64,000 bases of DNA from Aliikangiella coralliicola. GTDB taxonomy: Bacteria > Pseudomonadota > Gammaproteobacteria > Enterobacterales > Kangiellaceae. The notes below the pieces were generated by a model that made no database searches, was not told where the DNA came from, and was given only the letters and a program-made list of their open reading frames with translations. The position numbers and the translations under genes are program-made. How positions within the stretch are numbered: position 1 is the first letter of the stretch; each line of letters opens with the position of its first letter. The stretch is from positions 62,001 through 126,000 of the forward strand of contig NZ_ML660160.1 in the NCBI RefSeq assembly GCF_007004725.1. The letters run 5' to 3'. Positions 1 to 64,000 of the stretch are shown here, piece after piece.

Positions 1-1
1 T

Positions 2-1135
2 CGTCTTGATGCCGCATTAGATCAGCAAGGAACAGGAGTGGGCCTTGCTTTAGTCAAAGAAATAGTACAAAGAAATGATGGTGGAATAGCCGTTTCCAGC
101 AAGGTTAATGAAGGGTCTAAGTTTGTCGTTTTGCTGCCAAAGCCTGAAGCAGAGTATGTTGCTTTAGATGGTATTAAAGGCGCAATGAGTGCAAATACCA
201 AAAACCAGGTATCCACTATTACCAAGCTAACAGAAAGTCTGGATAAGATGAACTGGTCTTTTCACGATCTTAAAAACGGCAAACTGGAAAAAAATAAAGC
301 CAATGACGGACAACCTAAACTGTTGATTGTAGAAGATGATAGAGACATGAGCGCGTTCATCCTTGAGTCTTTTTCTAAGAGTTATTCTTGCTTTCAGGCA
401 TACAATGGTCAGGATGGGTTGTCCTTGGCCAGGGAGCTTTTGCCGGATTTAATTATTAGCGATGTGATGATGCCCAAGATGAGCGGGCAAAAAATGCTAA
501 AAGAGCTCAAAGCAGACCCCAGAATAAGTCATATCCCGGTTATTTTGGTCACTGCGGCCGGTGATCAACAGGCTCAGGATAAGGCTATTGCGGCCGGTGC
601 GATACATTACTTTAACAAGCCGTTTAATGAGTATGATATTGAAAAGGCGGTGAATGAAGCGCTTGATATTCAATCATTCGCGAAAGCGAAGGTTGAGCAA
701 TATCTCATTGAAAATAAGGCCATTAGTCAATCTGAGTTCCCATTTTTTGAACAAAAAGACATTAAGCTGATGAATGAGTTTGGCGAGCTTATTCAAAGTG
801 ATTATAAAGATCCCAAATTCACCAACCCTGTGGCAGACCTGGCGAGTCGAGTTTATATGGAACAAAGACGAGTGCGTCGTAAACTTGATTCTTTCCTTAG
901 TCATACACCAGCATTAGTATTACGTCGGCTCAGGCTGGAAAAAGGGCGTTTGTTAATCGAGCAAGGTTTAAAGTCCGGCGTTGTTTTTCAGAACATAGGC
1001 TTTTCTTCACAAGAGTATTTTATTCGATGTTTCAAAAGCGAGTATGGTCAGTCGCCATCTCAATACTATAAAGAGTATCGAAAAAATACTGTCACCACTG
1101 AAATCGACAGTTCAGATACCAATGTAGTTGGGTAG
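2..1135 (+). CDS. Hybrid histidine kinase / response regulator / AraC protein, C-terminal part
   Basis: The reading frame is open from base 2, so the gene starts to the left of the window and about 377 residues are visible. The first residues form the G2 box of a HATPase domain (GTGVGLALVKEIV), the end of a histidine kinase catalytic domain. After a linker of about 70 residues comes a receiver domain (in-window residues about 105-225) with the acidic pair ED-D, phospho-acceptor Asp154 in SDVMMP, and the conserved NKPF lysine. An AraC-type DNA-binding domain ends the protein (about 295-358, GFSSQEYFIRCFKSEYGQSP). Kinase, receiver and AraC domain in one chain is the one-protein architecture of hybrid two-component systems that couple sensing directly to transcription. 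The sensor part and the target are outside the window. Confidence 0.9.
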   Translation, partial: RLDAALDQQGTGVGLALVKEIVQRNDGGIAVSSKVNEGSKFVVLLPKPEAEYVALDGIKGAMSANTKNQVSTITKLTESLDKMNWSFHDLKNGKLEKNKANDGQPKLLIVEDDRDMSAFILESFSKSYSCFQAYNGQDGLSLARELLPDLIISDVMMPKMSGQKMLKELKADPRISHIPVILVTAAGDQQAQDKAIAAGAIHYFNKPFNEYDIEKAVNEALDIQSFAKAKVEQYLIENKAISQSEFPFFEQKDIKLMNEFGELIQSDYKDPKFTNPVADLASRVYMEQRRVRRKLDSFLSHTPALVLRRLRLEKGRLLIEQGLKSGVVFQNIGFSSQEYFIRCFKSEYGQSPSQYYKEYRKNTVTTEIDSSDTNVVG

Positions 1136-1569
1136 AAACTGGGAAGAAATTCCCTGTATTGATTTATTCATTCCATAATCCTGTTTACGCTTTTCCAGTT
1201 ATTCTTTGACAATTCTGGTGGCTCAGATTTGTAAATTTTAATTTTATTTCAAATTAATTATCTCACTTTGTTATTTCTTGGTTGTTGGTTTGGTTGAAAC
1301 TGACTGACAGCCACTGCGAAATACTTGGATTTCAGTGACATTATTGTTGGAAACAATCAGATTTATTTCCAACAAGGCAAAATTTATGGAAGTTTATACT
1401 TTCTAGCTCCAAGCCTGTGATCAGCGAATTTTTATTGAGCCAATCCGGTGAAATATCAAAAAGTTCACTTTGAGATAGATTAAAGGCAAAGATTGTGAAC
1501 ACTCACTTTAGAGGTAGAGATTCTTATTTTTATTTTGAAGCATGATATGCGGTAATAAGGGAAGCCAAA
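1136..1569. other. Intergenic region with an inverted repeat
   Basis: This stretch holds no convincing ORF. A small hairpin lies just after the preceding stop (GGGAA-GAAA-TTCCC near 1141-1154) without a T tract. A longer perfect inverted repeat is listed separately at 1344-1375. The 3' part should hold the promoter and ribosome-binding site of the small gene at 1570. Confidence 0.5.
1344..1375. repeat. Perfect 10-bp inverted repeat
   Basis: TTGTTGGAAA at 1344-1353 is the exact reverse complement of TTTCCAACAA at 1366-1375, with a 12-base loop. No T tract follows, so it is not a typical terminator. It could be an operator or an RNA hairpin in the leader of the gene at 1570. Confidence 0.5.
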
Positions 1570-1782
1570 ATGAAATTATTTGTAAGACCATTCAAGAGTA
1601 GCAGGTTATTGAGACAATGTTCGTGTCGTGTACAAGAGTCCGTTGAGTCTCAGGAAGAAGAAATTCTGGCGGAATCCACAGAAATGCCTTGTAAGATCTT
1701 TGGGTTGACTGAAGAAGAAAATGCACAACTTAATTTTATCTTAAATGACAATAAACGAGTTGGGCAGGAAAGAGCGCACTAA
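1570..1782 (+). CDS. Small hypothetical protein, 70 aa
   Basis: I do not recognise this protein. A start is supported by the sequence TAAGGGAAGCC just before the ATG, which gives a good ribosome-binding site. The N-terminus is basic (MKLFVRPFKSSRLLRQ) and includes a Cys-Ser-Cys; the middle is rich in glutamate (VESQEEEILAE) and the C-terminus is polar. There is no signal peptide with a proper hydrophobic core and no membrane segment. It stands alone between an upstream regulator and a convergent membrane-protein operon. A hairpin suitable as a terminator follows at 1812. A spurious ORF cannot be excluded. Confidence 0.45.
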   Translation: MKLFVRPFKSSRLLRQCSCRVQESVESQEEEILAESTEMPCKIFGLTEEENAQLNFILNDNKRVGQERAH

Positions 1783-1811
1783 GTCGTTAGTATTAAACAT
1801 TCAACAAGCTA

Positions 1812-1840
1812 CAAAACGAGTGCTTTCGCACTCCACATCT
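1812..1840. terminator. Hairpin terminator between convergent genes
   Basis: GAGTGC at 1818-1823 pairs with GCACTC at 1828-1833. On the minus strand this is a 6-bp stem closed by a GAAA tetraloop and followed by GTTTTG, placed to end the operon finishing at 1981. On the plus strand it is followed only by CACATCTTTT, so it may also serve the small gene at 1570. Confidence 0.5.
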
Positions 1841-1980
1841 TTTAAATACCTTTCGAGCAAAGCCTGATTCAACTACGTAAGCTGATTTTCAGGCTGCTCG
1901 AGTGAGAGTAAATAAACAACACTCTGATTTTCATAGGCTTTTCGAATTAAGCTCTGTAAGACTTTGGAACTGTTGAGAAA

Positions 1981-2631
1981 TTATTTACCATTTACAAATC
2001 GATGAAATCCAAACCAAACACTCCAGAGAAAAATCGTTAAACCAATAGCGGTAAATAGAGCGGGGGAGGGATTTTCGAAGGTGCTAATTGAGCCAGCATA
2101 TGACGCAATAGTGGCATAAGGTATTGTACTGAGCAGCCAAAGCAACAGAAATTTAATAAATGGCATGCGGGTCATGCCGGCCATACAAGCACTGACTTCA
2201 GGTAATATTGGGACTGCTCGGGAAAGTAAAATAACAACAGGGCCGTGGTTCTGAAAAGTTTCCATGGCTTTGTCCCGTTTATCTCGATCCTTGATAAGGA
2301 AGCTAACCAGCTTTTCGCCAAACTTAGCGCTTAAACCAAAGCCGCATATTCCCGCAAAAAAGAGTCCAATAATCGCAGAGATAGCACCAGCTGCAGGACC
2401 GAGAAAATATCCTCCCAGTATTATTACGGTAAGTGTAGGTACTGCCACAAACAAATCAGCGAACAGCAATGCGACTATGATGGCTGCGACATAAAGAGGA
2501 TCGGTGTTTTTTGCCTCCTCTAACCAGAATTTTATTTTTTCAACTGTAATAAGTCCTGTTGCTTTGAGAATAACGAAAGTGAGCGCAAAAAAAAGTGCTA
2601 ATGTAAACATAACTTTCAAAAGAGCCTTCAT
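1981..2631 (-). CDS. TVP38/DedA-like (VTT domain) integral membrane protein
   Basis: A protein of 216 aa with about five or six hydrophobic segments and a central VTT/SNARE-associated domain. The family signature is visible in PVVILLSRAVPILPEVSACMAGMTRMP: a hydrophobic run, then S-R-x-x-P and the glycine turn, and an upstream GYFLGPAAGAISA re-entrant segment. Relatives are inner-membrane proteins linked to lipid scrambling or membrane homeostasis; the substrate here is not known. An in-frame GTG lies one codon earlier, but the GGGAG ribosome-binding site is better spaced for the ATG at 2631. It is the last gene of a minus-strand operon, 15 bases after the DUF2141 gene. Confidence 0.85.
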   Translation of the reverse strand: MKALLKVMFTLALFFALTFVILKATGLITVEKIKFWLEEAKNTDPLYVAAIIVALLFADLFVAVPTLTVIILGGYFLGPAAGAISAIIGLFFAGICGFGLSAKFGEKLVSFLIKDRDKRDKAMETFQNHGPVVILLSRAVPILPEVSACMAGMTRMPFIKFLLLWLLSTIPYATIASYAGSISTFENPSPALFTAIGLTIFLWSVWFGFHRFVNGK

Positions 2632-2646
2632 CACTAGACTCCCTTT

Positions 2647-3087
2647 TTATGGATAAATAACAGAGATGTTAATCACATCTTCTGCCTCTGAAAGCTCAAG
2701 TTTTGATTTTTTAAAAGACGGTGGTCCAAAATTTAATTTCGCGCCATTAGAAAAACCAAGACCTTCAGCAGGGATAAATCCCGTCCAATTTTTTGAAACC
2801 TTGCCGTCCATATTTTCATCATGCAAAACCTTGATCGCAAATTCACTAATATCAACGTTAAAGATAAATTCAAGCGTTTTGTTTTCCGCAGGTTTATTTT
2901 GCGTGGAGACTGCCTTTGCGTGATTCTTTGGATAACCATCTTTTGAATATAACATGACCATAATATTACCTGGGCGTGTGACATCAATATCGCTGACACG
3001 TATAGTCAAATCTTTCGCTAATATCGGACTTGAAAGCATAGCAGTCATTAACCCTCCATAAATTGTTTTACGAATTCTAGGTTTCAT
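2647..3087 (-). CDS. DUF2141 domain exported protein
   Basis: The 146-aa product has a cleavable-looking signal peptide (basic start, then GGLMTAMLSSPILAKD with cleavage after ILA). The mature part matches the DUF2141 pattern: a beta-rich start (LTIRVSDIDVTRPGNIMVMLYS), then HDENMDGKVSKNWTGFIPAEGLGFSNGA and a GPPSF block. The family is periplasmic and of unknown function. A clear AAGGAG precedes the ATG by nine bases. The gene lies four bases after the SDR gene and 15 before the VTT membrane protein, so all three are probably cotranscribed. The grouping suggests a job in envelope or lipid metabolism, which is inference. Confidence 0.85.
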   Translation of the reverse strand: MKPRIRKTIYGGLMTAMLSSPILAKDLTIRVSDIDVTRPGNIMVMLYSKDGYPKNHAKAVSTQNKPAENKTLEFIFNVDISEFAIKVLHDENMDGKVSKNWTGFIPAEGLGFSNGAKLNFGPPSFKKSKLELSEAEDVINISVIYP

Positions 3088-3091
3088 ATTA

Positions 3092-3844
3092 TTAAACTCC
3101 TTTCATGATTTTGCGCGCAAGCCAGGGGACTGCTACCAGCAAAATACGTAGTAATTTTACTTTGCCAATATTTCCCACCTTTACTCCTTTTTCGATTTCC
3201 AAAAGGATATCTGTGGCAGCTTGTTGTGCGGAAATTTTGCCCTTGCCGCGCCCTGTGGTCATTGGGGTATCAACCAATGGTAAAAACATCTGCATTACAC
3301 GGATGTTGGTATGTTCAAGCTGATAGCTCAAACTTTGAGAAAATGTATTCATTGCGCCTTTGGTGGCGCAGTAAACAGCAGAACTTATTTTAGGTGCCAG
3401 CGCTAAACCTGAATTGATGTTGGCGATAACCGATTCTGTGTTACCATTTTTTAAAGCTGGTAATAGCAAATAAGTTAGTGAACAAACGGATGTAAAATTG
3501 AGGTTAATCTCACTGACAATGGATTCATAGGCAAAATCATTGTCTAAAAAAGTTGGAGTATGTTGGATAGCCGCATTATTAATAAGCGCATCAATTTTTG
3601 GATGCTCCTTCATAATCTGAGCTGCAAGCGTTTCATACACTTCTGGCTTTGAAAGATCTGCTGGAAAAGTTTTAATTCCGGGAAATTTTTCTAGAAGCTT
3701 TTTCAAGTTTTTTTCAGAACGAGCCACAACTATAATAGTATTATGTGGACTTAATAAACGTACCATCTGGTAGCCAATACCGGAAGTGCCGCCAGTAATC
3801 ACAATGGTTTTATTTTTAAGTTCCATAAAACGAGTAAAAAGCAT
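3092..3844 (-). CDS. Short-chain dehydrogenase/reductase, DltE-like
   Basis: A classical SDR of 250 aa. The nucleotide-binding motif is TGGTSGIG near residues 18-25, followed by an NNAA motif (INNAAIQH). The catalytic Ser region (INSGLA) and the YxxxK motif (YCATKGAMN) are intact, so it should be an active NAD(P)H oxidoreductase. The substrate cannot be read from sequence. The first ATG is at 3844; an internal ATG seven codons on (MELKNKTIVITGG) would also give a complete Rossmann fold. It is the first gene of the minus-strand SDR/DUF2141/VTT operon and is divergent from the Crp/Fnr regulator at 3928, which probably controls it. Confidence 0.88.
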   Translation of the reverse strand: MLFTRFMELKNKTIVITGGTSGIGYQMVRLLSPHNTIIVVARSEKNLKKLLEKFPGIKTFPADLSKPEVYETLAAQIMKEHPKIDALINNAAIQHTPTFLDNDFAYESIVSEINLNFTSVCSLTYLLLPALKNGNTESVIANINSGLALAPKISSAVYCATKGAMNTFSQSLSYQLEHTNIRVMQMFLPLVDTPMTTGRGKGKISAQQAATDILLEIEKGVKVGNIGKVKLLRILLVAVPWLARKIMKGV

Positions 3845-3899
3845 GTTTAGTTCTCATTGTATTTTTTATGAATTGTAAAACGTGGTTTTTTGTGTTGCG

Positions 3900-3913
3900 T
3901 TAACCTCGGTTAA
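3900..3913. promoter_or_regulatory. Near-perfect palindrome, candidate operator
   Basis: TTAACC-TC-GGTTAA lies in the 83-base divergent region between the SDR operon and the Crp/Fnr gene, 15 bases before the regulator's ATG. Six-base arms around a two-base centre suit a dimeric regulator. Binding by the adjacent regulator is inference. Confidence 0.45.
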
Positions 3914-3927
3914 AAATAGAGATAAAA

Positions 3928-4461
3928 ATGAATTTTGATAGCTTTATTCAAGAAAATGGAAAACAGGTAATTTTCAAAAAGCACGAACATGTCTTTATGC
4001 AGGGAGAAAGCAATGATAATTTCTACTTTTTACGGTCCGGCTTGCTAAAAGCCTATTATGTTCTCGAAGATGGAAGAGAAAGTGTTAAGTCTTTTATCCT
4101 TTCTGGAAATACAATTACGAGTCTGACAGCGGCCTACACAAAAGAGCAGTGTTCGTTCAGCCTTGTTGCTTTACAGGAGTCACAACTGATCGAAATACCC
4201 TTCGACTGTATTGAAGAAGCTACTCGTCGATCACATGACATGGCACGAAAGGTGATAGAGATTTTATTGAGTTTATCAATGAAAAAGGAACGGCGTGAAT
4301 ATGAGTTGTTATCTCTGCCTGCCGAAGAGCGTTACCGCCAGCTCTGCGAAACTTCACCACAGCTAATTGAGGCCGTCACTCAAAATGATATTGCTCGTTA
4401 TCTGGGGATTACTCCTGTTGCGCTTAGCCGAATTAAAAAGCGTTTACTCAATATGAATTGA
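3928..4461 (+). CDS. Crp/Fnr-family transcriptional regulator
   Basis: A protein of 177 aa with an N-terminal cyclic-nucleotide-binding-like beta roll (about residues 10-115; HVFMQGESNDNFYFLRSGLLKAYYVLEDGRE), a dimerisation helix and a C-terminal winged helix (QNDIARYLGITPVALSRIKKRL). It is shorter than Crp (about 210 aa). The phosphate-binding cassette residues of a true cAMP site are not evident, and no N-terminal iron-sulfur cysteines are present, so the effector is unknown. It resembles the small Crp/Fnr regulators that sit next to SDR or stress operons. It is divergent from the SDR operon, with a palindrome in between, and ends at a strong bidirectional terminator. Confidence 0.88.
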   Translation: MNFDSFIQENGKQVIFKKHEHVFMQGESNDNFYFLRSGLLKAYYVLEDGRESVKSFILSGNTITSLTAAYTKEQCSFSLVALQESQLIEIPFDCIEEATRRSHDMARKVIEILLSLSMKKERREYELLSLPAEERYRQLCETSPQLIEAVTQNDIARYLGITPVALSRIKKRLLNMN

Positions 4462-4468
4462 TGCAATT

Positions 4469-4506
4469 AAAAAAGGCCAGTAAGAAAGTTCTTACTGGCC
4501 TTTTTT
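4469..4506. terminator. Strong bidirectional rho-independent terminator
   Basis: A-rich sequence, then GGCCAGTAAGAA at 4475-4486, a two-base centre, TTCTTACTGGCC and a run of six T. The 12-bp GC-capped stem has A/T tracts on both sides. It lies eight bases after the Crp/Fnr stop and 18 bases from the convergent stop at 4524, so it serves both genes. Confidence 0.9.
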
Positions 4507-4523
4507 AGAATTAGCAAATTGAT

Positions 4524-5324
4524 TTATTTATCTTTCTTTGCTTTTTTGTCTTTCTTTTTATCTTTTTCTTGCGATGCTGCAGATTCAATGGCTTCTAATA
4601 CTTCTTCATTAATTGCTGGAATAGCTGCTATTGAGTCTTTATCTTCAACCTTTTCTGCTAGCTGGTTGTACTGCTCGTTAGCTAATTGATGCAATTCACG
4701 ATACTTGCCAATTTCTTCTGAAGCTTTTTCTAAGACTGCTTGAGTCTCTTTTAAATCTTGCTCAAATTTCTGCTTATCTTTACGTAAAGACCTGCTGTTT
4801 TCTTCAGCGCGCTTACGGTCATTCGCTTCGTCCATCTTCTCTTTTTTGAGCGCTTTCATTTTCTTTACCACGTTTTCAGGCGTATCAGCGAGAATCTTGG
4901 TAATTTGCTTAATTTCTTTTTGCTTATCTGTCAGTTGCGATTTCAGCTTTTTCAGTTCTTCTGCATTCGCAACTTTTCCAGCAGCGGTTTTGTCTTCGGC
5001 TGCCTGCTTGCCGTTTAGAGCTTGGTCTCTTTCGGCGATCAATTCTGCATTAGCTTGTTCACTCTGTGCCAGCTTCGCTTTTAATGCTTCAATCTCTGCG
5101 TCGGCTTTTGTACGAAATTCGCTGAGCTCGGTTTCGGCGACGTTAGCCTGGTTAATCGTTTTTGTAAGAGCTTTTTCTAGCTCTTCAGTGCTACAATCTT
5201 CTTTAAGATTGAGTGCTTTAGTCGCTGTTTGCATCAGTACCTGTTTACTGATTGCCAGCTCTTTCCACACTTTTAGCTGTAGTTCCAAATCGGGTTGTTC
5301 CAATTGATTCTCCTGTGGGGTCAT
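4524..5324 (-). CDS. Long coiled-coil protein with lysine-rich tail
   Basis: A 266-aa soluble protein made almost entirely of heptad-type alpha helix (Ala, Glu, Lys and Gln from about residue 50 to 225). There is no signal peptide, membrane segment or cysteine motif apart from a single Cys. It ends in a highly charged tail (EKDKKKDKKAKKDK). No enzymatic motif is visible and I do not recognise a family. Such proteins may be scaffolds or nucleic-acid- or envelope-associated structural proteins, but no function can be assigned. It is monocistronic, with a terminator right after its stop. The long antisense ORF within it is a composition artefact. Confidence 0.8.
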   Translation of the reverse strand: MTPQENQLEQPDLELQLKVWKELAISKQVLMQTATKALNLKEDCSTEELEKALTKTINQANVAETELSEFRTKADAEIEALKAKLAQSEQANAELIAERDQALNGKQAAEDKTAAGKVANAEELKKLKSQLTDKQKEIKQITKILADTPENVVKKMKALKKEKMDEANDRKRAEENSRSLRKDKQKFEQDLKETQAVLEKASEEIGKYRELHQLANEQYNQLAEKVEDKDSIAAIPAINEEVLEAIESAASQEKDKKKDKKAKKDK

Positions 5325-5700
5325 TTTTCCGCGCCGTATAATACTAAAGAATAGTGATAAAAATCTAGTAAATAAGGCAAATTACGGCGTTTTTCAAGGG
5401 ATTTTTTCATTCTTTTATCCTTCTTAAAGATTGATGGGGGTTTTGGGTTATATAAAGTTGGTTTTTATAGCCACCAATGACTAACGTCCAGCAGACTCCG
5501 AATACCAATTTATTCACCTGAAGGGCCTTAGACATGGCAATTTCTCTATTTTCAAGTTTGATCAGGATTCTTCTGAAATTAGGAACTCGGTGTTATTTTA
5601 ATGGCTTACTCAAGCTTTCTGACCAAGCTCTGAAACAGGCATATTCAAGTAATTGGAGTTAATTTGATTGAGTCTCTCATCACATCAATGCTTTATAGAG
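5325..5700. other. Intergenic region, 376 bases
   Basis: No ORF, RNA gene or clear terminator is visible. The right-hand side of the coiled-coil gene has an AT-rich stretch (TATTATAC on the minus strand, about 15 bases upstream of its ATG) that may be a -10 element; no good -35 was found. Confidence 0.4.
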
Positions 5701-7920
5701 TTATTGCACAGATAATGACTGATATAGTGTAAATAACTCCCGGGTTTCTAGCGGGATTGAGAACAGGTATCCTTGCACGAAATCGCAGTCTAGCTTTTTC
5801 AAATAATCTAACTGTGCCTGATTTTCGACGCCTTCGGCGATCACCTGGATAGAGAGTTGATGGGCCATCCGTATAATTGATTCAACAATGGTCTGGCTGT
5901 GCTTGTTGTTTGGAAGTTCGCTGATGAAGCTTCGATCTATTTTTAATATGTTTAATGGCAGTCGTTTTAAATAGCTCAGAGACGAGTAACCTGTGCCAAA
6001 GTCATCTAGTGATATTGAAACACCCAACGCCCTTAACGCTTCGAGTTGTTTGATAACGTCATCCATTTCTTCTACAAAAATACTTTCGGTTACTTCAATT
6101 TCTAATTGTGATGGATCGATTTTGAACTCTTGTAAGGTCGAGCGCACATCTTCGGTTAGATCTGAGTATTTAAACTGTTTGGGTGAAACATTAATTGATA
6201 TTTTTGTGTATATCCCGGCATTTCTGAGAATGCTGATTTGTTCGCAGGCTGATTTGAGTACCCACTTGCCGATATCTATGATGATCCCTGACTCTTCGGC
6301 AATCGAGATAAAGTCTGCCGGCGTTACCAAACCCTGAGTGGGGTGCATCCAACGGATTAGCGCTTCAATTCGATGTTCGGTTGATTTGCCTACGCTAATT
6401 TGCGGTTGATACAGTAGCTTAAACTCATTGTTGGCCAAAGCACTTTTCAAACCTTGCTCAATGTAGAGTTTCTGTTTTATGCGACGTTTACTGTAAGGGC
6501 TGGAGAATTGAAATTGATTTCTTCCCATCTCTTTTGCGTGATACATCGCATAGTCAGCGCTTTTGACCAACAATCTGGGTTTGATTCCGTGTTGTGGATA
6601 AACGGCGATACCGATACTGGCGCTAACATTCAGCGTGAAATCACTGAAAGATACATCGCGATATAAGTTGTCTTTTATTCTTTGCGCAATATTGGCCAGT
6701 GCTTGCTGATCTGAAAAATTACAGATGACTACTGCGAATTCATCGCCGCCTAAATGAGCCACATAGTCGCATTTCTTGAGGCATCTTTTTAAACGTGTGG
6801 CCACTGTATTTAGCAGAAAGTCGGCTTGCTTGGGACCAAGGTCATCATTAACCTGTTTAAAGTGGTCAAGGTCAAGATACATGAGTGCCAGGCTTTCACC
6901 GCTTTGCCGACAGTTATCAATTTCTTCAGCCAGTTTTTTCCAGAAACTTTGGCGATTGGGGAGATGTGTTGTCGGGTCTATTTGAGTGAGCTTCTCTATT
7001 TCAGATACTGAAAGCTTGATGCTGCTGATATCATTGGCAATACAGATGTACCTTGCTATTTGGTTGTCTTCATTAACTAGTGGAGCGATCATCAGGCGAA
7101 CCCACTTCTTCTCGGTATTGACATCAACCGTTTCAAATTCACCTTCCCACTGGTTGCCGCTTTTAATGACGCGATGTATTTCCGGATATTGCTTTTCGGC
7201 TTCCTTAATCCATTGATCAAGTAACGATTGACGTTTTAATTCTTCTTTGGCTGACAAAGAATAGATATCAATTAAGGCTTTATTATATAGTTCGACGTCA
7301 CCATCCTGTTTGCAGATCATTATCGCCGTGGTTTCTTCTTCAAGTTCTGAGCTGAGCTCATTGGACGAAGAGCTTGGGTTATAAATTTTTTCCAGTTGTT
7401 TCTGAAGTTCCCGTTGGTGTTGTTGGATGGAGTTTTCTAATTGCTCATTCTTTAAGGCAAGATTTCTAGCGTTTTGAAAAACTTTGTGTCGAATTTCGAA
7501 ATTGGTGGTTTCGTTCATCAACAATAAAATGGGCACTTTATTGGCGTTCATGGCGACGGCTTCAAGGTAGAGTTCGCTAAAATCGTTGACGGTTTCCGTC
7601 CATAACCCAGAGCGCAAGTTTTTGTTGGCATGTTCTGCCCATATTTGCTCTGCATCAAACAGGAAGTTTTCGATAAAAGGGAAACTCACTCCGAGATAAA
7701 ACTCGTGATATTCGGGTTTAATCGCACGGGTTTTCTTCTGGTAAAGCTCAATGAACCAATCGGGGGGCGTACCAATACTATTGAAGAAGCCCTGATCGGT
7801 CCAGCAAAACGCGGCAATATCCAACTGATTCAGGATGTTACTCGCTAATTCACCGGAGTCAGGGTTACCTTCGTTAGATTTTTTACTGCTAGAACTATCC
7901 TTATTAACTTGCTCTGCCAT
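5701..7920 (-). CDS. PAS-GGDEF-EAL cyclic-di-GMP enzyme
   Basis: A protein of about 739 aa with no membrane segment. An N-terminal region of about 180 residues has no recognised domain and ends in a short coiled coil. Then come a PAS-like domain (about 190-310), a GGDEF domain with intact GGDEF near 391 and LDLDHFKQVND, and an EAL domain with intact EAL near 518, EVTES, DDFGTGYSS, AEGVE and QGYLFS. Both synthesis and breakdown of c-di-GMP look possible. The inhibitory-site position five residues before GGDEF reads KKCD instead of RxxD. The start chosen (MAEQ) lies eight bases after the GTPase stop with a GGA ribosome-binding site; an ATG 12 codons earlier would overlap that gene. It is the last gene of the GTPase operon. 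Confidence 0.9.
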   Translation of the reverse strand: MAEQVNKDSSSSKKSNEGNPDSGELASNILNQLDIAAFCWTDQGFFNSIGTPPDWFIELYQKKTRAIKPEYHEFYLGVSFPFIENFLFDAEQIWAEHANKNLRSGLWTETVNDFSELYLEAVAMNANKVPILLLMNETTNFEIRHKVFQNARNLALKNEQLENSIQQHQRELQKQLEKIYNPSSSSNELSSELEEETTAIMICKQDGDVELYNKALIDIYSLSAKEELKRQSLLDQWIKEAEKQYPEIHRVIKSGNQWEGEFETVDVNTEKKWVRLMIAPLVNEDNQIARYICIANDISSIKLSVSEIEKLTQIDPTTHLPNRQSFWKKLAEEIDNCRQSGESLALMYLDLDHFKQVNDDLGPKQADFLLNTVATRLKRCLKKCDYVAHLGGDEFAVVICNFSDQQALANIAQRIKDNLYRDVSFSDFTLNVSASIGIAVYPQHGIKPRLLVKSADYAMYHAKEMGRNQFQFSSPYSKRRIKQKLYIEQGLKSALANNEFKLLYQPQISVGKSTEHRIEALIRWMHPTQGLVTPADFISIAEESGIIIDIGKWVLKSACEQISILRNAGIYTKISINVSPKQFKYSDLTEDVRSTLQEFKIDPSQLEIEVTESIFVEEMDDVIKQLEALRALGVSISLDDFGTGYSSLSYLKRLPLNILKIDRSFISELPNNKHSQTIVESIIRMAHQLSIQVIAEGVENQAQLDYLKKLDCDFVQGYLFSIPLETRELFTLYQSLSVQ

Positions 7921-7927
7921 AATTCGA

Positions 7928-8437
7928 TCATCCGTTAACCTGCGTATCAAGTACAAGTTCCGCTATCCGCCGAAAAGCCTTTTCCACGTTGCTTCCCGTT
8001 TTGGCGCTAGTATTGAAAATGTTGTTTGAATCAATATCTAAATGTATTAAATCATTTTCCGTTGGTTGCCATTTGGCAGCCAGATCACTTTTATTAATCA
8101 GAAGTAAAAACTGCGCGTTTGATAGTGTCAGCTCAACTTCGTGTTTAATTTGTTTTGCTACTTCTATTGTTTTTGGACGGGTGCTATCGGCGACGATGAT
8201 TACACCGCTTGCTCCCCTCAGGTAAGAAGGTTTAAATTCTGTAAAAACATCGACGCCTTCAATATCCCAAAGCATTAATTGAACCATCTTGTCCTTAACA
8301 CTGACTTGGCGCTTGTCTATTTTGACCCCAATGGTCGTGTGGTACTTTTCATCAAAAATGCTTTCAACAAACTGTCTGACCAAACTGGTTTTGCCAACTG
8401 CAAATGCGCCGACCATACAAATCTTTTTAGAGATCAT
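7928..8437 (-). CDS. Ras-superfamily small GTPase (bacterial Rab/Arf-like)
   Basis: A compact 169-aa GTPase with every G motif visible. G1 is GAFAVGKT at residues 10-17, the switch I threonine is in TTIGV (34-38), G3 is DIEG (58-61), G4 is NKSD (115-118) and G5 is SAK (144-146). The residue after DxxG, glutamine in Ras and Rab, is valine here, so intrinsic hydrolysis may be low or may depend on a partner. There is no lipidation motif at the C-terminus. Its start codon overlaps the stop of the upstream OmpA-like gene (ATGA), so the two are translationally coupled, and it is followed within eight bases by the PAS-GGDEF-EAL gene. This placement implies membrane-linked signalling, which is inference. 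Confidence 0.9.
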   Translation of the reverse strand: MISKKICMVGAFAVGKTSLVRQFVESIFDEKYHTTIGVKIDKRQVSVKDKMVQLMLWDIEGVDVFTEFKPSYLRGASGVIIVADSTRPKTIEVAKQIKHEVELTLSNAQFLLLINKSDLAAKWQPTENDLIHLDIDSNNIFNTSAKTGSNVEKAFRRIAELVLDTQVNG

Positions 8438-10191
8438 TGGTTTGCTCCATATTCTTGATAGAGAACCTGTATGCCGACTCTTCGTTGACGTTCTAAAGGA
8501 ACTTTTTCAAGATCCTTTACCCCTAAGCCCCAGCTAATAATTAGCTCATTTTCAATACCGTTGGCTTGAAGTATTGATTTAATTAAGTTTGCTCGTTGTT
8601 CGCTCAAAATTTGATTTGCTTCGTTTGTTCCTTTTCCATCAGCATAGCCTGAGACGGTAATTTGTAAAACACTTAGTTGAGATTTTTGTTGAAGGTTAAC
8701 GAGTGACTTCAAATCAACGATTGTTTGCTCAAGGTGTTTTCGACTCGATTCTTTGAGTTGTGTTGTTGCGGATTCAAAGTAAAAAAACTGATTGTTAATA
8801 TCGTTGACTAGTGCTCGGAATTGCCTTTGATAGGCGAGTTGTTCAGGCTCAGGCTCAAGAATGACTAGATTGTCCGTGGTAATTTGATCGAAGAGCGCGG
8901 TGGCCATAGGGTCTTGTTTTAGCTGTTGTAGATTTTCAGGCGTTGTTTTTCCTGTCACACTTAATATCCGATTATTGTCAATGAATTCAAATTTTAGATC
9001 GAGTCCATATTTTTGCGTCAGAGTCGGAAGAAAATAATTAGGGTTTTCAATTGCAGCAACTTTTTCGATGATCTTGACCTTTATTTCTGGTGCAGTCATT
9101 CTGGCTTTCATATCCTCAACTGAAATTGCCGAAGGCGATCGTAAGGTGTTAACAACTAACTGGTTATCTGAAATTCGATAGCCGAGTAGCTGATAGCCCG
9201 GCTCTTGCTCAACTTCTGAAATAAACTGTTCAACCGTTCTTACTTGCTGCCAGTGCTGGTAACCAAAAAATAATGCGACCAGGGTTGCCGCTGATACCAG
9301 GCTAATAGCTAGCCAGGGTTTTTGCGGCGCTTTAACTTTCTTCTTTTGCATCAGAGCGCCGGTCAATGTCGAGTGACATTCTTCAAAAGGCGTTATATCA
9401 CCATCAAAATGCTCCAGCTGGGAAGCATATCTTGTATGGATGTTTTCGATGAGTTCAATAATGCGCTGCTTCACTTCGCTAGTTATAGCACCTCGCACTG
9501 CGAAAGCTAAAATTGCAAAGGGCCCAGATTCAATGAGTAAAGTGAGCTCGCCGAATTGAATAACATTGAGTGAATCTGACTCCTGATTAAAAGAATCCGA
9601 AGCAAAATCTGTTATTGCTGTCAGCATTGAAGACACAAGGTCAGGATCTTGATAGCTGACTCCCTCTGCGCTACAGGACTGAAGTAGCAGACTAGTTTCT
9701 CTATGAATCAAAAATATTTGTTCAACGCGATACTGAATGGTTTGCAAAATCGCATACTGCGCGTAGGGAACACCCAAACGCCAGGCTTTTATTCGCCAGA
9801 TTAACGCTTGGGCAGTGAGACTTTGCTGTAGTAAATGATTTAAAGAGTGCATCATATCTGCCAGTGCACTCGCGACGGCTTTGCGAACCGCTGGACCTAT
9901 AATGGGGAATATAACATTGGTAATACGCGAAGGGTTGTTCTTGATGGAAGTATCGATTGCAGATTCTATTACCGGGGACATCTCCGATGCGAGTGACTGG
10001 TCTTTTGAATTTCGTTCGTGGAAAGCTTCGCTCAGAACATTGGCTACCCGTTGAATATCGCCCTGGGTAATTCGATGACGAATAACCTGTTCATATTCGT
10101 CTCCAAGCAGCAAAGTGCGAAGACGTTGGTATTCATCGGTATCCTCGCGACCATTGTCGATTTTCTTTGCCGCAGATTGTCTTTCAACCAT
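8434..10191 (-). CDS. Transmembrane OmpA/MotB-like protein with large cytoplasmic domain
   Basis: A 585-aa protein. Residues 1-290 are predicted cytoplasmic. They contain an ordered conserved block (FPIIGPAVRKAV, WRIKAWRLGVPYAQ, then VEQIFLIHRETSLLLQ near 160 and DPDLVSSMLTAITDF near 180), followed by a beta/alpha region ending IHTRYASQLEHFDGDI. That last region looks like a roadblock/longin-type domain, a fold that in other systems binds small GTPases; this is pattern-level inference. A single membrane segment lies at about 292-312, then a BON-like stretch (about 320-440) and a C-terminal OmpA peptidoglycan-binding domain (about 447-585, SGYADGKGTNEANQILSEQRA). It is coupled to the GTPase by an ATGA overlap and follows the coiled-coil gene by two bases. 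Confidence 0.85.
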   Translation of the reverse strand: MVERQSAAKKIDNGREDTDEYQRLRTLLLGDEYEQVIRHRITQGDIQRVANVLSEAFHERNSKDQSLASEMSPVIESAIDTSIKNNPSRITNVIFPIIGPAVRKAVASALADMMHSLNHLLQQSLTAQALIWRIKAWRLGVPYAQYAILQTIQYRVEQIFLIHRETSLLLQSCSAEGVSYQDPDLVSSMLTAITDFASDSFNQESDSLNVIQFGELTLLIESGPFAILAFAVRGAITSEVKQRIIELIENIHTRYASQLEHFDGDITPFEECHSTLTGALMQKKKVKAPQKPWLAISLVSAATLVALFFGYQHWQQVRTVEQFISEVEQEPGYQLLGYRISDNQLVVNTLRSPSAISVEDMKARMTAPEIKVKIIEKVAAIENPNYFLPTLTQKYGLDLKFEFIDNNRILSVTGKTTPENLQQLKQDPMATALFDQITTDNLVILEPEPEQLAYQRQFRALVNDINNQFFYFESATTQLKESSRKHLEQTIVDLKSLVNLQQKSQLSVLQITVSGYADGKGTNEANQILSEQRANLIKSILQANGIENELIISWGLGVKDLEKVPLERQRRVGIQVLYQEYGANQ

Positions 10192-10193
10192 GG

Positions 10194-10760
10194 TTAGACC
10201 TGGCTTTGATTGAGATTCACGGCCATACTTTCGAGCATTGTTGCTAAGGTTTTGCGATCAGCTTTATTATTACTGAGCTCTTTAGATTTTTTATCAATTT
10301 TATCTGACAGTTTTTTCACTTCTTTATCTATCGAGCGGTAAATCGCTTTTGAAGCGCTGTTTAGTTCGCTCTGTGCATCGCCGAATCCATTTTCGGTTAG
10401 TTGTTGAAACTCATTAAGAGATTTCGTTAGGGCGCTGAGTTTTTCTTCAAGAATACTTTCCTGACTAACATGTTCAAGGCGATTGTTTTCCATCAGATCA
10501 TTAATTTGATCGGCTGTGGCTTGTATCTTTTTGTTAATTTGTTCGGTTTTTTTCTTAACTAACGATTCAAGATTATCTAATCTGCGGCTAAGTTGTTTGT
10601 GTTGGTCATTGATGGAAGATTCAAGTTGAGCGACTTGTTCACCAAAAAGAAGATCTCGAATGGCCAATAATTTTTCTTCTGGACCATTTTGTGTTTTTTT
10701 TCTTTTGCTTGACCCGGCCGTCGTTTTTGTTGCGGCCGCTTTTGTTGCTTGCTTACTCAT
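10194..10760 (-). CDS. Coiled-coil partner protein, first gene of GTPase operon
   Basis: A 188-aa protein with a basic Thr/Ala/Lys-rich N-terminus and then a long predicted coiled coil from about residue 30 to the end. There is no signal peptide or membrane segment. Near residues 34-50 it carries IRDLLFGEQVAQLES, which resembles LRTLLLGDEYEQV near the start of the OmpA-like protein encoded two bases downstream; a shared docking motif is possible. It is probably the first gene of the four-gene operon ending with the c-di-GMP enzyme. The promoter should lie in the roughly 300 bases upstream (10761-11059), where I see no other gene. Confidence 0.8.
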   Translation of the reverse strand: MSKQATKAAATKTTAGSSKRKKTQNGPEEKLLAIRDLLFGEQVAQLESSINDQHKQLSRRLDNLESLVKKKTEQINKKIQATADQINDLMENNRLEHVSQESILEEKLSALTKSLNEFQQLTENGFGDAQSELNSASKAIYRSIDKEVKKLSDKIDKKSKELSNNKADRKTLATMLESMAVNLNQSQV

Positions 10761-11059
10761 CCTTATCCCAGTCCTTTTTTGCTTTGGTGGCTCTAAAAGC
10801 CCTAATCAAAAGCTTATGGTCTAAATCAATAACGATTGTGATTTGTCAGGTTGTTATTGAGATACCTTCGCTGTCGATACGCTCCATTGATTAATGTAGT
10901 CCATTTATTCATATAAATCCAGTAGTTAGCGTAACTGACTCTGGGTGTATTAATTTAAGAAATAATGCATTTAAGAGGTAGGATCCTTGTCTCTGGCTCG
11001 ATCATTTTAATTTGGAAATAGTTTGTTGAATTTGTCGGTGTATTGGTGAATAAACTGAG

Positions 11060-11695
11060 CTAACCAGCTTTGCGAAATGTCAGGTTAATTCTCTGCTGAA
11101 GGGATGGATTTTGGTTATCTGGTTTAATCGTCTTAACGCCGTGATATATGAGTCGGGATTTACCGCCCCACACCATCACATCGCCATCGTGCAGTTGATA
11201 ATTAAAAGGTTTTCCTTCGCGCTTTTTACCAAATATTTGAAAGACGGCGGGCAGCCCGATTGAAACTGAAACGATGGGCCAGGAGAAATCTTTTTCATTT
11301 TTGTCCTGGTGTGCATTTAATTTTGTTCCCAGCTCGTAACAATTAATAAGACAGGCGTCTGGTTTAAAACCTGGATATCCAACTTGTTCCGCTGCACTTG
11401 ATGCGAGCGTTGAGAAAATTTCGGGCATGGCTGGCCAAGGTCCGTTGGTTTGGGGATCTTTACTTAGATAACGATAACCATGAATGTCAGAAACCCATCC
11501 AAATTTCCCGCAATTCGTTAACGGGATACCTGTGTAATGACCAATCGGAGTCATCATTTTGCGGAAAGGTGCTTTCCTGATCACTGACGAAACTGCCTCA
11601 CGTAAAGATCCGGTGTCTGCGAAATCCGCCAACACAAATACTTCGGGATAAATTTCTTCTTGCGGTGATCGCAATTGTGAAAATAAATCACTCAT
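11060..11695 (-). CDS. alkB: AlkB, alpha-ketoglutarate-dependent DNA/RNA demethylase
   Basis: A protein of 211 aa, close to the 216 of E. coli AlkB. The Fe(II) ligands are His129 and Asp131 in NAHQDKNEKD and His185 in LIYHGV. The 2-oxoglutarate-binding arginines are Arg202 and Arg208 in QRINLTFRKAG. The substrate-lid region (GKFGWVSDIHGYRY) is also conserved. AlkB oxidatively removes methyl groups from 1-methyladenine and 3-methylcytosine in single-stranded DNA and RNA. No Ada gene is adjacent, so it is probably transcribed alone rather than in an ada-alkB operon. Confidence 0.96.
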   Translation of the reverse strand: MSDLFSQLRSPQEEIYPEVFVLADFADTGSLREAVSSVIRKAPFRKMMTPIGHYTGIPLTNCGKFGWVSDIHGYRYLSKDPQTNGPWPAMPEIFSTLASSAAEQVGYPGFKPDACLINCYELGTKLNAHQDKNEKDFSWPIVSVSIGLPAVFQIFGKKREGKPFNYQLHDGDVMVWGGKSRLIYHGVKTIKPDNQNPSLQQRINLTFRKAG

Positions 11696-11814
11696 TTTGT
11701 TTTAGTTTTTTCCTTTCCAGTTTGATGAACTGTTTGTAACTATGTGGTTTCCCACTAGTGATTCAAAGTCATAATTTATTGGCCCTCAAGTTTGTCATTT
11801 GTCCCAAACTCAGG

Positions 11815-12966
11815 TTATTTAATAAATTGGACCGCATAAATCGGCGGTAAATTACTCGACAGACATTGCCAGTTATCGCCTTGATCGTCGGACAGCCATA
11901 GATTTCCCGTGGTTGAACCCATTAGCAATTGGTTGCCCGTTGTATCGATGTCGAGTCCATGGCGAAACACTAAATCATAAGCATTAACCTGCGGCAAACC
12001 GTTGGTTAAAGCTTCAAAAGTTTCTCCGCCGTCTCGGGTACGAGTAACTACCAGTTGATTATCGACGGGAACACGACACTCATCCTTCACTGCAGGAACA
12101 AACCAGGCTGTATTTCCATCGTCGGGATGAACGGCGACAGTAAAGCCAAATACCGATGGCTTTACTTCAGTAATTTCCTGCCAGTTTTCTGCGTTGTCAG
12201 TTGAGCGAAAAATGCCGTTGTGGTGTTGCGTCCATAAAAATTCCGGTGAACTTTGACATTGAACCACCAGATGTGGGTCTTGAATACTGGGCTCAAACTG
12301 TTGTTCCGGTGGCATATAGGCGGCTCGCATACCCTTTGATTTAGTGGCCCAGGATTTTCCAGAATCCTGAGTTTCCCAAACGCCTGCGCAAGAAACGGCT
12401 ATTTTGACTTGTTGTGGATCGGTGGGGTGAACGCAGATAGAGTGAATTCCCGCTTGATCAAAGCCACCACCAAACCACCCTTGTTCTTGCTTGTATTGCC
12501 ACAATGACTCATTAAATTGCCAGCTTTCCCCACCGTCTTCAGATAGAAATAATCCACCAGGGATAGTTCCGGCCCATAGCGCTTTGGGGTTGTCTGAATT
12601 TGCATAAGCGAGGGACCAGATCAGTTCCAGACTATCTCCTTTGGCAGTCTCTCCTTTAGCTGTCTCACCGGTTGCTTCATCAGAAGATTCAGTGTCCTCG
12701 GTCTCTGTTTGAGGATAGCTGGGGGCTGAAACTTCTTGCCAGCTTTCCCCAAAATTGTCAGAGCGGTGTAGTTTTACGCCAAAATGACCGTGATCCAGGG
12801 CTGCGTACCAATGGGAGTGAGTCGCAGAACTTAGTACCATTGAAACTGGAACACCAATAAAGTCGACCAAATGTATCTGTTTATTGTTATCCAATCTGAA
12901 TAGCCCTTTGCGAGTGGCAATTAATGCAAGGGTGTCATTAGATGCTGTTGATGATGGGTTATTCAT
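11815..12966 (-). CDS. BNR/Asp-box repeat beta-propeller protein (exo-alpha-sialidase-like)
   Basis: A 383-aa protein built from repeated blades with Asp-box motifs (SxDxGxxW: SEDGGESW, TQDSGKSW, STDNAENW, SDDQGDNW). It resembles the sialidase-like or photosystem II stability factor-like propellers. There is no signal peptide, so it is probably cytoplasmic. A short imperfect repeat (TGETAKGETAKGD near 96-108) interrupts one blade and may be a recent local duplication. A strong AGGAGAGG precedes the ATG. It lies 65 bases downstream of a small ThiS/MoaD-like gene on the same strand. The two are often neighbours in bacteria, though their shared function is not known to me. Confidence 0.85.
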   Translation of the reverse strand: MNNPSSTASNDTLALIATRKGLFRLDNNKQIHLVDFIGVPVSMVLSSATHSHWYAALDHGHFGVKLHRSDNFGESWQEVSAPSYPQTETEDTESSDEATGETAKGETAKGDSLELIWSLAYANSDNPKALWAGTIPGGLFLSEDGGESWQFNESLWQYKQEQGWFGGGFDQAGIHSICVHPTDPQQVKIAVSCAGVWETQDSGKSWATKSKGMRAAYMPPEQQFEPSIQDPHLVVQCQSSPEFLWTQHHNGIFRSTDNAENWQEITEVKPSVFGFTVAVHPDDGNTAWFVPAVKDECRVPVDNQLVVTRTRDGGETFEALTNGLPQVNAYDLVFRHGLDIDTTGNQLLMGSTTGNLWLSDDQGDNWQCLSSNLPPIYAVQFIK

Positions 12967-13031
12967 TTGGCCTCTCCTGTTAATTAATTTTGATTATTCA
13001 ACGAGACAATATCCACAGTGAGCCTCGCTCA

Positions 13032-13301
13032 TCATCCACCGGACAATGCTTGAAGAACATAGACTTCAGAATCTGGTTTCACTAAATCGGTTAAATTGAC
13101 ACGATCTTCTACGAAAACATTATCAACTGACACTAAAATGTGTTTTCTCAGCCTTCTTTGATCGTCAAGAATATAGCAGCCGAGTTGTGGAAACTGCTCA
13201 AACACTTGATCCAGTGTTTCTCTTACAGTAGCACCATTGACTAATTGTGGTGGGCAGTCAATATGGCGTTTCAGGTTATCGGTGAAAATGACTTTGGGCA
13301 T
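13032..13301 (-). CDS. MoaD/ThiS-family ubiquitin-like protein
   Basis: An 89-aa beta-grasp protein ending in the diagnostic diglycine (VLQALSGG). That tail is normally adenylated and thiocarboxylated, so that the protein acts as a sulfur carrier or protein modifier. The fold pattern is visible in VRETLDQVFEQFPQLGCYILDD and the two beta strands around HILVSVDNVFVED. No moeB, thiF, moaE or thiG gene is in the window, so an activating enzyme would have to come from elsewhere. It is followed by the BNR-propeller gene, its probable operon partner. A classical molybdopterin or thiamine role is not supported by the neighbours. Confidence 0.85.
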   Translation of the reverse strand: MPKVIFTDNLKRHIDCPPQLVNGATVRETLDQVFEQFPQLGCYILDDQRRLRKHILVSVDNVFVEDRVNLTDLVKPDSEVYVLQALSGG

Positions 13302-13497
13302 CGCTGGCTTTTACCTTTATCCAAAACCAGTATCCTAATCCCGCATCGACAATGCATAGGATCTTGTATACCGATTTTACTCTTAAGATGAATAAGTCAG
13401 TTAGAGTTTAGATTATCTCGGTTTCCTGTGGCAACTCCAAGCGTATTTATTCAATCGGGATCAAGAATACCTAATGGTGTAGCTGAATTAATATAAA

Positions 13498-14112
13498 ATG
13501 CTTAAAAAAAAGCAAACCCAACAAAGTTTCCTCCGTCATACTCTGTATATGCTAAATGAAGAACAAATCATAAAACAGGCAAAATCGGGAGATTTGCAGG
13601 CTTTTCAGGAGCTTGTGGAGTATTACAGCCACAGGATCTATTCGGCTGCCTTTCGAATTTTGAACCATAAAGAGCATGCCGAAGACTGTGTTCAAGAAGT
13701 TTTCATCAAGATTTATCACAAAATCGGCAGCTTCAACGAGCAATCTAAATTTAGTACCTGGCTTTATTCGGTCGCAGTTAACACGGCAATTGATTTGCAG
13801 CGAAAACACGCGCGACACAGCCAGCATGAAAGTCCTGACTTAGACCAACTAGAAGCGTCTGACAGGAATACACCAGAAAATGTTGCCTGGCTGGCTAATG
13901 TGAGCCATACAACTCAGCGTGCATTGATGCAGTTAAGTGATGACGTGCGTATTGCATTTGTGCTTCGTCACCATGAAGAACGCAGTATCGAAGAAATCAG
14001 TCAGATCCTTGATGTTAATCCTAACACGGTTAAAAACCGTATCTTTAGAGCGGTTGCGCGGTTAAGGGAGATTTTGCAACCCAAGGTAGGTGATTATGAA
14101 ACAGTGGAATAA
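13498..14112 (+). CDS. ECF-type sigma-70 RNA polymerase sigma factor
   Basis: A 204-aa sigma factor with region 2 at about 35-100 (AEDCVQEVFIKIYHKIGSF, FSTWLYSVAVNTAIDLQRK) and region 4 at about 145-192 (IEEISQILDVNPNTVKNRIFRAVARLRE). Regions 1 and 3 are missing, as expected for an ECF factor. Two starts are possible: the ATG at 13498, or one 17 codons later (MLNEEQIIKQAKSGD) where homology normally begins; neither has a strong ribosome-binding site. The gene overlaps the following membrane protein, a probable anti-sigma factor, and heads an operon with two exported HEAT-repeat proteins. Autoregulation is likely but no promoter motif was assigned. Confidence 0.92.
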   Translation: MLKKKQTQQSFLRHTLYMLNEEQIIKQAKSGDLQAFQELVEYYSHRIYSAAFRILNHKEHAEDCVQEVFIKIYHKIGSFNEQSKFSTWLYSVAVNTAIDLQRKHARHSQHESPDLDQLEASDRNTPENVAWLANVSHTTQRALMQLSDDVRIAFVLRHHEERSIEEISQILDVNPNTVKNRIFRAVARLREILQPKVGDYETVE

Positions 14113-14986
14113 AGAAGATTTAATCCTGTTTTATTACGGAGAATTAGAGCAGGAACAACAGCAAAGTTTGGGAAATGCACTGACTGAGTCAGTTCAATTA
14201 CAGCGGGAATATGCGGAGTTATGTGACTTTTTAGACAATTCAGTGAACCTTGAAGTCACCGAGCCTGATTCAGACCTTAATCATAATATTATGGAGTCCA
14301 TCTATGATATTGCTGACCAGCAAAAAAAGCGCGCTGAAAATCAAACTAAACAGTCTGAAAGGGATAATAGCGAGGCTAATCACAAAGCTGATCACCAATC
14401 TACATTGATGAGCGGCTTTGCTTCCTGGTTAAAACAGATTAAATGGGTTTCTTCCACAGGCTGGACTAACTCCGCCGGTGCTGTCATGGCCACATTGCTG
14501 TTGGTGGTTAGCGTATTTTATCTGGGGCGTATGTCTGTGTCCGGGCCTGATATTTCAGAACAAGTCGCGCAAAACAGCGAAAATACGCAAGCGGAGCAAA
14601 CGTCGAAAAAAATAGCATTTGATCAACAGGCCAGTCGCAGAGTGATGCTTACGAATGTCAGCGCTCATTTAGAAATGAGTGATCGTTTATTCACCCTGGT
14701 GAGTAATGGTAACGGTGATTTGCCAGAACAAATTGAAGAGCGTCAACAAGTGATTGAAGAATTGGTCGCGTTAAATCGACTCTATCGCCGAATTGCAGAA
14801 AAATCTGGAGACAATCAGCTTGCCAGCGTATTGCAGCAAATGGAATCAATTTTACTGGAACTTAATCATATTGAAAAAAGCGCAACATCGAGCGATTGGC
14901 AAAATATTCGCGACCGGGTTGATAACGCTGACCTGCTATTTAAGCTAAGAGTTACCAACAAAAAACTGAATAAAGAAATTATTTGA
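14096..14986 (+). CDS. Probable membrane anti-sigma factor
   Basis: A protein of about 296 aa. The N-terminus (KEDLILFYYGELEQEQQQSLGNAL) has the helical start typical of anti-sigma domains but lacks the zinc-binding His/Cys residues. A single membrane segment lies at about 127-147 (AVMATLLLVVSVFYLGRM), with a periplasmic C-terminal region of about 150 residues predicted as long helices. The start chosen is the ATG at 14096 after AAGGTAGGTGATT; a GTG two codons earlier is also in frame. It overlaps the ECF sigma gene by 17 bases, which indicates translational coupling. The most likely job is to hold the sigma factor at the membrane until a periplasmic signal arrives. Confidence 0.8.
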   Translation: MKQWNKEDLILFYYGELEQEQQQSLGNALTESVQLQREYAELCDFLDNSVNLEVTEPDSDLNHNIMESIYDIADQQKKRAENQTKQSERDNSEANHKADHQSTLMSGFASWLKQIKWVSSTGWTNSAGAVMATLLLVVSVFYLGRMSVSGPDISEQVAQNSENTQAEQTSKKIAFDQQASRRVMLTNVSAHLEMSDRLFTLVSNGNGDLPEQIEERQQVIEELVALNRLYRRIAEKSGDNQLASVLQQMESILLELNHIEKSATSSDWQNIRDRVDNADLLFKLRVTNKKLNKEII

Positions 14987-15070
14987 GTGGCTTTAATTAA
15001 TATAAACATTAAACCAAACCTGACGTAAAAGTTCCTCGTCAAAGTAATGGAAAGAAGAGGAGAATATTGA

Positions 15071-16330
15071 ATGAAACAAAATGATTTTAGAAGTGTGGGA
15101 AACAAGATGAAAGTAAACTGCTTGAAGAAATATAGTCACAATAATGAAGTTAGTGTAACGAAGAAGCTATCGTTGTTTTTAGCGACGGCGTTATTTAGCT
15201 GCAGTGTATTGGCAGCAAGCGCTGATAGACTATATACCAAAGGTCAACAGCAACTTGATAATAAAGAATGGCAAGAGGCACAAAAAACTTTTTCTTCTTT
15301 AGCTAAAGAAGAAAACAAAAAGCAAGATGCCGCTCTTTATTGGCTTGCCTATGCTCAGTTTAAAAACAATCAGAATCGACAGGCATTAAAAACAATAAAG
15401 CGATTAACTAATGAACACCCCAAAAGTCGATGGAAAGATGATGCCGGTGCTTTAAAAATTGAAATCCAGGAAAAAAGTGGAGAAGTTGCAGAAGTTGATA
15501 ATGACGAGTTAAAGCTTTATGCCATTGATTCGCTGATGAACTCATCTTCAGAAAAGGCACCTCAAATTCTTAAAAAAATCCTTAAAGGTAATAGTTCTAA
15601 CAAGATCAAGAAGCGAGCATTATTTGTGCTCAGTCAAACTAACAGACAAGAGTCTTTTGATATTGTCGCTGAGCTGGCGGCCGACAACAGCAATGAAACT
15701 TTGCAGAAGTATGCGGTTGAGACGTTAGGTATTTCCGGATCGAAAAGAGCTTTGTCGTTATTGCAAAATATTTACCCTAAAGTGGAAAGTGATCAGGTTA
15801 AGCGAAAAATACTTCAAAGCTTTATGGTGGCGGGGAGTAGTGACGAACTCGTTGATATCGCAAGAACAGAGCAAGATGCCAAGCTAAAGAGAAGGGCGAT
15901 TAAGCTCATTGGCGTCATGTCAAAGTCTGATGTTTTAATGGATATGTACAAGGACAAAGCATTTGCTGATTATCGAAAACAAATTATTAAGAGTTTATCA
16001 GTTGGCAGAGGTTATCAATCTTTAGTATCAATTGTAAAAACTGAAAAGGACGATGAATTACTGACCTATTCAGTAGAAAAATTAGGACACTTTAACGCCA
16101 AAGAGACTGGAGACATACTTTCCAATCTTTATACCCAGCGCGATAGTGCAGCGGTAAAGAAAGGTATCATTAAGGCATTGTTTATCCAGTCAAATGCCAA
16201 AGGACTTATCAATGTGATAAAAGTCGAAAAAGATCCAGATTTGAAGCGCCGAGCGCTAAAAAAACTATCAGTAATGGATTCCGATGATGCGATTGATTAT
16301 TTTACCAAGATTTTAGACAACGAGGATTAA
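15071..16330 (+). CDS. Exported TPR/HEAT-repeat protein
   Basis: A 419-aa protein. A hydrophobic segment preceded by lysines (KKLSLFLATALFSCSVLAASA, residues about 31-51) looks like a signal peptide, but the n-region is long. A start at 15107 would shorten it; the ATG at 15071 has the better ribosome-binding site (AGAGGAG). The mature protein begins with a TPR-like pair (LYTKGQQQLDNKEWQEAQKTF), then about eight HEAT-type helical repeats of 30-35 residues (KKRALFVLSQ, LKRRAIKLIGVM, VKKGIIKALFI, LKRRALKKLSVMD). No enzymatic motif is visible; such arrays bind proteins. It lies between the anti-sigma gene and a second HEAT protein, four bases from the latter. Confidence 0.82.
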   Translation: MKQNDFRSVGNKMKVNCLKKYSHNNEVSVTKKLSLFLATALFSCSVLAASADRLYTKGQQQLDNKEWQEAQKTFSSLAKEENKKQDAALYWLAYAQFKNNQNRQALKTIKRLTNEHPKSRWKDDAGALKIEIQEKSGEVAEVDNDELKLYAIDSLMNSSSEKAPQILKKILKGNSSNKIKKRALFVLSQTNRQESFDIVAELAADNSNETLQKYAVETLGISGSKRALSLLQNIYPKVESDQVKRKILQSFMVAGSSDELVDIARTEQDAKLKRRAIKLIGVMSKSDVLMDMYKDKAFADYRKQIIKSLSVGRGYQSLVSIVKTEKDDELLTYSVEKLGHFNAKETGDILSNLYTQRDSAAVKKGIIKALFIQSNAKGLINVIKVEKDPDLKRRALKKLSVMDSDDAIDYFTKILDNED

Positions 16331-16333
16331 ATC

Positions 16334-17581
16334 ATGAAATTACTCATAAAAACAATTATGACATTAGCTGTTGTCTCAGTTTCTTTCTCGGTGATTGCAT
16401 TGGCCACGCATTTGAGTAATGGCGAGATAAGAAAAGTGAATGCCGAAAAAAGTATTGAAAAGACAATTGAGGCACAGGACATAAAAGGAGATACCTGGTT
16501 TACTTACCAGGTGGAAATGGAGCCCAATAATGGTATGCCATGTTGTTATCGAGGTGACGAACAACGGGGCTGTAGTTTAGAGCGCCGTGCCAACAGTTGG
16601 GGTAGCACGCACGATCACTACGAAGACTCCAAGGTGCTCAATATTTATTTTCGATGGAAAAATAATAAGCCGACTGAGTTATTTTATGCCGGTAGCGAGT
16701 GTGCAGTGGATGCTGGTGGAAAAGTGGTATACCAACTAGATGGCGTTGACGCAAAACAAAGTGTTCGCTTTCTATCAAGTTACGTTGACGACACAAACAA
16801 AAAGGTCAAGCGTCGCTTTGTTGATAAAGTTGTCGCTGGTATTGCTTTGCATAAAGGTGATATTGCACACAGGCAGTTAGATCAATTCTCCCGAAGTGAC
16901 AAAAGAAAATTGAGTCATAATGCAATTTTCTGGTTGGGTGAGGCAAGAAATACTGCTGGTTATGAGTCGCTCGTTAAAATATTAGAAGATGATGAGCGAA
17001 GTGTAAAATCTCGCTCCAAGGCTATTTTTGCACTCAGTTTAAACAGTGATGAAAGGGCTGTCGATAGGTTAGTTGAGTATGCTAAAAATAATAGTAATAA
17101 AAAAATACAGGGCGAAGCTATCTTCTGGTTATCACAATCTTTTAAGTCTGAGGCGCTAGAAGTCATTCGTGATATATTTTCTTCCGATGCCAGTAATCAC
17201 GTAAAGAAAAAGGCAGTGTTTGCATTATCACAAATTGACACTGATGCTAGCTGGGAGCAGCTTGTTCAGTTGGCTAAAGGCGATGCTAATCCACGGGTAA
17301 GAAAAGAGGCGATATTTTGGCTATCGCAAAATCATAAAAGAGAAGCTAAATCGGTTTTGTTGGAGATTATTCGTGGAGATAGCTCTCGATCAATTAAAGA
17401 AAAAGCCGTATTCGCAATATCTCAATTGTCTGGTAAAGAAGCGATTTCAGGATTGATAGAAGTCATTAAAACAGCCAACAATAAATCGATAAAGAAAAAG
17501 GCTTTATTCTGGCTGGGACAATCAGATGATCCAGAAGCACTCGCTTTGATAGAAGAGATCCTTACTGCGTCTGTTGATTAA
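16334..17581 (+). CDS. Exported HEAT-repeat protein with cysteine-containing N-terminal domain
   Basis: A 415-aa protein with a signal peptide (MKLLIKTIMTLAVVSVSFSVIALA). The N-terminal domain (about 45-150) has four cysteines (PCCYRGDEQRGC and GSECAVDAGG) that could form disulfides in the periplasm. It is followed by about seven regular HEAT repeats in which the motif alternates between AIFWLSQ and AVFALSQ every 31 residues or so, a very even array that suggests duplication. There is no catalytic motif. It follows the first HEAT gene by four bases and ends the sigma/anti-sigma operon. It is a plausible sensor or target of the sigma system; I do not recognise a named family. Confidence 0.82.
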   Translation: MKLLIKTIMTLAVVSVSFSVIALATHLSNGEIRKVNAEKSIEKTIEAQDIKGDTWFTYQVEMEPNNGMPCCYRGDEQRGCSLERRANSWGSTHDHYEDSKVLNIYFRWKNNKPTELFYAGSECAVDAGGKVVYQLDGVDAKQSVRFLSSYVDDTNKKVKRRFVDKVVAGIALHKGDIAHRQLDQFSRSDKRKLSHNAIFWLGEARNTAGYESLVKILEDDERSVKSRSKAIFALSLNSDERAVDRLVEYAKNNSNKKIQGEAIFWLSQSFKSEALEVIRDIFSSDASNHVKKKAVFALSQIDTDASWEQLVQLAKGDANPRVRKEAIFWLSQNHKREAKSVLLEIIRGDSSRSIKEKAVFAISQLSGKEAISGLIEVIKTANNKSIKKKALFWLGQSDDPEALALIEEILTASVD

Positions 17582-18041
17582 TTTTGAGGTGTATCGATTT
17601 ATACTTAAACTGAGACATCGAGGCCCTAGTCTTAATGAATTCTTTCAATCATTGAGGCGACTGCATATTATCTGAAGCAGTAGATAAATCCCCTCTCCTA
17701 GAAGGAGAGGGCTAGGGAGAGGTTAAAGGTTTTTGAGTATAGATGATGTATCGACTTATAAGTCGTTTCTCTTTTTGGAAAGAAAGCTGCCCTTACCGTT
17801 AGATCGAGCCTCACCTTTTACAGCTTAAGTTGTTAACACCAAGCGATTTTGTTGAAACAGTCTTTTCTATTTTTACGTTTTTTACTCAGAATTTAAATCC
17901 CGTCAATTTATTCGCGCAATTTTCCCTGTTTTTGTTTAGAATGCTACCGTCAAATTAGCAATATGGCTAATCCCAGATCAAACGGACATAAATAACTAAG
18001 AATATTTTACACTTGAACTGCCAGAGGAGAATACCGTCAGG
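17582..18041. other. Intergenic region with repeat and palindrome
   Basis: No ORF of note. It contains one copy of a CCCCTCTCC/GGAGAGGG repeat (17690-17724, listed separately). It also contains a perfect 14-bp palindrome CGACTTATAAGTCG at 17752-17765, a possible operator. The promoter of the S9 peptidase gene should lie in the last 150 bases, but I could not choose -35 and -10 boxes. Confidence 0.45.
17690..17724 (+). repeat. REP-like palindromic repeat, CCCCTCTCC type
   Basis: CCCCTCTCC at 17690, GGAGAGGG at 17704 and GGGAGAGG at 17715 form a hairpin. Two further copies in opposite orientation lie at 36695-36808. Repeats of this sort are dispersed between genes in many proteobacteria. Confidence 0.75.
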
Positions 18042-20066
18042 ATGAATACCTTTAATAAATTCCCAATGTTTGCCGCTTTTTTTTGCTTATTAATTCTGTT
18101 CTGCAGTAGCTCACTCATCAGTGCATCTGAACTGCCAATTGAATATTTCGCAGAACCTTCGAAATCTCGAGACGTGAAAATATCACCTGATGGAAAGCAT
18201 CTGGCAGTGATTTTAAATAAAAATGGGAAAGATGTTTTAGCTATCTTAGATCGCAACACCAGAAAGCCACTCAGTGCTTTTGGTGTTAAAGGAAGTGGCA
18301 GAGGTGTTGGCTATTTTGACTGGGTTAGTGATTCAAGGTTGATTTATGCGGTGACCGAAAGCTATTCCTGGGATAAAGCGATACGTCTCAACGGTGAGTT
18401 ATTTGGCGTCAATATAGACGGTAGCCAACATAAGATAATATTCGGCTATCGATCAGAAGACGTAAAACCGGGTAGCCGCCTGAATCAGGACAAAGCCGAA
18501 TATGGCAGTCATGAAATTATTGATATGTTAAAAGAAGACGAAAAGCATATTCTTATCAGTTTTTTTCCATGGCGCGAAATGGGACTTTATTACGCCCATG
18601 ATTCTCGCGTTATCCCAACGGTTTACAGACTGAACGTATATTCAGGGAAGAAACGTAAGGTCATCAGTTTAGCCAAGCCCGGAGCGGAAGGTATCACCGA
18701 TAACAATGGTGAGGTCCGTTTTTCAATCAGTGTCGATGATGATAACCATCAAGTGGTTTCCTACAGAGAGCCCGGTTCGGATAGCTGGAAAAACTTTTCT
18801 CTCAAGAATTTTGAAGGGACAAATGCGACACCAGTCAGTTTTTCCGAAGATAATAAAAGCGTTTATTTCTCCGCTAATGTCAAAGGCGGTACGCGCGGCT
18901 TGTACTTATTTCATCTTGAAACCAAGCAGTTCGAAAAGTTATTTCATAGCGAAGCCGCTGATGTTTCTCAATATGTGATGGATTTTGCTGGAAGGAGAGT
19001 GGTAGCCGTCGGCACTGATCTTGATGTGCCGGAATATCACTATATTGATAAAAAAGACAAAAAATCAAAGCTACATAAGATGCTGAAAAAAGCGTTTGCA
19101 GGCAATGATATTGTGATTACCAGTGCGACTGATGATGGTAGCGCTCTTATTGTTCTTGCATACGCCGATAATAGTCCTGGAGATTATTTTTTATTCGATA
19201 CTAAAAGCATGGGCGCCGACCATGTTTTGGGAACTCGTGACTGGATCGATCCCGCGCTGATGGCAACGACTGAACCGATGAAGTTTGAAATGCGAGACGG
19301 TTTAGTCATTCAGGGCTTTTTAACGAAACCTCAGGTTGCAAAGAAGCAAAAGCTGCCGCTAGTTGTTTTGCCTCACGGCGGACCGCACAGTCGAGATTTT
19401 TGGGGGTTTGATTGGGAAGTTCAGTTGCTTGCCAATAGAGGCTATGCAGTGTTGCAACTCAATTTTAGAGGTAGCACGGGTTATGGCCAAAAATTTGAGG
19501 AAATGGGGCATAAAAACTGGGGCACGAGTATGCAGGATGACATCACTGATGCGACGCTTGCATTAATTAAACAAGGCATTGTTGATTTAGAAAAAATCTG
19601 TATTTTCGGTCATAGTTATGGTGGCTATGCTGCGGTAATGGGAACAGTGAAGGAACCGGACCTTTTTCAATGTGCCGTAGGTTCTGTCGGTGTTTACGAT
19701 TTACCAATGATGTATACCGAGGGTGATATTCCTGGTAATAAAAGTGGTCTCGCTTATCTGAATAAAACACTCGGTTCAGATATGGATGAACTAAAGCGCC
19801 GTTCACCTGTTTATAATGTTGGAAAAATTAAGGCTGATTTGTTGCTAATCCATGGATTGCAAGATAAGCGGGTGCCGATTGAGCAGGCAGCTTCGCTAAA
19901 AAATGCACTCGATAAGATTGGAAAGAAATATGAGTGGCTTGAGTTAAGAAATGAAGGTCATGGTTATTACGATGTTAAAAATCGAGTTCGAATATTTAAA
20001 AAGATATTGGCATTTTTGGATAAAAATATCGGGGACTCATCGGCCAGACAAAGTGCAAGTAAATAA
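18042..20066 (+). CDS. S9-family prolyl oligopeptidase-like serine peptidase, exported
   Basis: A 674-aa protein with a signal peptide (MNTFNKFPMFAAFFCLLILFCSSSLISASE). Residues about 30-400 form a beta-propeller typical of the S9 family (repeated SPDGKHLAV-like strands). The C-terminal alpha/beta-hydrolase domain carries the catalytic triad: Ser525 in GHSYGGY, Asp608 in HGLQDKRVP and His640 in EGHGYY. The oxyanion-hole motif LPHGGPHSRD is present. It is expected to be a periplasmic or secreted peptidase that releases dipeptides or cleaves acylated or proline-containing peptides; exact specificity cannot be read. A GAGGAG precedes the ATG. A methionine aminopeptidase gene follows 35 bases downstream and may be cotranscribed. 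Confidence 0.93.
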   Translation: MNTFNKFPMFAAFFCLLILFCSSSLISASELPIEYFAEPSKSRDVKISPDGKHLAVILNKNGKDVLAILDRNTRKPLSAFGVKGSGRGVGYFDWVSDSRLIYAVTESYSWDKAIRLNGELFGVNIDGSQHKIIFGYRSEDVKPGSRLNQDKAEYGSHEIIDMLKEDEKHILISFFPWREMGLYYAHDSRVIPTVYRLNVYSGKKRKVISLAKPGAEGITDNNGEVRFSISVDDDNHQVVSYREPGSDSWKNFSLKNFEGTNATPVSFSEDNKSVYFSANVKGGTRGLYLFHLETKQFEKLFHSEAADVSQYVMDFAGRRVVAVGTDLDVPEYHYIDKKDKKSKLHKMLKKAFAGNDIVITSATDDGSALIVLAYADNSPGDYFLFDTKSMGADHVLGTRDWIDPALMATTEPMKFEMRDGLVIQGFLTKPQVAKKQKLPLVVLPHGGPHSRDFWGFDWEVQLLANRGYAVLQLNFRGSTGYGQKFEEMGHKNWGTSMQDDITDATLALIKQGIVDLEKICIFGHSYGGYAAVMGTVKEPDLFQCAVGSVGVYDLPMMYTEGDIPGNKSGLAYLNKTLGSDMDELKRRSPVYNVGKIKADLLLIHGLQDKRVPIEQAASLKNALDKIGKKYEWLELRNEGHGYYDVKNRVRIFKKILAFLDKNIGDSSARQSASK

Positions 20067-20101
20067 CCCGCGGAAGAGACGAAACTTGAGGAACTGCAAA
20101 T

Positions 20102-20848
20102 ATGACAATTGAAGCTGATAAAGATTTTGCGTCGCTTCAACATATTGGCAATATTGTGGCGATGGTTTTGAAAAAAATGCAACAAATGACCGAGCCCGGC
20201 ATGACCACTGCTGAGCTTGATCAGATAGGTAAGTTGCTGCTAGAAAAATATGAGGCCAACTCCGCGCCAAAAATCACTTATGGATTTCCTGGATATACTT
20301 GCATCAGTATTAACGAAGAAGCTGCACACGGTATTCCTGGCGAACGAGCGATTCAGCCTGGTGATATTGTCAACATTGACGTTTCAGCTGAAAAGGGCGG
20401 TTACTTTGCGGATACTGGTGGATCTTTTGTCGTGCCACCGAGTTCTCGTCTGAAGGATAAATTAATTTATTCTACTAAGCTTGCGCTAAACCAGGCGTGT
20501 CTTAATGCCAGTGCAGGTCGACCACTTAATGGAATTGGAAAAGCGATTCAAAAGACCGCCAAACAAAAAGGATTTAAGATTATTAAAAATCTTTGTAGTC
20601 ATGGTGTTGGCCGTGGATTGCATGAAGAGCCAACAGAGATCCCTGGGTTCTTTGATCCAACTGATAAAAGAATGCTGCATGAAGGCTTGGTCATTACTAT
20701 TGAGCCTTTTTTGTCGACGAAAAGTCGGTACGTTACCGAAGCCGATGATGGTTGGACTTTAAAAGGTTGTAAAGGAAATCTTTCTGCGCAATTTGAGCAT
20801 ACGATGGTGATTACCAAAGGGAAGCCGGTTTTGTTGACTTTGGTTTAG
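20102..20848 (+). CDS. map: Type I methionine aminopeptidase paralogue
   Basis: A 248-aa enzyme that removes N-terminal methionine. The five metal ligands are present: Asp93 and Asp104 in NIDVSAEKGGYFADTGG, His167 in CSHGVGRGLHEEP, Glu201 in TIEPF and Glu232 in QFEHTMVI. The substrate-side histidine is His76 in AAHGIPG. The sequence is diverged from housekeeping Map (EEAAHGIPG in place of NEVVCHGIP), and the gene is not beside rpsB, the usual neighbour of the essential copy. It is probably a second, auxiliary copy. It lies 35 bases after the S9 peptidase gene on the same strand. Confidence 0.88.
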   Translation: MTIEADKDFASLQHIGNIVAMVLKKMQQMTEPGMTTAELDQIGKLLLEKYEANSAPKITYGFPGYTCISINEEAAHGIPGERAIQPGDIVNIDVSAEKGGYFADTGGSFVVPPSSRLKDKLIYSTKLALNQACLNASAGRPLNGIGKAIQKTAKQKGFKIIKNLCSHGVGRGLHEEPTEIPGFFDPTDKRMLHEGLVITIEPFLSTKSRYVTEADDGWTLKGCKGNLSAQFEHTMVITKGKPVLLTLV

Positions 20849-21030
20849 CTATTCTTCTACTTTAGCCATAAGACAGAGTGAGTTGTTCTATTTTATTGGG
20901 GTAATATCATTTGGCCATTGTGCGACCTAAAACCAGTTACATTTTTCGAGACCTTGCCTAACGTATTGTTAAACAAATAAACATCTTAGTCAAAGTCTAG
21001 AGATTCACAATTTATGGTGCAAAATCTTAG

Positions 21031-21068
21031 GTGCTACAAATAGTTTTTGTACCAGCTATTTGTAGCAC
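21031..21068. repeat. Perfect 13-bp inverted repeat near convergent gene ends
   Basis: GTGCTACAAATAG at 21031-21043 pairs exactly with CTATTTGTAGCAC at 21056-21068 across a 12-base loop. It lies 18 bases beyond the stop of the minus-strand hydrolase at 21087. Neither side has a proper T tract, so it is a transcript-end hairpin or a protein site rather than a classical terminator. Confidence 0.6.
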
Positions 21069-21086
21069 ATCGGCTAACTTAAGCGT

Positions 21087-22553
21087 TTATTGGCTTAATC
21101 GTAAAATAGCTTCCTTAGCAGATTTAAAACCTGAGTCCAATGAAAGTGCTTTCTTATAATTCAATAAAGCTTGGGTTTTGTCTCCGTTTTTTTCATATGC
21201 ATAGGCCAAACTGTCGAAAGTGTTCGGCTCTTTCGGGAAAATTTTGGTGTTTGCTTTAAAGACACTAATTGCCTGGCTAATTTGTTCACTTTTGATTAGT
21301 GCAAACCCCATCTTGTTTAACGGTCTTGCTCCATAATTCTCATATCCTGCTTGAGCAAGTTCCCGTTTAGCATTGTTGACAAAGTAAGTATCACCTTTTT
21401 CCTCTAGCAGTCTTTTTGTAAATAAGGCTATAGGTAATCTGATCTTTTTATATTGTTTGCCTTGATAAACCTCAACCACTCTTTGGCTAATATGCTCTGC
21501 TACAAGGCCATCGGTATTGGCTAATGCGATCACTATCAACTTATCTTTTATTAATATTTCTACGGCGGCACTGACTCCAGGTCCTCCGCCATAGGAATTC
21601 CAATGTGCCTTGTCGCTATTTAAGATTTCAATCCATGTTCTGGTTGATTCTTTATAACCATTTCCAATGATTGCTTTTGACTTGTCGTTGAGTAATTCGT
21701 CGCTATAAAAAAGTTTTGAATAAAAAAGTGCAATGTCATAAGGCGTTGAATACATTCCGCCATCGGGGGTTAAATTTTCCAGCCTGCCTGTTCTATCTAT
21801 CTTTTCGCCAAGTGGTGTGAAGTGGTAACTCTTAGCTTTACCTTTGACATTTTCAGTCAAAGCATAGTCAGTATTATCAGCTTTAATAACCTCTAAAATA
21901 TTTTCATTAATAATTGATTGAAAGCTTTTTCTTTCAAGTTTTTCCAAAATTGCGCCTAAGACAATATAGCCATAGTTTGAGTAGTTGTATTGTGTGCCAG
22001 GCTCAGAAATTAGAGGCTTGTCTAATAATAATGGTAGCTTATCGTTTATATTCTTTAATGAGCGGTATGTTTGAAAATATTCATTATTAAATATGTCACC
22101 AAAACCTGATGTATGCTTCAATAAATGACGAACAGTAATTTTTTCGGCAATGTGTTTTGGAAAACCCAATTCGAATTTTTCTAACTTATCATCTAGTGAT
22201 ATTTTTCCAGCTTGAACTTTCTGCATCACTAAAGCGGCAGTAAAATGTTTGTTGATGGAACCGATTCTAATTTTTGTTGAAGAAGTGTTTCTTATCTTCT
22301 TCTCTATATCAGCAAAACCAAAGCTCTTATCATAAATAACCTTGTCATCTTTAAATATCACCACGTTTCCGGAAAACCAGCCTGGGTCGGTATACTGCTT
22401 AATAATCTCGTTTGTCTTTTCAATTAATAACTCATCTGACGCTTTTGAGTTTGCGCTTTTATTGTCACTACTTGCTATGCTCGAGCTTGAGCTAATCAAT
22501 AAGAAAAAGGCGAGTAAATAAGTTAACTTTGTTTGACTTCTTGTTTGCTTCAT
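21087..22553 (-). CDS. Beta-lactamase-fold serine hydrolase with C-terminal TPR
   Basis: A 488-aa exported protein (hydrophobic segment TYLLAFFLLISSSSSIAS). The class C beta-lactamase/penicillin-binding fold carries the SxxK motif Ser99-Ile-Asn-Lys102 and the YxN motif Tyr191-Ser-Asn193. The third-motif region is SYGGGPGVSA. The C-terminal 90 residues form TPR-like helices (SLAYAYEKNGDKTQALLNYKKALSLD). Proteins of this layout are usually esterases or D-amino-acid or muropeptide hydrolases rather than antibiotic-resistance enzymes; the substrate is unknown. GAGGA precedes the ATG. It is monocistronic. Confidence 0.88.
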   Translation of the reverse strand: MKQTRSQTKLTYLLAFFLLISSSSSIASSDNKSANSKASDELLIEKTNEIIKQYTDPGWFSGNVVIFKDDKVIYDKSFGFADIEKKIRNTSSTKIRIGSINKHFTAALVMQKVQAGKISLDDKLEKFELGFPKHIAEKITVRHLLKHTSGFGDIFNNEYFQTYRSLKNINDKLPLLLDKPLISEPGTQYNYSNYGYIVLGAILEKLERKSFQSIINENILEVIKADNTDYALTENVKGKAKSYHFTPLGEKIDRTGRLENLTPDGGMYSTPYDIALFYSKLFYSDELLNDKSKAIIGNGYKESTRTWIEILNSDKAHWNSYGGGPGVSAAVEILIKDKLIVIALANTDGLVAEHISQRVVEVYQGKQYKKIRLPIALFTKRLLEEKGDTYFVNNAKRELAQAGYENYGARPLNKMGFALIKSEQISQAISVFKANTKIFPKEPNTFDSLAYAYEKNGDKTQALLNYKKALSLDSGFKSAKEAILRLSQ

Positions 22554-22913
22554 TGGTATTCCTCAAATTAGTTTCAAAGAGTGAGAGCAAATGTCATGCC
22601 AGTAGCTAACTATTTGAATTGTTGGTTTTTTTATATAATTGAAGAGTGTTCGCACAGTGTCCTATATGTTCGCGAACGCCGCTCAGCTCAAAATGTTTAA
22701 GATTTCTGCTAATAGTCTGAATTAAAGGGGGCAGGAATCAAAAGCAGCAGAATAACTGACTTTAATGTCCGTTTTTGGACGTTTTTTGACTTGGAATTAT
22801 CCGTTGTTCAATTTCTGTTTTGGGGAGATAAGAGTATTAAGTGCCCGATCATGCCAGGTCTAATTAAAATGTTTAAAATTGAAATCAGGCTATCTCAACT
22901 AATATCTATAATG
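22554..22913. other. Intergenic region, 360 bases
   Basis: No gene seen. Around 22762 the sequence AATGTCCGTTTTTGGACG followed by six T resembles both a weak terminator for the histidine kinase region and the AATGTCCGC repeat found at 50.9-56.9 kb. A 10-bp palindrome GTTCGCGAAC lies near 22669, about 115 bases upstream of the hydrolase ATG. Confidence 0.4.
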
Positions 22914-24257
22914 TTAGAAAAGCAAAGTAAAACAACTCCCTTTCCCTAACTCAGACTTCACGCCAATCGTACCATTGTGCAGTTGCATAATTAACCTGGA
23001 TAAACTTAAACCAATACCAGAACCACTTTTTTTGGTGCTATAAAAAGGTACGAAAATTCTCTCTTGTGCCTCTGGTAGCATTCCTCTTCCATTATCCTCA
23101 ACGCTAATTTTTAACCGGCTTTTGTTGATTTTCGCATCGATGACTATTTTTGAAGATGGTGAATCTTTAACTGCAGCAATTGAATTTTTTATCAGATTCA
23201 CTAAGACCTGTTCAACAAGAACGGGATCGATGACTGCGAATATTTCTGAATCACCGAATTTCATCTCTATCGAAATGGAATGTTGTTCACATTCCTTTTT
23301 GAAAAGGTTGACGGTATGTACTAGTAATTGAGTAACTGAGGCGCGTTTTGCATTAAGCTGGGGGACTTTAGTTAACTTACGATAGTTGGCAATAAACTTT
23401 ACCAGGTTTTCGCCCCTGCGTTCTATCGTTGAAATCGCTTCTTGTAAGTCATCAATATCTTCAACAGTTTTGACGCCTGTTCTGTCGTTAGAATCTAATA
23501 ACAGTTGACTACAAGAGTTGGCAAGGGACGTAATTGGCGTGATGGAATTCGATATCTCATGAGTTAACACTCGAGTAATATCTTGCCAGGCTTTTAACTC
23601 TTTTTCTTCCAGCTCGGATTGGATATCTTGAATTGCAGCGATAAAAACTGAATCATCTTCGACTTTTGCTTCAACCATATCGACTAAGAGTTGGTGCGGG
23701 AGATTATTAATGTTACAAGAGCAGAGATGGCGTTGTCCTGACTTATTTTGTATTAACAGACTCGATAACGCGCCGAAATTAGTTTCCAGTTGGCGAATAT
23801 TACTAAGTGTATTTGTTTGTAATAAGCGATTAGCCGCTCTATTTATCAAACTTATTTCACCGGTTCCGTCGTAAACAATAATCGCTGTTTCAATGTGATG
23901 TAAAATGGTTTTTAAATATAAACTTTGTCGTTCTAGTTGTTGTTTTGAATGTTGTAGCTTGGCCACGACAAAATTCATTGAGTCTGTGAGTTCTTGATAA
24001 CTTTTGCCGAGTTCGTCATGTTTAAAGCGTTGGCTATAGTCCTCATATTTTATCGTCGAGAAAAAACGGGCGAGTAGCCGATTGCTAAAAGTAATGGTAC
24101 GCCAAAGTTCAATTGATTGAATAGTAACTAGTGCAAACAAAAGTGCCATCACCGCAAAATAGTCGCTGTTGACAATAAAACCTGCGAGTAAACTAAAACT
24201 AAACAATAGTAAAACGAGGCGTACTGCCAGTCTGGTTTGTAGAGACTTAAAGCGCAT
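22914..24257 (-). CDS. Sensor histidine kinase, NtrB/NtrY-like
   Basis: A 447-aa kinase with two adjacent N-terminal membrane segments (about 12-55) and almost no periplasmic loop, so it probably senses within the membrane or cytoplasm. Next come a HAMP-like linker, a coiled coil and a PAS-like domain (about 110-215). The phospho-acceptor histidine is about His235 in VLTHEISNSITP. The ATPase motifs are NLIKNSIAAV (N box), EDNGRGM (G1) and GSGIGLSLSR (G2). The gene overlaps the response regulator by 11 bases. Together they are divergent from the HlyD/ABC transporter operon they probably control. Confidence 0.9.
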   Translation of the reverse strand: MRFKSLQTRLAVRLVLLLFSFSLLAGFIVNSDYFAVMALLFALVTIQSIELWRTITFSNRLLARFFSTIKYEDYSQRFKHDELGKSYQELTDSMNFVVAKLQHSKQQLERQSLYLKTILHHIETAIIVYDGTGEISLINRAANRLLQTNTLSNIRQLETNFGALSSLLIQNKSGQRHLCSCNINNLPHQLLVDMVEAKVEDDSVFIAAIQDIQSELEEKELKAWQDITRVLTHEISNSITPITSLANSCSQLLLDSNDRTGVKTVEDIDDLQEAISTIERRGENLVKFIANYRKLTKVPQLNAKRASVTQLLVHTVNLFKKECEQHSISIEMKFGDSEIFAVIDPVLVEQVLVNLIKNSIAAVKDSPSSKIVIDAKINKSRLKISVEDNGRGMLPEAQERIFVPFYSTKKSGSGIGLSLSRLIMQLHNGTIGVKSELGKGSCFTLLF

Positions 24258-25632
24258 ACTTTTCCATTCTTCGATATAAAGATGTACGTGTTAATCCTAA
24301 GGCTTTCGCCGCATGACTCACATTACCCTGGTAATGTTCGAGCGAGGCTTTTATCGTTGAAATTTCGATTTGTTCTAGGTTAAAAGTGTCGAAATTAGTT
24401 TTGTTTTTTGCGGTGGAATGACAAATAGGAAAATCTTCAGGCCTTAAATGAGTGGATTCGCTCATTATCACGGCTCTCTCGATGGCGTGTTGTAATTCTC
24501 TCACATTACCAGGCCATTGATATTGCTTAAATAAGTAACGAGTTTCTTTATCTAATGATAAATTCGTCTTTTTGTACTTTCGCTGATAATGGTTTAAGTA
24601 ATGCTCTGCAAGCAGAAATATGTCGTCTTCTCTCTGCCGTAACGGTGGCAAGTTGATTTCAACGGTATTGATTCGGTAAAGCAGATCCTGACGAAATAAT
24701 TGTTGCTCAACTTGCTCAAGTAAATTCGCATTCGTGGCGCAAATTAATCGGATGTCGACCTGAACTGGCTGATTCGAACCCACGGGGGTGATCGATTTCT
24801 GTTGAATTGCTGTGAGAAGTTTTCCTTGAAGCGGGGTTGGTAAGTTACCTATTTCATCAAGAAATAACGAACCTTTGTCAGCCGCTTCAAAACGCCCCAT
24901 TCGGTCCTGGCGAGCGTCGGTAAAAGCGCCTTTTTTATGACCGAACAATTCGCTCTCAAACAGGTTGTCGCTGATGGTCCCCATATCCACATTGATAAAA
25001 CTTTGTCCTGCTCTATTCGATTGGCGATGAAGGGCACGTGCAACCAATTCTTTCCCAGTACCGCTTTCGCCCAGGATTAGTACATTGGCGTCGGTTACTG
25101 CGGCCTTTTCAATGGATGAAAAAACTTTTTCCATTGCACTTGATTGTCCCAGAAAATCTTGAAATTGTTTATCTTGTTGCTGCGTGATGATCTTTTGCCG
25201 AGAACGAAGTTTGGAGACTTCCTGGTTGGAAATGGAGAGCTGAGCGGCGGCAGTTAAAGTGGCCAGTAATTTATCATTTTGCCATGGCTTCAATACAAAG
25301 TCAGTTGCGCCTTTTTTCATTGCTGCGATTGCCAGTTCAGTATCGCCATAGGCTGTCATCATAATGACAATAGTTTTTGGGCTGAGCTTTTTGACTTTGT
25401 CCAACCACAATAAGCCTTCGTGCCCGCTAGCTGCGTCCAACGTAAAATTCATATCCAACAAAATCACATCGAAAGTATCGCGAGCTAAAAGCACGGGGAG
25501 TTGCTCAGGATCGGTTTCTGTGACAACCGTTGAAAAATGCTTCTTGAGTAAAATTCGAGCAGCAGTGAGCAAATCGGTATCGTCATCGACAATTAATAAC
25601 TTTGCGGACTGTTTTGAATTTGATTGGGCCAT
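24247..25632 (-). CDS. Sigma-54-dependent response regulator, NtrC family
   Basis: A 461-aa activator. The receiver domain (about 10-130) has phospho-acceptor Asp60 (VILLDMNF). The AAA+ domain (about 155-390) has Walker A GESGTGKE, Walker B SLFLDEIG and the sensor II region ELQHAIERAV. A Fis-type helix-turn-helix ends the protein (GNVSHAAKALGLTRTSLYRRM). The loop that contacts sigma-54 reads GAFTDA instead of the common GAFTGA; the rest of the AAA+ core is intact, so activation should still work. AGGAAAA precedes the ATG. Candidate sigma-54 promoters in the upstream divergent region support control of both its own operon and the transporter. Confidence 0.93.
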   Translation of the reverse strand: MAQSNSKQSAKLLIVDDDTDLLTAARILLKKHFSTVVTETDPEQLPVLLARDTFDVILLDMNFTLDAASGHEGLLWLDKVKKLSPKTIVIMMTAYGDTELAIAAMKKGATDFVLKPWQNDKLLATLTAAAQLSISNQEVSKLRSRQKIITQQQDKQFQDFLGQSSAMEKVFSSIEKAAVTDANVLILGESGTGKELVARALHRQSNRAGQSFINVDMGTISDNLFESELFGHKKGAFTDARQDRMGRFEAADKGSLFLDEIGNLPTPLQGKLLTAIQQKSITPVGSNQPVQVDIRLICATNANLLEQVEQQLFRQDLLYRINTVEINLPPLRQREDDIFLLAEHYLNHYQRKYKKTNLSLDKETRYLFKQYQWPGNVRELQHAIERAVIMSESTHLRPEDFPICHSTAKNKTNFDTFNLEQIEISTIKASLEHYQGNVSHAAKALGLTRTSLYRRMEKYAL

Positions 25633-25719
25633 TTATTTTCCTGTGTAGACATATCAGTGCTAATAGACACAGCCTGCGCTTATAGACATTGTCAGCGTTA
25701 CAACCAATACTACAAGCGA

Positions 25720-25737
25720 GTGTACGAAAACGTACAC
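25720..25737. promoter_or_regulatory. Upstream activator site 1 (perfect palindrome)
   Basis: GTGTACG-AAAA-CGTACAC has perfect 7-bp arms. It shares its pattern with two other 18-bp sites at 25948 and 25968, as expected for binding sites of the adjacent NtrC-type dimer. It lies about 88 bases upstream of the regulator ATG. Confidence 0.7.
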
Positions 25738-25860
25738 TTCCGTTAGTTTAGCGAAATAAACGAAGACTCACCATCTTTTAATAACCTACTGAATTTTAGA
25801 CGTTTAATCGATGCTTCAAACATCCGAATACTCTCGCATTCGCTCTTCAATGATTGTTAA

Positions 25861-25876
25861 CGCAGAATGCGTGCCA
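25861..25876 (-). promoter_or_regulatory. Candidate sigma-54 promoter for the regulator operon
   Basis: Read on the minus strand: TGGCACG-CATT-CTGCG. The -24 element is perfect, and GG and GC are separated by exactly ten bases. Transcription would run toward the regulator/kinase pair with a leader of about 220 bases that contains activator site 1. It implies autoregulation. Confidence 0.6.
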
Positions 25877-25947
25877 ACACATTTCTACGCAATTGTTAGC
25901 TAAATTGGTTGTTTCGTCGCCTTAAAATTCGCAAATGCACTGCTCAG

Positions 25948-25965
25948 GTGTACGTAGGCGTACAT
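25948..25965. promoter_or_regulatory. Upstream activator site 2
   Basis: GTGTACG-TAGG-CGTACAT has the same layout as site 1 with one arm mismatch. It is centred about 95 bases upstream of the candidate plus-strand sigma-54 promoter at 26049, a usual distance for an enhancer-binding protein. Confidence 0.65.
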
Positions 25966-25967
25966 CT

Positions 25968-25985
25968 GTGCACGTCTGCGTACTC
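25968..25985. promoter_or_regulatory. Upstream activator site 3
   Basis: GTGCACG-TCTG-CGTACTC is a more degenerate copy of the same motif. Its start is 20 bases from the start of site 2, about two helical turns, so dimers bound at both sites would face the same side of the DNA. Confidence 0.55.
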
Positions 25986-26048
25986 TTAAGCTGCTCAGTT
26001 AGTCTTATAGATAAATCTAACTTCTTGATTTATATCAAAATAAAAATT

Positions 26049-26064
26049 TGGCACGGTTGTTGGT
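26049..26064 (+). promoter_or_regulatory. Candidate sigma-54 promoter for the ABC exporter operon
   Basis: TGGCACG-GTTG-TTGGT matches the sigma-54 consensus except that the -12 GC reads GG. The GG-N10 spacing is correct. The expected start of transcription near 26075 leaves a leader of about 75 bases before the HlyD-family gene. Confidence 0.65.
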
Positions 26065-26148
26065 TTAATAAAAACAAAGAAGGTTTTTTTCTTCACTTTG
26101 ACCGGTGAGGAATTCAATAGTCAATTATGGGAGTGTTAGGACCGCCGT

Positions 26149-27399
26149 ATGGATCGAAAAATTGAAGCTAAGAAATATCGGTTTAATTTACTTGTCGTTA
26201 TCGGGGCAATTGTTTTCATTATTGGTGCTTGGTGGGCGATTGCGGGGACTGATTTTTCCGGTAACTTTTTGAAAGTGGAAAAGCAGAGACTGAGAATTTC
26301 AGAAGTAAAGCACGCGGTACTGGAGGACTACATTCCTGTTCGCGGACAGGTGAAGCCAAGCCGGTCTGTCTATCTGGATGCGATTGAAGGCGGTCGAGTT
26401 GAAGAAGTTTTGATTGAAGAGGGAGCTGAAGTGAAGGCCGGCGACATTATACTGCGACTTTCAAATACCAACTTACAGTTAGATGTGATTTCTCGAGAAG
26501 CCCAAGTTTCTGAGCAACTGAATAACTTGCGTAATACTCGGCTGGCTATCGACCAGGCGACTTTAAATCTAAAAAGCGAAATAGTTGAGATCGACTATCA
26601 GTTAACTAAGTTGAAACGCTCTCTCAAGCAAAAAAAGCGGCTGTTCGCGCGCAAGTTAATTTCCGAAGATGACTATCTCGCCACCAAAGATGAAGTTCGA
26701 TATTTTGAACAGCGCAAAGCATTGGTTATTGAACGGCAGGCGACGGATAAACTGGTTCGTAAAGTTCAATTGGAACAGTTGGAAAATAGCGTCGCGCAGC
26801 TACAAAAAAATCTAAAGGTTGCCCGTAAAAACCTGGAAAACCTTAATGTTAAAGCGCCGGTTAGCGGCAAACTAACCGCGCTTAATGTGGAGCTTGGTGA
26901 ATCGAAAGCCAGAGGGCAGCGGCTTGGACAGGTTGATAAGCTTGATAGTTTCAAAGTATCAGCATTGGTTGACGAATTCTACATTGCTCGCCTGCAAAAA
27001 AATCAAGTGGCTCGGGCTAAGGCGAATGGTGAGAACTTTCAATTAACGGTGAGTAAAATTTATTCTCAGGTGAGCAGCGGCCAGTTTGAGATCGAATTGA
27101 AGTTTGAAGATAAAACACCAGGCAACATTCGGCGGGGACAGACCATTCAAATGAAACTTGAATTAGCTGATGGTGAAAATGCCTTAGTGATTGATAAAGG
27201 TGGGTTTATTCAAGATACCGGTGGTAATTGGATTTTTGTTGTTAATCAAGCGGGCACCCGCGCGGTGAAAAGAAGTATTCGTTCCGGGCGTAGTAACCCT
27301 GATTACGTCGAAATTGTCGATGGTTTGCAGCCAGGCGAGCGTGTGGTGGTGTCAAGTTATGGTAACTATGAAGATATACAACAGCTTATTTTTAATTAA
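26149..27399 (+). CDS. HlyD/RND-type periplasmic adaptor subunit
   Basis: A 416-aa protein anchored by one N-terminal membrane segment (LLVVIGAIVFIIGAWWAIAG). It has a biotinyl-lipoyl-like half-motif (GGRVEEVLIEEGAEVKAGDIILRL), a long alpha-hairpin (about 120-220), the second lipoyl half (NVKAPVSGKLTALNVELGE) and a beta-barrel plus membrane-proximal domain. It would bridge the inner-membrane ABC transporter to an outer-membrane channel; no TolC-like gene is in the window. It is the first gene of a three-gene operon behind a candidate sigma-54 promoter. Confidence 0.9.
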   Translation: MDRKIEAKKYRFNLLVVIGAIVFIIGAWWAIAGTDFSGNFLKVEKQRLRISEVKHAVLEDYIPVRGQVKPSRSVYLDAIEGGRVEEVLIEEGAEVKAGDIILRLSNTNLQLDVISREAQVSEQLNNLRNTRLAIDQATLNLKSEIVEIDYQLTKLKRSLKQKKRLFARKLISEDDYLATKDEVRYFEQRKALVIERQATDKLVRKVQLEQLENSVAQLQKNLKVARKNLENLNVKAPVSGKLTALNVELGESKARGQRLGQVDKLDSFKVSALVDEFYIARLQKNQVARAKANGENFQLTVSKIYSQVSSGQFEIELKFEDKTPGNIRRGQTIQMKLELADGENALVIDKGGFIQDTGGNWIFVVNQAGTRAVKRSIRSGRSNPDYVEIVDGLQPGERVVVSSYGNYEDIQQLIFN

Positions 27400-27427
27400 T
27401 CGATTTTAAATTGTGTGGGAGAAGAAA

Positions 27428-28117
27428 ATGCTAGCACTGAAGAATATCAGCAAAATATTTCGAACTGATGAAGTGGAGACGACTGCCCTTGACCAGATCA
27501 ACATAGAAATCGAGGAAGGGGAGTTTGTGGCTGTGATGGGACCATCCGGTTGCGGTAAATCAACGCTACTCAATGTTGTTGGAATGTTGGATAACCCGAG
27601 TTCAGGGGAGTATTGGTTTCAAGGCAAAGATATTTCTGACGGCAGCGAAAGAGAGTTGGCGGAAATACGAAAACGAAACCTGGGATTTATTTTTCAGAGT
27701 TTTAATTTAATTGATGAATTAACCGTTTTTGAGAATGTTGAGTTGCCTTTGATCTATCAAGGAATATCAAAATCCGAACGCAAAAAACAGGTCAATGAAG
27801 TACTTGAAAAAACTCAGATAGCACACCGCAGTGGACACTATCCTCAACAATTATCTGGCGGTCAGCAGCAAAGAGTCGCCGTGGCCAGAGCGGTGGTGGT
27901 AAACCCCGCATTTATTCTTGCAGATGAACCCACTGGAAACCTTGATTCAAAAAATGGTGCTGACGTCATGAGTCTTTTAACTCAACTCAATGGTGAAGGA
28001 ACCACCATTATTATGGTTACCCACTCACAAGAGCACGCTGATTGTGCCAATCGAACGATTAATTTATTCGATGGAAAAGTGGTCATTGAAAACTTACGTG
28101 AGGTGCGTCGTGCTTAG
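27428..28117 (+). CDS. ABC transporter ATP-binding protein, MacB/LolD type
   Basis: A 229-aa ATPase with Walker A GPSGCGKST (38-46), Q-loop (FIFQSFNL), signature LSGGQQQR (about 143), Walker B FILADEPTGNLDS and H-loop (MVTHSQEHA). This subgroup partners FtsX/MacB-type permeases and drives mechanotransmission or export rather than classical import. The start chosen is the ATG at 27428, with GGGAGAAG just upstream; an in-frame GTG five codons earlier lacks a ribosome-binding site. The stop overlaps the permease start by eight bases. Confidence 0.93.
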   Translation: MLALKNISKIFRTDEVETTALDQINIEIEEGEFVAVMGPSGCGKSTLLNVVGMLDNPSSGEYWFQGKDISDGSERELAEIRKRNLGFIFQSFNLIDELTVFENVELPLIYQGISKSERKKQVNEVLEKTQIAHRSGHYPQQLSGGQQQRVAVARAVVVNPAFILADEPTGNLDSKNGADVMSLLTQLNGEGTTIIMVTHSQEHADCANRTINLFDGKVVIENLREVRRA

Positions 28118-30548
28118 TAATTATTTTAAGATCGTACTACGCTCTCTGATAAGTCATCGTCTTTACTCGGCGATCAATATAATGGGGCTTGCTATTGGAC
28201 TTGCCTGTTGTATTTTAATGGCGCTATTTGTTAGCTATGAACTCAGTTATGACATTCAGTATAACAAGTCTGATAAAGTTGCCCGGCTTCACATGTCGCA
28301 AGCTTCGACTGCAGGAATGGATCGTTGGCCCAGAGCCGGTGCAGGATGGAAGTTACTACTAGAAGATGCTTATCCGGAAATTGTCAGAGTCGGACGAATT
28401 AATCTGGGACAAGTCCAAATGAAGATTGACGAGCTATCCGTTAGTGAAAGGATTATGTTCGCTGATCAGGAAATTTTTGACATATTCGAATTTGAATTTT
28501 TACGTGGCAATGCAGCTACTGCATTTGAAGATGTTCACTCGGTGGTTTTAACTGAGTCATCTGCAAAACGGTTATTTGGTGATAGTGATCCAATGGGAAA
28601 GTCGATCGCATTTTATCACTCGTTTGATATGAAAGTGACAGGGATTGTAAAGGACTTTCCGGAAAATACGCATTTACCAAATTACTCATTTGCTAATCTC
28701 AAAGCAACGCCTGAATTGTTTGGTGTCGAAACTTTTCTGACTAATCAGTTTAATATGAATTTTTACACCTACCTCGAATTCTCATCGTTCGAAGGGATTA
28801 AGAAATTAGAAGAACAGTTACCTGAGCTTATTGAGAAAAATTTCGGCGCACTTCTGAATAAATTTAACATTCAGCTATTTGCCGAATTAATGCCGCTGGA
28901 AAAATTGCACTTACATTCGAGAATTGCGGGGGATCTCAAAGATACTGGTGATATTAATCAAGTTTATATTTTCTCTGCCATCGCGATATTGGTGTTAATT
29001 ATTGCCTGTATTAATTTTATGAATTTGGCCACAGCCAGAGCTGCACAAAGAGCAAAAGAAGTTGGTGTTCGTAAAGCCATTGGTGTGCAGCGACGTCAAA
29101 TTACGATTCAGTTTTTAAGTGAATCAATTATATTAAGTTGTATTGCATTAGTGATAGCAATTGCCCTGGTAGAACTAACCTTGCCGATTTTTAGCGAGTT
29201 TATTAGCCGCGATCTTGTTTTCAATTATTTCTCAAATATTTCATTGTTTTTCAGTCTGCTTGGATTAGCTTTATTTGTTGGGCTTCTGGCAGGTAGTTAC
29301 CCCGCGTTTTACCTTTCGGCTTTTTCTCCTGCCAAAGTATTAAAAGGCGATGTTACCCGAGGACGTTCGGGGGCGAAATTCCGGCAAGGTCTGGTGGTTT
29401 TTCAGTTTAGCATTGCGGCCATTTTGATTATTTCTACCATTACTATCTATCAACAGATGCAATATGCGAAGAATATTGACTTGGGATATGAAAAAGATCA
29501 AACACTGGTAATTAACGGTACTGGTTCGGGTGTTGTACAGGAAAACTTCGCTAGTCTGGAGCAACAGATGGGGAGCATTCCCGGTGTTAAGTGGATATCC
29601 AGTGTTCGGCGTTTACCCGGGCAGCGTTTAACTAATAACACGACAGTAAAGGCACCGGGACAAGAACAGCTGATAATGCCGTATAACGGCGTGGACTATG
29701 AGTTTTTCCAAAACTTTGGTATTGCGTTAGAGTCCGGCCGATATTTTAGCGAGGAATTTGCCAATGACACTCTGGTTTATCAAACCGATGAAAACCCAGT
29801 AACAAAAGGCAATGTCATACTCAATCAAACGGCGGCGAAACGATTTGGCTGGACAGCACAAGAAGCGATTGGAAAAGTCTTAGAATTTAATGCTAATCAG
29901 GATGGTAGTTCTAAAATTGACGCCACAGTTATTGGTGTTGTTAAAGATTATCATTTTGAATCTGTACGCGAGGAACTCAAGCCTATCATCCACTTTGTTA
30001 ATCAGTCTCAGCAATACATGATGACACTAAAGCTGGAAACTAGTGATATCCCGAATTTACTTTTGCAGGTTGAGGAGCGCTGGGAGAAGTTATTTCCTAC
30101 CCAAGATATTTCCTATTTTTTCCTAGATGAAAGATTTGATTCGATGTATGCCAACGAAGAGCGCGTATCACTAGCCTATGGTATCTTTTCTCTGCTGGCA
30201 ATTTGTATTGCTTGCTTAGGACTGTTTGGTTTAGCTTCTTATACCACCGAACAACGAACAAAGGAGATTGGTGTTCGAAAAGTGTTAGGTGCGAGTAGTC
30301 GCAGTATCGTTTTGTTGTTAACGAAAGAGTTTAGCAAATTAGTGATTCTCGCGAGTCTTTTTGCCTGGCCGATAGCATGGTATTTGATGGATGATTGGCT
30401 GCAAAATTTTGCCTACCGAATTGACCTGTCTATTTTAGTCTTTTTTGGTGGTACTCTGGTCGCGTTGTTTATTGCCTGGATTACTGTTGCAGGACAGGCA
30501 ACTAAAGCTGCTGTTGCAAGGCCGGTTAACGCGTTGCGATATGAATAG
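28110..30548 (+). CDS. FtsX/MacB-type ABC permease, duplicated form
   Basis: About 812 aa, with two MacB-PCD/FtsX units in tandem: an N-terminal membrane segment (INIMGLAIGLACCILMALFVSYEL), a periplasmic domain, three membrane segments (about 325-430), then a second such unit ending in three more. The conserved cytoplasmic EVGVRKAIG and EIGVRKVLG motifs after each FtsX unit are seen. Its size and layout match the long permeases common in Bacteroidota and some gammaproteobacteria, about twice the length of E. coli FtsX. The start is the GTG at 28110 (VLSNYFKIVLRSL) after GAGGTGCGTC, within the ATPase gene; the longer ORF upstream is out of register with homology. The substrate is unknown; peptide or antibiotic efflux is usual. 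Confidence 0.88.
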   Translation: MLSNYFKIVLRSLISHRLYSAINIMGLAIGLACCILMALFVSYELSYDIQYNKSDKVARLHMSQASTAGMDRWPRAGAGWKLLLEDAYPEIVRVGRINLGQVQMKIDELSVSERIMFADQEIFDIFEFEFLRGNAATAFEDVHSVVLTESSAKRLFGDSDPMGKSIAFYHSFDMKVTGIVKDFPENTHLPNYSFANLKATPELFGVETFLTNQFNMNFYTYLEFSSFEGIKKLEEQLPELIEKNFGALLNKFNIQLFAELMPLEKLHLHSRIAGDLKDTGDINQVYIFSAIAILVLIIACINFMNLATARAAQRAKEVGVRKAIGVQRRQITIQFLSESIILSCIALVIAIALVELTLPIFSEFISRDLVFNYFSNISLFFSLLGLALFVGLLAGSYPAFYLSAFSPAKVLKGDVTRGRSGAKFRQGLVVFQFSIAAILIISTITIYQQMQYAKNIDLGYEKDQTLVINGTGSGVVQENFASLEQQMGSIPGVKWISSVRRLPGQRLTNNTTVKAPGQEQLIMPYNGVDYEFFQNFGIALESGRYFSEEFANDTLVYQTDENPVTKGNVILNQTAAKRFGWTAQEAIGKVLEFNANQDGSSKIDATVIGVVKDYHFESVREELKPIIHFVNQSQQYMMTLKLETSDIPNLLLQVEERWEKLFPTQDISYFFLDERFDSMYANEERVSLAYGIFSLLAICIACLGLFGLASYTTEQRTKEIGVRKVLGASSRSIVLLLTKEFSKLVILASLFAWPIAWYLMDDWLQNFAYRIDLSILVFFGGTLVALFIAWITVAGQATKAAVARPVNALRYE

Positions 30549-30583
30549 TGTTCAATAATAAAGATCAACAGGCCCTAATATCT

Positions 30584-30615
30584 CCCCCTTAATAAAGGGG
30601 GATTAAGGGGGATTT
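30584..30615. repeat. CCCCCTTAATAAAGGGGG-type repeat
   Basis: CCCCCTTAATAAAGGGGG is followed by a second ATTAAGGGGGAT unit, forming a hairpin between the convergent permease and GST genes. A half copy (AATAAAGGGGGATTAAT) occurs near 60843. This is a dispersed intergenic repeat that may also act as a transcription end. Confidence 0.65.
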
Positions 30616-30657
30616 GTCAGTTTGATAAGCTATCGCACGTGCAAAAAAATACTCGCT

Positions 30658-31629
30658 CTAAGCACGACCATGGGGCGCCAAATAATCAATCTCCGGTCCA
30701 ACAGGAACAACTGCCGTTGGGTTAATGGTTGTGTGGCTCATGTAGTAGTGCTTTTTAATATGTTCCATATTAACCGTTTCTGCAACACCGGGTTGTTGAT
30801 ACAAGTCTCTTACATAACCGAATAGATTCGGAGAGTCTGCTAATCTTCGAATATTGCATTTAAAGTGACCGACATAAACTGGGTCAAAACGAACTAGCGT
30901 AGTAAATAATCGCCAGTCAGCTTCGGTGATCTGATCGCCGGTCAGGTAACGCTTGTTTGACAAAAGTCGTTCTAGCCAATCGAGTGATTGAAATAATTGA
31001 ATGACGTTTTCTTCATATGCAGACTGAGTTGTCGCAAAACCCGCCTTGTAGACGCCATTATTAATTTCTGAATAAATTCGCTTATTGAGTTCGTCGATTT
31101 CCGCTCTTAGCGCTTGCGGATAATAATCACCTGCCGCGGCGCCGACTTCATCGAAAGCGCTGTTAAACATGCGAATAATTTCTGAAGATTCATTGTTGAC
31201 GATAGTTTGCTTTTTCTTGTCCCATAAAATTGGAACAGTCACTCTACCGGTGTAGTCTGGCGCGGCTTTAGTATAAACTTGATGAAGGAAGTTGAAACCA
31301 TTGAGTTGATCTACCAGCTTCGGATTTTGGGCGTCAAATTCCCATCCATTTTCTTTCATCAAATAGTCTACCGTTGAAACAGGAATAATCTCTTCGAGCT
31401 TTTTTAATTTTCGAAAAATCAAAGTACGATGGGCCCATGGACAGGCGAGCGATACATAAAGGTGATAGCGATCTTTCTCTGCCTTAAAACCGGCTTCTCC
31501 GGTTGGACCTGCGCTACCATCCGATGTAACATAATTTCGGAACGAAGATTCTTTACGGACAAATTTTCCATCATTCGATTTGGTGTCATACCACTGATCT
31601 TGCCATTTTCCGTCTACTAATAAACCCAT
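30658..31629 (-). CDS. yqjG: Glutathionyl-hydroquinone reductase (xi-class GST, YqjG/ECM4)
   Basis: A 323-aa protein with the family start (MGLLVDGKWQDQWYDTKSNDGKFVR) and the catalytic cysteine in SLACPWAHR near residue 59. The thioredoxin-like domain is followed by the helical GST domain (EADWRLFTTLVRFDPVYVGHFKCN). Xi-class enzymes reduce glutathionyl-hydroquinones. It is the last gene of a four-gene minus-strand operon (DoxX, azoreductase, pirin, GST), all fitting quinone or electrophile stress. A GAGAGG ribosome-binding site is present. Confidence 0.93.
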   Translation of the reverse strand: MGLLVDGKWQDQWYDTKSNDGKFVRKESSFRNYVTSDGSAGPTGEAGFKAEKDRYHLYVSLACPWAHRTLIFRKLKKLEEIIPVSTVDYLMKENGWEFDAQNPKLVDQLNGFNFLHQVYTKAAPDYTGRVTVPILWDKKKQTIVNNESSEIIRMFNSAFDEVGAAAGDYYPQALRAEIDELNKRIYSEINNGVYKAGFATTQSAYEENVIQLFQSLDWLERLLSNKRYLTGDQITEADWRLFTTLVRFDPVYVGHFKCNIRRLADSPNLFGYVRDLYQQPGVAETVNMEHIKKHYYMSHTTINPTAVVPVGPEIDYLAPHGRA

Positions 31630-31757
31630 TTTGTGGCCTCTCTTGTATTAAATTTGTTGCTATTAAACTGGTAACTATTCAATTTAATTGTTGTCGATTA
31701 CGCGATACTCCTAACAGGCATACTTAAGTCAGAGTATCGCTGGTCATGAAAAGAAAA

Positions 31758-32630
31758 TTAAATCAAACGGCCTGCTTGATAATCTGCGAATGCCTGATTG
31801 ATCTCTTCCCGAGTGTTCATTACAAATGGACCGCCTCTTGCAACTGGTTCATTAAGGGGCCGTCCTGCAACGACCAGGTAACGACTCGAAGTTTTGCTAG
31901 TAACAATCAGCTCTTCGCCATCTTCTAAAACTGCTAACTGGCCTTTGTTAATCGATTTTCCGCCACTACCAATGGCGATGCTACCTTCAATAACATAAAT
32001 AAATGCATTGTAACCTTTAGGGATTTGATCGGTAAAAGTTGATTCGGCAGAATCACTACCCGTTTGATTAACATCCCAATAAATTGGCGAAACAAAGTCA
32101 TTGTGAATGATTCCTTGTGTACCGTTCTTCGTTTGCCCTGCTATCACTTTTAATGAAGTTCCGTCATCGCGTGTTTCCGCTGGAATTTCGGCAGCCGTTT
32201 TTTCCTGATACTTGGGGCTAGTCATTTTATGGGCCGCCGGCAGGTTGACCCAAAGTTGAAAGCCGGCCAGTAAACCGCGCTCTTGCTCCGGCATTTCTGA
32301 GTGAATAATACCTTTTCCAGCCGTCATCCATTGAACACCACCGGCTTCAATAACGCCTGCATTTCCTTCGCTATCTTCATGACGCATTTTTCCGGCAAGC
32401 ATATAGGTCACCGTCTCAAATCCTCTATGAGGGTGAGGTGGAAAACCGCCAATGTAGTCTTGTGGTTTATCAGAGCCAAAGGCATCAAACAGTAAAAAAG
32501 GATCGAGCTGATTCAAATAAGGTGAGCCAATCACTCGAGTCAATTGAACGCCGTCGCCGTCTGCAGCCTTCACTCCGTTTACGATATGTTTTATTTCTCT
32601 TACGTCTGTCTCTAATTTCACGTGGGTCAT
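31758..32630 (-). CDS. Pirin-family protein
   Basis: A 290-aa bicupin. The metal-binding N-terminal cupin motif is clear (FPPHPHRGFETVTYMLAGKMRHEDS, with later IIHSEMP), giving three His and one Glu. The C-terminal cupin is degenerate as usual (FIYVIEGSIAIG). Bacterial pirins of this type can have quercetin 2,3-dioxygenase activity, and others regulate metabolism by protein contact. In this operon with an azoreductase and a hydroquinone reductase, a role in detoxifying phenolics or quinones is likely. CAGGAG precedes the ATG. Confidence 0.93.
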   Translation of the reverse strand: MTHVKLETDVREIKHIVNGVKAADGDGVQLTRVIGSPYLNQLDPFLLFDAFGSDKPQDYIGGFPPHPHRGFETVTYMLAGKMRHEDSEGNAGVIEAGGVQWMTAGKGIIHSEMPEQERGLLAGFQLWVNLPAAHKMTSPKYQEKTAAEIPAETRDDGTSLKVIAGQTKNGTQGIIHNDFVSPIYWDVNQTGSDSAESTFTDQIPKGYNAFIYVIEGSIAIGSGGKSINKGQLAVLEDGEELIVTSKTSSRYLVVAGRPLNEPVARGGPFVMNTREEINQAFADYQAGRLI

Positions 32631-32672
32631 TTTGCTAGACTCCTGTGTTGTTTACTATCACCGGACGAAAAA

Positions 32673-33257
32673 CTAAGCTTCGATTGGTTGCTGTGTAATG
32701 ATTGCTATGTCGTCTGATTCAATGTTAATTTTAGATGCGTCAATTACTTTCACATCGGTAATCCCCAGAAATCCCAAAACCTGCTTGAGATAGCGGGATG
32801 CAAAGTCGACTTCGCTGCCGACAGGAACGCCACCTGAAGCAACAACCAGATAAGCGGTTTTATTTTCCAGCAAACCAACGGGTCCATACTCGGTGTACTT
32901 AAAAGTTAATTTTGCACGAGCAACCAGGTCGATCCAGGCTTTCAAAACTGCAGGAACACTAAAGTTGTATATCGGTGAAGCGATCACGATATGTTTTGCC
33001 TGTATCAACTCATTTACCAACTGGTCGGAAAAGCTGAGTGTTTCTTTGTGCAACTGATTTCGTTCTTCAGGTGCAGTAAAGTTTGCACCAATCCATTGTT
33101 CATCAACAAAAGGTAGTCCGGTTGCTAAATCACGACTGGTCACTTCAAGGCTTGGCTCATTCCGTTTTAGTTGAGCTACAACGGCATCAGAGAGTTGTCT
33201 GGTAACTGAGCCTTCATAGCGGCCGCTTGAATTAACTTGCAATATATTTGTATTCAT
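32673..33257 (-). CDS. azoR: FMN-dependent NADH:quinone oxidoreductase / azoreductase
   Basis: A 194-aa flavodoxin-like protein with the AzoR hallmarks: an N-terminal strand and phosphate loop (ILQVNSSGRYEGSVTR), SPIYNFSVPAVLKAWIDLVARAKLTF for FMN binding, and VASGGVPVG. AzoR reduces quinones and azo compounds by two electrons and protects against thiol-specific stress. It stands between the DoxX and pirin genes in the LysR-linked operon. GAGGA precedes the ATG. Confidence 0.93.
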   Translation of the reverse strand: MNTNILQVNSSGRYEGSVTRQLSDAVVAQLKRNEPSLEVTSRDLATGLPFVDEQWIGANFTAPEERNQLHKETLSFSDQLVNELIQAKHIVIASPIYNFSVPAVLKAWIDLVARAKLTFKYTEYGPVGLLENKTAYLVVASGGVPVGSEVDFASRYLKQVLGFLGITDVKVIDASKINIESDDIAIITQQPIEA

Positions 33258-33286
33258 TATCTTGTCCTCATTTCAGTTGCTTAGCG

Positions 33287-33679
33287 CTATTCTTTAACAG
33301 GCATTCCGTTATCAATAGAAACGTATCCTGCACCTTGAGCGATCAAGAATAAGAATCCGCCGGTGATCGCGATATTTTTCATAAATAAGATCGATTGTGT
33401 CTGGTCTGCAAAATTAGCGTGAAAAAATATTGCCGAGACAATCGAAAAACCTGCCAGTAAAAACGCCGCAATTCGAGTTTTGTAACCCAGAATGATGGCT
33501 AGCGCACCCAAGATTTCTGTGGCGATTACAACGGGAAGTAAGCTGCCCGGAACCCCCATGGCTTGCATGTAACCCTGAGTAGCCTCATAACCTGGAATCT
33601 TGCTGGCACCCGCCATTAAAAAGATGGTGCTGATTAGAATTCTGCCGATAAGTGGGGCGTAGTTTTCAATGTGTTTCAT
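33287..33679 (-). CDS. DoxX-family membrane protein
   Basis: About 130 aa with four membrane helices: PLIGRILISTIFLMAGASKIPG, LLPVVIATEILGALAIILG, RIAAFLLAGFSIVSAIFF and NIAITGGFLFLIAQG. This is the DoxX/SURF4-like pattern. The start at 33679 (MKHIENYAP) is preceded by TTTGGAG; an in-frame TTG four codons earlier overlaps that site and is not favoured. DoxX proteins are membrane partners of redox enzymes in many bacteria. First gene of the operon, divergent from the LysR regulator. Confidence 0.9.
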   Translation of the reverse strand: MKHIENYAPLIGRILISTIFLMAGASKIPGYEATQGYMQAMGVPGSLLPVVIATEILGALAIILGYKTRIAAFLLAGFSIVSAIFFHANFADQTQSILFMKNIAITGGFLFLIAQGAGYVSIDNGMPVKE

Positions 33680-33719
33680 GGTTTTCTCCAAAGAATTGAC
33701 TTGTGTTATTGGCTATTCT

Positions 33720-33780
33720 ATAGTTCTCAATAATTTAAAAAACAGTCTACAATCGAAATCATAGTTCTTATTTTGTGAAC
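33720..33780. promoter_or_regulatory. Divergent control region with repeated ATAGTTCT
   Basis: ATAGTTCT occurs at 33720 and again at 33761, where it forms GTTC-N9-GAAC (33764-33780), an imperfect dyad of the T-N11-A kind used by LysR regulators. It lies between the DoxX operon and the LysR gene, so it probably controls both. Confidence 0.45.
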
Positions 33781-33850
33781 AATGACGGCCGAATGGCGCT
33801 AGTTCAACTCACTGATTTTATTCATAGTTTTCCCATCTCAGGAGGTTCAG

Positions 33851-34771
33851 GTGAATCAATTTGAAGATATGCAGACTTTTGTTCGTATTGTCGAGGCAGG
33901 CAGTATTACTAAGGCTGCCGATCAGATGGATACTGTCAAATCGGCGGTTAGCCGACGCCTGGCGGAGCTGGAGAAACGACTCGGCGTTACCTTGCTCACT
34001 CGCACCACTCGTAGCCAGACACTCACCGATTCGGGTAAAAGTTATTATCAACAGTGTTTAAGGGTGATCGACGATGTTGCAGAAATAGAGTCTGGTATTC
34101 GTAACGAACATTGTGCTTTGGCAGGCCGGATTAAAATTGCCGCGCCGCTTTCCTTTGGATTAGCGCATTTAAGCCCGGCCCTGAGTAAATTTAACGATAT
34201 CCATCCTGATATTTACTTTGATGTTGATTTTAACGATCGAAAAGTTGATTTGATTGAGGAAGGTTTTGATTTAGCTTTAAGGATATCGAAACTGGAAGAC
34301 TCAACTTTAATTGCAAAAAAGATCACCAAAGTGTACGGAGTCCTGTGCGCGAGCCCTGCTTATCTGGAGCGTTATGGAAAGCCTGAACACCCACGAGATC
34401 TATTGGATGGGCACGTTAAATTAAACTATCGAAACACCAGTGATACCTGGAATTTTTACGATAGTAATAAAGAAAAAATAGCTATCAAAGTTCCATCAAT
34501 TATCTCGGCGAATAATGGCGATTTTTTATGCCAGAACGCGATTGAAGGCAGAGGATTGATTGTGACGCCAGATTTCATTTGTTATAAAGCGGTAAAAAAC
34601 AAGCAATTAATTCCGCTGTTGTGTGACTATATTTTTGACAATGAAATTAGTGCTTACGCGGTTTACCCGCAAACGCGTCACTTATCGCAAAGAGTCAGAA
34701 GTCTGGTGGATTTTTTAGCACAGTATTTCGGAGAAAAACCCTATTGGAGTATTACCGATGTTGCCCACTAG
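33851..34771 (+). CDS. LysR-family transcriptional regulator
   Basis: A 306-aa protein with the N-terminal winged helix-turn-helix (about 1-60, FVRIVEAGSITKAADQMDTVKSAVSRRLAELEKRLGVTLLTRTTR) and a C-terminal periplasmic-binding-protein-like effector domain. The start is a GTG at 33851 with a strong AGGAGG five bases before it. It is divergent from the DoxX-azoR-pirin-GST operon. Regulators in this position usually sense quinones, electrophiles or aromatic compounds and activate the detoxification genes. Confidence 0.92.
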   Translation: MNQFEDMQTFVRIVEAGSITKAADQMDTVKSAVSRRLAELEKRLGVTLLTRTTRSQTLTDSGKSYYQQCLRVIDDVAEIESGIRNEHCALAGRIKIAAPLSFGLAHLSPALSKFNDIHPDIYFDVDFNDRKVDLIEEGFDLALRISKLEDSTLIAKKITKVYGVLCASPAYLERYGKPEHPRDLLDGHVKLNYRNTSDTWNFYDSNKEKIAIKVPSIISANNGDFLCQNAIEGRGLIVTPDFICYKAVKNKQLIPLLCDYIFDNEISAYAVYPQTRHLSQRVRSLVDFLAQYFGEKPYWSITDVAH

Positions 34772-35085
34772 TGATTTGCTAACTTGCTATTTTCAGGCAC
34801 CCAATCGTTATTCTTTTAACGTCGGCAGGAGGCTAGAAAAAATAAAACTGAGTGATCATTATTTAGTTTAAATATTTTGAGTGCATCATTAAAAAATGTG
34901 AGCCAGTTAATAGAAATGCACTTGCTTTGATTGAGTTTTCTCAATAATTTTCATCAAAACGACAGCAATTGTGCAAACAATGTGTAACCTTCGTTTCCGC
35001 GTTGTGAACGCGATACTTCTACCGCTATCCTCTTAACATAAAGCGATAAATCTCTAATCACAGAGACGTTAAGATGAGGTGGCGT
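34772..35085. other. Intergenic region, about 310 bases
   Basis: No ORF. Two small dyads are visible: ATTGAG-TTTT-CTCAAT near 34935-34950 and CGCGTT-GTG-AACGCG at 34998-35012. The latter lies about 75 bases upstream of the cytochrome gene and could be an operator. No convincing promoter boxes were chosen. Confidence 0.4.
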
Positions 35086-36654
35086 ATGAAAGCTAAAAGT
35101 TTAATTTCGAAAAGTTCTAATGTTTTTTTTGTGTTAGGTGTTAGCTTGATATTATCTGCTTGCTCGGGTAGTTCGACAGAAGAACCTACAGAAGTTGCAG
35201 AAATTGACGATCCGGTTGTTGTCAATCCGCCTGCTGAGATGTCTGAGCTCGATCAGCAATTAACGGGTATTATCGCTGCTAATAATCTCACCGGTGACCC
35301 AACTACTAATCGTGACTTACCGAGCGTTAACGATCCCATTGTACAACTTGGCAAACGGCTTTTTTTTACAAAAAGTCTTGGCGGTAATCAAGACGCCGCA
35401 TGTGTCAGTTGTCATCACCCGGCGTTAGGTGGCGGAGATGATATTAGCTTACCGGTTGGAATTGATGCGGCTAATCCTGACTTAATTGGTGTTGGACGAA
35501 CTAACGGTGGCGTACCAACTGTTCCCAGAAATTCGCCGACGGTATTTAATGCCGGCTTGTGGGATAGTGGCATGTTTTGGGATTCTCGTGTGGAAAGCCT
35601 TGGAAAACAGGTAAACCAAAATGGCGCTGCTTCTGGAATAAGAACCCCCGATTCGAATTTTGGTGTGGCTGATCCTGATGCGGGTTCAACGCTACCTGCA
35701 GCACAAGCTCGTTTCCCGGTGACCAGTGTCGATGAAATGAAGTCGGAAGACTTTGAAGGTGGTAGCACTAATCAGGCTATTCGCGATCATCTTGCTGCAA
35801 GAATTGGCGATTATGGTATTGGATCTGGAGAGTTAACAACTAACTCGTGGCTGGCTGCATTTCAGGAGGCGTTTCAATCTGAAGAAATTGCAGACGATTT
35901 AATTACCTATGACCGAATTGCTCACGCGCTTGGTGAATATGAGCGCTCTATGGTTTTTGTTAATAACCCCTGGAAAAGTTATGTTGAAGGTGATTTAACG
36001 GCATTAACCGATCAACAAAAGCAGGGCGCGATTTTATTTTTTACGCCAGCCAATCAAGGCGGTGCTGGGTGTGTCAATTGTCATAATGGTGACAAGTTTA
36101 CTGACGAGCGACATCATGTAATTGCTTTTCCTCAGTTCGGTCCGGGTAAAGGAGATGCTCAAAATGATGACTTTGGTCGTGAAAGAGAAACGGGTAATCA
36201 AAATGAGCGTTATCACTTCCGTACGCCAAGTTTACTCAACGTTACAGTGACTGCACCCTACGGTCATTCAGGTGCTTATGCCACGTTAGCTCAGGTTATT
36301 CAGCACTACAATAATCCAGGTGGTTCGGTCGATGATTTCTTTGATGATAGCGAATGGTGTGATATGCCGCAGTTTGCAGCAATCCCCAATTGCCAGGGAT
36401 TATTCCCTGACTCTGAAAACAATAGTCAGGAAGCTTTGAACAAATTATTAGCTGAGAGGGCGGCGGGTAGTTCGTTGTTTTTAAATACCAATATTAACCG
36501 CAATGAAAGAGACCAGATTGAAGCTTTCTTAAACGCGCTGACCGATCCCTGTGTTACCAATCGAGAATGTTTATCTGCCTGGATCCCTGAAGAGAGTGAA
36601 GCGTTAGATGATAATCAGATTCAAGCCGTTGATCAAAATGGAAACTTGTTATAG
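35086..36654 (+). CDS. Di-heme cytochrome c peroxidase-family lipoprotein
   Basis: About 522 aa, longer than classic bacterial cytochrome c peroxidase (about 320-350). A lipoprotein signal ends in LSAC (VLGVSLILSACSGSS), so it is membrane-anchored in the periplasm or outer membrane. The two c-type heme sites are CVSCH (106-110) and CVNCH (329-333). The CCP/MauG core is recognisable by LGKRLFFTKSLGGNQDAACVSCHHPALGG, NSPTVFNAGLWDSGMFWDSR and RTPSLLNVTVTAPYGHSGAYATL. The start at 35086 follows GAGGTG; an ATG four codons earlier is possible. It is monocistronic, and whether it is a true peroxidase or an oxidase of another substrate is open. Confidence 0.9.
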   Translation: MKAKSLISKSSNVFFVLGVSLILSACSGSSTEEPTEVAEIDDPVVVNPPAEMSELDQQLTGIIAANNLTGDPTTNRDLPSVNDPIVQLGKRLFFTKSLGGNQDAACVSCHHPALGGGDDISLPVGIDAANPDLIGVGRTNGGVPTVPRNSPTVFNAGLWDSGMFWDSRVESLGKQVNQNGAASGIRTPDSNFGVADPDAGSTLPAAQARFPVTSVDEMKSEDFEGGSTNQAIRDHLAARIGDYGIGSGELTTNSWLAAFQEAFQSEEIADDLITYDRIAHALGEYERSMVFVNNPWKSYVEGDLTALTDQQKQGAILFFTPANQGGAGCVNCHNGDKFTDERHHVIAFPQFGPGKGDAQNDDFGRERETGNQNERYHFRTPSLLNVTVTAPYGHSGAYATLAQVIQHYNNPGGSVDDFFDDSEWCDMPQFAAIPNCQGLFPDSENNSQEALNKLLAERAAGSSLFLNTNINRNERDQIEAFLNALTDPCVTNRECLSAWIPEESEALDDNQIQAVDQNGNLL

Positions 36655-36694
36655 TGATCGAGTTGGCGGCTTGCTATCTATTAAGATTACTTTT

Positions 36695-36808
36695 CCCCTC
36701 TCCTTTGAAGGAGAGGGCCAGGGAGAGGTAGAAGTTTTTTTTTGTTAGAGCGCGTTAAGTAGAACAGGATTTCCCCTCTCCCCAACCCTCTCCCGGAGGG
36801 AGAGGGGG
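36695..36808. repeat. Paired REP-like repeats in opposite orientation
   Basis: Copy 1 at 36695-36728 (CCCCTCTCC, GGAGAGGG, GGGAGAGG) and copy 2 at 36773-36808 in the other orientation, about 45 bases apart, between convergent genes. Together they form a BIME-like element that could fold into a long hairpin and end transcription from both sides. The same unit occurs singly at 17690. Confidence 0.75.
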
Positions 36809-36842
36809 ATAATAGACAAAGTCTTTTTGGGGAGACGTTTTA

Positions 36843-37295
36843 TTAATCTATTTCGTAAAGACTATCCGCGTCATCATCATAATCAAATGCGCCTAAAAAA
36901 GTCACATACTCGTCTTTCTCAACACCAGAAAGTTTCGCGCTATACTCATGTTCGAACAACAAAATAATCCAGGTGATTTCTTCCAGTTTTTTCTTGCGGG
37001 CTTTACTCATTAGCACTTCGATAAAGGAGGCAGAGAACGAACATTCTCCAGCCGCTTTTTTTATATTGATAGTGCCAGTGTGAGCGCCATTTGTCTCCAT
37101 ATACTCGGGCCTGAAATAACGAATATTAAAATTATCAGACCAGGTGTTGGTCGCACGAGTATTATTTTTGCTGAAACTTTCTTCGAAGTAGCTGTCTGGT
37201 ATGTCTTGGTATGGATGTTGAGAGACCCAGGCTGAGACCTTGTTCTTCTTGGTAAAGTCGAAGCCTTGCTCTGTTTTTAACTTTTTTGCAGTCAT
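36843..37295 (-). CDS. Hypothetical protein, possible immunity protein (Imm22-like)
   Basis: A 150-aa acidic soluble protein without signal peptide. The pattern KVSAWVSQHPYQDIPDSYFEES followed by FNIRYFRPEYMETNG, then a helix with two Ser-Phe blocks and an Asp-rich end (FDYDDDADS), recalls the Imm22 type of immunity proteins, but the match is weak. It lies 206 bases downstream of, and on the same strand as, a protein with a caspase-like His/Cys pair (37502-38467). Toxin genes of polymorphic systems are usually followed by their immunity gene, so the order fits. A REP-like pair follows its stop. Treat the immunity role as inference. Confidence 0.6.
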   Translation of the reverse strand: MTAKKLKTEQGFDFTKKNKVSAWVSQHPYQDIPDSYFEESFSKNNTRATNTWSDNFNIRYFRPEYMETNGAHTGTINIKKAAGECSFSASFIEVLMSKARKKKLEEITWIILLFEHEYSAKLSGVEKDEYVTFLGAFDYDDDADSLYEID

Positions 37296-37501
37296 CTGCT
37301 TTTCCTGTTCAACCTTATACTTTTACTTATTTAGTTTATTATAAGTGCAATCGGTTGTTGGCTTCCATCACGCATTTGTGATTGAGCATGTTGCTTAGAA
37401 TTGAAAAAGCCGATGAGAGATCGGCTGAGATGAAAAAAGTGGGTAGAAACAGAACTTGTTGTTAAGTCCCAACCGAGAGAATTTTTAACCGACACTGCCA
37501 A

Positions 37502-38467
37502 CTAGAACTTGCCATATCGTTTTGTATCACTACGCTGAAGGTTTAGTGTGTTCTTTGCAATATATTGGCTTTTAGTTGCGTATTTAGTGCGCATTCCTCG
37601 ACTTTTAGTTTGATGAAGTATGCCGCCCACACCCAACTTTTGTACATTGGAAGGGTTTTGAGAAGTTGGACCCATATAGCCACGAACTCGATTATGGCTA
37701 CCTGAGCGTTTGTCGAGTCCTTCCTGAAGGCTTCCCGCGAAAGTATTGCTCCAATTCCCTGCGTGATGTACGTCAACTGTCTGTTCCTGGTGATGTTGTC
37801 TTACAGTTGGATTGTTTGGTACCCAATGTTCAGTGCCGCTAAAACATGAATTCGCTCTAACCTGGCTGACTTTAGGTAAATTCATTTTCGTCAGCAATTT
37901 GGCCATGTCATTGCCGCTAACTCTTTTCTCATGCTTATCATCTGAACTGATTGAGGTGACGCCGGGCATACCATGGCCTTGAGTATAGACGATAGGGTGA
38001 GAACGCTTAGTGTTGACATTGTCGAAGTTCAACATAGCGTTATCCAGGTGAGACCATTCCTTAAGCTGGCTCATTACTTTGTGTTCTGTAGTCCCACTAG
38101 TGATTGTACTTAACCTCTTAATCGCCTCTTGATGAAATGATGACCTTTGATCTTCATCTTTAAACACTGGTCGAATCATCTTGTGACCCTGGCTCATCGC
38201 AAACATACTCATACCGCGAGTATTGTTCATCAGATTGCTGATGCTTTTGTGAGGAGACACGATAAATCGCTGTTCTGATTCCAGCGGTTTGAGGTTAGAG
38301 CGATCAAAATTTTCTATCTGGCTCAACATCGTACTTCGACCCACATTTGAGGTCTGAAGATGAGGGTTTTGCACCCCATATTTTTTAAGCGTTTCAATCC
38401 TTTGCTGCTGCTTGGTGGGTGGGCTAGAAGTCTGCAATTGCTTCAATTTTTGAAGAACACTACCCAT
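37502..38467 (-). CDS. Candidate caspase-like (clan CD) cysteine peptidase effector
   Basis: A 321-aa protein without signal peptide or membrane segment, basic and rich in Ser, Asn and Gln. The central region has a hydrophobic strand ending in His-Gly (IVYTQGHGMPG, His165), then SGNDMAKLLTKMNLP, then a strand ending in Ser-Cys (VSQVRANSCFSGTEHW, Cys208). A strand-His-Gly followed about 40 residues later by a strand-[Ala/Ser]-Cys-x-[Ser/Gly] is the catalytic layout of caspase-like peptidases, including the C80 toxin domains. The N-terminal 150 residues have no recognised domain. The N-terminus lacks known secretion or PAAR/Rhs modules. A possible immunity gene follows. Function is not proven. 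Confidence 0.6.
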   Translation of the reverse strand: MGSVLQKLKQLQTSSPPTKQQQRIETLKKYGVQNPHLQTSNVGRSTMLSQIENFDRSNLKPLESEQRFIVSPHKSISNLMNNTRGMSMFAMSQGHKMIRPVFKDEDQRSSFHQEAIKRLSTITSGTTEHKVMSQLKEWSHLDNAMLNFDNVNTKRSHPIVYTQGHGMPGVTSISSDDKHEKRVSGNDMAKLLTKMNLPKVSQVRANSCFSGTEHWVPNNPTVRQHHQEQTVDVHHAGNWSNTFAGSLQEGLDKRSGSHNRVRGYMGPTSQNPSNVQKLGVGGILHQTKSRGMRTKYATKSQYIAKNTLNLQRSDTKRYGKF

Positions 38468-38511
38468 AGGAGGACACTCCGACCGTTAATGTTAACTTTA
38501 GTTATAAGCTA

Positions 38512-38540
38512 TTGATTATTGAAGGTCAACACTATATTAT
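38512..38540 (+). promoter_or_regulatory. Candidate sigma-70 promoter
   Basis: TTGATT at 38512 and TATTAT at 38535-38540 with 17-base spacing. It would start transcription near 38547, before the ATG chosen at 38611 for the zinc-finger gene. A 7-bp dyad (ATGAGAT...ATCTCAT, 38539-38564) overlaps the start point and may be an operator. Confidence 0.45.
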
Positions 38541-38610
38541 GAGATATATCGTGTCGAATCTCATAAAATATAATTTAAAGGTGTCTATAATTGGATCAAC
38601 GGTGCCTCTG

Positions 38611-39480
38611 ATGAATGAACTAACTACAAGTTTTGTGCAGCAAATCCCGGAAGAAGGCTATCAGCTGAAAATGCTGAAGGTGTTTCAACTGGACAATTCT
38701 CACACTCAAAGCGAGGGGGCGGAGGCATTGTGTTGGCCGATGCGGGTTGAGCATTGTCGAAATTATCAACCGTTGGTAGAAGATGAAGCCCTTTTCTATC
38801 AATTTGCCGATCTTGGGCTACAACCTGAAAGTCACGAAATTCTCGCATTTGCCAATCAATATGGTTGGCTTGGAAATGGCGAGTCTGCGATAGAAGCAAA
38901 GAGCCAATGTAGTGATGTAGTCGAAGTTTCGTCGAATATTATCACCGCAGAATTTATTAATGACTGGCGACAACAACTCCGTTCGTTTATTCCTTTCCTT
39001 GAATTGTGGCAGGCAATTTCAGGAAATGATGATGCGTATCTCCGAAAAGTAATCTATTGGAATCCTGATAGCTCATCGGTGGCGTATGGAAACCCAAATG
39101 TCAGCTCCATTCTGATTGCTTCCATGTCAATGAATGTTGATCTCTACACAACACTAACGCCTGGTGATGTGGTGACACCTGCCAGAGTGCTTTTGACTCG
39201 CATCATTAACCAGCGCTTAAGAGAGCATTGTTATCCCGCACTGTTGTTTAACGGCATGTCTTATAGAGATTCCTATTTGGGTTTTCGATGTGATAATTTG
39301 TTAGGCGCAATATGGCTGCTTTTTGCCCGATCGGTCGCTAATAACAGTATTCACCGACGATGCGCCGAGTGTGCTGCACCATTTATTCCGAGCCGTTCGG
39401 AACGGGGACGGAAAAAACGCTTTTGTACTGACGCGTGCAAATCGAAGAATTATCGGAAAAATAAAAAGCGTTTACATTAG
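38611..39480 (+). CDS. Hypothetical protein with C-terminal zinc finger
   Basis: About 289 aa. The last 40 residues form a zinc finger, CAECAAPF-(x)n-RFCTDACKSKNYRKNKKR, with a CxxC and a CxxxC pair and a strongly basic end; similar fingers end DNA- or RNA-binding regulators. The rest (QLRSFIPFLELWQAISGND and later helices) matches no family I know. Starts upstream (TTG 38512, ATG 38539) are in frame, but they would lie in or before a good promoter, and the DNA there is AT-rich, so 38611 is preferred; its ribosome-binding site is weak. It is divergent from the candidate effector gene at 38467, 144 bases away. Confidence 0.65.
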   Translation: MNELTTSFVQQIPEEGYQLKMLKVFQLDNSHTQSEGAEALCWPMRVEHCRNYQPLVEDEALFYQFADLGLQPESHEILAFANQYGWLGNGESAIEAKSQCSDVVEVSSNIITAEFINDWRQQLRSFIPFLELWQAISGNDDAYLRKVIYWNPDSSSVAYGNPNVSSILIASMSMNVDLYTTLTPGDVVTPARVLLTRIINQRLREHCYPALLFNGMSYRDSYLGFRCDNLLGAIWLLFARSVANNSIHRRCAECAAPFIPSRSERGRKKRFCTDACKSKNYRKNKKRLH

Positions 39481-39606
39481 ATCATGGAACGATACAAAAT
39501 GATTAACTAAAAATGAATAGCTAAAAATAACTAAGTAGTTTGAATTATTGACAAAAATTTCAACTTAAGCGGATCCTCAGTTATTCTCTCTTTCGGTGGA
39601 AAACTG

Positions 39607-39636
39607 GATACAGATTGATACAGTCTGATAGTCTGT
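39607..39636. promoter_or_regulatory. Three 10-bp direct repeats upstream of mipA operon
   Basis: GATACAGATT, GATACAGTCT and GATAGTCTGT follow each other at exact 10-base spacing. Tandem half-sites at one-helical-turn spacing are how OmpR/PhoB-type regulators bind. An AT-rich -10-like sequence follows about 15-20 bases downstream. The likely binder is the response regulator of this operon (41031). Confidence 0.5.
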
Positions 39637-39703
39637 GGTACGTCTTTTTATTATCTAATTTCTTATTATGCCTCTATCAATTCAAACATAAACAAGAGAG
39701 CTT

Positions 39704-40564
39704 ATGAAATCTATTACGCATCAAATGATAACGAGCATAATATTGGGGTTGTCGATTTTTCACGTTGCTTCGCTACCGGCGAGCGAAAAAAGCGAAACAT
39801 CTAAGTCAGCAGAAAATGAAAGTGGAGGCTTTCTTAAACTCAGCCTCGGATACCGATTGGAAGAAGGACCTTTTCACAAGAGAGAAAGTGGATTGAGTGT
39901 TTTTGTCAATGGCCGATATCAATGGGAAAACGGACTATTTGTTGAGTTGCCGGGAGGGTCGCACGAGCTTAACCCCGGGTTAAATTATGGCTATAACTTT
40001 TTCAACACAGATCATTGGAGTTTTGATTTACTCGCCCATAAGTCCCAGGGAGATATTGTCTTTAATGCCACCATCAATGAAGAATCGATAAAGCTTAAAA
40101 AAGAAGGCGATGTCAGAGCAGGGTTTCGCGCGACTGGAAATTTTGATCAGGATACAGTTCAATTGATTGTCACGCCTTATTCTTTTAGCGATGACTATGA
40201 TGATGGTGTCTATGCATCGCTTTGGTTTGCCAGAGGGTGGCAATATAAAAACTGGAATTTCCATGCTTCATTAGGCTTTCAATATCGCTCCGAAGAAATT
40301 CTAGATTACTTTTATGGCGTGTCCGAGGCGTTAGCCATTCCGGGCGTACCTGTTTATCAGGCGGGATCCGGCGTTAATGTAAACGCTCAGTTTGGTGTCA
40401 GTTATCCCATAACCAAAAACTGGATTTTTGAAAGTTATTTAAGACACACAAAAGTTGACGATAGTATTTTAGACAGCCCGATTATTTCCAACTCGATAAG
40501 ATTTGACGATACGCGTACTGAAGATGTATCGGAAGTTGGCGTGTTATTCAGCTATGTCTTTTGA
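39704..40564 (+). CDS. MipA/OmpV-family outer-membrane protein
   Basis: A 286-aa protein with a signal peptide (IILGLSIFHVASLPASE, cleaved near residue 27) and a beta-barrel of alternating hydrophobic strands, ending in an aromatic residue (VLFSYVF) as outer-membrane insertion requires. The family pattern includes GLSVFVNGRYQWENGLFVEL, LNYGYNFF and YPITKNWIFESYLRHTKVDDSILDSPI. MipA proteins act as scaffolds for murein enzymes or as small-molecule channels. In this gene order (mipA, DUF3019, OmpR-type regulator, kinase) it is probably an output of the two-component system. GAGAG precedes the ATG. Confidence 0.92.
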   Translation: MKSITHQMITSIILGLSIFHVASLPASEKSETSKSAENESGGFLKLSLGYRLEEGPFHKRESGLSVFVNGRYQWENGLFVELPGGSHELNPGLNYGYNFFNTDHWSFDLLAHKSQGDIVFNATINEESIKLKKEGDVRAGFRATGNFDQDTVQLIVTPYSFSDDYDDGVYASLWFARGWQYKNWNFHASLGFQYRSEEILDYFYGVSEALAIPGVPVYQAGSGVNVNAQFGVSYPITKNWIFESYLRHTKVDDSILDSPIISNSIRFDDTRTEDVSEVGVLFSYVF

Positions 40565-40577
40565 GGGAGATAAGAGA

Positions 40578-41015
40578 ATGGCATGTTTAACTAAATCAGC
40601 TAAATTTAGAAATCTCATTGATAATTTTTTGATGCAAATTGTCGCTGCAACCTTTGTTGTCTGCAGTTTTAACCTGCAAGCGGAATCAAACCACGCTAAC
40701 GCCGAACTTGAAATAAAACCTGGTCAATGTGTCGCGCTACATCAGGGACAAGAATGTTACGTTGATGTTGAGTTCAGCTGGAAAGTCGGTCAACAGGGTG
40801 ATTATTGTTTATACTCATCGCAGCAAAAGCCGGCGCTAAAGTGTTGGCGAAAAAAACAGAATGGTTGGTTTAAACGAGAAATTGTTGCCAACGAAAATGT
40901 CATGTTTTTTCTCAAAGCAGCGGACAGTCAGGTTATTCTAGCCACTAGCGAACTGGAAATGGCCTGGGTTTATAAGAAAAATTCCCGTTCGCATTCAACC
41001 TGGCGGATGTTTTAG
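40578..41015 (+). CDS. DUF3019 exported protein
   Basis: 145 aa with a signal peptide (LIDNFLMQIVAATFVVCSFNLQAES). The mature part matches DUF3019: PGQCVALHQGQECYVDVEFSW, then DYCLYSS and ALKCWR. Four cysteines are placed to form two disulfides. The family is known from gammaproteobacteria next to mipA and an OmpR-type two-component pair, as here; the function is unknown, and a periplasmic ligand-binding or accessory sensing role is plausible. The start at 40578 follows GAGGGAGATAAGAGA; the ORF extends upstream inside mipA, where it is only a shadow. Confidence 0.88.
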   Translation: MACLTKSAKFRNLIDNFLMQIVAATFVVCSFNLQAESNHANAELEIKPGQCVALHQGQECYVDVEFSWKVGQQGDYCLYSSQQKPALKCWRKKQNGWFKREIVANENVMFFLKAADSQVILATSELEMAWVYKKNSRSHSTWRMF

Positions 41016-41030
41016 GAGCGTTATTGGCGA

Positions 41031-41756
41031 ATGAATGAGAGTAGGCACCATATTTTAGTTGTTGAAGATGATACCGATCTAGCCGAATGGATGTGTGAGT
41101 ATCTGTCAGCTAAGAACTATCGCGTATCGGTCACTGATCGCGGTGATGAAGCGGTCACTATTATTCAACAGCAAAATCCTGATGTGGTCGTGTTAGATGG
41201 CATGTTACCCGGCTTAGATGGTGTTGATGTCTGTAAAACCGTTCGCCCGGATTATACTAACGCGATTATCATGGTTACCGCGAGGGATGAAGAGATTGAT
41301 GAAGTGCTCGGGCTGGAAATGGGGGCGGACGATTATCTGACCAAGCCTGTCAGGGCAAGAGCACTGCTTACCCGAATTCGTAAACATATTGATCGTCAAA
41401 ACCAGGTAAGTGTTCACCAAAGCAATCAGAACAAAACAGAATCTGACGAACAACTTAAGTTTAACAATCTTATTATTGATAAGCAGGCAATGGTGGTTTC
41501 GTTAAATGGCGTTAAAATTAAAATATCGTCCAATGAATTTGAAGTTTTGTGGTTGTTAGCGAAAAATTCGGGGAATGTAGTTACTCGAAAAGAGTTGGTG
41601 AGCCAACTCAGAGGTTTCGAATATGATGGTTTTGATCGCTCAATCGATTTAAGAATATCTCGTTTGCGAAAAAAACTGGGGGATGATTCCGCAGAACCTT
41701 TCCGAATTAAAACTATCTGGGGAAAAGGTTATCTTTTTGCCAGGGATGCCTGGTAA
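41031..41756 (+). CDS. OmpR-family response regulator
   Basis: A 241-aa protein with a receiver domain (phospho-acceptor Asp56 in VVVLDGMLPG, Lys in YLTKPVRARALLTRI) and a C-terminal winged helix (about 140-238, ISSNEFEVLWLLAKNSGNVVTRKELVSQL and IDLRISRLRKKLGDD). It lies 15 bases after DUF3019 and five before the kinase, so the four genes form one operon. It probably binds the GATACAG direct repeats at 39607, which would make the operon autoregulated. Confidence 0.95.
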   Translation: MNESRHHILVVEDDTDLAEWMCEYLSAKNYRVSVTDRGDEAVTIIQQQNPDVVVLDGMLPGLDGVDVCKTVRPDYTNAIIMVTARDEEIDEVLGLEMGADDYLTKPVRARALLTRIRKHIDRQNQVSVHQSNQNKTESDEQLKFNNLIIDKQAMVVSLNGVKIKISSNEFEVLWLLAKNSGNVVTRKELVSQLRGFEYDGFDRSIDLRISRLRKKLGDDSAEPFRIKTIWGKGYLFARDAW

Positions 41757-41760
41757 TTCA

Positions 41761-43068
41761 ATGCGCACTTTAACTTTTTCTTTACTGCTTGTAGTGATTG
41801 TCGCAACCTTCGGATTGGGGTGGTTGTTCGACCGCGCTTATGAACAATATATTGAAATGAGTGCAGATAATACTGCCGATGTTAAATCCACTGATGTCGT
41901 GAGTTCGTTGCAGAATATCGGCATTGGTTTAGCGACAACGCTAAGTCGAATTGAAGATCGAACTGCGTTTTTAGAGTCCTGGCCGACTAATAGTCAATTC
42001 ACACTCTCGTTAGAAAGTCTGACAGACTTTCCAATGCCTCAGGCGTTATTGGATAAACTCAAATCAGGCGAGCCTTTGTTGTTAGAAACAAAAAGTCATT
42101 TAGCCTTTCATTTTTACCTTGCTAACAGTCAGGAATTGTTGGTACTAAAATCTCCTCTACTTGATGCAAAACAAGCAGTCATAAAACAAAATTATGTTTT
42201 TACGATTTTATTTTATGCAGCGCTAATTTTGTTATTTTTGCTCTGGTCATTTCCGCTGGTTCGACAGTTATTAGCGTTAAGGAAAAGTGCAAAATTATTC
42301 GGAGACGGTGAACTCAATCACCGAATTTCTCTGGGACGTATTTCTTACATTCGTGATATTGAAGTTGAATTTAACCATATGGCACAACGCATCGAAAACT
42401 TGGTTGCTGATGTTAAGTTGTTGAGTAATGCCGTGTCACACGACCTGAGAACGCCATTAGCAAAAATCCGATTTGGTATTGATACTCTACAGGAAGAAGA
42501 GGAACCAGAAACGCGGCGCCGATTCGAACAAAAAATTAGCGACAATGTTGATGAGATGACTTCCCTTGTTGAAACCTTGTTAAGTTATGCCCGACTTGAT
42601 CAAGCAATGCTGGAAGTTAAAAAAGATCAGGTGGAGTTATCACAACTCATTGAAAAATGTATTGCAAGTCAAACTACAGATTCGGTGGAACTTGAAATGG
42701 TTAAAACCGGAAAAGCATATCTGGTCAAAGGCGACAGTGCTTATTTAATGATAATGGTGAATAACTTGCTCCAGAATGCTATTCACTATGGGGGAGGGCG
42801 AGTATTGATTCAGCTTTATGATGAAGCGGACTATGTGCAAGTTTGTATTAGTGATAACGGTGATGGTATCAGCCCTGAACATTATGAGAATATTCTCAAG
42901 CCATTTGTTCGTGGTAAAGAGCATAAAATCCAAAAAGGTTATGGGATGGGGCTGGCGATTGTTAAACGCATACTAGACTGGCACCAGGGAACAATTCAAA
43001 TTGATAAATCGCCTGAGCTATCAGGTGCAAAATTTTCGATTACTTTGCCCAGGTTTTCTTCATCTTGA
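41761..43068 (+). CDS. Sensor histidine kinase partner of the OmpR-type regulator
   Basis: About 435 aa. One membrane segment at the N-terminus (LTFSLLLVVIVATFGLGWLF), a periplasmic loop of about 120 residues, a second segment (YVFTILFYAALILLFLLWSF), a HAMP domain and the catalytic core. The phospho-acceptor is His227 in AVSHDLRTPLAKI. ATPase motifs are NLLQNAIHYGG, SDNGDGI and YGMGLAIVKRIL. The start at 41761 (MRTLTFS) lies four bases after the regulator stop; an ATG five codons earlier would overlap it. RstB-like in architecture. The signal is unknown; the neighbours suggest envelope stress. Confidence 0.92.
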   Translation: MRTLTFSLLLVVIVATFGLGWLFDRAYEQYIEMSADNTADVKSTDVVSSLQNIGIGLATTLSRIEDRTAFLESWPTNSQFTLSLESLTDFPMPQALLDKLKSGEPLLLETKSHLAFHFYLANSQELLVLKSPLLDAKQAVIKQNYVFTILFYAALILLFLLWSFPLVRQLLALRKSAKLFGDGELNHRISLGRISYIRDIEVEFNHMAQRIENLVADVKLLSNAVSHDLRTPLAKIRFGIDTLQEEEEPETRRRFEQKISDNVDEMTSLVETLLSYARLDQAMLEVKKDQVELSQLIEKCIASQTTDSVELEMVKTGKAYLVKGDSAYLMIMVNNLLQNAIHYGGGRVLIQLYDEADYVQVCISDNGDGISPEHYENILKPFVRGKEHKIQKGYGMGLAIVKRILDWHQGTIQIDKSPELSGAKFSITLPRFSSS

Positions 43069-43103
43069 ACAGCACACGTAAGTGATAAAAACACTTTGGG
43101 TAT

Positions 43104-44159
43104 TTATCTTTTTTTCTTGGCGAGCATCGCTCTATCTGCAATTTCGATAATGTCCTCTATGCTCATTTCGATATCAACTGCAGCGTAACCAGCAGAGACG
43201 GTAAAGCCAGGCAGGCGCGCCGTATCTTGAAGTTGGGACAATGATTGGGTAAAGCGCTGTAAAATTTTCTCTTCATCGCCTTCATTGCTAATGGTCACTA
43301 GCGCTAGAAACTCGTCGCCTCCAATACGGCCAATTACATCAGAGTTTCGAATGCTATTTCTCAGCGCATCGGCCACCACTTTCAGAACTTTGTCGCCGGT
43401 AACATGGCCATGTTCGTCATTAATAACTTTGAACTGATCAATATCCAGATAGAATAACCCTAACGATGTTTTCATTCGTCTGGCCAGTCGAATACGTTGC
43501 TTTGTTAATGCTGTGAACCCGCGTCTGTTATTAATTTCAGTGAGCGGATCGGTCGTCGCCAGCTTTTGGACCTGTTCGTACATTTCTAGTAAATGAAGAT
43601 CAGATTCTAAAATGTCTTTGAGTTGATTAATGAGTTCAAAATAGGTTTCGTCATAGTCAGTTTCACGATAGTCCATGACGCAAAATGTACCGAATGGTTG
43701 AGAGTTCGGCCAAAACACTGGAACGCCCAAATAAGAAACAAAACCGTCATTATGGACTTCCGGATTAGTGTCCCAACAAGGTTCAACCGGTGCATTTCGA
43801 ACATAAAGCGATTGTTCCGTTTCGACGATACGCCGACAAAAAATATTCGCATCTGGTTCAATGATAGCACCGGCAGAGTAAGGATTTTCTTCCTGCTCAC
43901 TGGCAATGGTGACCTGAAAACCGTCGGGGGTATATTGGACCAGGAAACCAGCCGGGGCATCAAAAAGTTTTGCCAGTAAATTAACGGTGCGTTGCCATTT
44001 TTTAAGTGAAATCAAATCATGTGGGTTGTCGAGTAACCACTTGTCAGGGCTATAATGATTGAAGTGATTATCGTTTTGGTCATTTTTTTGAATGTCATGA
44101 ACATTGCTATTCGCGCTGTTCGACTCATTTTTATTATCATGATAAGGAGGTTTGCTCAC
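43104..44159 (-). CDS. GAF-GGDEF diguanylate cyclase
   Basis: A 351-aa soluble protein. A GAF domain (about 45-190) contains FCRRIVETEQSLYVRNAPVEPCW and FGTFCVMDYRE. The GGDEF domain (about 200-350) has the intact motif near residue 282 (IGRIGGDEF) and LDIDQFKVINDEHGH. An inhibitory-site RNSD lies five residues before GGDEF, so product inhibition by c-di-GMP is expected, unlike the enzyme at 5701. The start is a GTG at 44159 preceded by AGGAG. It is convergent with the kinase gene at 43068 and monocistronic. Confidence 0.93.
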   Translation of the reverse strand: MSKPPYHDNKNESNSANSNVHDIQKNDQNDNHFNHYSPDKWLLDNPHDLISLKKWQRTVNLLAKLFDAPAGFLVQYTPDGFQVTIASEQEENPYSAGAIIEPDANIFCRRIVETEQSLYVRNAPVEPCWDTNPEVHNDGFVSYLGVPVFWPNSQPFGTFCVMDYRETDYDETYFELINQLKDILESDLHLLEMYEQVQKLATTDPLTEINNRRGFTALTKQRIRLARRMKTSLGLFYLDIDQFKVINDEHGHVTGDKVLKVVADALRNSIRNSDVIGRIGGDEFLALVTISNEGDEEKILQRFTQSLSQLQDTARLPGFTVSAGYAAVDIEMSIEDIIEIADRAMLAKKKR

Positions 44160-44589
44160 CGATTGCTCCTGACGGTTCGGTCAAAATTGTAAAAGCCAAA
44201 GGGAGATTGTCTTTTACTGGCTAATTATAGCTTAACGACTGATAGTTGATGATACGAAATCTCAGTTTTTAAAATTTGTTCTAAACTTTTTTAACTTTAC
44301 GATAGTGTGTGATCAGGTGCAGTGACCTTGGCTTAGCCATCAGCTCACGAAGTATCGTTTTTGATTCAATCTATTAATCGACCAACAAGGTGCACATCAT
44401 CGTTGAATTGCACTGAAAATTAAACAGACTTATTCGGTTCTTTTTGTGAGATATTGACGATTGAGTTAGTCGGTAATTGACTATATTGGATGTCAGGTTG
44501 ATTGTTTTTTGAACTTTAGCCTCAGTTTTTACATAATCACTCATTCGCTCGCGAGGATAATTGCGGGACTTGGGTAAGGAGAAAAAATA
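44160..44589. other. Intergenic region, 430 bases
   Basis: Divergent spacer between the cyclase and the GGCT gene. No ORF with support was found; a 139-aa minus-strand ORF that runs across the GGCT gene is a shadow. No clear regulatory repeat was noticed. Confidence 0.4.
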
Positions 44590-44919
44590 ATGGAGCGACT
44601 TTTTGTTTATGGAACTTTGGCGCCCGGCGAGCCCAACGAACATATCCTCCAAAAGTTGGTGGGCACCTGGCAAAGTGGATTTGTCAGAGGTAAACTTTAT
44701 CCGCAAGGTTGGGGAGCTGTGCAAGGTTATCCCGCTATGGTGCCAGATGAAACCGGGGACAAAATTTCTGGTTTTGTTTTCAGTTCGACACAATTAAGCG
44801 AACATTGGAAAAGACTTGATGAGTTTGAAGGAGAAGAATACGAGCGTGTTTTAGTGGAAGTCGAACTTGCTGACAAGAGAACAACTTTGGCATTTGTTTA
44901 TGCGCTAAAAGACCAATAA
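44590..44919 (+). CDS. Gamma-glutamylcyclotransferase-like (GGCT/AIG2) protein
   Basis: A 109-aa protein with the family start LFVYGTLAPGEPNEHIL, the strand GKLYPQGWGAVQGYPAMV and the catalytic-type glutamate region LDEFEGEEYERVLVEV. The fold converts gamma-glutamyl peptides to 5-oxoproline; small bacterial members such as YtfP are less well characterised. A strong GTAAGGAG precedes the ATG. It is monocistronic. Confidence 0.9.
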   Translation: MERLFVYGTLAPGEPNEHILQKLVGTWQSGFVRGKLYPQGWGAVQGYPAMVPDETGDKISGFVFSSTQLSEHWKRLDEFEGEEYERVLVEVELADKRTTLAFVYALKDQ

Positions 44920-45167
44920 TCTTTTCTCAAATCATTCTTTAATATTATTGTTATTGAACTGCCGGCATTAAACTGAATGCGGTGGTGATTTCTAAAACTG
45001 ATTCGAAGTCACTTAACTTTTCTTTATTTTTATTGGGCGTTTTTAAATTTTCTTTTAATCAGGTCCCATGATTCACACTTTTTGTCCTGATATTAATACT
45101 GCCTGTTTTTTGTGTCATGTATCGTGACCGGTTCAAGCAACTGTCTAATAATGAAGAGGCAATACTG

Positions 45168-46283
45168 ATGTTAGAAAAGCTGATGTTTAAAAAGCTGATA
45201 TTAAAAAAACTGGTCATGCTTGGCACTTTAATGCTGAGTTCCTTAAATGCATATTCCGATCCACTCAAATCTGCAATTCTATATGTTGGCCCAACGAATG
45301 TGGCTTCCGCCGATCCTGGCGCTGTTGATGGATACAATTGGGTAAAATGGTCTAAAACTGATATTGATCGTTTTTCCGACAGCACTAACGGCTTTATTAT
45401 CATGCCGACTGGTGGACATGCTAACTCGTATGAGTATGCCAATTACAAGTACAACGCCTATAACCCTTGGCAGCCTAATAACACTTACTATAATTACTCT
45501 TTGTACATTAAAGATATTCGCAAGACTGTCCAGTCTATTTACGAAAGCCGAGGTACTAGTTCGTCAGTTTATATTTCGATGCCGAGGTATCGAAACCACT
45601 GGACCAACCCTTATTATCGATATTACAGCGACGCGCCGGTTCGAGACTTTATGGTTGACCTTAAAGCGAATGTTGACGCGGTCACTGGTGGTAATAGTGC
45701 GTTTTGGGATAATAGCGTGAAAGGATTTTATATTGTTGAAGAAACCTTTGACGGTTGTGTACAACTCAATACCTCGGGATTTTGTGTGAACAACGAAGGC
45801 TATGATGGGGATTTCAAGTATTTCCGCGACGTTCGTTCAAAACTCAACAACATTCATCCTGGAAAAGAGCTTATCTGGGCACCTCATTACGCGGTTGAAG
45901 GAGATAACTACCACGGTGGAGGTGATACAACACCTTATAAGAAGTTAAGTCAGACTTTAAAGTGGCAAAATATTAATGGAACCATCTTTGACCGAATTTT
46001 AATGCAGCCTGGTTATGCGAATGCTAAGCCTTGTTCTAATTGTTTTAGAATTATCGCGGATAGACTGAATACTCAATCGATTAATGGTGTACCTGCTGGA
46101 AACACTCGCCTTGGTGCTGTCATGGAATTGATCGATGGTAATGATGCTAATAATGAATATTACGCGCAACGCCTGCAATTTTACCGGCACAATACTGACT
46201 TTACTTTCTACTTTTCTGCCTGGAAAGGGACGATTGAGCCTTGGATCAACCCTTTTTACAATGGTGTGAAATACTACGAGTAA
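45168..46283 (+). CDS. Exported protein of unknown function, possible TIM-barrel glycosidase-like
   Basis: About 371 aa with a signal peptide (KKLILKKLVMLGTLMLSSLNAYS). The mature protein is rich in aromatic residues and Asn (YKYNAYNPWQPNNTYYNYSLY). Several blocks look like barrel strands: GFIIMPTGGHA, VYISMPRYRNHW, KGFYIVEETFDG, ELIWAPHYAVEGD, FDRILMQPGYA and TFYFSAWKGT. Order and content recall glycoside-hydrolase-like families such as DUF4434/DUF4855, but I cannot confirm it. Cys pairs (CVQLNTSGFC, CSNC) may form disulfides. The start at 45168 has AGAGG eight bases ahead; an ATG 17 codons earlier lacks that. A strong terminator follows. Confidence 0.75.
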   Translation: MLEKLMFKKLILKKLVMLGTLMLSSLNAYSDPLKSAILYVGPTNVASADPGAVDGYNWVKWSKTDIDRFSDSTNGFIIMPTGGHANSYEYANYKYNAYNPWQPNNTYYNYSLYIKDIRKTVQSIYESRGTSSSVYISMPRYRNHWTNPYYRYYSDAPVRDFMVDLKANVDAVTGGNSAFWDNSVKGFYIVEETFDGCVQLNTSGFCVNNEGYDGDFKYFRDVRSKLNNIHPGKELIWAPHYAVEGDNYHGGGDTTPYKKLSQTLKWQNINGTIFDRILMQPGYANAKPCSNCFRIIADRLNTQSINGVPAGNTRLGAVMELIDGNDANNEYYAQRLQFYRHNTDFTFYFSAWKGTIEPWINPFYNGVKYYE

Positions 46284-46348
46284 GTTATTACATTCATTAG
46301 AAGCGACCTTATTTCCGATTAAATCGGCTAAAAGGATCGCGCTAGATT

Positions 46349-46380
46349 AAGGCCGACATCTAATCTGTGTCGGCCTTTTT
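46349..46380 (+). terminator. Rho-independent terminator
   Basis: AAGGCCGACA at 46349-46358 pairs with TGTCGGCCTT at 46368-46377, followed by TTT. A 10-bp GC-rich stem with a 9-base loop, 65 bases after the stop of the exported protein gene. Confidence 0.88.
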
Positions 46381-46607
46381 ATACTAACAAATTTCGCTGC
46401 ATCTTTATTTGAGATGATTTTGCTTTTCGCCAATTCATTTTATTTGCTAAAACACCTTTAAACTAAAATTATCCTTTTATTTTTTGCCTTTTCGTGAAAT
46501 ATTGTTGATGTATGGTTTGAGAGTTGAATACTCTGAATAGATTCCAAATCAAATAACAAAAAGCGCAATAGCGCAAACGAACAATAAAAATAACTTAAAA
46601 GCAGAGT

Positions 46608-48725
46608 ATGGACGACACACAAGCGAAACCGCAGCAGTATCCAAATCGTTACCAGGTCGGCGACTTTATCGTCGATGTCAATGCTGCGAACGTCACCAAC
46701 AGAGAATCTGGGCAAAAGTGCCAACTTAAAGAAAAAGCTCTTAAAACTCTCTTGGTTTTTCTCGAAGAGCCTGATAAATATTTTTCCAATGAAATACTGA
46801 TTGAGCGTGTCTATGACAATGTTTCAGTTGGTACCAGCACGGTTGCGCAAAATATTAAGCAGTTGCGAGATGCTTTTGACGATAAAGATAAAAGCATTTT
46901 TAAGAATCGGTTAAAAGTAGGCTATCGATTGACGTTAGAGGTCTCTGAATATGATGCGCCTGTCCTGGATGAACCTGTTTCGGCTACGTCTGTCGTGGAC
47001 TCGCCGGAAGTATCGCCGCAGCAATTTCAGTGGAATAGCGTTTTGGCCGTGTTGTTTGTCGTAATTGTGGGAATAGTCTGGTTTCAAATGAGTAAGGAAT
47101 CTGAGGTTAATTCAGCCGCTGATCCGTTGCTCACACAAACTCCCTTAACTGCTTCTAAAGGGCAGGAGTATTTTCCCAGCTTGTCACATGATGGTCAGTG
47201 GCTACTCTTTAGTCATCGATACCAATCCCGTGGTTGGGCGTTGCGGATTAAGAATATGCAGACTGGTCGTAGTGAAGAGCTCTTATCTGGCGCAGATTAC
47301 AGTTATAAGCACGGCCAGATGACCAGAGATGGCCAACGAATTTTGTTTACTCGTTTGAGCTCGGGAAAGTGTGAATTAATGGAAGGGCATTTTGATAATG
47401 CGACGATTCAATTGACTAAGATTCGAACTTTGTATTCCTGTAGCGCCAACGCCGAAGGAGCGAGAATTGTAGAAGGTCACCATGCTGATCAGTATATTTT
47501 TTCAAACGGACCGGCTGTTGATGCACCCTATTCATTATTTGTTTTTTCAACGGTAACCGGTCGAACAGAGCAAATAACTGCACCGCCAACAACTGGCCAC
47601 GGCGATTATTTTATGAGTCTTTCGCCGGATCGATCAAAGTTAGCGTTTTTGCGCAACACGCAGAAGTATGTCACCGAAATTCGAATCTTTGATTTAGAAA
47701 AGCGAAACGATATTTTGCTTGAGAAGGTTAATAACACTTTGTTTACGGTTAACTGGTCATGGTCGGGTGATTCGTTGATCTATAAGAACAAATTGAATCA
47801 GGTGGTTTCTCTGGATATGAATAGCAGACAAAATAACGTCATTAAGCAAGCTCGGGGGCCAATCTACGCGCCCTTTGCGCTCGATGGTTCGAATGAGAGA
47901 ATCGGATTAATAGGTGGTAGTTTGGTTGACCATGATATTGTCTATCGAGATTTTGAGAGTCAAGACGAGAAAACGTTATTAGACAGTTCTTTTTCAGATA
48001 CGTTAGTGGTCTATTCGCCGAATAAAAACCGATTGGCCTGGGTATCAAACCGCAGTGGTCTTTATCAGCTCTGGCTAAAAGTGGGTGACGAGGTAGAAAA
48101 TGTTATTACCGCTATTCAGAGTAATGGCCGCTTCACCTCGCTGGATTTTAGTGCAGACGGTGAAAAGTTAGGCGGAACTTTCGAAGGGCGATGGTTTATT
48201 TACAATATCCGTGAGAATGAAATTGTCTGGAGTTCTGAATCTGAACATCGTTTTACTAATTTTGCCTGGCAACACGATGGTGAGTCGGCATATATTCTGG
48301 ACACTTATGCCCATGAGTCGGTGATGAAACTGTTGGATGTCGCAGAAGGCATTACAACGCGTTATTCTCGGTTTCCTGATGCCAACCTGGTTAAGGAGTC
48401 TCCCGATGGTCTCTGGCTTTTTGCCTGGTTTCAGGGGAGTCATCGTTTTATTCGGTTAAATCAGCAAACACAGGAGCTGCTGGAAATTAGCACGAGTAAT
48501 CAGACTGCACAAACCAATCACTGGGCTATTTCTAATCATCAAATCATCTGGGTAGATAAGCCTGCAGATGGTCCTTCTTTTCTAAAACGATTGCCGCATC
48601 AAGAATCTGTTTCATTACAAGTGAGTGATAAACCTTATTCTGGTTGGTTGACGGTATCGGGTAGTGAAACGGCGGTCATTTTGACTACTCGCTCTCGGGG
48701 CAACATAGAATTGATAGAAATTTAG
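46608..48725 (+). CDS. CadC-type membrane regulator with periplasmic TolB/PD40-like propeller (paralogue 1)
   Basis: A 705-aa protein. An N-terminal OmpR-type winged helix (about 14-112; LKEKALKTLLVFLEEPDKYFSNEILIERVYD, VAQNIKQLRDAFDD, KVGYRL) lies in the cytoplasm without a receiver domain. One membrane segment follows at about 145-165 (SVLAVLFVVIVGIVWF). The large C-terminal part is a beta-propeller (SLSHDGQWLLFSHR, SLSPDRSKLAFLR and similar strands). This is a ToxR/CadC-like one-component design with the sensor in the periplasm. Cys255 and Cys278 are separated by 22 residues, exactly as in the paralogue at 61363 (248 and 271). A small exported peptide gene with a C-x-P-x-P-x-C loop follows 108 bases downstream. 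Confidence 0.88.
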   Translation: MDDTQAKPQQYPNRYQVGDFIVDVNAANVTNRESGQKCQLKEKALKTLLVFLEEPDKYFSNEILIERVYDNVSVGTSTVAQNIKQLRDAFDDKDKSIFKNRLKVGYRLTLEVSEYDAPVLDEPVSATSVVDSPEVSPQQFQWNSVLAVLFVVIVGIVWFQMSKESEVNSAADPLLTQTPLTASKGQEYFPSLSHDGQWLLFSHRYQSRGWALRIKNMQTGRSEELLSGADYSYKHGQMTRDGQRILFTRLSSGKCELMEGHFDNATIQLTKIRTLYSCSANAEGARIVEGHHADQYIFSNGPAVDAPYSLFVFSTVTGRTEQITAPPTTGHGDYFMSLSPDRSKLAFLRNTQKYVTEIRIFDLEKRNDILLEKVNNTLFTVNWSWSGDSLIYKNKLNQVVSLDMNSRQNNVIKQARGPIYAPFALDGSNERIGLIGGSLVDHDIVYRDFESQDEKTLLDSSFSDTLVVYSPNKNRLAWVSNRSGLYQLWLKVGDEVENVITAIQSNGRFTSLDFSADGEKLGGTFEGRWFIYNIRENEIVWSSESEHRFTNFAWQHDGESAYILDTYAHESVMKLLDVAEGITTRYSRFPDANLVKESPDGLWLFAWFQGSHRFIRLNQQTQELLEISTSNQTAQTNHWAISNHQIIWVDKPADGPSFLKRLPHQESVSLQVSDKPYSGWLTVSGSETAVILTTRSRGNIELIEI

Positions 48726-48833
48726 CGTGATCAACAAATTTTCATAACTTCTTCAACACTTTTTCAAAACTTAATAGATAAATTTCAATAGCTTACATCT
48801 GTCATTAGCAAATGCGATAAGGCGGGTGTGATC

Positions 48834-49001
48834 ATGAGTTATATTAAGTTGTTAACAGTTTTCATCGCTTTTATGTCGGCTTTTATCGAAGAACCTTCTT
48901 CGGTGACTACAGAAGCGGCTCCCTTAAAAAAAGTTTATAACACTTCGTGCGAGCCTTTTCCTGAGTGTGAAATTGAGGCATATGAAACTCAGGGAGGGTA
49001 A
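48834..49001 (+). CDS. Small exported peptide with CxPxPxC loop, 55 aa
   Basis: A short ORF with a hydrophobic N-terminal stretch (YIKLLTVFIAFMSAFI) typical of a signal peptide or anchor. A polar part carries CEPFPEC and an acidic end (EIEAYETQGG). A purine-rich GGCGGGTGTG lies before the ATG. Its only cysteines are those of the loop, so an intramolecular disulfide in the periplasm is likely. The peptide at 61018-61290, next to the paralogous regulator, has the matching loop CRPIPDC. Position after the regulator at 46608 and the shared motif make a real gene likely despite its length. Confidence 0.65.
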   Translation: MSYIKLLTVFIAFMSAFIEEPSSVTTEAAPLKKVYNTSCEPFPECEIEAYETQGG

Positions 49002-49039
49002 GTTTTTGAGTCATTCAGTCATTCTTTTGGAAATTGGAT

Positions 49040-49261
49040 ATGCCGTCTAAACCTTATTTATTGAATAAGCGACCTCAAAATGGTGGTGAGCATGAAGTAC
49101 ATAGTTTGTATGAGTGTGAGCATTTGCCAAATATTGAGTTTCGAATTCCGCTGGGTTCATTTCAAAATTGTATCGAGGCCGTGAGTGCGGCGAAGCAGAA
49201 GTTTCCCGGCCATGTGATTGATGGTTGTAAATTTTGCTCTCCGCAATGTCATACGCGTTAG
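49040..49261 (+). CDS. Small Cys/His-rich protein, 73 aa
   Basis: A 73-aa soluble protein with the pattern GEHEVHSLYECEHLP, LGSFQNCIEAVSAAKQKFPG and DGCKFCSPQCHTR. It matches a widespread family of small bacterial proteins (EVH-x-C-x-x-LP, then a CxxC and a Cys-His end) that probably bind zinc through the Cys and His residues. The family is frequent in accessory regions and cassette arrays and has no known function. The ATG at 49040 follows GGAAATTGGAT; a TTG two codons earlier is in frame. Confidence 0.75.
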   Translation: MPSKPYLLNKRPQNGGEHEVHSLYECEHLPNIEFRIPLGSFQNCIEAVSAAKQKFPGHVIDGCKFCSPQCHTR

Positions 49262-49365
49262 TTTGGACTGGTTTGGTGGGTTAGTTTGGTGAAAGTGAGA
49301 TTGTAATTAAGTGAAAGCCGGTGGTTGTTTAGCGAGCGGCATTGGATATTGATGGGAACTCCGTT

Positions 49366-49656
49366 ATGAAGAAATGGTTTGTTCTTGCTGCTTTGGGTGT
49401 TGTTGTTTTAATCATTCAAGTTGATGCAAAGGAGCCGTTATCTGATAAGGAAGTCACGAACATTTTAATTAAGCAATCGATCCGAAATTATTCGGGTAAT
49501 TGCCCTTGTCCTTACAATCGGGATAGAGCGGGAAGGCGTTGTGGAAAAAGGAGCGCTTGGAGTAAACCGGGTGGGGCGTCTCCGCTTTGTTTTGCTTCGG
49601 ATGTGACTAAGGAGATGATAGGGGAGTTTCGTCGGGGGACTAAGTCTTCAAAATAA
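49366..49656 (+). CDS. Small Cys-rich exported protein, CPCPY family
   Basis: 96 aa with an N-terminal hydrophobic segment (KKWFVLAALGVVVLIIQVDA) that looks like a signal peptide. The mature part has GNCPCPYNRDRAGRRCGKRSAW followed by KPGGASPLCF, a recognisable motif of a widespread small-protein family seen in mobile regions. Four conserved cysteines suggest two disulfides or a metal site. The start chosen is the ATG at 49366; the TTG eight codons earlier is less likely. Function unknown. Confidence 0.75.
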   Translation: MKKWFVLAALGVVVLIIQVDAKEPLSDKEVTNILIKQSIRNYSGNCPCPYNRDRAGRRCGKRSAWSKPGGASPLCFASDVTKEMIGEFRRGTKSSK

Positions 49657-49724
49657 TCAATATTGTTGTTTTTATTAGCATCATTTTTGGGTTTATACAT
49701 TTTAAGGGTAAAGGGAGTTAGGTT

Positions 49725-50276
49725 TTGATTGATAAAGATAAAGAAGATGTTCTGAAAGTTGGCAAACTAGTTATTTATAAAAATGCGTTGATATATCAAA
49801 ACTCGGTAATTCAAATTAGCAACATATGTTCAGTGTGGGTAGCTGATCAAAGTTATGTGATACAACACAGTGTTCCAGGTTGGGTAAAAATCTTAGGCAT
49901 TATCGGTGGTCTGTTGGTTTTTCTTTCGCTGTCAGGAAAAGGAGGAATTTTTCTCCTTGTAGGGTTAATTCTCGTTGTTGCTGCGATTGTTGGGTATGTA
50001 AAACACAAACCGAGCACACCTATTTCAAAATATGCACTCGGCGTTGAAAGAGCTTCTGGGAGAATTATGTTTTTTTCGGCACGGGATAAGGGGTTTGTCA
50101 AAAAGATGGCTCGTACGCTTGTTGAGGCGATCTCTGATACGAAAGAAACTTCTGAAGCAGTTGTTATGAATTTTGATAATAAATCTATCAATATTGAAAG
50201 TGTGACCGGTTCAAACATTGTCGGTGGGGATGTTGTCGATAGTTTGGTGGAGAGTAAAAAAAATGACGGATATTAA
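49725..50276 (+). CDS. DUF6232-like membrane protein
   Basis: A 183-aa protein starting at a TTG (49725) after AAGGGAGTTAGG; no ATG is available nearby. The N-terminal part (KLVIYKNALIYQNSVIQISNICSVWV) resembles the DUF6232 pattern of a small beta domain before membrane helices. Two membrane segments follow (about 55-90). The C-terminal tail has NIESVTGSNIVGGDVV, a short Gly/Val/Asn motif repeated in similar form in the next gene, which it overlaps by 14 bases. The pair is probably cotranslated. The function is unknown; such proteins occur in accessory islands. Confidence 0.75.
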   Translation: MIDKDKEDVLKVGKLVIYKNALIYQNSVIQISNICSVWVADQSYVIQHSVPGWVKILGIIGGLLVFLSLSGKGGIFLLVGLILVVAAIVGYVKHKPSTPISKYALGVERASGRIMFFSARDKGFVKKMARTLVEAISDTKETSEAVVMNFDNKSINIESVTGSNIVGGDVVDSLVESKKNDGY

Positions 50277-50568
50277 AGTCGGCGATTCTAAAAACTCAGT
50301 TATCGTTGGTGGTTCGGTAAGTAATAGTACTGTCAGTGTCAATGTGCAAAATAGTGATATGAAAATATTCGATGATTTACAAAATGCGCTTGCAGAAATT
50401 GATGACGAGAATACTAGAAAATCACTTGAGGTGGCGATTGAACAAATGAAAGGTTCGGTTGGTACACCGACTTTCGCAACGCACTATAAAAATTTTATGA
50501 GCATTGCATCTGATCATGTAACTGTTTTGTCGCCCTTTATTTCAAATCTAGCGCAACTGCTGGTTTGA
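50263..50568 (+). CDS. Small protein with NSVIVGG motif, 101 aa
   Basis: A 101-aa soluble protein that starts inside the end of the preceding gene, with GGAGAG upstream. Its N-terminus, VGDSKNSVIVGGSVSNSTVSV, forms a short beta-type repeat like the tail of the upstream membrane protein. Next comes a helical part (IFDDLQNALAEIDDENTRKSLEVAIEQMKGS) and a final helical region. Motifs of this kind occur in small proteins associated with signalling or conflict systems, which is only suggestive. No known family is assigned. Confidence 0.7.
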   Translation: MTDIKVGDSKNSVIVGGSVSNSTVSVNVQNSDMKIFDDLQNALAEIDDENTRKSLEVAIEQMKGSVGTPTFATHYKNFMSIASDHVTVLSPFISNLAQLLV

Positions 50569-50692
50569 AAGAATAATCAAATTCGGTGTTTTGGGTTTAA
50601 GCTTCATTTTCCATTTAAGAAGTTGAGGATTTTTAGATGGGTATTAGACGAATGGAATTTGTTGCTTAGACCATTTTTTGGGAGAGGTTTGT

Positions 50693-50848
50693 ATGATTTA
50701 TGATATTGGACAAAAGCCCGGAAAAGGTATTTATCAGTGTACTAGTTGTGCTCGGATTTTGATTACTTTGGAGAATGATGGTGATCGTTTGCCGCCTTGT
50801 GAAACTTGTGGGAGTGGGCCTGGGGTTAAGTATTTGAAGATTGGGTAG
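50693..50848 (+). CDS. Small zinc-ribbon protein, 51 aa
   Basis: A 51-aa protein with two zinc knuckles, YQCTSCARILITL and PPCETCGSG, in a form common to small bacterial zinc-ribbon proteins (GKGIYQC, then DRLPPC). A strong GGGAGAGG precedes the ATG. It is too short for a usual ORF cut-off, but the motif and ribosome-binding site support it. Likely nucleic-acid or protein binding; function unknown. Confidence 0.8.
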   Translation: MIYDIGQKPGKGIYQCTSCARILITLENDGDRLPPCETCGSGPGVKYLKIG

Positions 50849-50943
50849 GTGGTGATTGTAAATTATCTCAGTATGGAGTTTTTTTAATTAAAAAAGAACG
50901 AGTTTGGGAATGTTTAGTGTCATCGTTGACTATGGGGAAGTTT

Positions 50944-50970
50944 CTGTTTCCGACCCAAAGCGGACATTGA
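50944..50970 (-). repeat. AATGTCCGCTT repeat, copy in reverse orientation
   Basis: On the minus strand this reads TCAATGTCCGCTTTGGGTCGG. The same core occurs at 53468, 55154 and 56835 in plus orientation, between the genes of this island. It lies about 100 bases before the AAA ATPase gene. Confidence 0.6.
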
Positions 50971-51066
50971 TAAAATTATTTTCTGCTGAGTTTAATTTGG
51001 AACTCATAGTAATTAAATTATTTGTTTAAATCCCTGTCGTTAAAAGAAATCCACTGGGAATGGTAA

Positions 51067-53424
51067 ATGCTAAAGAGAATAAAACTAGTACAGGGAATAG
51101 GAAGTTTTGGTCAGACTCGTGGTAGTTCGTTTGAGCTGGCAAAAGTAAATGTCGTTTATGGGGAAAATCGAAATGGAAAAAGTACACTTTGTGATGTTCT
51201 TCATTCTCTAGAATCCAATAACCCTGAGTTAATTTTAAATCGAAAATCGATCCCTGGTGATGCAACTAAACCGCCTAAAGTCGAGTTACAATTTGAGGCA
51301 AGCGCAGGTAATCATGTAGCGCGCTTTGAAAATAGAGCTTGGCAAGTGGCGGCGCCCGATTGCTCTAAGCTTTACGTGTTTGACCACAGTTTTATTCACC
51401 GAAATGTTATCACTGGTCAAAAACAAGAGCGACAAAACTCAGAGAATGTAACGGGCTTTATTCTGGGAGAGGCCAATACTGCGCTATATAAGCAATTGGC
51501 TGATCTTAATGAATCAGTACGCGCAGAGCGCAGTCACCTAACGAATCTAGAGCGACAGATAGGGACACACGGGATAGCCAATGCGCAAGAGTACGCAAAC
51601 TCGGCAATGCCTACGCAGTTAAAGCAAGAGCTGGAGATGCAAGCCTCAGAACAAAAGCTGAGAGAGCAGCAGATTGCCACTACCATACAAAATGCTGATG
51701 CTATAAGGGCAAGGCGAGTTCTCGTTTCTATTGCCCAGCAGGTCGATTACAATCCAGCGATCAATAGAATAAACTCAACACTTGCGGCAAATCTTCAAAA
51801 CGTGCATCAAGGTGCGCTTTCTGTTCTTGAAGCTCATATATCTCACCATGTAAATAATTCGGGAGCGTTTAAAGGCTGGGCAGCGCAGGGGCTTGGCTTT
51901 GTTAAAGGTGAGTCTTGCCCGTTTTGTGGGCAGGGGCTTGGTGAGGGAGAAAAGGGGCTAATTGCCACCTATCAGCAGGCATTCAATACTGAGTTTGACA
52001 ACTTCAATAACGGGGTCAAACAGGTACTTGACCAACTACGTCAGCCGTTTTTACTTACTGATATGAAAGAACATATAGGCCATCTACATCAAGCTAATAA
52101 AGATTCGATAGCTCTTTACATTGAACCCGAAATTTCTGCCAATTCTGCTTTGCCCAATTTTATCACATCACTAGACCAGCAATTTCAGGCGGTGTTATCA
52201 GCTTACGATTCATTAGAAAGTAACAGACAGGCGGCCACGAACTTTTGGTTGCCAATTTTAAATCAGAAGTACAGCGTGCCGTATGAACCTATACAGGTAA
52301 TAGATTTTTCTGCTCTTCTAGGAACAGTGGAGGTGTACAATCAAACCATTTATAGTTACTGGCAGGTATGTGAACAAATTAATGGGTTATTAACTCAATT
52401 TAAAGCTTCTATTGAAGCTTCGCAGCTACGTAATGAAATGTCGCAGTTAACGCAGAGTTACAATGCGACTATGGGACTTATCAAACGTATTGATTTAGAG
52501 CCGCTATGCAATCAGTACAGAGAAAAAAGTCTCCAAGTATTGACAGCCGAAGCGACCTACAATCAGAGAAAAGAACAGCTTGAACAATCCCAGAGTGCTT
52601 ATTTAGAAAATTATTTTGATTCGGTGAACAGATTGTTTACTGCGCTTGGCAGTAATGATTTTGAGATTGATAAGGTAGCGAATAATCGTGGAAAGCAGGT
52701 AGTCTATGAGGTACGGGTGAAGTTTAAAGGTCAACCTATTCCTGTGGATAAGGTTAACTTTGTATTCAGTGAATCAGATAGAAGGGCTTTGGCGTTGTGT
52801 ATTTTCTTGGCGAAGGTTATTTCCCTATCGCCAGAAGAGAAGTCTAAGGCAATTTTAGTGTTTGATGATCCGGTCACAAGTTTTGATAATGAAAGAATTA
52901 CCCTGATTCTCAATAAGCTTGACGAGTTACAGCGTGAGGTTAAGCAGCTTATCATAACGACTCACTACAAAGGAATGGCATCGAAGGCCGTTAAGAAGTT
53001 TCGGCAGGCAGCTAAGTCTGTAAGGCTCGTGCGTACGGCGAATGGTATTGATATTAGTGCTGTTGATAACGATACAATGACAGCGACCGAACATGATGCA
53101 GCCTTTGATCGGATTAAGGCATTTGTAGATCGAGAGGTTAACGACAACATCATTACCGAATTACGACCATTCTTTGAGGTGGAAATACGAGGTAGGTATA
53201 AGAAGCAGCTCACAGAACTTGGTGTTAGCAAGGAAGACCTATCTGTTTGTATCAATACATTATGCAATAACGGAATTATTTCAAATTCTCTTGCTGCGCA
53301 GCTAAATGCTTTGCGAGATTCACTGAATACTCCAATGCATGAAATAGGACAAGGTGCGCTAGAGAACACAAGATCTATAGCTAGTCAGATACTTGATGTA
53401 GTGTATAACGAACTAACAGCCTGA
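51067..53424 (+). CDS. AAA_13/RloC-like ATPase with zinc-hook coiled coil
   Basis: A 785-aa SMC-like ATPase. Walker A is YGENRNGKST (31-40); the N-terminal lobe also has LYVFDHSFIHRNVI, typical of AAA_13 proteins (RloC, PrrC). Long coiled coils flank a CxxC zinc hook at Cys284 and Cys287 (CPFCGQG), as in RloC and Rad50. The C-terminal lobe has a signature-like FSESDRRALALCIFLA, Walker B ILVFDDPVTSFDN and an H-loop (ITTHYKG). About 150 further residues follow; no anticodon-nuclease Arg-Glu-His set could be recognised there. Such proteins act in phage defence by cleaving or sensing nucleic acids. A mild ribosome-binding site (GGGAATGG) precedes the ATG. Confidence 0.85.
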   Translation: MLKRIKLVQGIGSFGQTRGSSFELAKVNVVYGENRNGKSTLCDVLHSLESNNPELILNRKSIPGDATKPPKVELQFEASAGNHVARFENRAWQVAAPDCSKLYVFDHSFIHRNVITGQKQERQNSENVTGFILGEANTALYKQLADLNESVRAERSHLTNLERQIGTHGIANAQEYANSAMPTQLKQELEMQASEQKLREQQIATTIQNADAIRARRVLVSIAQQVDYNPAINRINSTLAANLQNVHQGALSVLEAHISHHVNNSGAFKGWAAQGLGFVKGESCPFCGQGLGEGEKGLIATYQQAFNTEFDNFNNGVKQVLDQLRQPFLLTDMKEHIGHLHQANKDSIALYIEPEISANSALPNFITSLDQQFQAVLSAYDSLESNRQAATNFWLPILNQKYSVPYEPIQVIDFSALLGTVEVYNQTIYSYWQVCEQINGLLTQFKASIEASQLRNEMSQLTQSYNATMGLIKRIDLEPLCNQYREKSLQVLTAEATYNQRKEQLEQSQSAYLENYFDSVNRLFTALGSNDFEIDKVANNRGKQVVYEVRVKFKGQPIPVDKVNFVFSESDRRALALCIFLAKVISLSPEEKSKAILVFDDPVTSFDNERITLILNKLDELQREVKQLIITTHYKGMASKAVKKFRQAAKSVRLVRTANGIDISAVDNDTMTATEHDAAFDRIKAFVDREVNDNIITELRPFFEVEIRGRYKKQLTELGVSKEDLSVCINTLCNNGIISNSLAAQLNALRDSLNTPMHEIGQGALENTRSIASQILDVVYNELTA

Positions 53425-53846
53425 GCTCTTAGACGGGAAGTAATAGGCTGGGATTCGATAGAAAATGAATGTCCGCTTATGGCCAAACGACGAATGCTGA
53501 AGATGACAGGTAAATATCTTAAAGCAGACCTATAATATATTCATCTCACATTAAAGAAATGTTATTCAAGAGAAAAGAGACACTTTCTAACTTATTAAAA
53601 TTAAGCCGTTATCACTGAATGCACTTAGGCATTCTATACGGCTAGACTCATATAATAGCACGTGAGAATTTTAAGAGTTGCTGTAAGATAATGATTTTAA
53701 CGGTATATCTCATTTAACTGGTGCGGTGGTCATGTTATTAATAAGATTTACTGCATTTAATAAGTTATAGCTGCCAGCGAATACATCGATGTCTCAATTA
53801 GATCTAATAAGTATATTTATTTCAACTAAAAGATTAGAGAATTTCA
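53425..53846. other. Intergenic region, 422 bases, with a dispersed repeat
   Basis: No ORF. It carries a copy of the AATGTCCGCTT repeat (53468-53510), followed by AT-rich sequence that could hold the promoter of the next gene. Confidence 0.45.
53468..53510 (+). repeat. AATGTCCGCTT repeat with CTGAAGATGACAGG tail
   Basis: AATGTCCGCTTATGGCC followed by a tail that ends CTGAAGATGACAGG. The copy at 55154-55197 has the same core and the same tail, so the repeat unit is about 43 bases long. Confidence 0.65.
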
Positions 53847-55070
53847 ATGGCAAAAGAAATAACGCGAAAAAATCAGACAGTCCCACCGTCATCTGATCTA
53901 AAGAACCAAATTGATCCTAAAAATACAGTTCCAGAAGACTTGCAAGACTCCGACTATGAGTCAGATATATGGAGTCGCATTGATGCCACACCTGTAAAGC
54001 CACCATTCCTAAAGAAAGAGGAGTTTGAGAAGAGTCCTCAAAGGAGGGAGTTGTTTAGGATTATTCTATATGCGACACATGAACGAGAAAAAGAAATACT
54101 GCTACATAATCAGGCTCGTGTATTTAGTAGTATTCTACAATCTGTTTCCTTGTCGGTAGGAGCTTTCCTGAACAGACCATGGACTCCGAAGTCTTGGTAT
54201 CAAAATGAGCCTAAAATAATTGATGAATCCATAGGAAAAAATACAGTAAATGAACCCAGAAGAAATAAGCCAGAAAATGAGGATGTCGAAAGAGAATACA
54301 GTAGTTTTAAGAAGTCCAACGGACTAAAGTTGCTAATCGCTGGATTCTTAACCCCGAAGTATTTTCTAACGGCAGCGTTATCGGTACTTGCGCTGGCCAC
54401 GGGATATAGTCAGTGGAAAATAATGACTCTGAACGACCAAATTAGTACGTACGAGCAAGTTTTGAAAACAACCAAAGAAAATAGTGCTGCACTTGAGGCC
54501 AGAATAAAGACTATAGATTTAGATATTGAGACGAGGGATCGAAAACTAAAAAAAGCCCAAGATGAATTACGAATATCTGAAGAACAAAATGTTAAGCTGA
54601 GAAACACTACTGAAACACAGCTTGTACAGGTTAATACACAATTAGCTAGAATTAGTGAGTTAGAAGAACAACTAAAGCAGGCGAACACTGGTCTAGTAGC
54701 GACAGCAAAGGACTTGGTTAACTCGCTTAATGGAGAAAAGAAAACTGTATCTGAATTACGAACACAGAATGAAATCTTCAAAAGAGAATTAGAGCTTACA
54801 AAGGGCTCTCTTGATTCTCAAGTGAAAGCGCGAATCGGTATGGAAGGAAGGGTATCAGACCTACAAGGTACCATAACGTCATTAAATAAAGATGTTGCAG
54901 ACCTTCAACTAAAGATTACGAAACTCAATAAAGACAAAAATCTTCTAGCTTTTTCCGAAAGTGCTATTAGTAATATTGAGTACGTTGCTACCAGATGGGA
55001 TCCTGTGGCATCAAAGGACGTACTTGCCCATATAAAATCATACCGAGAGAAAAAAGAGAGGCACCGCTAG
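53847..55070 (+). CDS. Membrane-anchored coiled-coil protein of unknown function
   Basis: A 407-aa protein. Residues 1-165 are polar and predicted cytoplasmic, with a helical block (RRELFRIILYATHEREKEILLHNQARVF). A membrane segment lies at about 170-190 (YFLTAALSVLALATGYSQW). The rest (about 195-385) is an unbroken coiled coil with some Asn and Thr at core positions. No catalytic motif is seen and I recognise no family. It lies between the RloC-like ATPase and two multi-span membrane proteins, all on one strand with repeats between them. A structural or signal-relay part of a defence system is possible. Confidence 0.75.
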   Translation: MAKEITRKNQTVPPSSDLKNQIDPKNTVPEDLQDSDYESDIWSRIDATPVKPPFLKKEEFEKSPQRRELFRIILYATHEREKEILLHNQARVFSSILQSVSLSVGAFLNRPWTPKSWYQNEPKIIDESIGKNTVNEPRRNKPENEDVEREYSSFKKSNGLKLLIAGFLTPKYFLTAALSVLALATGYSQWKIMTLNDQISTYEQVLKTTKENSAALEARIKTIDLDIETRDRKLKKAQDELRISEEQNVKLRNTTETQLVQVNTQLARISELEEQLKQANTGLVATAKDLVNSLNGEKKTVSELRTQNEIFKRELELTKGSLDSQVKARIGMEGRVSDLQGTITSLNKDVADLQLKITKLNKDKNLLAFSESAISNIEYVATRWDPVASKDVLAHIKSYREKKERHR

Positions 55071-55153
55071 TCATGCTAATTCGTTCAGGTGCTAACAAGG
55101 TGCTGCTATGGACGAGACTACGTTGCGTTTTGCCTTGCTCTAGAGTACGGCGT

Positions 55154-55197
55154 AATGTCTGCTTCTGGCCGAAGTTTTATATACTGAAGATGACAGG
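55154..55197 (+). repeat. AATGTCCGCTT repeat, second copy with same tail
   Basis: AATGTCTGCTTCTGGCC and, after a 14-base spacer, ACTGAAGATGACAGG. It shares core and tail with the copy at 53468. Confidence 0.65.
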
Positions 55198-55318
55198 TTG
55201 AAATATGAAAGTGGACGTTGGAATTTTTCTTTGCGAGTGTTTTGCCCTTGATTTGAAAGGCACAATAGAAAAGTAAATGAAATAATAGAGAATCTATTAA
55301 AGGTACGTGGGGATATAC

Positions 55319-55990
55319 ATGGATATAACATATTTGATAGATATACTAGTAGCGCCATTCTATGCCATATTGGTTGAAGTGGCTGTAGCATTAGTCATTT
55401 CAGTTATTGATAAAGAAACTTACATATCATTAGGACATCGCTTTCTAAGTTGGTTCCCACATACCACTAAGATTATATTCAAGTCACTCATTTATTTTTA
55501 TGTTTTTGTTATAGCTTGGATATTTTTGTTTTATCTAATATATATTGACTCTCATAGCTTTCACTTATCAGAAAGTGATGTACGTTCTCACCGTCTTAGC
55601 GGGTTATACGACTTTATACGATTTCCAATTATTTTTTCAGGTGTATTTACTTATGCTTTTATTTGGTATCTTTCATTCTTCGGAATATTTTATTTAGCAT
55701 ATCTTGTTCTAACACACCAGTCGGAACGGTATAGTGAACCACGTATGATAGATAAAAGGGAAATGCTTAAATATATTTGGTTTGCATTGAATGTTATCAT
55801 TTTATCTTTGTTATGGAATCATTACGGAGCTGCGATACCGGTATATGAAAATGGGAGTTTTAATAGTAGAGAAGGAATAGGTAATTGGGTTCATCAATAC
55901 AATAACACATGGTTTCCACTTTTGATGCTAGTCATTTTAAATTCTATTGCCCTTTTGTTTATTATTATCGCCAAACTGAAAAAAAATTAG
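55319..55990 (+). CDS. Multi-span membrane protein of unknown function
   Basis: About 223 aa with five or so hydrophobic segments: YLIDILVAPFYAILVEVAVALVI, IYFYVFVIAWIFLFYLIYI, IIFSGVFTYAFIWYLSFFGIFYLAYLVL, FALNVIILSLLW and LLMLVILNSIALLFIIIA. There is no known domain. The ATG at 55319 follows GGGGATATAC; the GTG four codons earlier is less likely. The DNA is distinctly AT-rich next to most genes of the window. It may belong with the neighbouring membrane protein at 56105. Confidence 0.7.
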   Translation: MDITYLIDILVAPFYAILVEVAVALVISVIDKETYISLGHRFLSWFPHTTKIIFKSLIYFYVFVIAWIFLFYLIYIDSHSFHLSESDVRSHRLSGLYDFIRFPIIFSGVFTYAFIWYLSFFGIFYLAYLVLTHQSERYSEPRMIDKREMLKYIWFALNVIILSLLWNHYGAAIPVYENGSFNSREGIGNWVHQYNNTWFPLLMLVILNSIALLFIIIAKLKKN

Positions 55991-56104
55991 GTTAAAATCT
56001 AGAGAATAGTCAATTCATGAACGCCCGTTTATGGTTGGTATAAATTTAATAGTTGACTACGGTATGTTCTAAATGAAAGTCCATATGTGTTGAGGGAGGA
56101 ATGT

Positions 56105-56821
56105 ATGAGTAAGAACAAGAAAAACAGCATATCTCTTTTTAGAGAAACGCTCTTTGGGATGATAGTATCGTTTTTAGTAGCTGTTTTTTCGGCTCTAGTT
56201 ACGTCATGGACTTCAGAAACTGCTGATCTTTCAATTAAGTCCTTTCTCGACTTATTCTCTACCATACATTGGACATTATGGTTCATTGTGACATTGACAG
56301 TTTTCGTAGTAGTTAGCACTATAGTTTCGTTCAGAGATAAAGGTGATATCTGGTCTGTTATTTTCAAAATACCAGTATGGAAAGATTTAAGATCGTTTGC
56401 CGATCAAAAAGTGGCCAAGATTTCTTATTTTATATTGGTGGCAATTCCAATATCAGTTTACATCACTCACTTAAATCCAACGAATATTCCAGCACTAAAT
56501 AATATAGAAATTCCAATTAATATAAAGTTTACTTTTTTTGCTTCATGGTTTTTTACTATAGCGCTTATCCTATTTACAATAGGTTTTCCTAAAGAGTTCA
56601 TATTAAGTAACCCCATTGAAAAGGCCAAAAATCTTAATATTGTAATGAACTCCGTAACGGAAACGAATCTAAAAATTCAGGAGCCGGTAGAAATTGATGA
56701 TCCCGAACTTGATAAGTCAAATTTGATTCTACGTGCATTTACCTACGAGTTTTACTTGCTGGGTATTCTTTGCTCATTAGCTGTTTTGATAAGAAGTGGG
56801 TGGTACGTAGGAAATGCTTAG
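56105..56821 (+). CDS. Multi-span membrane protein of unknown function
   Basis: About 238 aa with five predicted helices: TLFGMIVSFLVAVFSALVTSW, WTLWFIVTLTVFVVVSTIVSF, ISYFILVAIPISVYITHL, FTFFASWFFTIALILFTIGF and EFYLLGILCSLAVLIRSGW. The N-terminus is lysine-rich (SKNKKNS). A conserved-looking acidic patch (PVEIDDPELDKS) lies before the last helix. The ATG at 56105 has an excellent AGGGAGGAAT; the TTG upstream is an ORF extension. No family recognised. AT-rich composition suggests recent acquisition. Confidence 0.72.
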   Translation: MSKNKKNSISLFRETLFGMIVSFLVAVFSALVTSWTSETADLSIKSFLDLFSTIHWTLWFIVTLTVFVVVSTIVSFRDKGDIWSVIFKIPVWKDLRSFADQKVAKISYFILVAIPISVYITHLNPTNIPALNNIEIPINIKFTFFASWFFTIALILFTIGFPKEFILSNPIEKAKNLNIVMNSVTETNLKIQEPVEIDDPELDKSNLILRAFTYEFYLLGILCSLAVLIRSGWYVGNA

Positions 56822-56834
56822 TAAGAATTTTTTT

Positions 56835-56860
56835 AATGTCCGCTTTTGGCCGAACATTGC
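56835..56860 (+). repeat. AATGTCCGCTT repeat, third plus-strand copy
   Basis: AATGTCCGCTTTTGGCCGAA, 14 bases after the preceding stop codon. The tail seen in the copies at 53468 and 55154 is not obvious here. Confidence 0.6.
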
Positions 56861-56956
56861 AGCCTGGAGAGACTTTGGTTACTATCAGTAAAACTTATAT
56901 ATACGAACATAAAGTCCGTTCTACCAAACAGTTATAGCTATGCGAGGAAACAATAA

Positions 56957-58183
56957 ATGTCGAAGGAAGACTGCGTTGATTTGAAGCAGTTGATAATGAC
57001 TTTCATGGAGATGCACATGAAAGAGTACATAAATCCTATGTACCATTATGTCAAAGATAATCCGGAGTTAATAAAGACGGTACCAGGTTTCTTGATGAGT
57101 CCAGCCTCTATTTCTGTGTATTTAGGACGCACTCACATTGGTGTGGAGTTTGATGGTCCTGAATTCATTACAGAGCTAAAGCCAGGCTCACATATAGAAA
57201 TGAAGTATTTTGATTACTCAATAGAAAAGTGTAATTTAGTTGAAAAAATTATTGGTTTTAAATTTGATTCAACTAGACCTATCCCTCTACCATTGCCGCA
57301 AGTTTCTGAAGATCTAATTTTTCCTACAAATCGTGGCATTGATAAATTACGCGAATTGAAGTGGAATTTTTCAGCTCAAAACTCAATCATGGGTTTTAAT
57401 GTTCCCTCACCTTCTGTGATAGAAGGACGTTTTACTCGTGTTATTAATGCTTTTTTCTTTGATGCTGATGAGTCAGGGTTAATAACCCGACAAATCAAGT
57501 GGCTTGACTTGATTCCTATTGAATTTGATGGTGACGACGCAGAAGTTGACACGTTTAGCTTTGATTTAAGTATGTACAAAAACTTAATAAAACATGATGC
57601 ACATTATGTGTATCCCGCTCCTGATGAATTTAAGTTCATACAATTACCTAAAATAAATAGATTTGTTGAATTATGGGGAAACAAGAGTTCCAGTGAAGTT
57701 ATGATCACAAACTTCATAAGCAAACAAGAGAATAAATTTATATTGTCAATGAAGTTCGGTGCTACAGATATACACTCTGAACTTACATGCCACTGGCAAA
57801 GCGAAGAAAGAAAAGTTATCAGACCTGATTTCTTCGTTGTACAGCCAAATGGTTACGCAGATATTGTTGAGTTTAAGTTACCTGATATCCCCAAGTCTTT
57901 TGTAGTAGGTTCTGAAAATCGGGAAACATTTTCAGCATGGCTAAATTCGTATATTTCACAAACTCGGGTTTATGTATCATATTTCGATGACCCAAATAAT
58001 CGACGTTGGTTTGAAGAGAAGTATGGATTTAAAGTTCACAAGCCTAAGCGCTATCTAGTTGTTGGCCGCAGACACGACTTTAAAGCGGACGTATGGCGTG
58101 AAATTCAGGCTGATTTTAGAGACCTGGAAATAATTACATTTGATGACCTGATAGATGGTGTCAAAGCACAATTTTACCAATAG
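56957..58183 (+). CDS. Shedu-like anti-phage nuclease (DUF4263)
   Basis: A 408-aa protein. The C-terminal third has the PD-(D/E)xK nuclease core of the Shedu SduA/DUF4263 family: RPDFFVVQPNGYADIVEFKLP with Asp291, Glu305 and Lys307, then a conserved Gln-containing helix (SYISQTRVYVSYF) and RYLVVGRR. The N-terminal 200 residues are a sensor-type region without a recognised domain, as is common for Shedu proteins. Shedu systems need only this one gene and cut DNA on phage infection. A GAGGAAAC ribosome-binding site precedes the ATG. An attC-like sequence begins immediately after the stop codon, so the gene may have been carried as an integron cassette. Confidence 0.82.
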   Translation: MSKEDCVDLKQLIMTFMEMHMKEYINPMYHYVKDNPELIKTVPGFLMSPASISVYLGRTHIGVEFDGPEFITELKPGSHIEMKYFDYSIEKCNLVEKIIGFKFDSTRPIPLPLPQVSEDLIFPTNRGIDKLRELKWNFSAQNSIMGFNVPSPSVIEGRFTRVINAFFFDADESGLITRQIKWLDLIPIEFDGDDAEVDTFSFDLSMYKNLIKHDAHYVYPAPDEFKFIQLPKINRFVELWGNKSSSEVMITNFISKQENKFILSMKFGATDIHSELTCHWQSEERKVIRPDFFVVQPNGYADIVEFKLPDIPKSFVVGSENRETFSAWLNSYISQTRVYVSYFDDPNNRRWFEEKYGFKVHKPKRYLVVGRRHDFKADVWREIQADFRDLEIITFDDLIDGVKAQFYQ

Positions 58184-58290
58184 GTGTAAACTGTTTAAAA
58201 GTGATTCGCAACGCGTGGCATTTTTACTATGCGTTGCATTTAGTGTTTAAGGTGATTTGTTGAGGCCTCGTGAGCAAGGGTGTCAGATCA
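58184..58290 (+). repeat. Integron attC-like relic (Vibrio-type)
   Basis: Directly after the Shedu stop comes AAACTGTTTAAAAGTGATTC, then CAACGCGTGGC, TATGCGTTGC, TTTAGTGTTTAAGGTG and GTGAGCAAGG. Order and wording match, from memory, the attC sites of Vibrio chromosomal integrons. GCAACGC at 58208-58214 pairs with GCGTTGC at 58231-58237. The outer core sites (RYYYAAC and GTTRRRY) are degraded, so it is probably a dead recombination site. No integrase gene is in the window. Confidence 0.6.
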
Positions 58291-58320
58291 CTTGATAGTC
58301 AACACGACTCTTCAACACTC

Positions 58321-58464
58321 TATCCACTTCGATTGTCAAGAAACTTCTTAAAAGGTGAGATTGGCGATCATCTGAACCTGCTAATGGCATCGACCATTTG
58401 GAATTTGAAAAAGTGATTAAACGCTTTTTTGTCTGCATTTTTTCGGGCTTGGTCAGGTTTTTAG
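58321..58464 (+). pseudogene. Transposase remnant, IS5-like C-terminal end
   Basis: In one frame this reads RLSRNFLKGEIGDHLNLLMA and then a Trp-Asn-Leu-Lys-Lys block, an internal TGA at 58414-58416, then LNAFLSAFFRAWSGF and a stop. The block LKG-x-x-GD-x-x-N-x-x-x-A followed by WNLKK is the usual end of IS5-type transposases. The stop codon and missing N-terminal part show that only a decayed end remains. The terminal inverted repeats were not found. Confidence 0.6.
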
Positions 58465-58599
58465 CTGTCAACTGACACAGAGTTATGAACAGTCTTTGAG
58501 GAGACTCTTAACTATTAACATTGACCCAACAGTAAAGACTTAAACAACAAGCCTCCACTGATGGTGTGTTCAAGTTAAATAAACAATGTGGTGTTTCAA

Positions 58600-59778
58600 C
58601 TAACGACACATGGAGCTATAGGTACTTCGATTGACGGTGACCGTCACTTTTTTCATGTTGATTACTATCACGGAATTATTCCAGGTCGCGCTCTGAGTCC
58701 AGTAACTAAAGGTCACCATATCACCATTGTGGGATGCTCCCCCGGTACATTGGCCAGCAAATCCAGCATTGGTGCCTCTTTTATCAACAATGGGTGTACC
58801 GATTATTTGCATTACCGCTTCCATCTCTTGAAAAAAACAGGAGTCTTTCTCATCGACGATGTTCTCACCAACTCTCTTATAAGGCCCCCAATTCCCGTTA
58901 CGTGAAAAATATTTACTAAACCGAGTTCTCGTATTTAAAGCACCTCTCGGCGGTGTCAGGCTTCTTTCCAAGTTCAGGTAAGGTTGTCCATTCGAAAAAC
59001 TGTAATAAATTAGTCCGCCGTCGCTCGTTTGAAGTTGAGTAAACTGGTTGCCATTGAAAATCAGTTGCACGCCCGCGCTGCCGCCGATACCGCTGCGACC
59101 GAAAGATACACCAAGGTTCAAACTTTTAATATCGGTATCACCTTCAGAATAAACGGGTATATTACCCGCCTGAATTTGCTCTTCAATATATTCGTTTACA
59201 TCATTTTTAAGTGCATCCAATGAACTGTCCATTAACTCACTGTTTTCTCCCTGTGTACAATCCGGGCCACTCGAAGCACTACCATTTGAAATCACCATTT
59301 TGGCCTTGGGAACAGGTTTGTTTCCGCCATTCTCAGCCTCAAACTCCGCCTCAAAATTCCTTAAATTTTGCGCCACTTTGGCTCGTCCTTCTTTTACAAT
59401 TCGAGAGAGTTCTTTCTCTTTCGCGTTTAATGACTGCCTGACTATCAGAAGCCCGTTAGCACTTTTAGATGCCCGGTACTTGATAACCTCATTAAGCGAA
59501 TCATTCGCAAAGTAGTGAATTTCTGGACTGGAAGGTGGCACTACCTCTATCGTCGGCTCACATTGATCACCTCGCGAGGCAAGAGCTTGAGTTTGGCTAA
59601 ATTGGCAAGAGGTCGGATCCATTACCCGGGTATATTGCGCGATAATGTTTCCCCTCAAAACGCTGTCACTGGTATTACGCGCATACTTTAAATAATTTTT
59701 GGCGAAGACGCTGCTTGAGAAAAATAGAATGGCAATTATTCCAAATATTAACCTGATAAATAGTTTCATTTTCATCAT
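58600..59778 (-). CDS. Exported protein of unknown function, 392 aa
   Basis: The N-terminus is a signal peptide (KLFIRLIFGIIAILFFSSSVFAK). The mature protein is about 370 residues with a helical, charged middle (EKELSRIVKEGRAKVAQNLRNFEAEF). A C-terminal half rich in Gly, Asn and aromatic residues (LGVSFGRSGIGGSAGVQLIFNGNQF, FSNGQPYLNLERSLTPPRGA) suggests a beta structure. Five cysteines are spread over the chain. I do not recognise a family. AAGGA lies three bases before the ATG at 59778 and six before a second ATG at 59775, which may be the true start. Its leader contains four GGA motifs downstream of a csrA-like gene. Confidence 0.75.
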   Translation of the reverse strand: MMKMKLFIRLIFGIIAILFFSSSVFAKNYLKYARNTSDSVLRGNIIAQYTRVMDPTSCQFSQTQALASRGDQCEPTIEVVPPSSPEIHYFANDSLNEVIKYRASKSANGLLIVRQSLNAKEKELSRIVKEGRAKVAQNLRNFEAEFEAENGGNKPVPKAKMVISNGSASSGPDCTQGENSELMDSSLDALKNDVNEYIEEQIQAGNIPVYSEGDTDIKSLNLGVSFGRSGIGGSAGVQLIFNGNQFTQLQTSDGGLIYYSFSNGQPYLNLERSLTPPRGALNTRTRFSKYFSRNGNWGPYKRVGENIVDEKDSCFFQEMEAVMQIIGTPIVDKRGTNAGFAGQCTGGASHNGDMVTFSYWTQSATWNNSVIVINMKKVTVTVNRSTYSSMCR

Positions 59779-59838
59779 ATATCCTTATTTCTGTTCCATT
59801 AGTTAAAGTTAGAATCCTCTCAGAAAGAGGTTAAGTAA

Positions 59839-59854
59839 GATCCCCAAGGGGATC
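59839..59854. repeat. Hairpin between csrA-like gene and exported protein gene
   Basis: GATCCCC-AA-GGGGATC is a perfect 7-bp dyad. On the minus strand it lies between the csrA stop (59922) and the next ATG, followed by a second small hairpin (AGAGG/CCTCT). It may attenuate or stabilise the transcript. Confidence 0.5.
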
Positions 59855-59921
59855 AAATCTTTTCTTGAGTTATTTTGACTTAATCTCCATAAGCAATAAA
59901 ACAACCATTAAGAAATCTCTT

Positions 59922-60119
59922 TCATATTTTCTCAGCATGTTTTTCAAGCAACTTTTTTTCATTCTTTATTTTTTGATAGATTTCCTCTCGAAAAACAGGA
60001 ATATTTTTAGGTGATTTTATACCAAGACTCACCTTAAGATCATCCACTGCTAAGACAGTCACAGTTATGTTATCAGAAATCACTATTTTTTCATTGATTT
60101 GACGGGTTAAAACTAACAT
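59922..60119 (-). CDS. csrA: CsrA-family RNA-binding regulator, paralogue
   Basis: 65 aa, the normal size. The RNA-binding residues at both ends of the dimer are kept: MLVLTRQINEKIVI (Leu4 and Arg6) and VFREEIYQKIKNEK with Arg44. The canonical VHREE reads VFREE, and the middle (VDDLKVSLGIKSPKNIPV) is diverged from housekeeping CsrA. CsrA dimers bind GGA motifs in mRNA leaders and change translation. It sits among small unknown genes in an island, so it is probably an accessory copy, as found on mobile elements in other gammaproteobacteria. Confidence 0.9.
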   Translation of the reverse strand: MLVLTRQINEKIVISDNITVTVLAVDDLKVSLGIKSPKNIPVFREEIYQKIKNEKKLLEKHAEKI

Positions 60120-60138
60120 TTGCTATCTCTTTTATGAG

Positions 60139-60396
60139 TTACCTTTTAATTAAATAATTATGTTTCGGAACACTTCGACATGTTTGGCAATAAGCACGTA
60201 ATTCTTCGATTTCCATTGTGCTATTAATGTAGGTTTTTAGCAGTTTGTCTGAAAATTCTTTATGCTTTTCTGCATTCTTCCAGACAAACCAAGCATTGAG
60301 TATCGAGGTGAGAACAATGCCCGTCATCAAGCCAATATAAAAAAGTCCAGGTTTGTCCATCCGTTTCAAAAAACAACTTTGTAAACCGTTTAACAT
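60139..60396 (-). CDS. Small membrane protein of unknown function, 85 aa
   Basis: One membrane segment (LFYIGLMTGIVLTSILNAWFVW, about 18-39), then a charged helix (KNAEKHKEFSDKLLKTYINSTMEIEEL) and a tail with a CQTC pair. A good ribosome-binding site (AAAGGAAC) supports the ATG at 60396; a second Met at residue 13 is possible. It lies 19 bases upstream of the csrA-like gene and may be cotranscribed. No family recognised. Confidence 0.6.
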   Translation of the reverse strand: MLNGLQSCFLKRMDKPGLFYIGLMTGIVLTSILNAWFVWKNAEKHKEFSDKLLKTYINSTMEIEELRAYCQTCRSVPKHNYLIKR

Positions 60397-60450
60397 TGAC
60401 AGTTCCTTTGCGTGACTAAAATTATCTTATCCTTGGTTTAGTTTTTAACA

Positions 60451-60684
60451 TTAGTTAACTGGTGTATTCGTTCTCTCAGAGTAGCTCATCGAATTTAAAA
60501 TGGTATTCAGCCTGTAGTTTTCATAGTCATTTAGCCCGCTCAGTTTGATATTGATAAGCGACCGTTGGACGACTGCCAAAGGTTGTCTTAACTGAATAAG
60601 CTCACGGATTTCCTTTTGACATTGGTTAAGCTTTTTCTCTAACTGCTTAAGTTGTTCGAGGCTGGTTTGACTTTCTCGTTTCAT
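60451..60684 (-). CDS. Small coiled-coil protein, 77 aa
   Basis: An N-terminal coiled coil (SLEQLKQLEKKLNQCQKEIRELIQLRQ) is followed by a short helical part (NDYENYRLNTILNSM). No signal peptide or membrane segment. GGAGAG precedes the ATG well. It is the first of three small genes on the minus strand leading to csrA. Function unknown. Confidence 0.6.
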   Translation of the reverse strand: MKRESQTSLEQLKQLEKKLNQCQKEIRELIQLRQPLAVVQRSLINIKLSGLNDYENYRLNTILNSMSYSERTNTPVN

Positions 60685-61017
60685 GCTTACTCTCCATGGT
60701 ATTTCAACCTGACATAAATGAACTTAAATTCAGGCATTACGTCTTGAAACACATTGGCTAAAAAGTAAAGAAATGGTAAGTGACGAAATCAGAAAAACGA
60801 AATAAATTGAGATAAATATCGAGTGGTGCTTTAAATTCGCCTAAATAAAGGGGGATTAATAGCGATTTCGCCTTTAATTCGCTTAAAAAAATAACTAGAG
60901 AAAATAAAATGAAGGTGAGTAAAAATATATGCTGATATCTTTATTGTTGATATCAATCTAGAAGTGAACATCAATGACTAATTCCCTGTTCGTACTTTAT
61001 CCCTTATCACTAGTTAG
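60685..61017. other. Intergenic region, 333 bases
   Basis: AT-rich, with a half copy of the AATAAAGGGGGATTAAT repeat at 60843 and a short dyad TGATATC...GATATCA near 60933-60950. It probably holds the promoter of the small operon ending at csrA. Confidence 0.4.
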
Positions 61018-61290
61018 TTATTGTTTTTGTTTTGGCTCATTGTCGCTTTCCGAGTTCCCATTTAATAACTCTAACCATTTAAGCCATTCAGAACGAGCAG
61101 CTTGAGAACTGGTTTGGTCACTGTTTCCTCCACAGTCAGGGATTGGCCGACAAGGGGCATAATAATTATCTCCTGATGTTGGCTGTTCTAGCTGATAAGC
61201 TTGCTCAGGCTCATTTTTTTCTTCAGCCCATGAAAACTGAATACCTGTTAATGAGATAAAAATAAAAATTAATCGAATGGATTGTTTCAC
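61018..61290 (-). CDS. Small exported peptide with CxPxPxC loop, 90 aa
   Basis: 90 aa with a signal peptide (QSIRLIFIFISLTGIQFSWAEEK, cleaved after SWA). The mature part is acidic and polar, with the only two cysteines in CRPIPDC near residues 47-53. The end is Glu/Asn/Lys-rich. The start is a GTG at 61290 supported by GGAGCAACA. It is divergent from the membrane regulator at 61363. The matching loop CEPFPEC in the peptide at 48834, beside the paralogous regulator, argues that these peptides belong with the regulators. Confidence 0.7.
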   Translation of the reverse strand: MKQSIRLIFIFISLTGIQFSWAEEKNEPEQAYQLEQPTSGDNYYAPCRPIPDCGGNSDQTSSQAARSEWLKWLELLNGNSESDNEPKQKQ

Positions 61291-61362
61291 ACTGTTGCTC
61301 CGTTTTGCTGTGTCTTATATAGTCAGGAAATAATATTATATACAGGGGTACGCTGCACGGAT

Positions 61363-63450
61363 ATGCTGAATTTATTGAAAAATCCCGGCATTGAAAAAGT
61401 TGATAAAAAGAGGATCTATTATTTTGAGTTTGAAGGATGCCATTACTACCCCAAAACCGCGAAGCTAGTCGTTGATGGATCGGAATTTTTTCTGAGCAAG
61501 TACGAAAGGGAAATTCTTGAATTATTAATCAGCAGACCTGGCGAACAAATATCCAGACAGGAGATTATTGATCTTATTTGGGGAGATAAACCGTGCGCTC
61601 CTAAAACTTTTGGGAAACATATTGACCAACTGCGTGATTACCTCGGTGACAGAGGTTTAGATAAAGACTCGCAAAAGATTCAGACAATCACGCGCGGCTA
61701 CTTGATTTTTAAACCCACAGTGACTCCACATTATCATGGTCTTGCACCATCTCTACGCTTACTGATTAAAGGTAGTGTAGCATCATGCTTGCTTACTGGC
61801 TTTTTAATCATTGGGGTGTCAGACGCATTTAAGTCAGAAACTTTTGAGGCGATTGAGCCTAAATTACTGACCAGTTGGAAAGCTGGCTCTAAAAGACCTG
61901 TAGTGTCACCTGACGGTAAAGTCATTATCTATTCGCGTCAGTCTAAAGATAGCACCACCTGGGATCTGTTAGTCACGAAACGACATTCCAAAACTCACAA
62001 GTGGCTGACCCATGAAACACTCCCGCATACACAAAATACCGAACCCAGTTTTTCGCCATCTGGTAAGCAGATTGTGTGGGTTCGTTCCGACCATAAAACC
62101 TTTTGCGAAGTCATCACCATGAATTTTGATACAATCTCGCTAAAAACCAGCGATAAAAAGATTGTCTATCAATGTATGCCTTCGCAACTTATTCGTACAC
62201 CTCAATGGTATTCTGATTCTAGCTTGTTGTTATCATCAAGTCTCTCAAGTCAGCCTTACGGTATTATTAAGCTAAACCTTTGGACAAAAGAGTACACACA
62301 AATTACTCAACCCAAAGACACAATTTATGGTGATTATAGTATTTTTTACCACCCTGAAAGCCAACGGGCCGCTTTTTTCCGACAGTCAACAAGTACGGGA
62401 ACCGAACTCAGAGTTTATGATTTTACAACACAAACTGACAGGTTAATCAGAACCTATGATCACTGGCTTTATTCTATTTCATGGAGGAACGCCGATCAGC
62501 TTGTAGCTCAATCTGATAATAGTTACGAGGTTATTAATATTGCCAATGGTAGTGTAAAAAGTGTACCGATCTCCTTTCAAGAGGCCGAGCCACTGCAATA
62601 CCCGGTGTTAGTTGATGAGCATACCATTATTTTTGTCCGTGGCCCGCTAAGGGACAGGGAAGTTATCATGCATAAGCTCAATGACGACTCGACCGAACAG
62701 GTATTGACTACGTTGTTTGACGAACATCAAGGCGTTGTGGTTAAAGGGAAAAATAACAGCATTGTTTTTTCGCTCGTAGAAAATCTTAAGCATCATCTTT
62801 ATCATATGATTGACAATGAAGTGACGCCCTTTGCAGAACTTCCTAGACATAGCTTGGTATTAGATATGGCTGTCTCGCCTAATGGTGAGTTAATTGCCTA
62901 TCTTTTAGGCAACACACTTTTTATTAAAAATCGTCAAGGAGAGACACTTCATAGTCAGCCGCTAACATCAACCGGTTTTGCTTTTAGTCCTGATAGCCAG
63001 TATTTATTCATTGGACGGAGAACTGAGCAAGAAACGAATATATTGAGCTTATCAGTTCAAGAAGATTTCGAACCTAAGAATGTCACCACTGGAATTTTAC
63101 CTAAAGTTACTCAAGACGGAACGCTCTATTTTTTACGCAAAATTAGTGATCAAGACTGGCTTTTTCGACAAACTGACACTGGCGTAGAAAAAGTTATTAA
63201 GGCTCCATTTTCAACTACCATAACCCACTCAAACACTTTTGATGTGATAGACCATTCATTATTTTATATTGAGAGCGAAAACTTGACCCGACTTGATTTA
63301 AACAACGGTGAAAAAGTAGTCATTAAAAAAATTAAAGGCAATCATTTCTCAATGAATTACGCGCAAGACTTTATGGTGTCAGTCCACGCTGTAACTGCAC
63401 AAAATAATTTGATTGAGTTTAAGTTAAAGCACAGCGACGATCCTGAGTAG
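61363..63450 (+). CDS. CadC-type membrane regulator with periplasmic propeller (paralogue 2)
   Basis: About 695 aa. A winged helix of OmpR type in the cytoplasm (about 20-115; LSKYEREILELLISRPGEQISRQEIIDLIWGD, FGKHIDQLRDYLGDRG, ITRGYLIF), one membrane segment (about 130-152, GSVASCLLTGFLIIGV), and a large periplasmic beta-propeller (VSPDGKVIIYSRQ, FSPSGKQIVWVRSD). Cys248 and Cys271 are spaced as in the paralogue at 46608. The ORF is open 27 codons further upstream from a TTG, but homology and an ATG at 61363 fix the start here. It is divergent from the CxPxPxC peptide gene. No receiver domain, so sensing is direct. Confidence 0.87.
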   Translation: MLNLLKNPGIEKVDKKRIYYFEFEGCHYYPKTAKLVVDGSEFFLSKYEREILELLISRPGEQISRQEIIDLIWGDKPCAPKTFGKHIDQLRDYLGDRGLDKDSQKIQTITRGYLIFKPTVTPHYHGLAPSLRLLIKGSVASCLLTGFLIIGVSDAFKSETFEAIEPKLLTSWKAGSKRPVVSPDGKVIIYSRQSKDSTTWDLLVTKRHSKTHKWLTHETLPHTQNTEPSFSPSGKQIVWVRSDHKTFCEVITMNFDTISLKTSDKKIVYQCMPSQLIRTPQWYSDSSLLLSSSLSSQPYGIIKLNLWTKEYTQITQPKDTIYGDYSIFYHPESQRAAFFRQSTSTGTELRVYDFTTQTDRLIRTYDHWLYSISWRNADQLVAQSDNSYEVINIANGSVKSVPISFQEAEPLQYPVLVDEHTIIFVRGPLRDREVIMHKLNDDSTEQVLTTLFDEHQGVVVKGKNNSIVFSLVENLKHHLYHMIDNEVTPFAELPRHSLVLDMAVSPNGELIAYLLGNTLFIKNRQGETLHSQPLTSTGFAFSPDSQYLFIGRRTEQETNILSLSVQEDFEPKNVTTGILPKVTQDGTLYFLRKISDQDWLFRQTDTGVEKVIKAPFSTTITHSNTFDVIDHSLFYIESENLTRLDLNNGEKVVIKKIKGNHFSMNYAQDFMVSVHAVTAQNNLIEFKLKHSDDPE

Positions 63451-63831
63451 CCGTCTTTTTGTCATGGCATCAATGACAAATACACTCAAGGTTGTGATAG
63501 TCGTCGGTTCTTCCTTGCACTTTCGGGGGCTTATAAACAACAGCATTAAAACAAGTAGACACTCGACTTATAACTTATCTCCTACAGGCTTTGTGGTTGA
63601 TTGGCCTGTATTGAATCGAATGAAATACGCTTTTATCAAATATAATTTTCTTGCAAGTTTTCGATGCTAAGATGCTTATCAGTGGAAGTTTATTCCGTTT
63701 GTAAGCTATTCTCTGCTAGTTGGGTGTCTGGCATTTTGTTGTGCAGCCAAATGACTAAGGTATTCTTATTTTGATTAGTTCAAAGTAAGAACCCTAGAGC
63801 TTCCCGTGGAAAGAACTTATTGAAGACCAAA
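63451..63831. other. Intergenic region, 381 bases
   Basis: No supported gene; a 68-aa ORF starting at 63464 has no ribosome-binding site or recognisable motif. A small dyad TGTCAT...ATGACA occurs at 63470-63488. Confidence 0.4.
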
Positions 63832-64000
63832 ATGAATAAAATAAAAATTACTCCTCAAGGAGCCTATGTTGGAGATAAGGAAGTCAAGCTTATTTCCTAC
63901 AGCGAAACAATAGAATCAGAAATTGAGTTAAGTTTAGATGATCTAAAAGGCGTGAGGATTTGTGACTTCCCCGAACTGCTAATGGCGAGATTGAATGTTG
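63832..64000 (+). CDS. Unidentified protein, N-terminal part (runs off the window)
   Basis: An ATG at 63832 opens a frame of 56 codons to the window edge with no stop. The visible N-terminus (MNKIKITPQGAYVGDKEVKL) is basic and without signal peptide, and the later part (SYSETIESEIELSLDDLKGVRI) is acidic. I do not recognise it; the rest of the gene lies outside. The ribosome-binding site is weak (GTGGAAAG about 25 bases ahead, TTGAAGACC nearer). Confidence 0.5.
   Translation, partial: MNKIKITPQGAYVGDKEVKLISYSETIESEIELSLDDLKGVRICDFPELLMARLNV

Follow-up and report, generated by a model that had tools for sequence, protein, structure and literature searches.

A short exported peptide with a cysteine loop, encoded beside a propeller-type membrane regulator, suggests an undescribed peptide-and-sensor system in a marine bacterial family

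Does a gene for a membrane-bound transcriptional regulator, followed by a gene for a very short exported peptide, represent a real two-gene system, and could the regulator sense the peptide? The question is raised by the window studied here, the whole stretch of 64,000 nucleotides from Aliikangiella coralliicola (genome size, 7.04 Mb). The original prediction placed a ToxR/CadC-like regulator with a periplasmic propeller at 46608, next to a 55-aa exported peptide whose only cysteines lie in CEPFPEC, and reported the same pairing again near 61 kb. Both members of the first pair (copy 1) were confirmed, and its locus contains the following features.

46608-48725, + strand: copy 1 regulator, 705 aa, with a winged-helix (wHTH) domain, one transmembrane helix and two tandem periplasmic propellers (predicted)
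46710..46931, + strand: winged-helix DNA-binding domain of the regulator (PF00486, residues 35-108)
47031..47108, + strand: predicted transmembrane helix of the regulator (residues 142-167; helix in the AlphaFold2 model, hydrophobic by eye)
47148..47987, + strand: propeller 1, about residues 181-460, six-bladed by strand count, TolB-like
47988..48722, + strand: propeller 2, about residues 461-705 (AlphaFold2 model)
48738..48770, + strand: three 11-bp direct repeats, each with TTCA, a candidate regulator site before the peptide gene
48834..49001, + strand: copy 1 exported peptide, 55 aa, ATG at 48834
48948..48968, + strand: CEPFPEC loop of the peptide (motif search)
49034..49261, + strand: Cys-rich small protein of 75 aa after the peptide
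49342..49656, + strand: exported protein of 104 aa (NCPCPYN), with the same gene order at the ortholog locus L207

The copy 1 regulator matched PF00486 (E 3.8e-9) and PD40 (E 4.1e-13) in Pfam. Its DNA-binding domain belongs to the OmpR/PhoB-type winged helices, scoring 36.9 bits (40.9 bits for copy 2) against a cut-off of 26.2, and the predicted topology has the single membrane helix followed by a large C-terminal sensor. A TolB-like propeller fold is predicted with confidence for the regulator, and the best structural matches to propeller 1 were TolB, some of them with bound colicin TolB-box peptides. The copy 1 peptide contains two cysteines, both within CEPFPEC, and neither window peptide matched any family in Pfam (E up to 1) or NCBIfam (E up to 0.1).

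The second pair is present as well, but its peptide gene is divergent from the regulator gene and not downstream of it.

about 61363-63450, + strand: copy 2 regulator; the ORF is open from 61282, and ATG 61363 matches the start of the paralogue in L094
61018-61290, - strand: copy 2 exported peptide, 90 aa, divergent from the regulator
61132..61152, - strand: CRPIPDC loop of the copy 2 peptide (motif search)
58600..60684, - strand: same-strand genes behind the peptide, for 77 aa, 85 aa, a CsrA homologue (59922-60119) and a 392-aa exported protein

Most of this cassette has a paralogue at L094:8494-13147 (G000:C1, about 360-365 kb), consisting of genes for a 389-aa exported protein, 85 aa, 77 aa, a peptide and a regulator; a counterpart of the copy 2 CsrA homologue (59922-60119) is absent from the ORF list of L094.

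The motif CxPxPxC is found twice in the window, where 0.13 occurrences are expected, and 25 times in the genome against 19 for the reversed control pattern. Six of these 25 lie in small exported ORFs adjoining a propeller regulator; two of the remaining 19 pass a loose test for small exported ORFs, and all 19 lack a regulator within 1.5 kb. A seventh pair with a looser loop, CPNYPHC, came from a scan of 35 regulator genes of the same genome, in which regulators with HMM scores below 200 were kept. In relatives, CxP[YF]PxC matches (40 family genomes) and copy 1 regulator homologues (61 genomes) repeatedly co-locate in a data set made of 40 of the 43 CxP[YF]PxC matches outside the own genome and all 63 regulator matches. 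A genome search with copy 1 alone did not find relatives; an alignment-based search led to six loci, the relatives by homology being Aliikangiella sp. G2MR2-5, Pleionea mediterranea DSM 25350, one Kangiellaceae MAG and three Gammaproteobacteria MAGs.

The originally suggested pattern, C-x-P-x-P-[DE]-C, was too narrow, the first proline being optional across the peptides. We used a broader loop (C, 2-6 residues, a hydrophobic or aromatic residue or His, P, 1-2 residues, C, preceded by a hydrophobic N-terminus), which was widened after the first peptides had been inspected and applied identically near and far from regulators. It was found in 37 ORFs within 600 bp of regulators and in one elsewhere in the same loci (an earlier version of the scan had 36 near regulators, in 143 kb, and 1 far from them, in 778 kb); one of the 37 (CWWLLIPRTC, L236) is likely false. 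On these counts in the window, the genome and the relatives, a chance motif was rejected. The sole far ORF (L203:3925-4059, CKPFPECEIE) is clearly related to the peptide of copy 1, an orphan with no adjoining regulator and with an M1 peptidase gene as neighbour.

The pairing follows the phylogeny of the regulators. A quick, midpoint-rooted tree of 75 regulators, with SH-aLRT as the only support measure, has one branch of 37 (support 98) that contains nearly all the peptide-bearing ones; three regulators placed later by best BLAST match bring its subclades A, B and C to 38, out of a table of 78 regulators from which those with HMM scores below 200 are excluded. A peptide lies within 600 bp in 33 of these 38 (32 by script, and L207 with CKPYPEC by reading). 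Two of the other clade members, L288 and L106, are cut off by a contig end on the side of the expected peptide, and no peptide was found for L105, L234 and L251. Among the 40 regulators outside this paired clade, only three have a peptide, all within subclade D, which forms its own branch of eight (support 97; nine counting L289) and has the peptide gene on the opposite strand, downstream of the regulator. None was found for the 31 regulators outside both the clade and subclade D (L290 is identical to L244). By eye, and outside these counts, L249, L250 and L252 of subclade D carry alternative C-RLF-xx-[FW]-C peptides at the corresponding position. Subclades A and B have the peptide gene downstream of the regulator gene and on its strand; in subclade C it is upstream and divergent. 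Moreover, L224 holds three consecutive regulator-peptide cassettes, and L220 has one regulator with two peptides behind it. The pairing and the clade are plain in the sequences themselves, and the proposal that two pairs in one window reflect a real system has held: regulator and exported peptide almost certainly form a conserved two-gene module. As judged from sequence, this module is a winged-helix regulator with a predicted double propeller plus a putatively exported peptide, about 45-100 aa long, that has one cysteine pair.

The peptides share little besides the loop. The typical loop of the module is C-x-x-[aromatic]-P-x-C, and 28 of the 32 clade peptides found by script fit C-x-x-[W/Y/F/I/H/M/A]-P-x-C. 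In an alignment of 25 peptides, which leaves out those of L219-L225, C-xxx-P-x-C is common and both cysteines are invariant; the three peptides of L224 have longer loops. Loop sequences vary among paralogous cassettes and among lineages. The dN/dS ratio was 0.38 between the copy 2 peptide and its paralogue. Three other pairs gave 0.08, 0.24 and 0.29, each with dS above 2; two more pairs, including copy 1 versus L207, were saturated at silent sites. Thus the four measurable pairs show purifying selection, and the peptide ORFs are very likely real genes. By eye, the N-termini in subclades B and C resemble Sec signals; those in subclade A are short, hydrophobic, poor in positive charge and less typical, and the predicted export of the subclade A peptides rests on them.

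Fourteen residues are conserved in the clade and not outside it; all are in propeller 1 and none in the DNA-binding domain. Of the positions reaching 80% in the clade, 24 fall in propeller 1, three in propeller 2 and five in the rest. An extra cysteine pair in propeller 2 (columns 598 and 603 of copy 1) is present in 10 of 11 subclade B regulators.

Between the copy 1 regulator and its peptide gene, the 11-bp repeats read TTCATAAC, TTCAACAC and TTCAAAAC, and they are plausibly a site for the regulator. Repeats of about 11 bp suit winged helices of the OmpR/PhoB type. In 26 regulator-peptide regions of subclades A and B, which are partly related to each other, we counted 11 TCA pairs at 11 bp (2.4 in shuffled sequences) and 10 at 22 bp (2.0). 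Three TCA in a row were seen in 4 of the 26 regions (shuffles: mean 0.06, largest 1; reverse strand: 0), three of these four belonging to one tandem array (L224). Regions after peptide-less regulators had three TCA in a row in 2 of 35 cases, and eight TCA pairs at 11 bp, the top count among the tabulated distances. The repeat signal across regions is thin. The exact double repeat of copy 1 occurs at two sites of the genome, in the window and at G000:C1:336037-336067 (L276, L287). The latter is also the only other exact triple, and the next long ORF, for a large leucine-rich-repeat (LRR) protein, starts about 730 bp on. With one mismatch there are 13 genomic matches, which do not exceed the 14 of the reversed control, so only the exact triple is noteworthy. 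In subclade C, same-strand runs behind the peptide gene reach RHS-repeat proteins (L189, L239) or PKD/reprolysin-like proteins (L107, L108), and judging from gene order, the module may also control large exported proteins.

These data can be put together as follows. The small gene would give an exported peptide, whose cysteine pair most likely closes a loop (of seven residues in copy 1) that displays an aromatic-proline turn. The loop, or the peptide bearing it, would bind propeller 1 of its own regulator, and this binding would alter the action of the cytoplasmic winged helix at the 11-bp repeats before the peptide gene. In the divergent copies, the winged helix might also act before gene runs for exported proteins. 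The level of peptide would thereby feed back on the circuit. We judge the chances to be even that the peptide is a dedicated periplasmic ligand of its own propeller regulator in such a feedback loop.

The original prediction that the peptide is sensed through the propeller remains plausible in view of the clade-specific residues in a TolB-like propeller, but the proposed co-folding did not bear it out. Since the copy 1 regulator and peptide share one frame, they could be folded with AlphaFold2 as one chain with stops read as Gly; the peptide after its hydrophobic helix had pLDDT below 50 and was undocked, with only six alignment rows over the peptide. The AlphaFold2 monomer often misses such peptides. 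For both of these reasons, the result weakens the ligand reading and does not refute it. Against this reading also stand the clade members without a found peptide (L105, L234, L251), the peptide of L203 without a regulator, and the fact that propeller 1 is the best conserved part anyway and that clade-specific residues are found in any clade. The chief rival is that the peptide is simply the main target gene of the regulator and acts elsewhere (outer membrane, surface or another cell), the propeller sensing something else; we regard this as possible but less likely than the ligand reading. It would account for the undocked fold, for the fact that some peptide genes, that of copy 1 among them, directly follow candidate operators, and for the four subclade C runs that lead to RHS-repeat or PKD/reprolysin-like proteins. 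It is harder to reconcile with a pairing that persists though the position and strand of the peptide gene differ between subclades A and B and subclade C, and with clade-specific residues that lie in the sensor and not in the DNA-binding domain.

Apart from a ligand acting within its own cell, the peptide could be released as an intercellular pheromone and read by the propeller of neighbouring cells. Loops that differ between paralogous cassettes and lineages are what private signals would look like, but no exporter or processing gene was recognised by eye, from the printed sequences, among the neighbour families present in at least three loci, and after Sec export the peptide would remain periplasmic unless leaked or moved out; we consider the pheromone unlikely. 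Similarly, no RiPP or secretion cluster was recognised among the recurring neighbour families (by eye, in part by profile scan). It was also suggested that the pair reports redox state, the loop being active only with its disulfide formed. The two cysteines are indeed invariant in the 25 aligned peptides, but 29 of 30 regulators from neither the paired clade nor subclade D also carry the regulator pair C255/C278, so it is general to these regulators and a redox pair between peptide and regulator cysteines was discarded; a Dsb-like gene was not recognised by eye among the recurring neighbours. This role thus gained no specific support and appears highly improbable.

How does the ligand reading compare with known systems? 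The regulator resembles ToxR (of ToxR-ToxS) and CadC in having a PF00486 winged helix, one membrane helix and a periplasmic sensor, but its sensor is a tandem double propeller. ToxR is dependent on the partner protein ToxS (PMC8359183). The regulator of our module is instead accompanied by a peptide, about 45-100 aa long, that has a single Cys loop and is probably not a folded protein such as ToxS. As to a folded partner of the ToxS/TcpH/VtrC type, the two window peptides have no match in Pfam or NCBIfam, and beyond its helix the copy 1 peptide is unfolded in the model. TolB with the colicin TolB box or Pal shares the six-bladed propeller that is the top structural match of propeller 1, and short hairpin or ring-like epitopes bind the TolB canyon, that of ColE9 needing a Trp (PMC2821528). 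On the other hand, no TolB N-terminal domain is seen in the regulator match, in which residues 174-428 align to the TolB propeller; copy 1 scores 47.4 bits and copy 2 scores 31.1 bits, far under the TIGR02800 cut-off of 343.15, and the peptide of the regulator is encoded next door. The double propellers of LRP6 with disulfide-constrained peptides (8dvm, 8dvn) are an analogy of form only, LRP6 being an animal receptor whose propeller pair does not superpose together with that of the regulator (rmsd 18.5).

Gram-positive peptide pheromones and their receptors (Agr, Rap-Phr) are adjacent gene pairs that diversify together, as is seen here; the present module differs in being Gram-negative, with a membrane-bound transcription factor and no recognised processing or export genes. 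To our knowledge, peptide signals read directly by an envelope one-component regulator are hardly known in Gram-negative bacteria, and narrow phrase searches of open-access PMC text gave no description of such a regulator-peptide pair. The pairing suggests an undescribed peptide-and-sensor system in this family. More tentatively, and with the balance of probability against it, these could be gene-encoded, disulfide-looped peptide signals of Gram-negative bacteria, each read by its own membrane-bound transcription factor via a TolB-like propeller and diversified as cassettes within genomes. Receptor, candidate ligand, candidate binding domain and candidate operator together take up no more than 2.4 kb, in a pair with many recurrences, which makes the idea testable in one strain. 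Moreover, short peptide genes without a family become findable through their fixed partner.

Finally, recurring neighbours of the module seem to reflect mostly conserved gene order, a HigB/HTH-like pair (seven loci) and the 75-aa Cys-rich protein. Upstream of copy 1, a 388-aa exported protein (window 45117-46283) has no Pfam match. The Cys-rich family (GEHEVH...C), two members of which were tried without a Pfam match, is also behind regulator-peptide pairs at L183, L187 (twice), L207 and L247. The HigB-like gene (under the Pfam cut-off) and its HTH partner, perhaps a toxin-antitoxin pair, lie near subclade B regulators at L084:6700-7383, L196, L197, L200, L230, L231 and L233.
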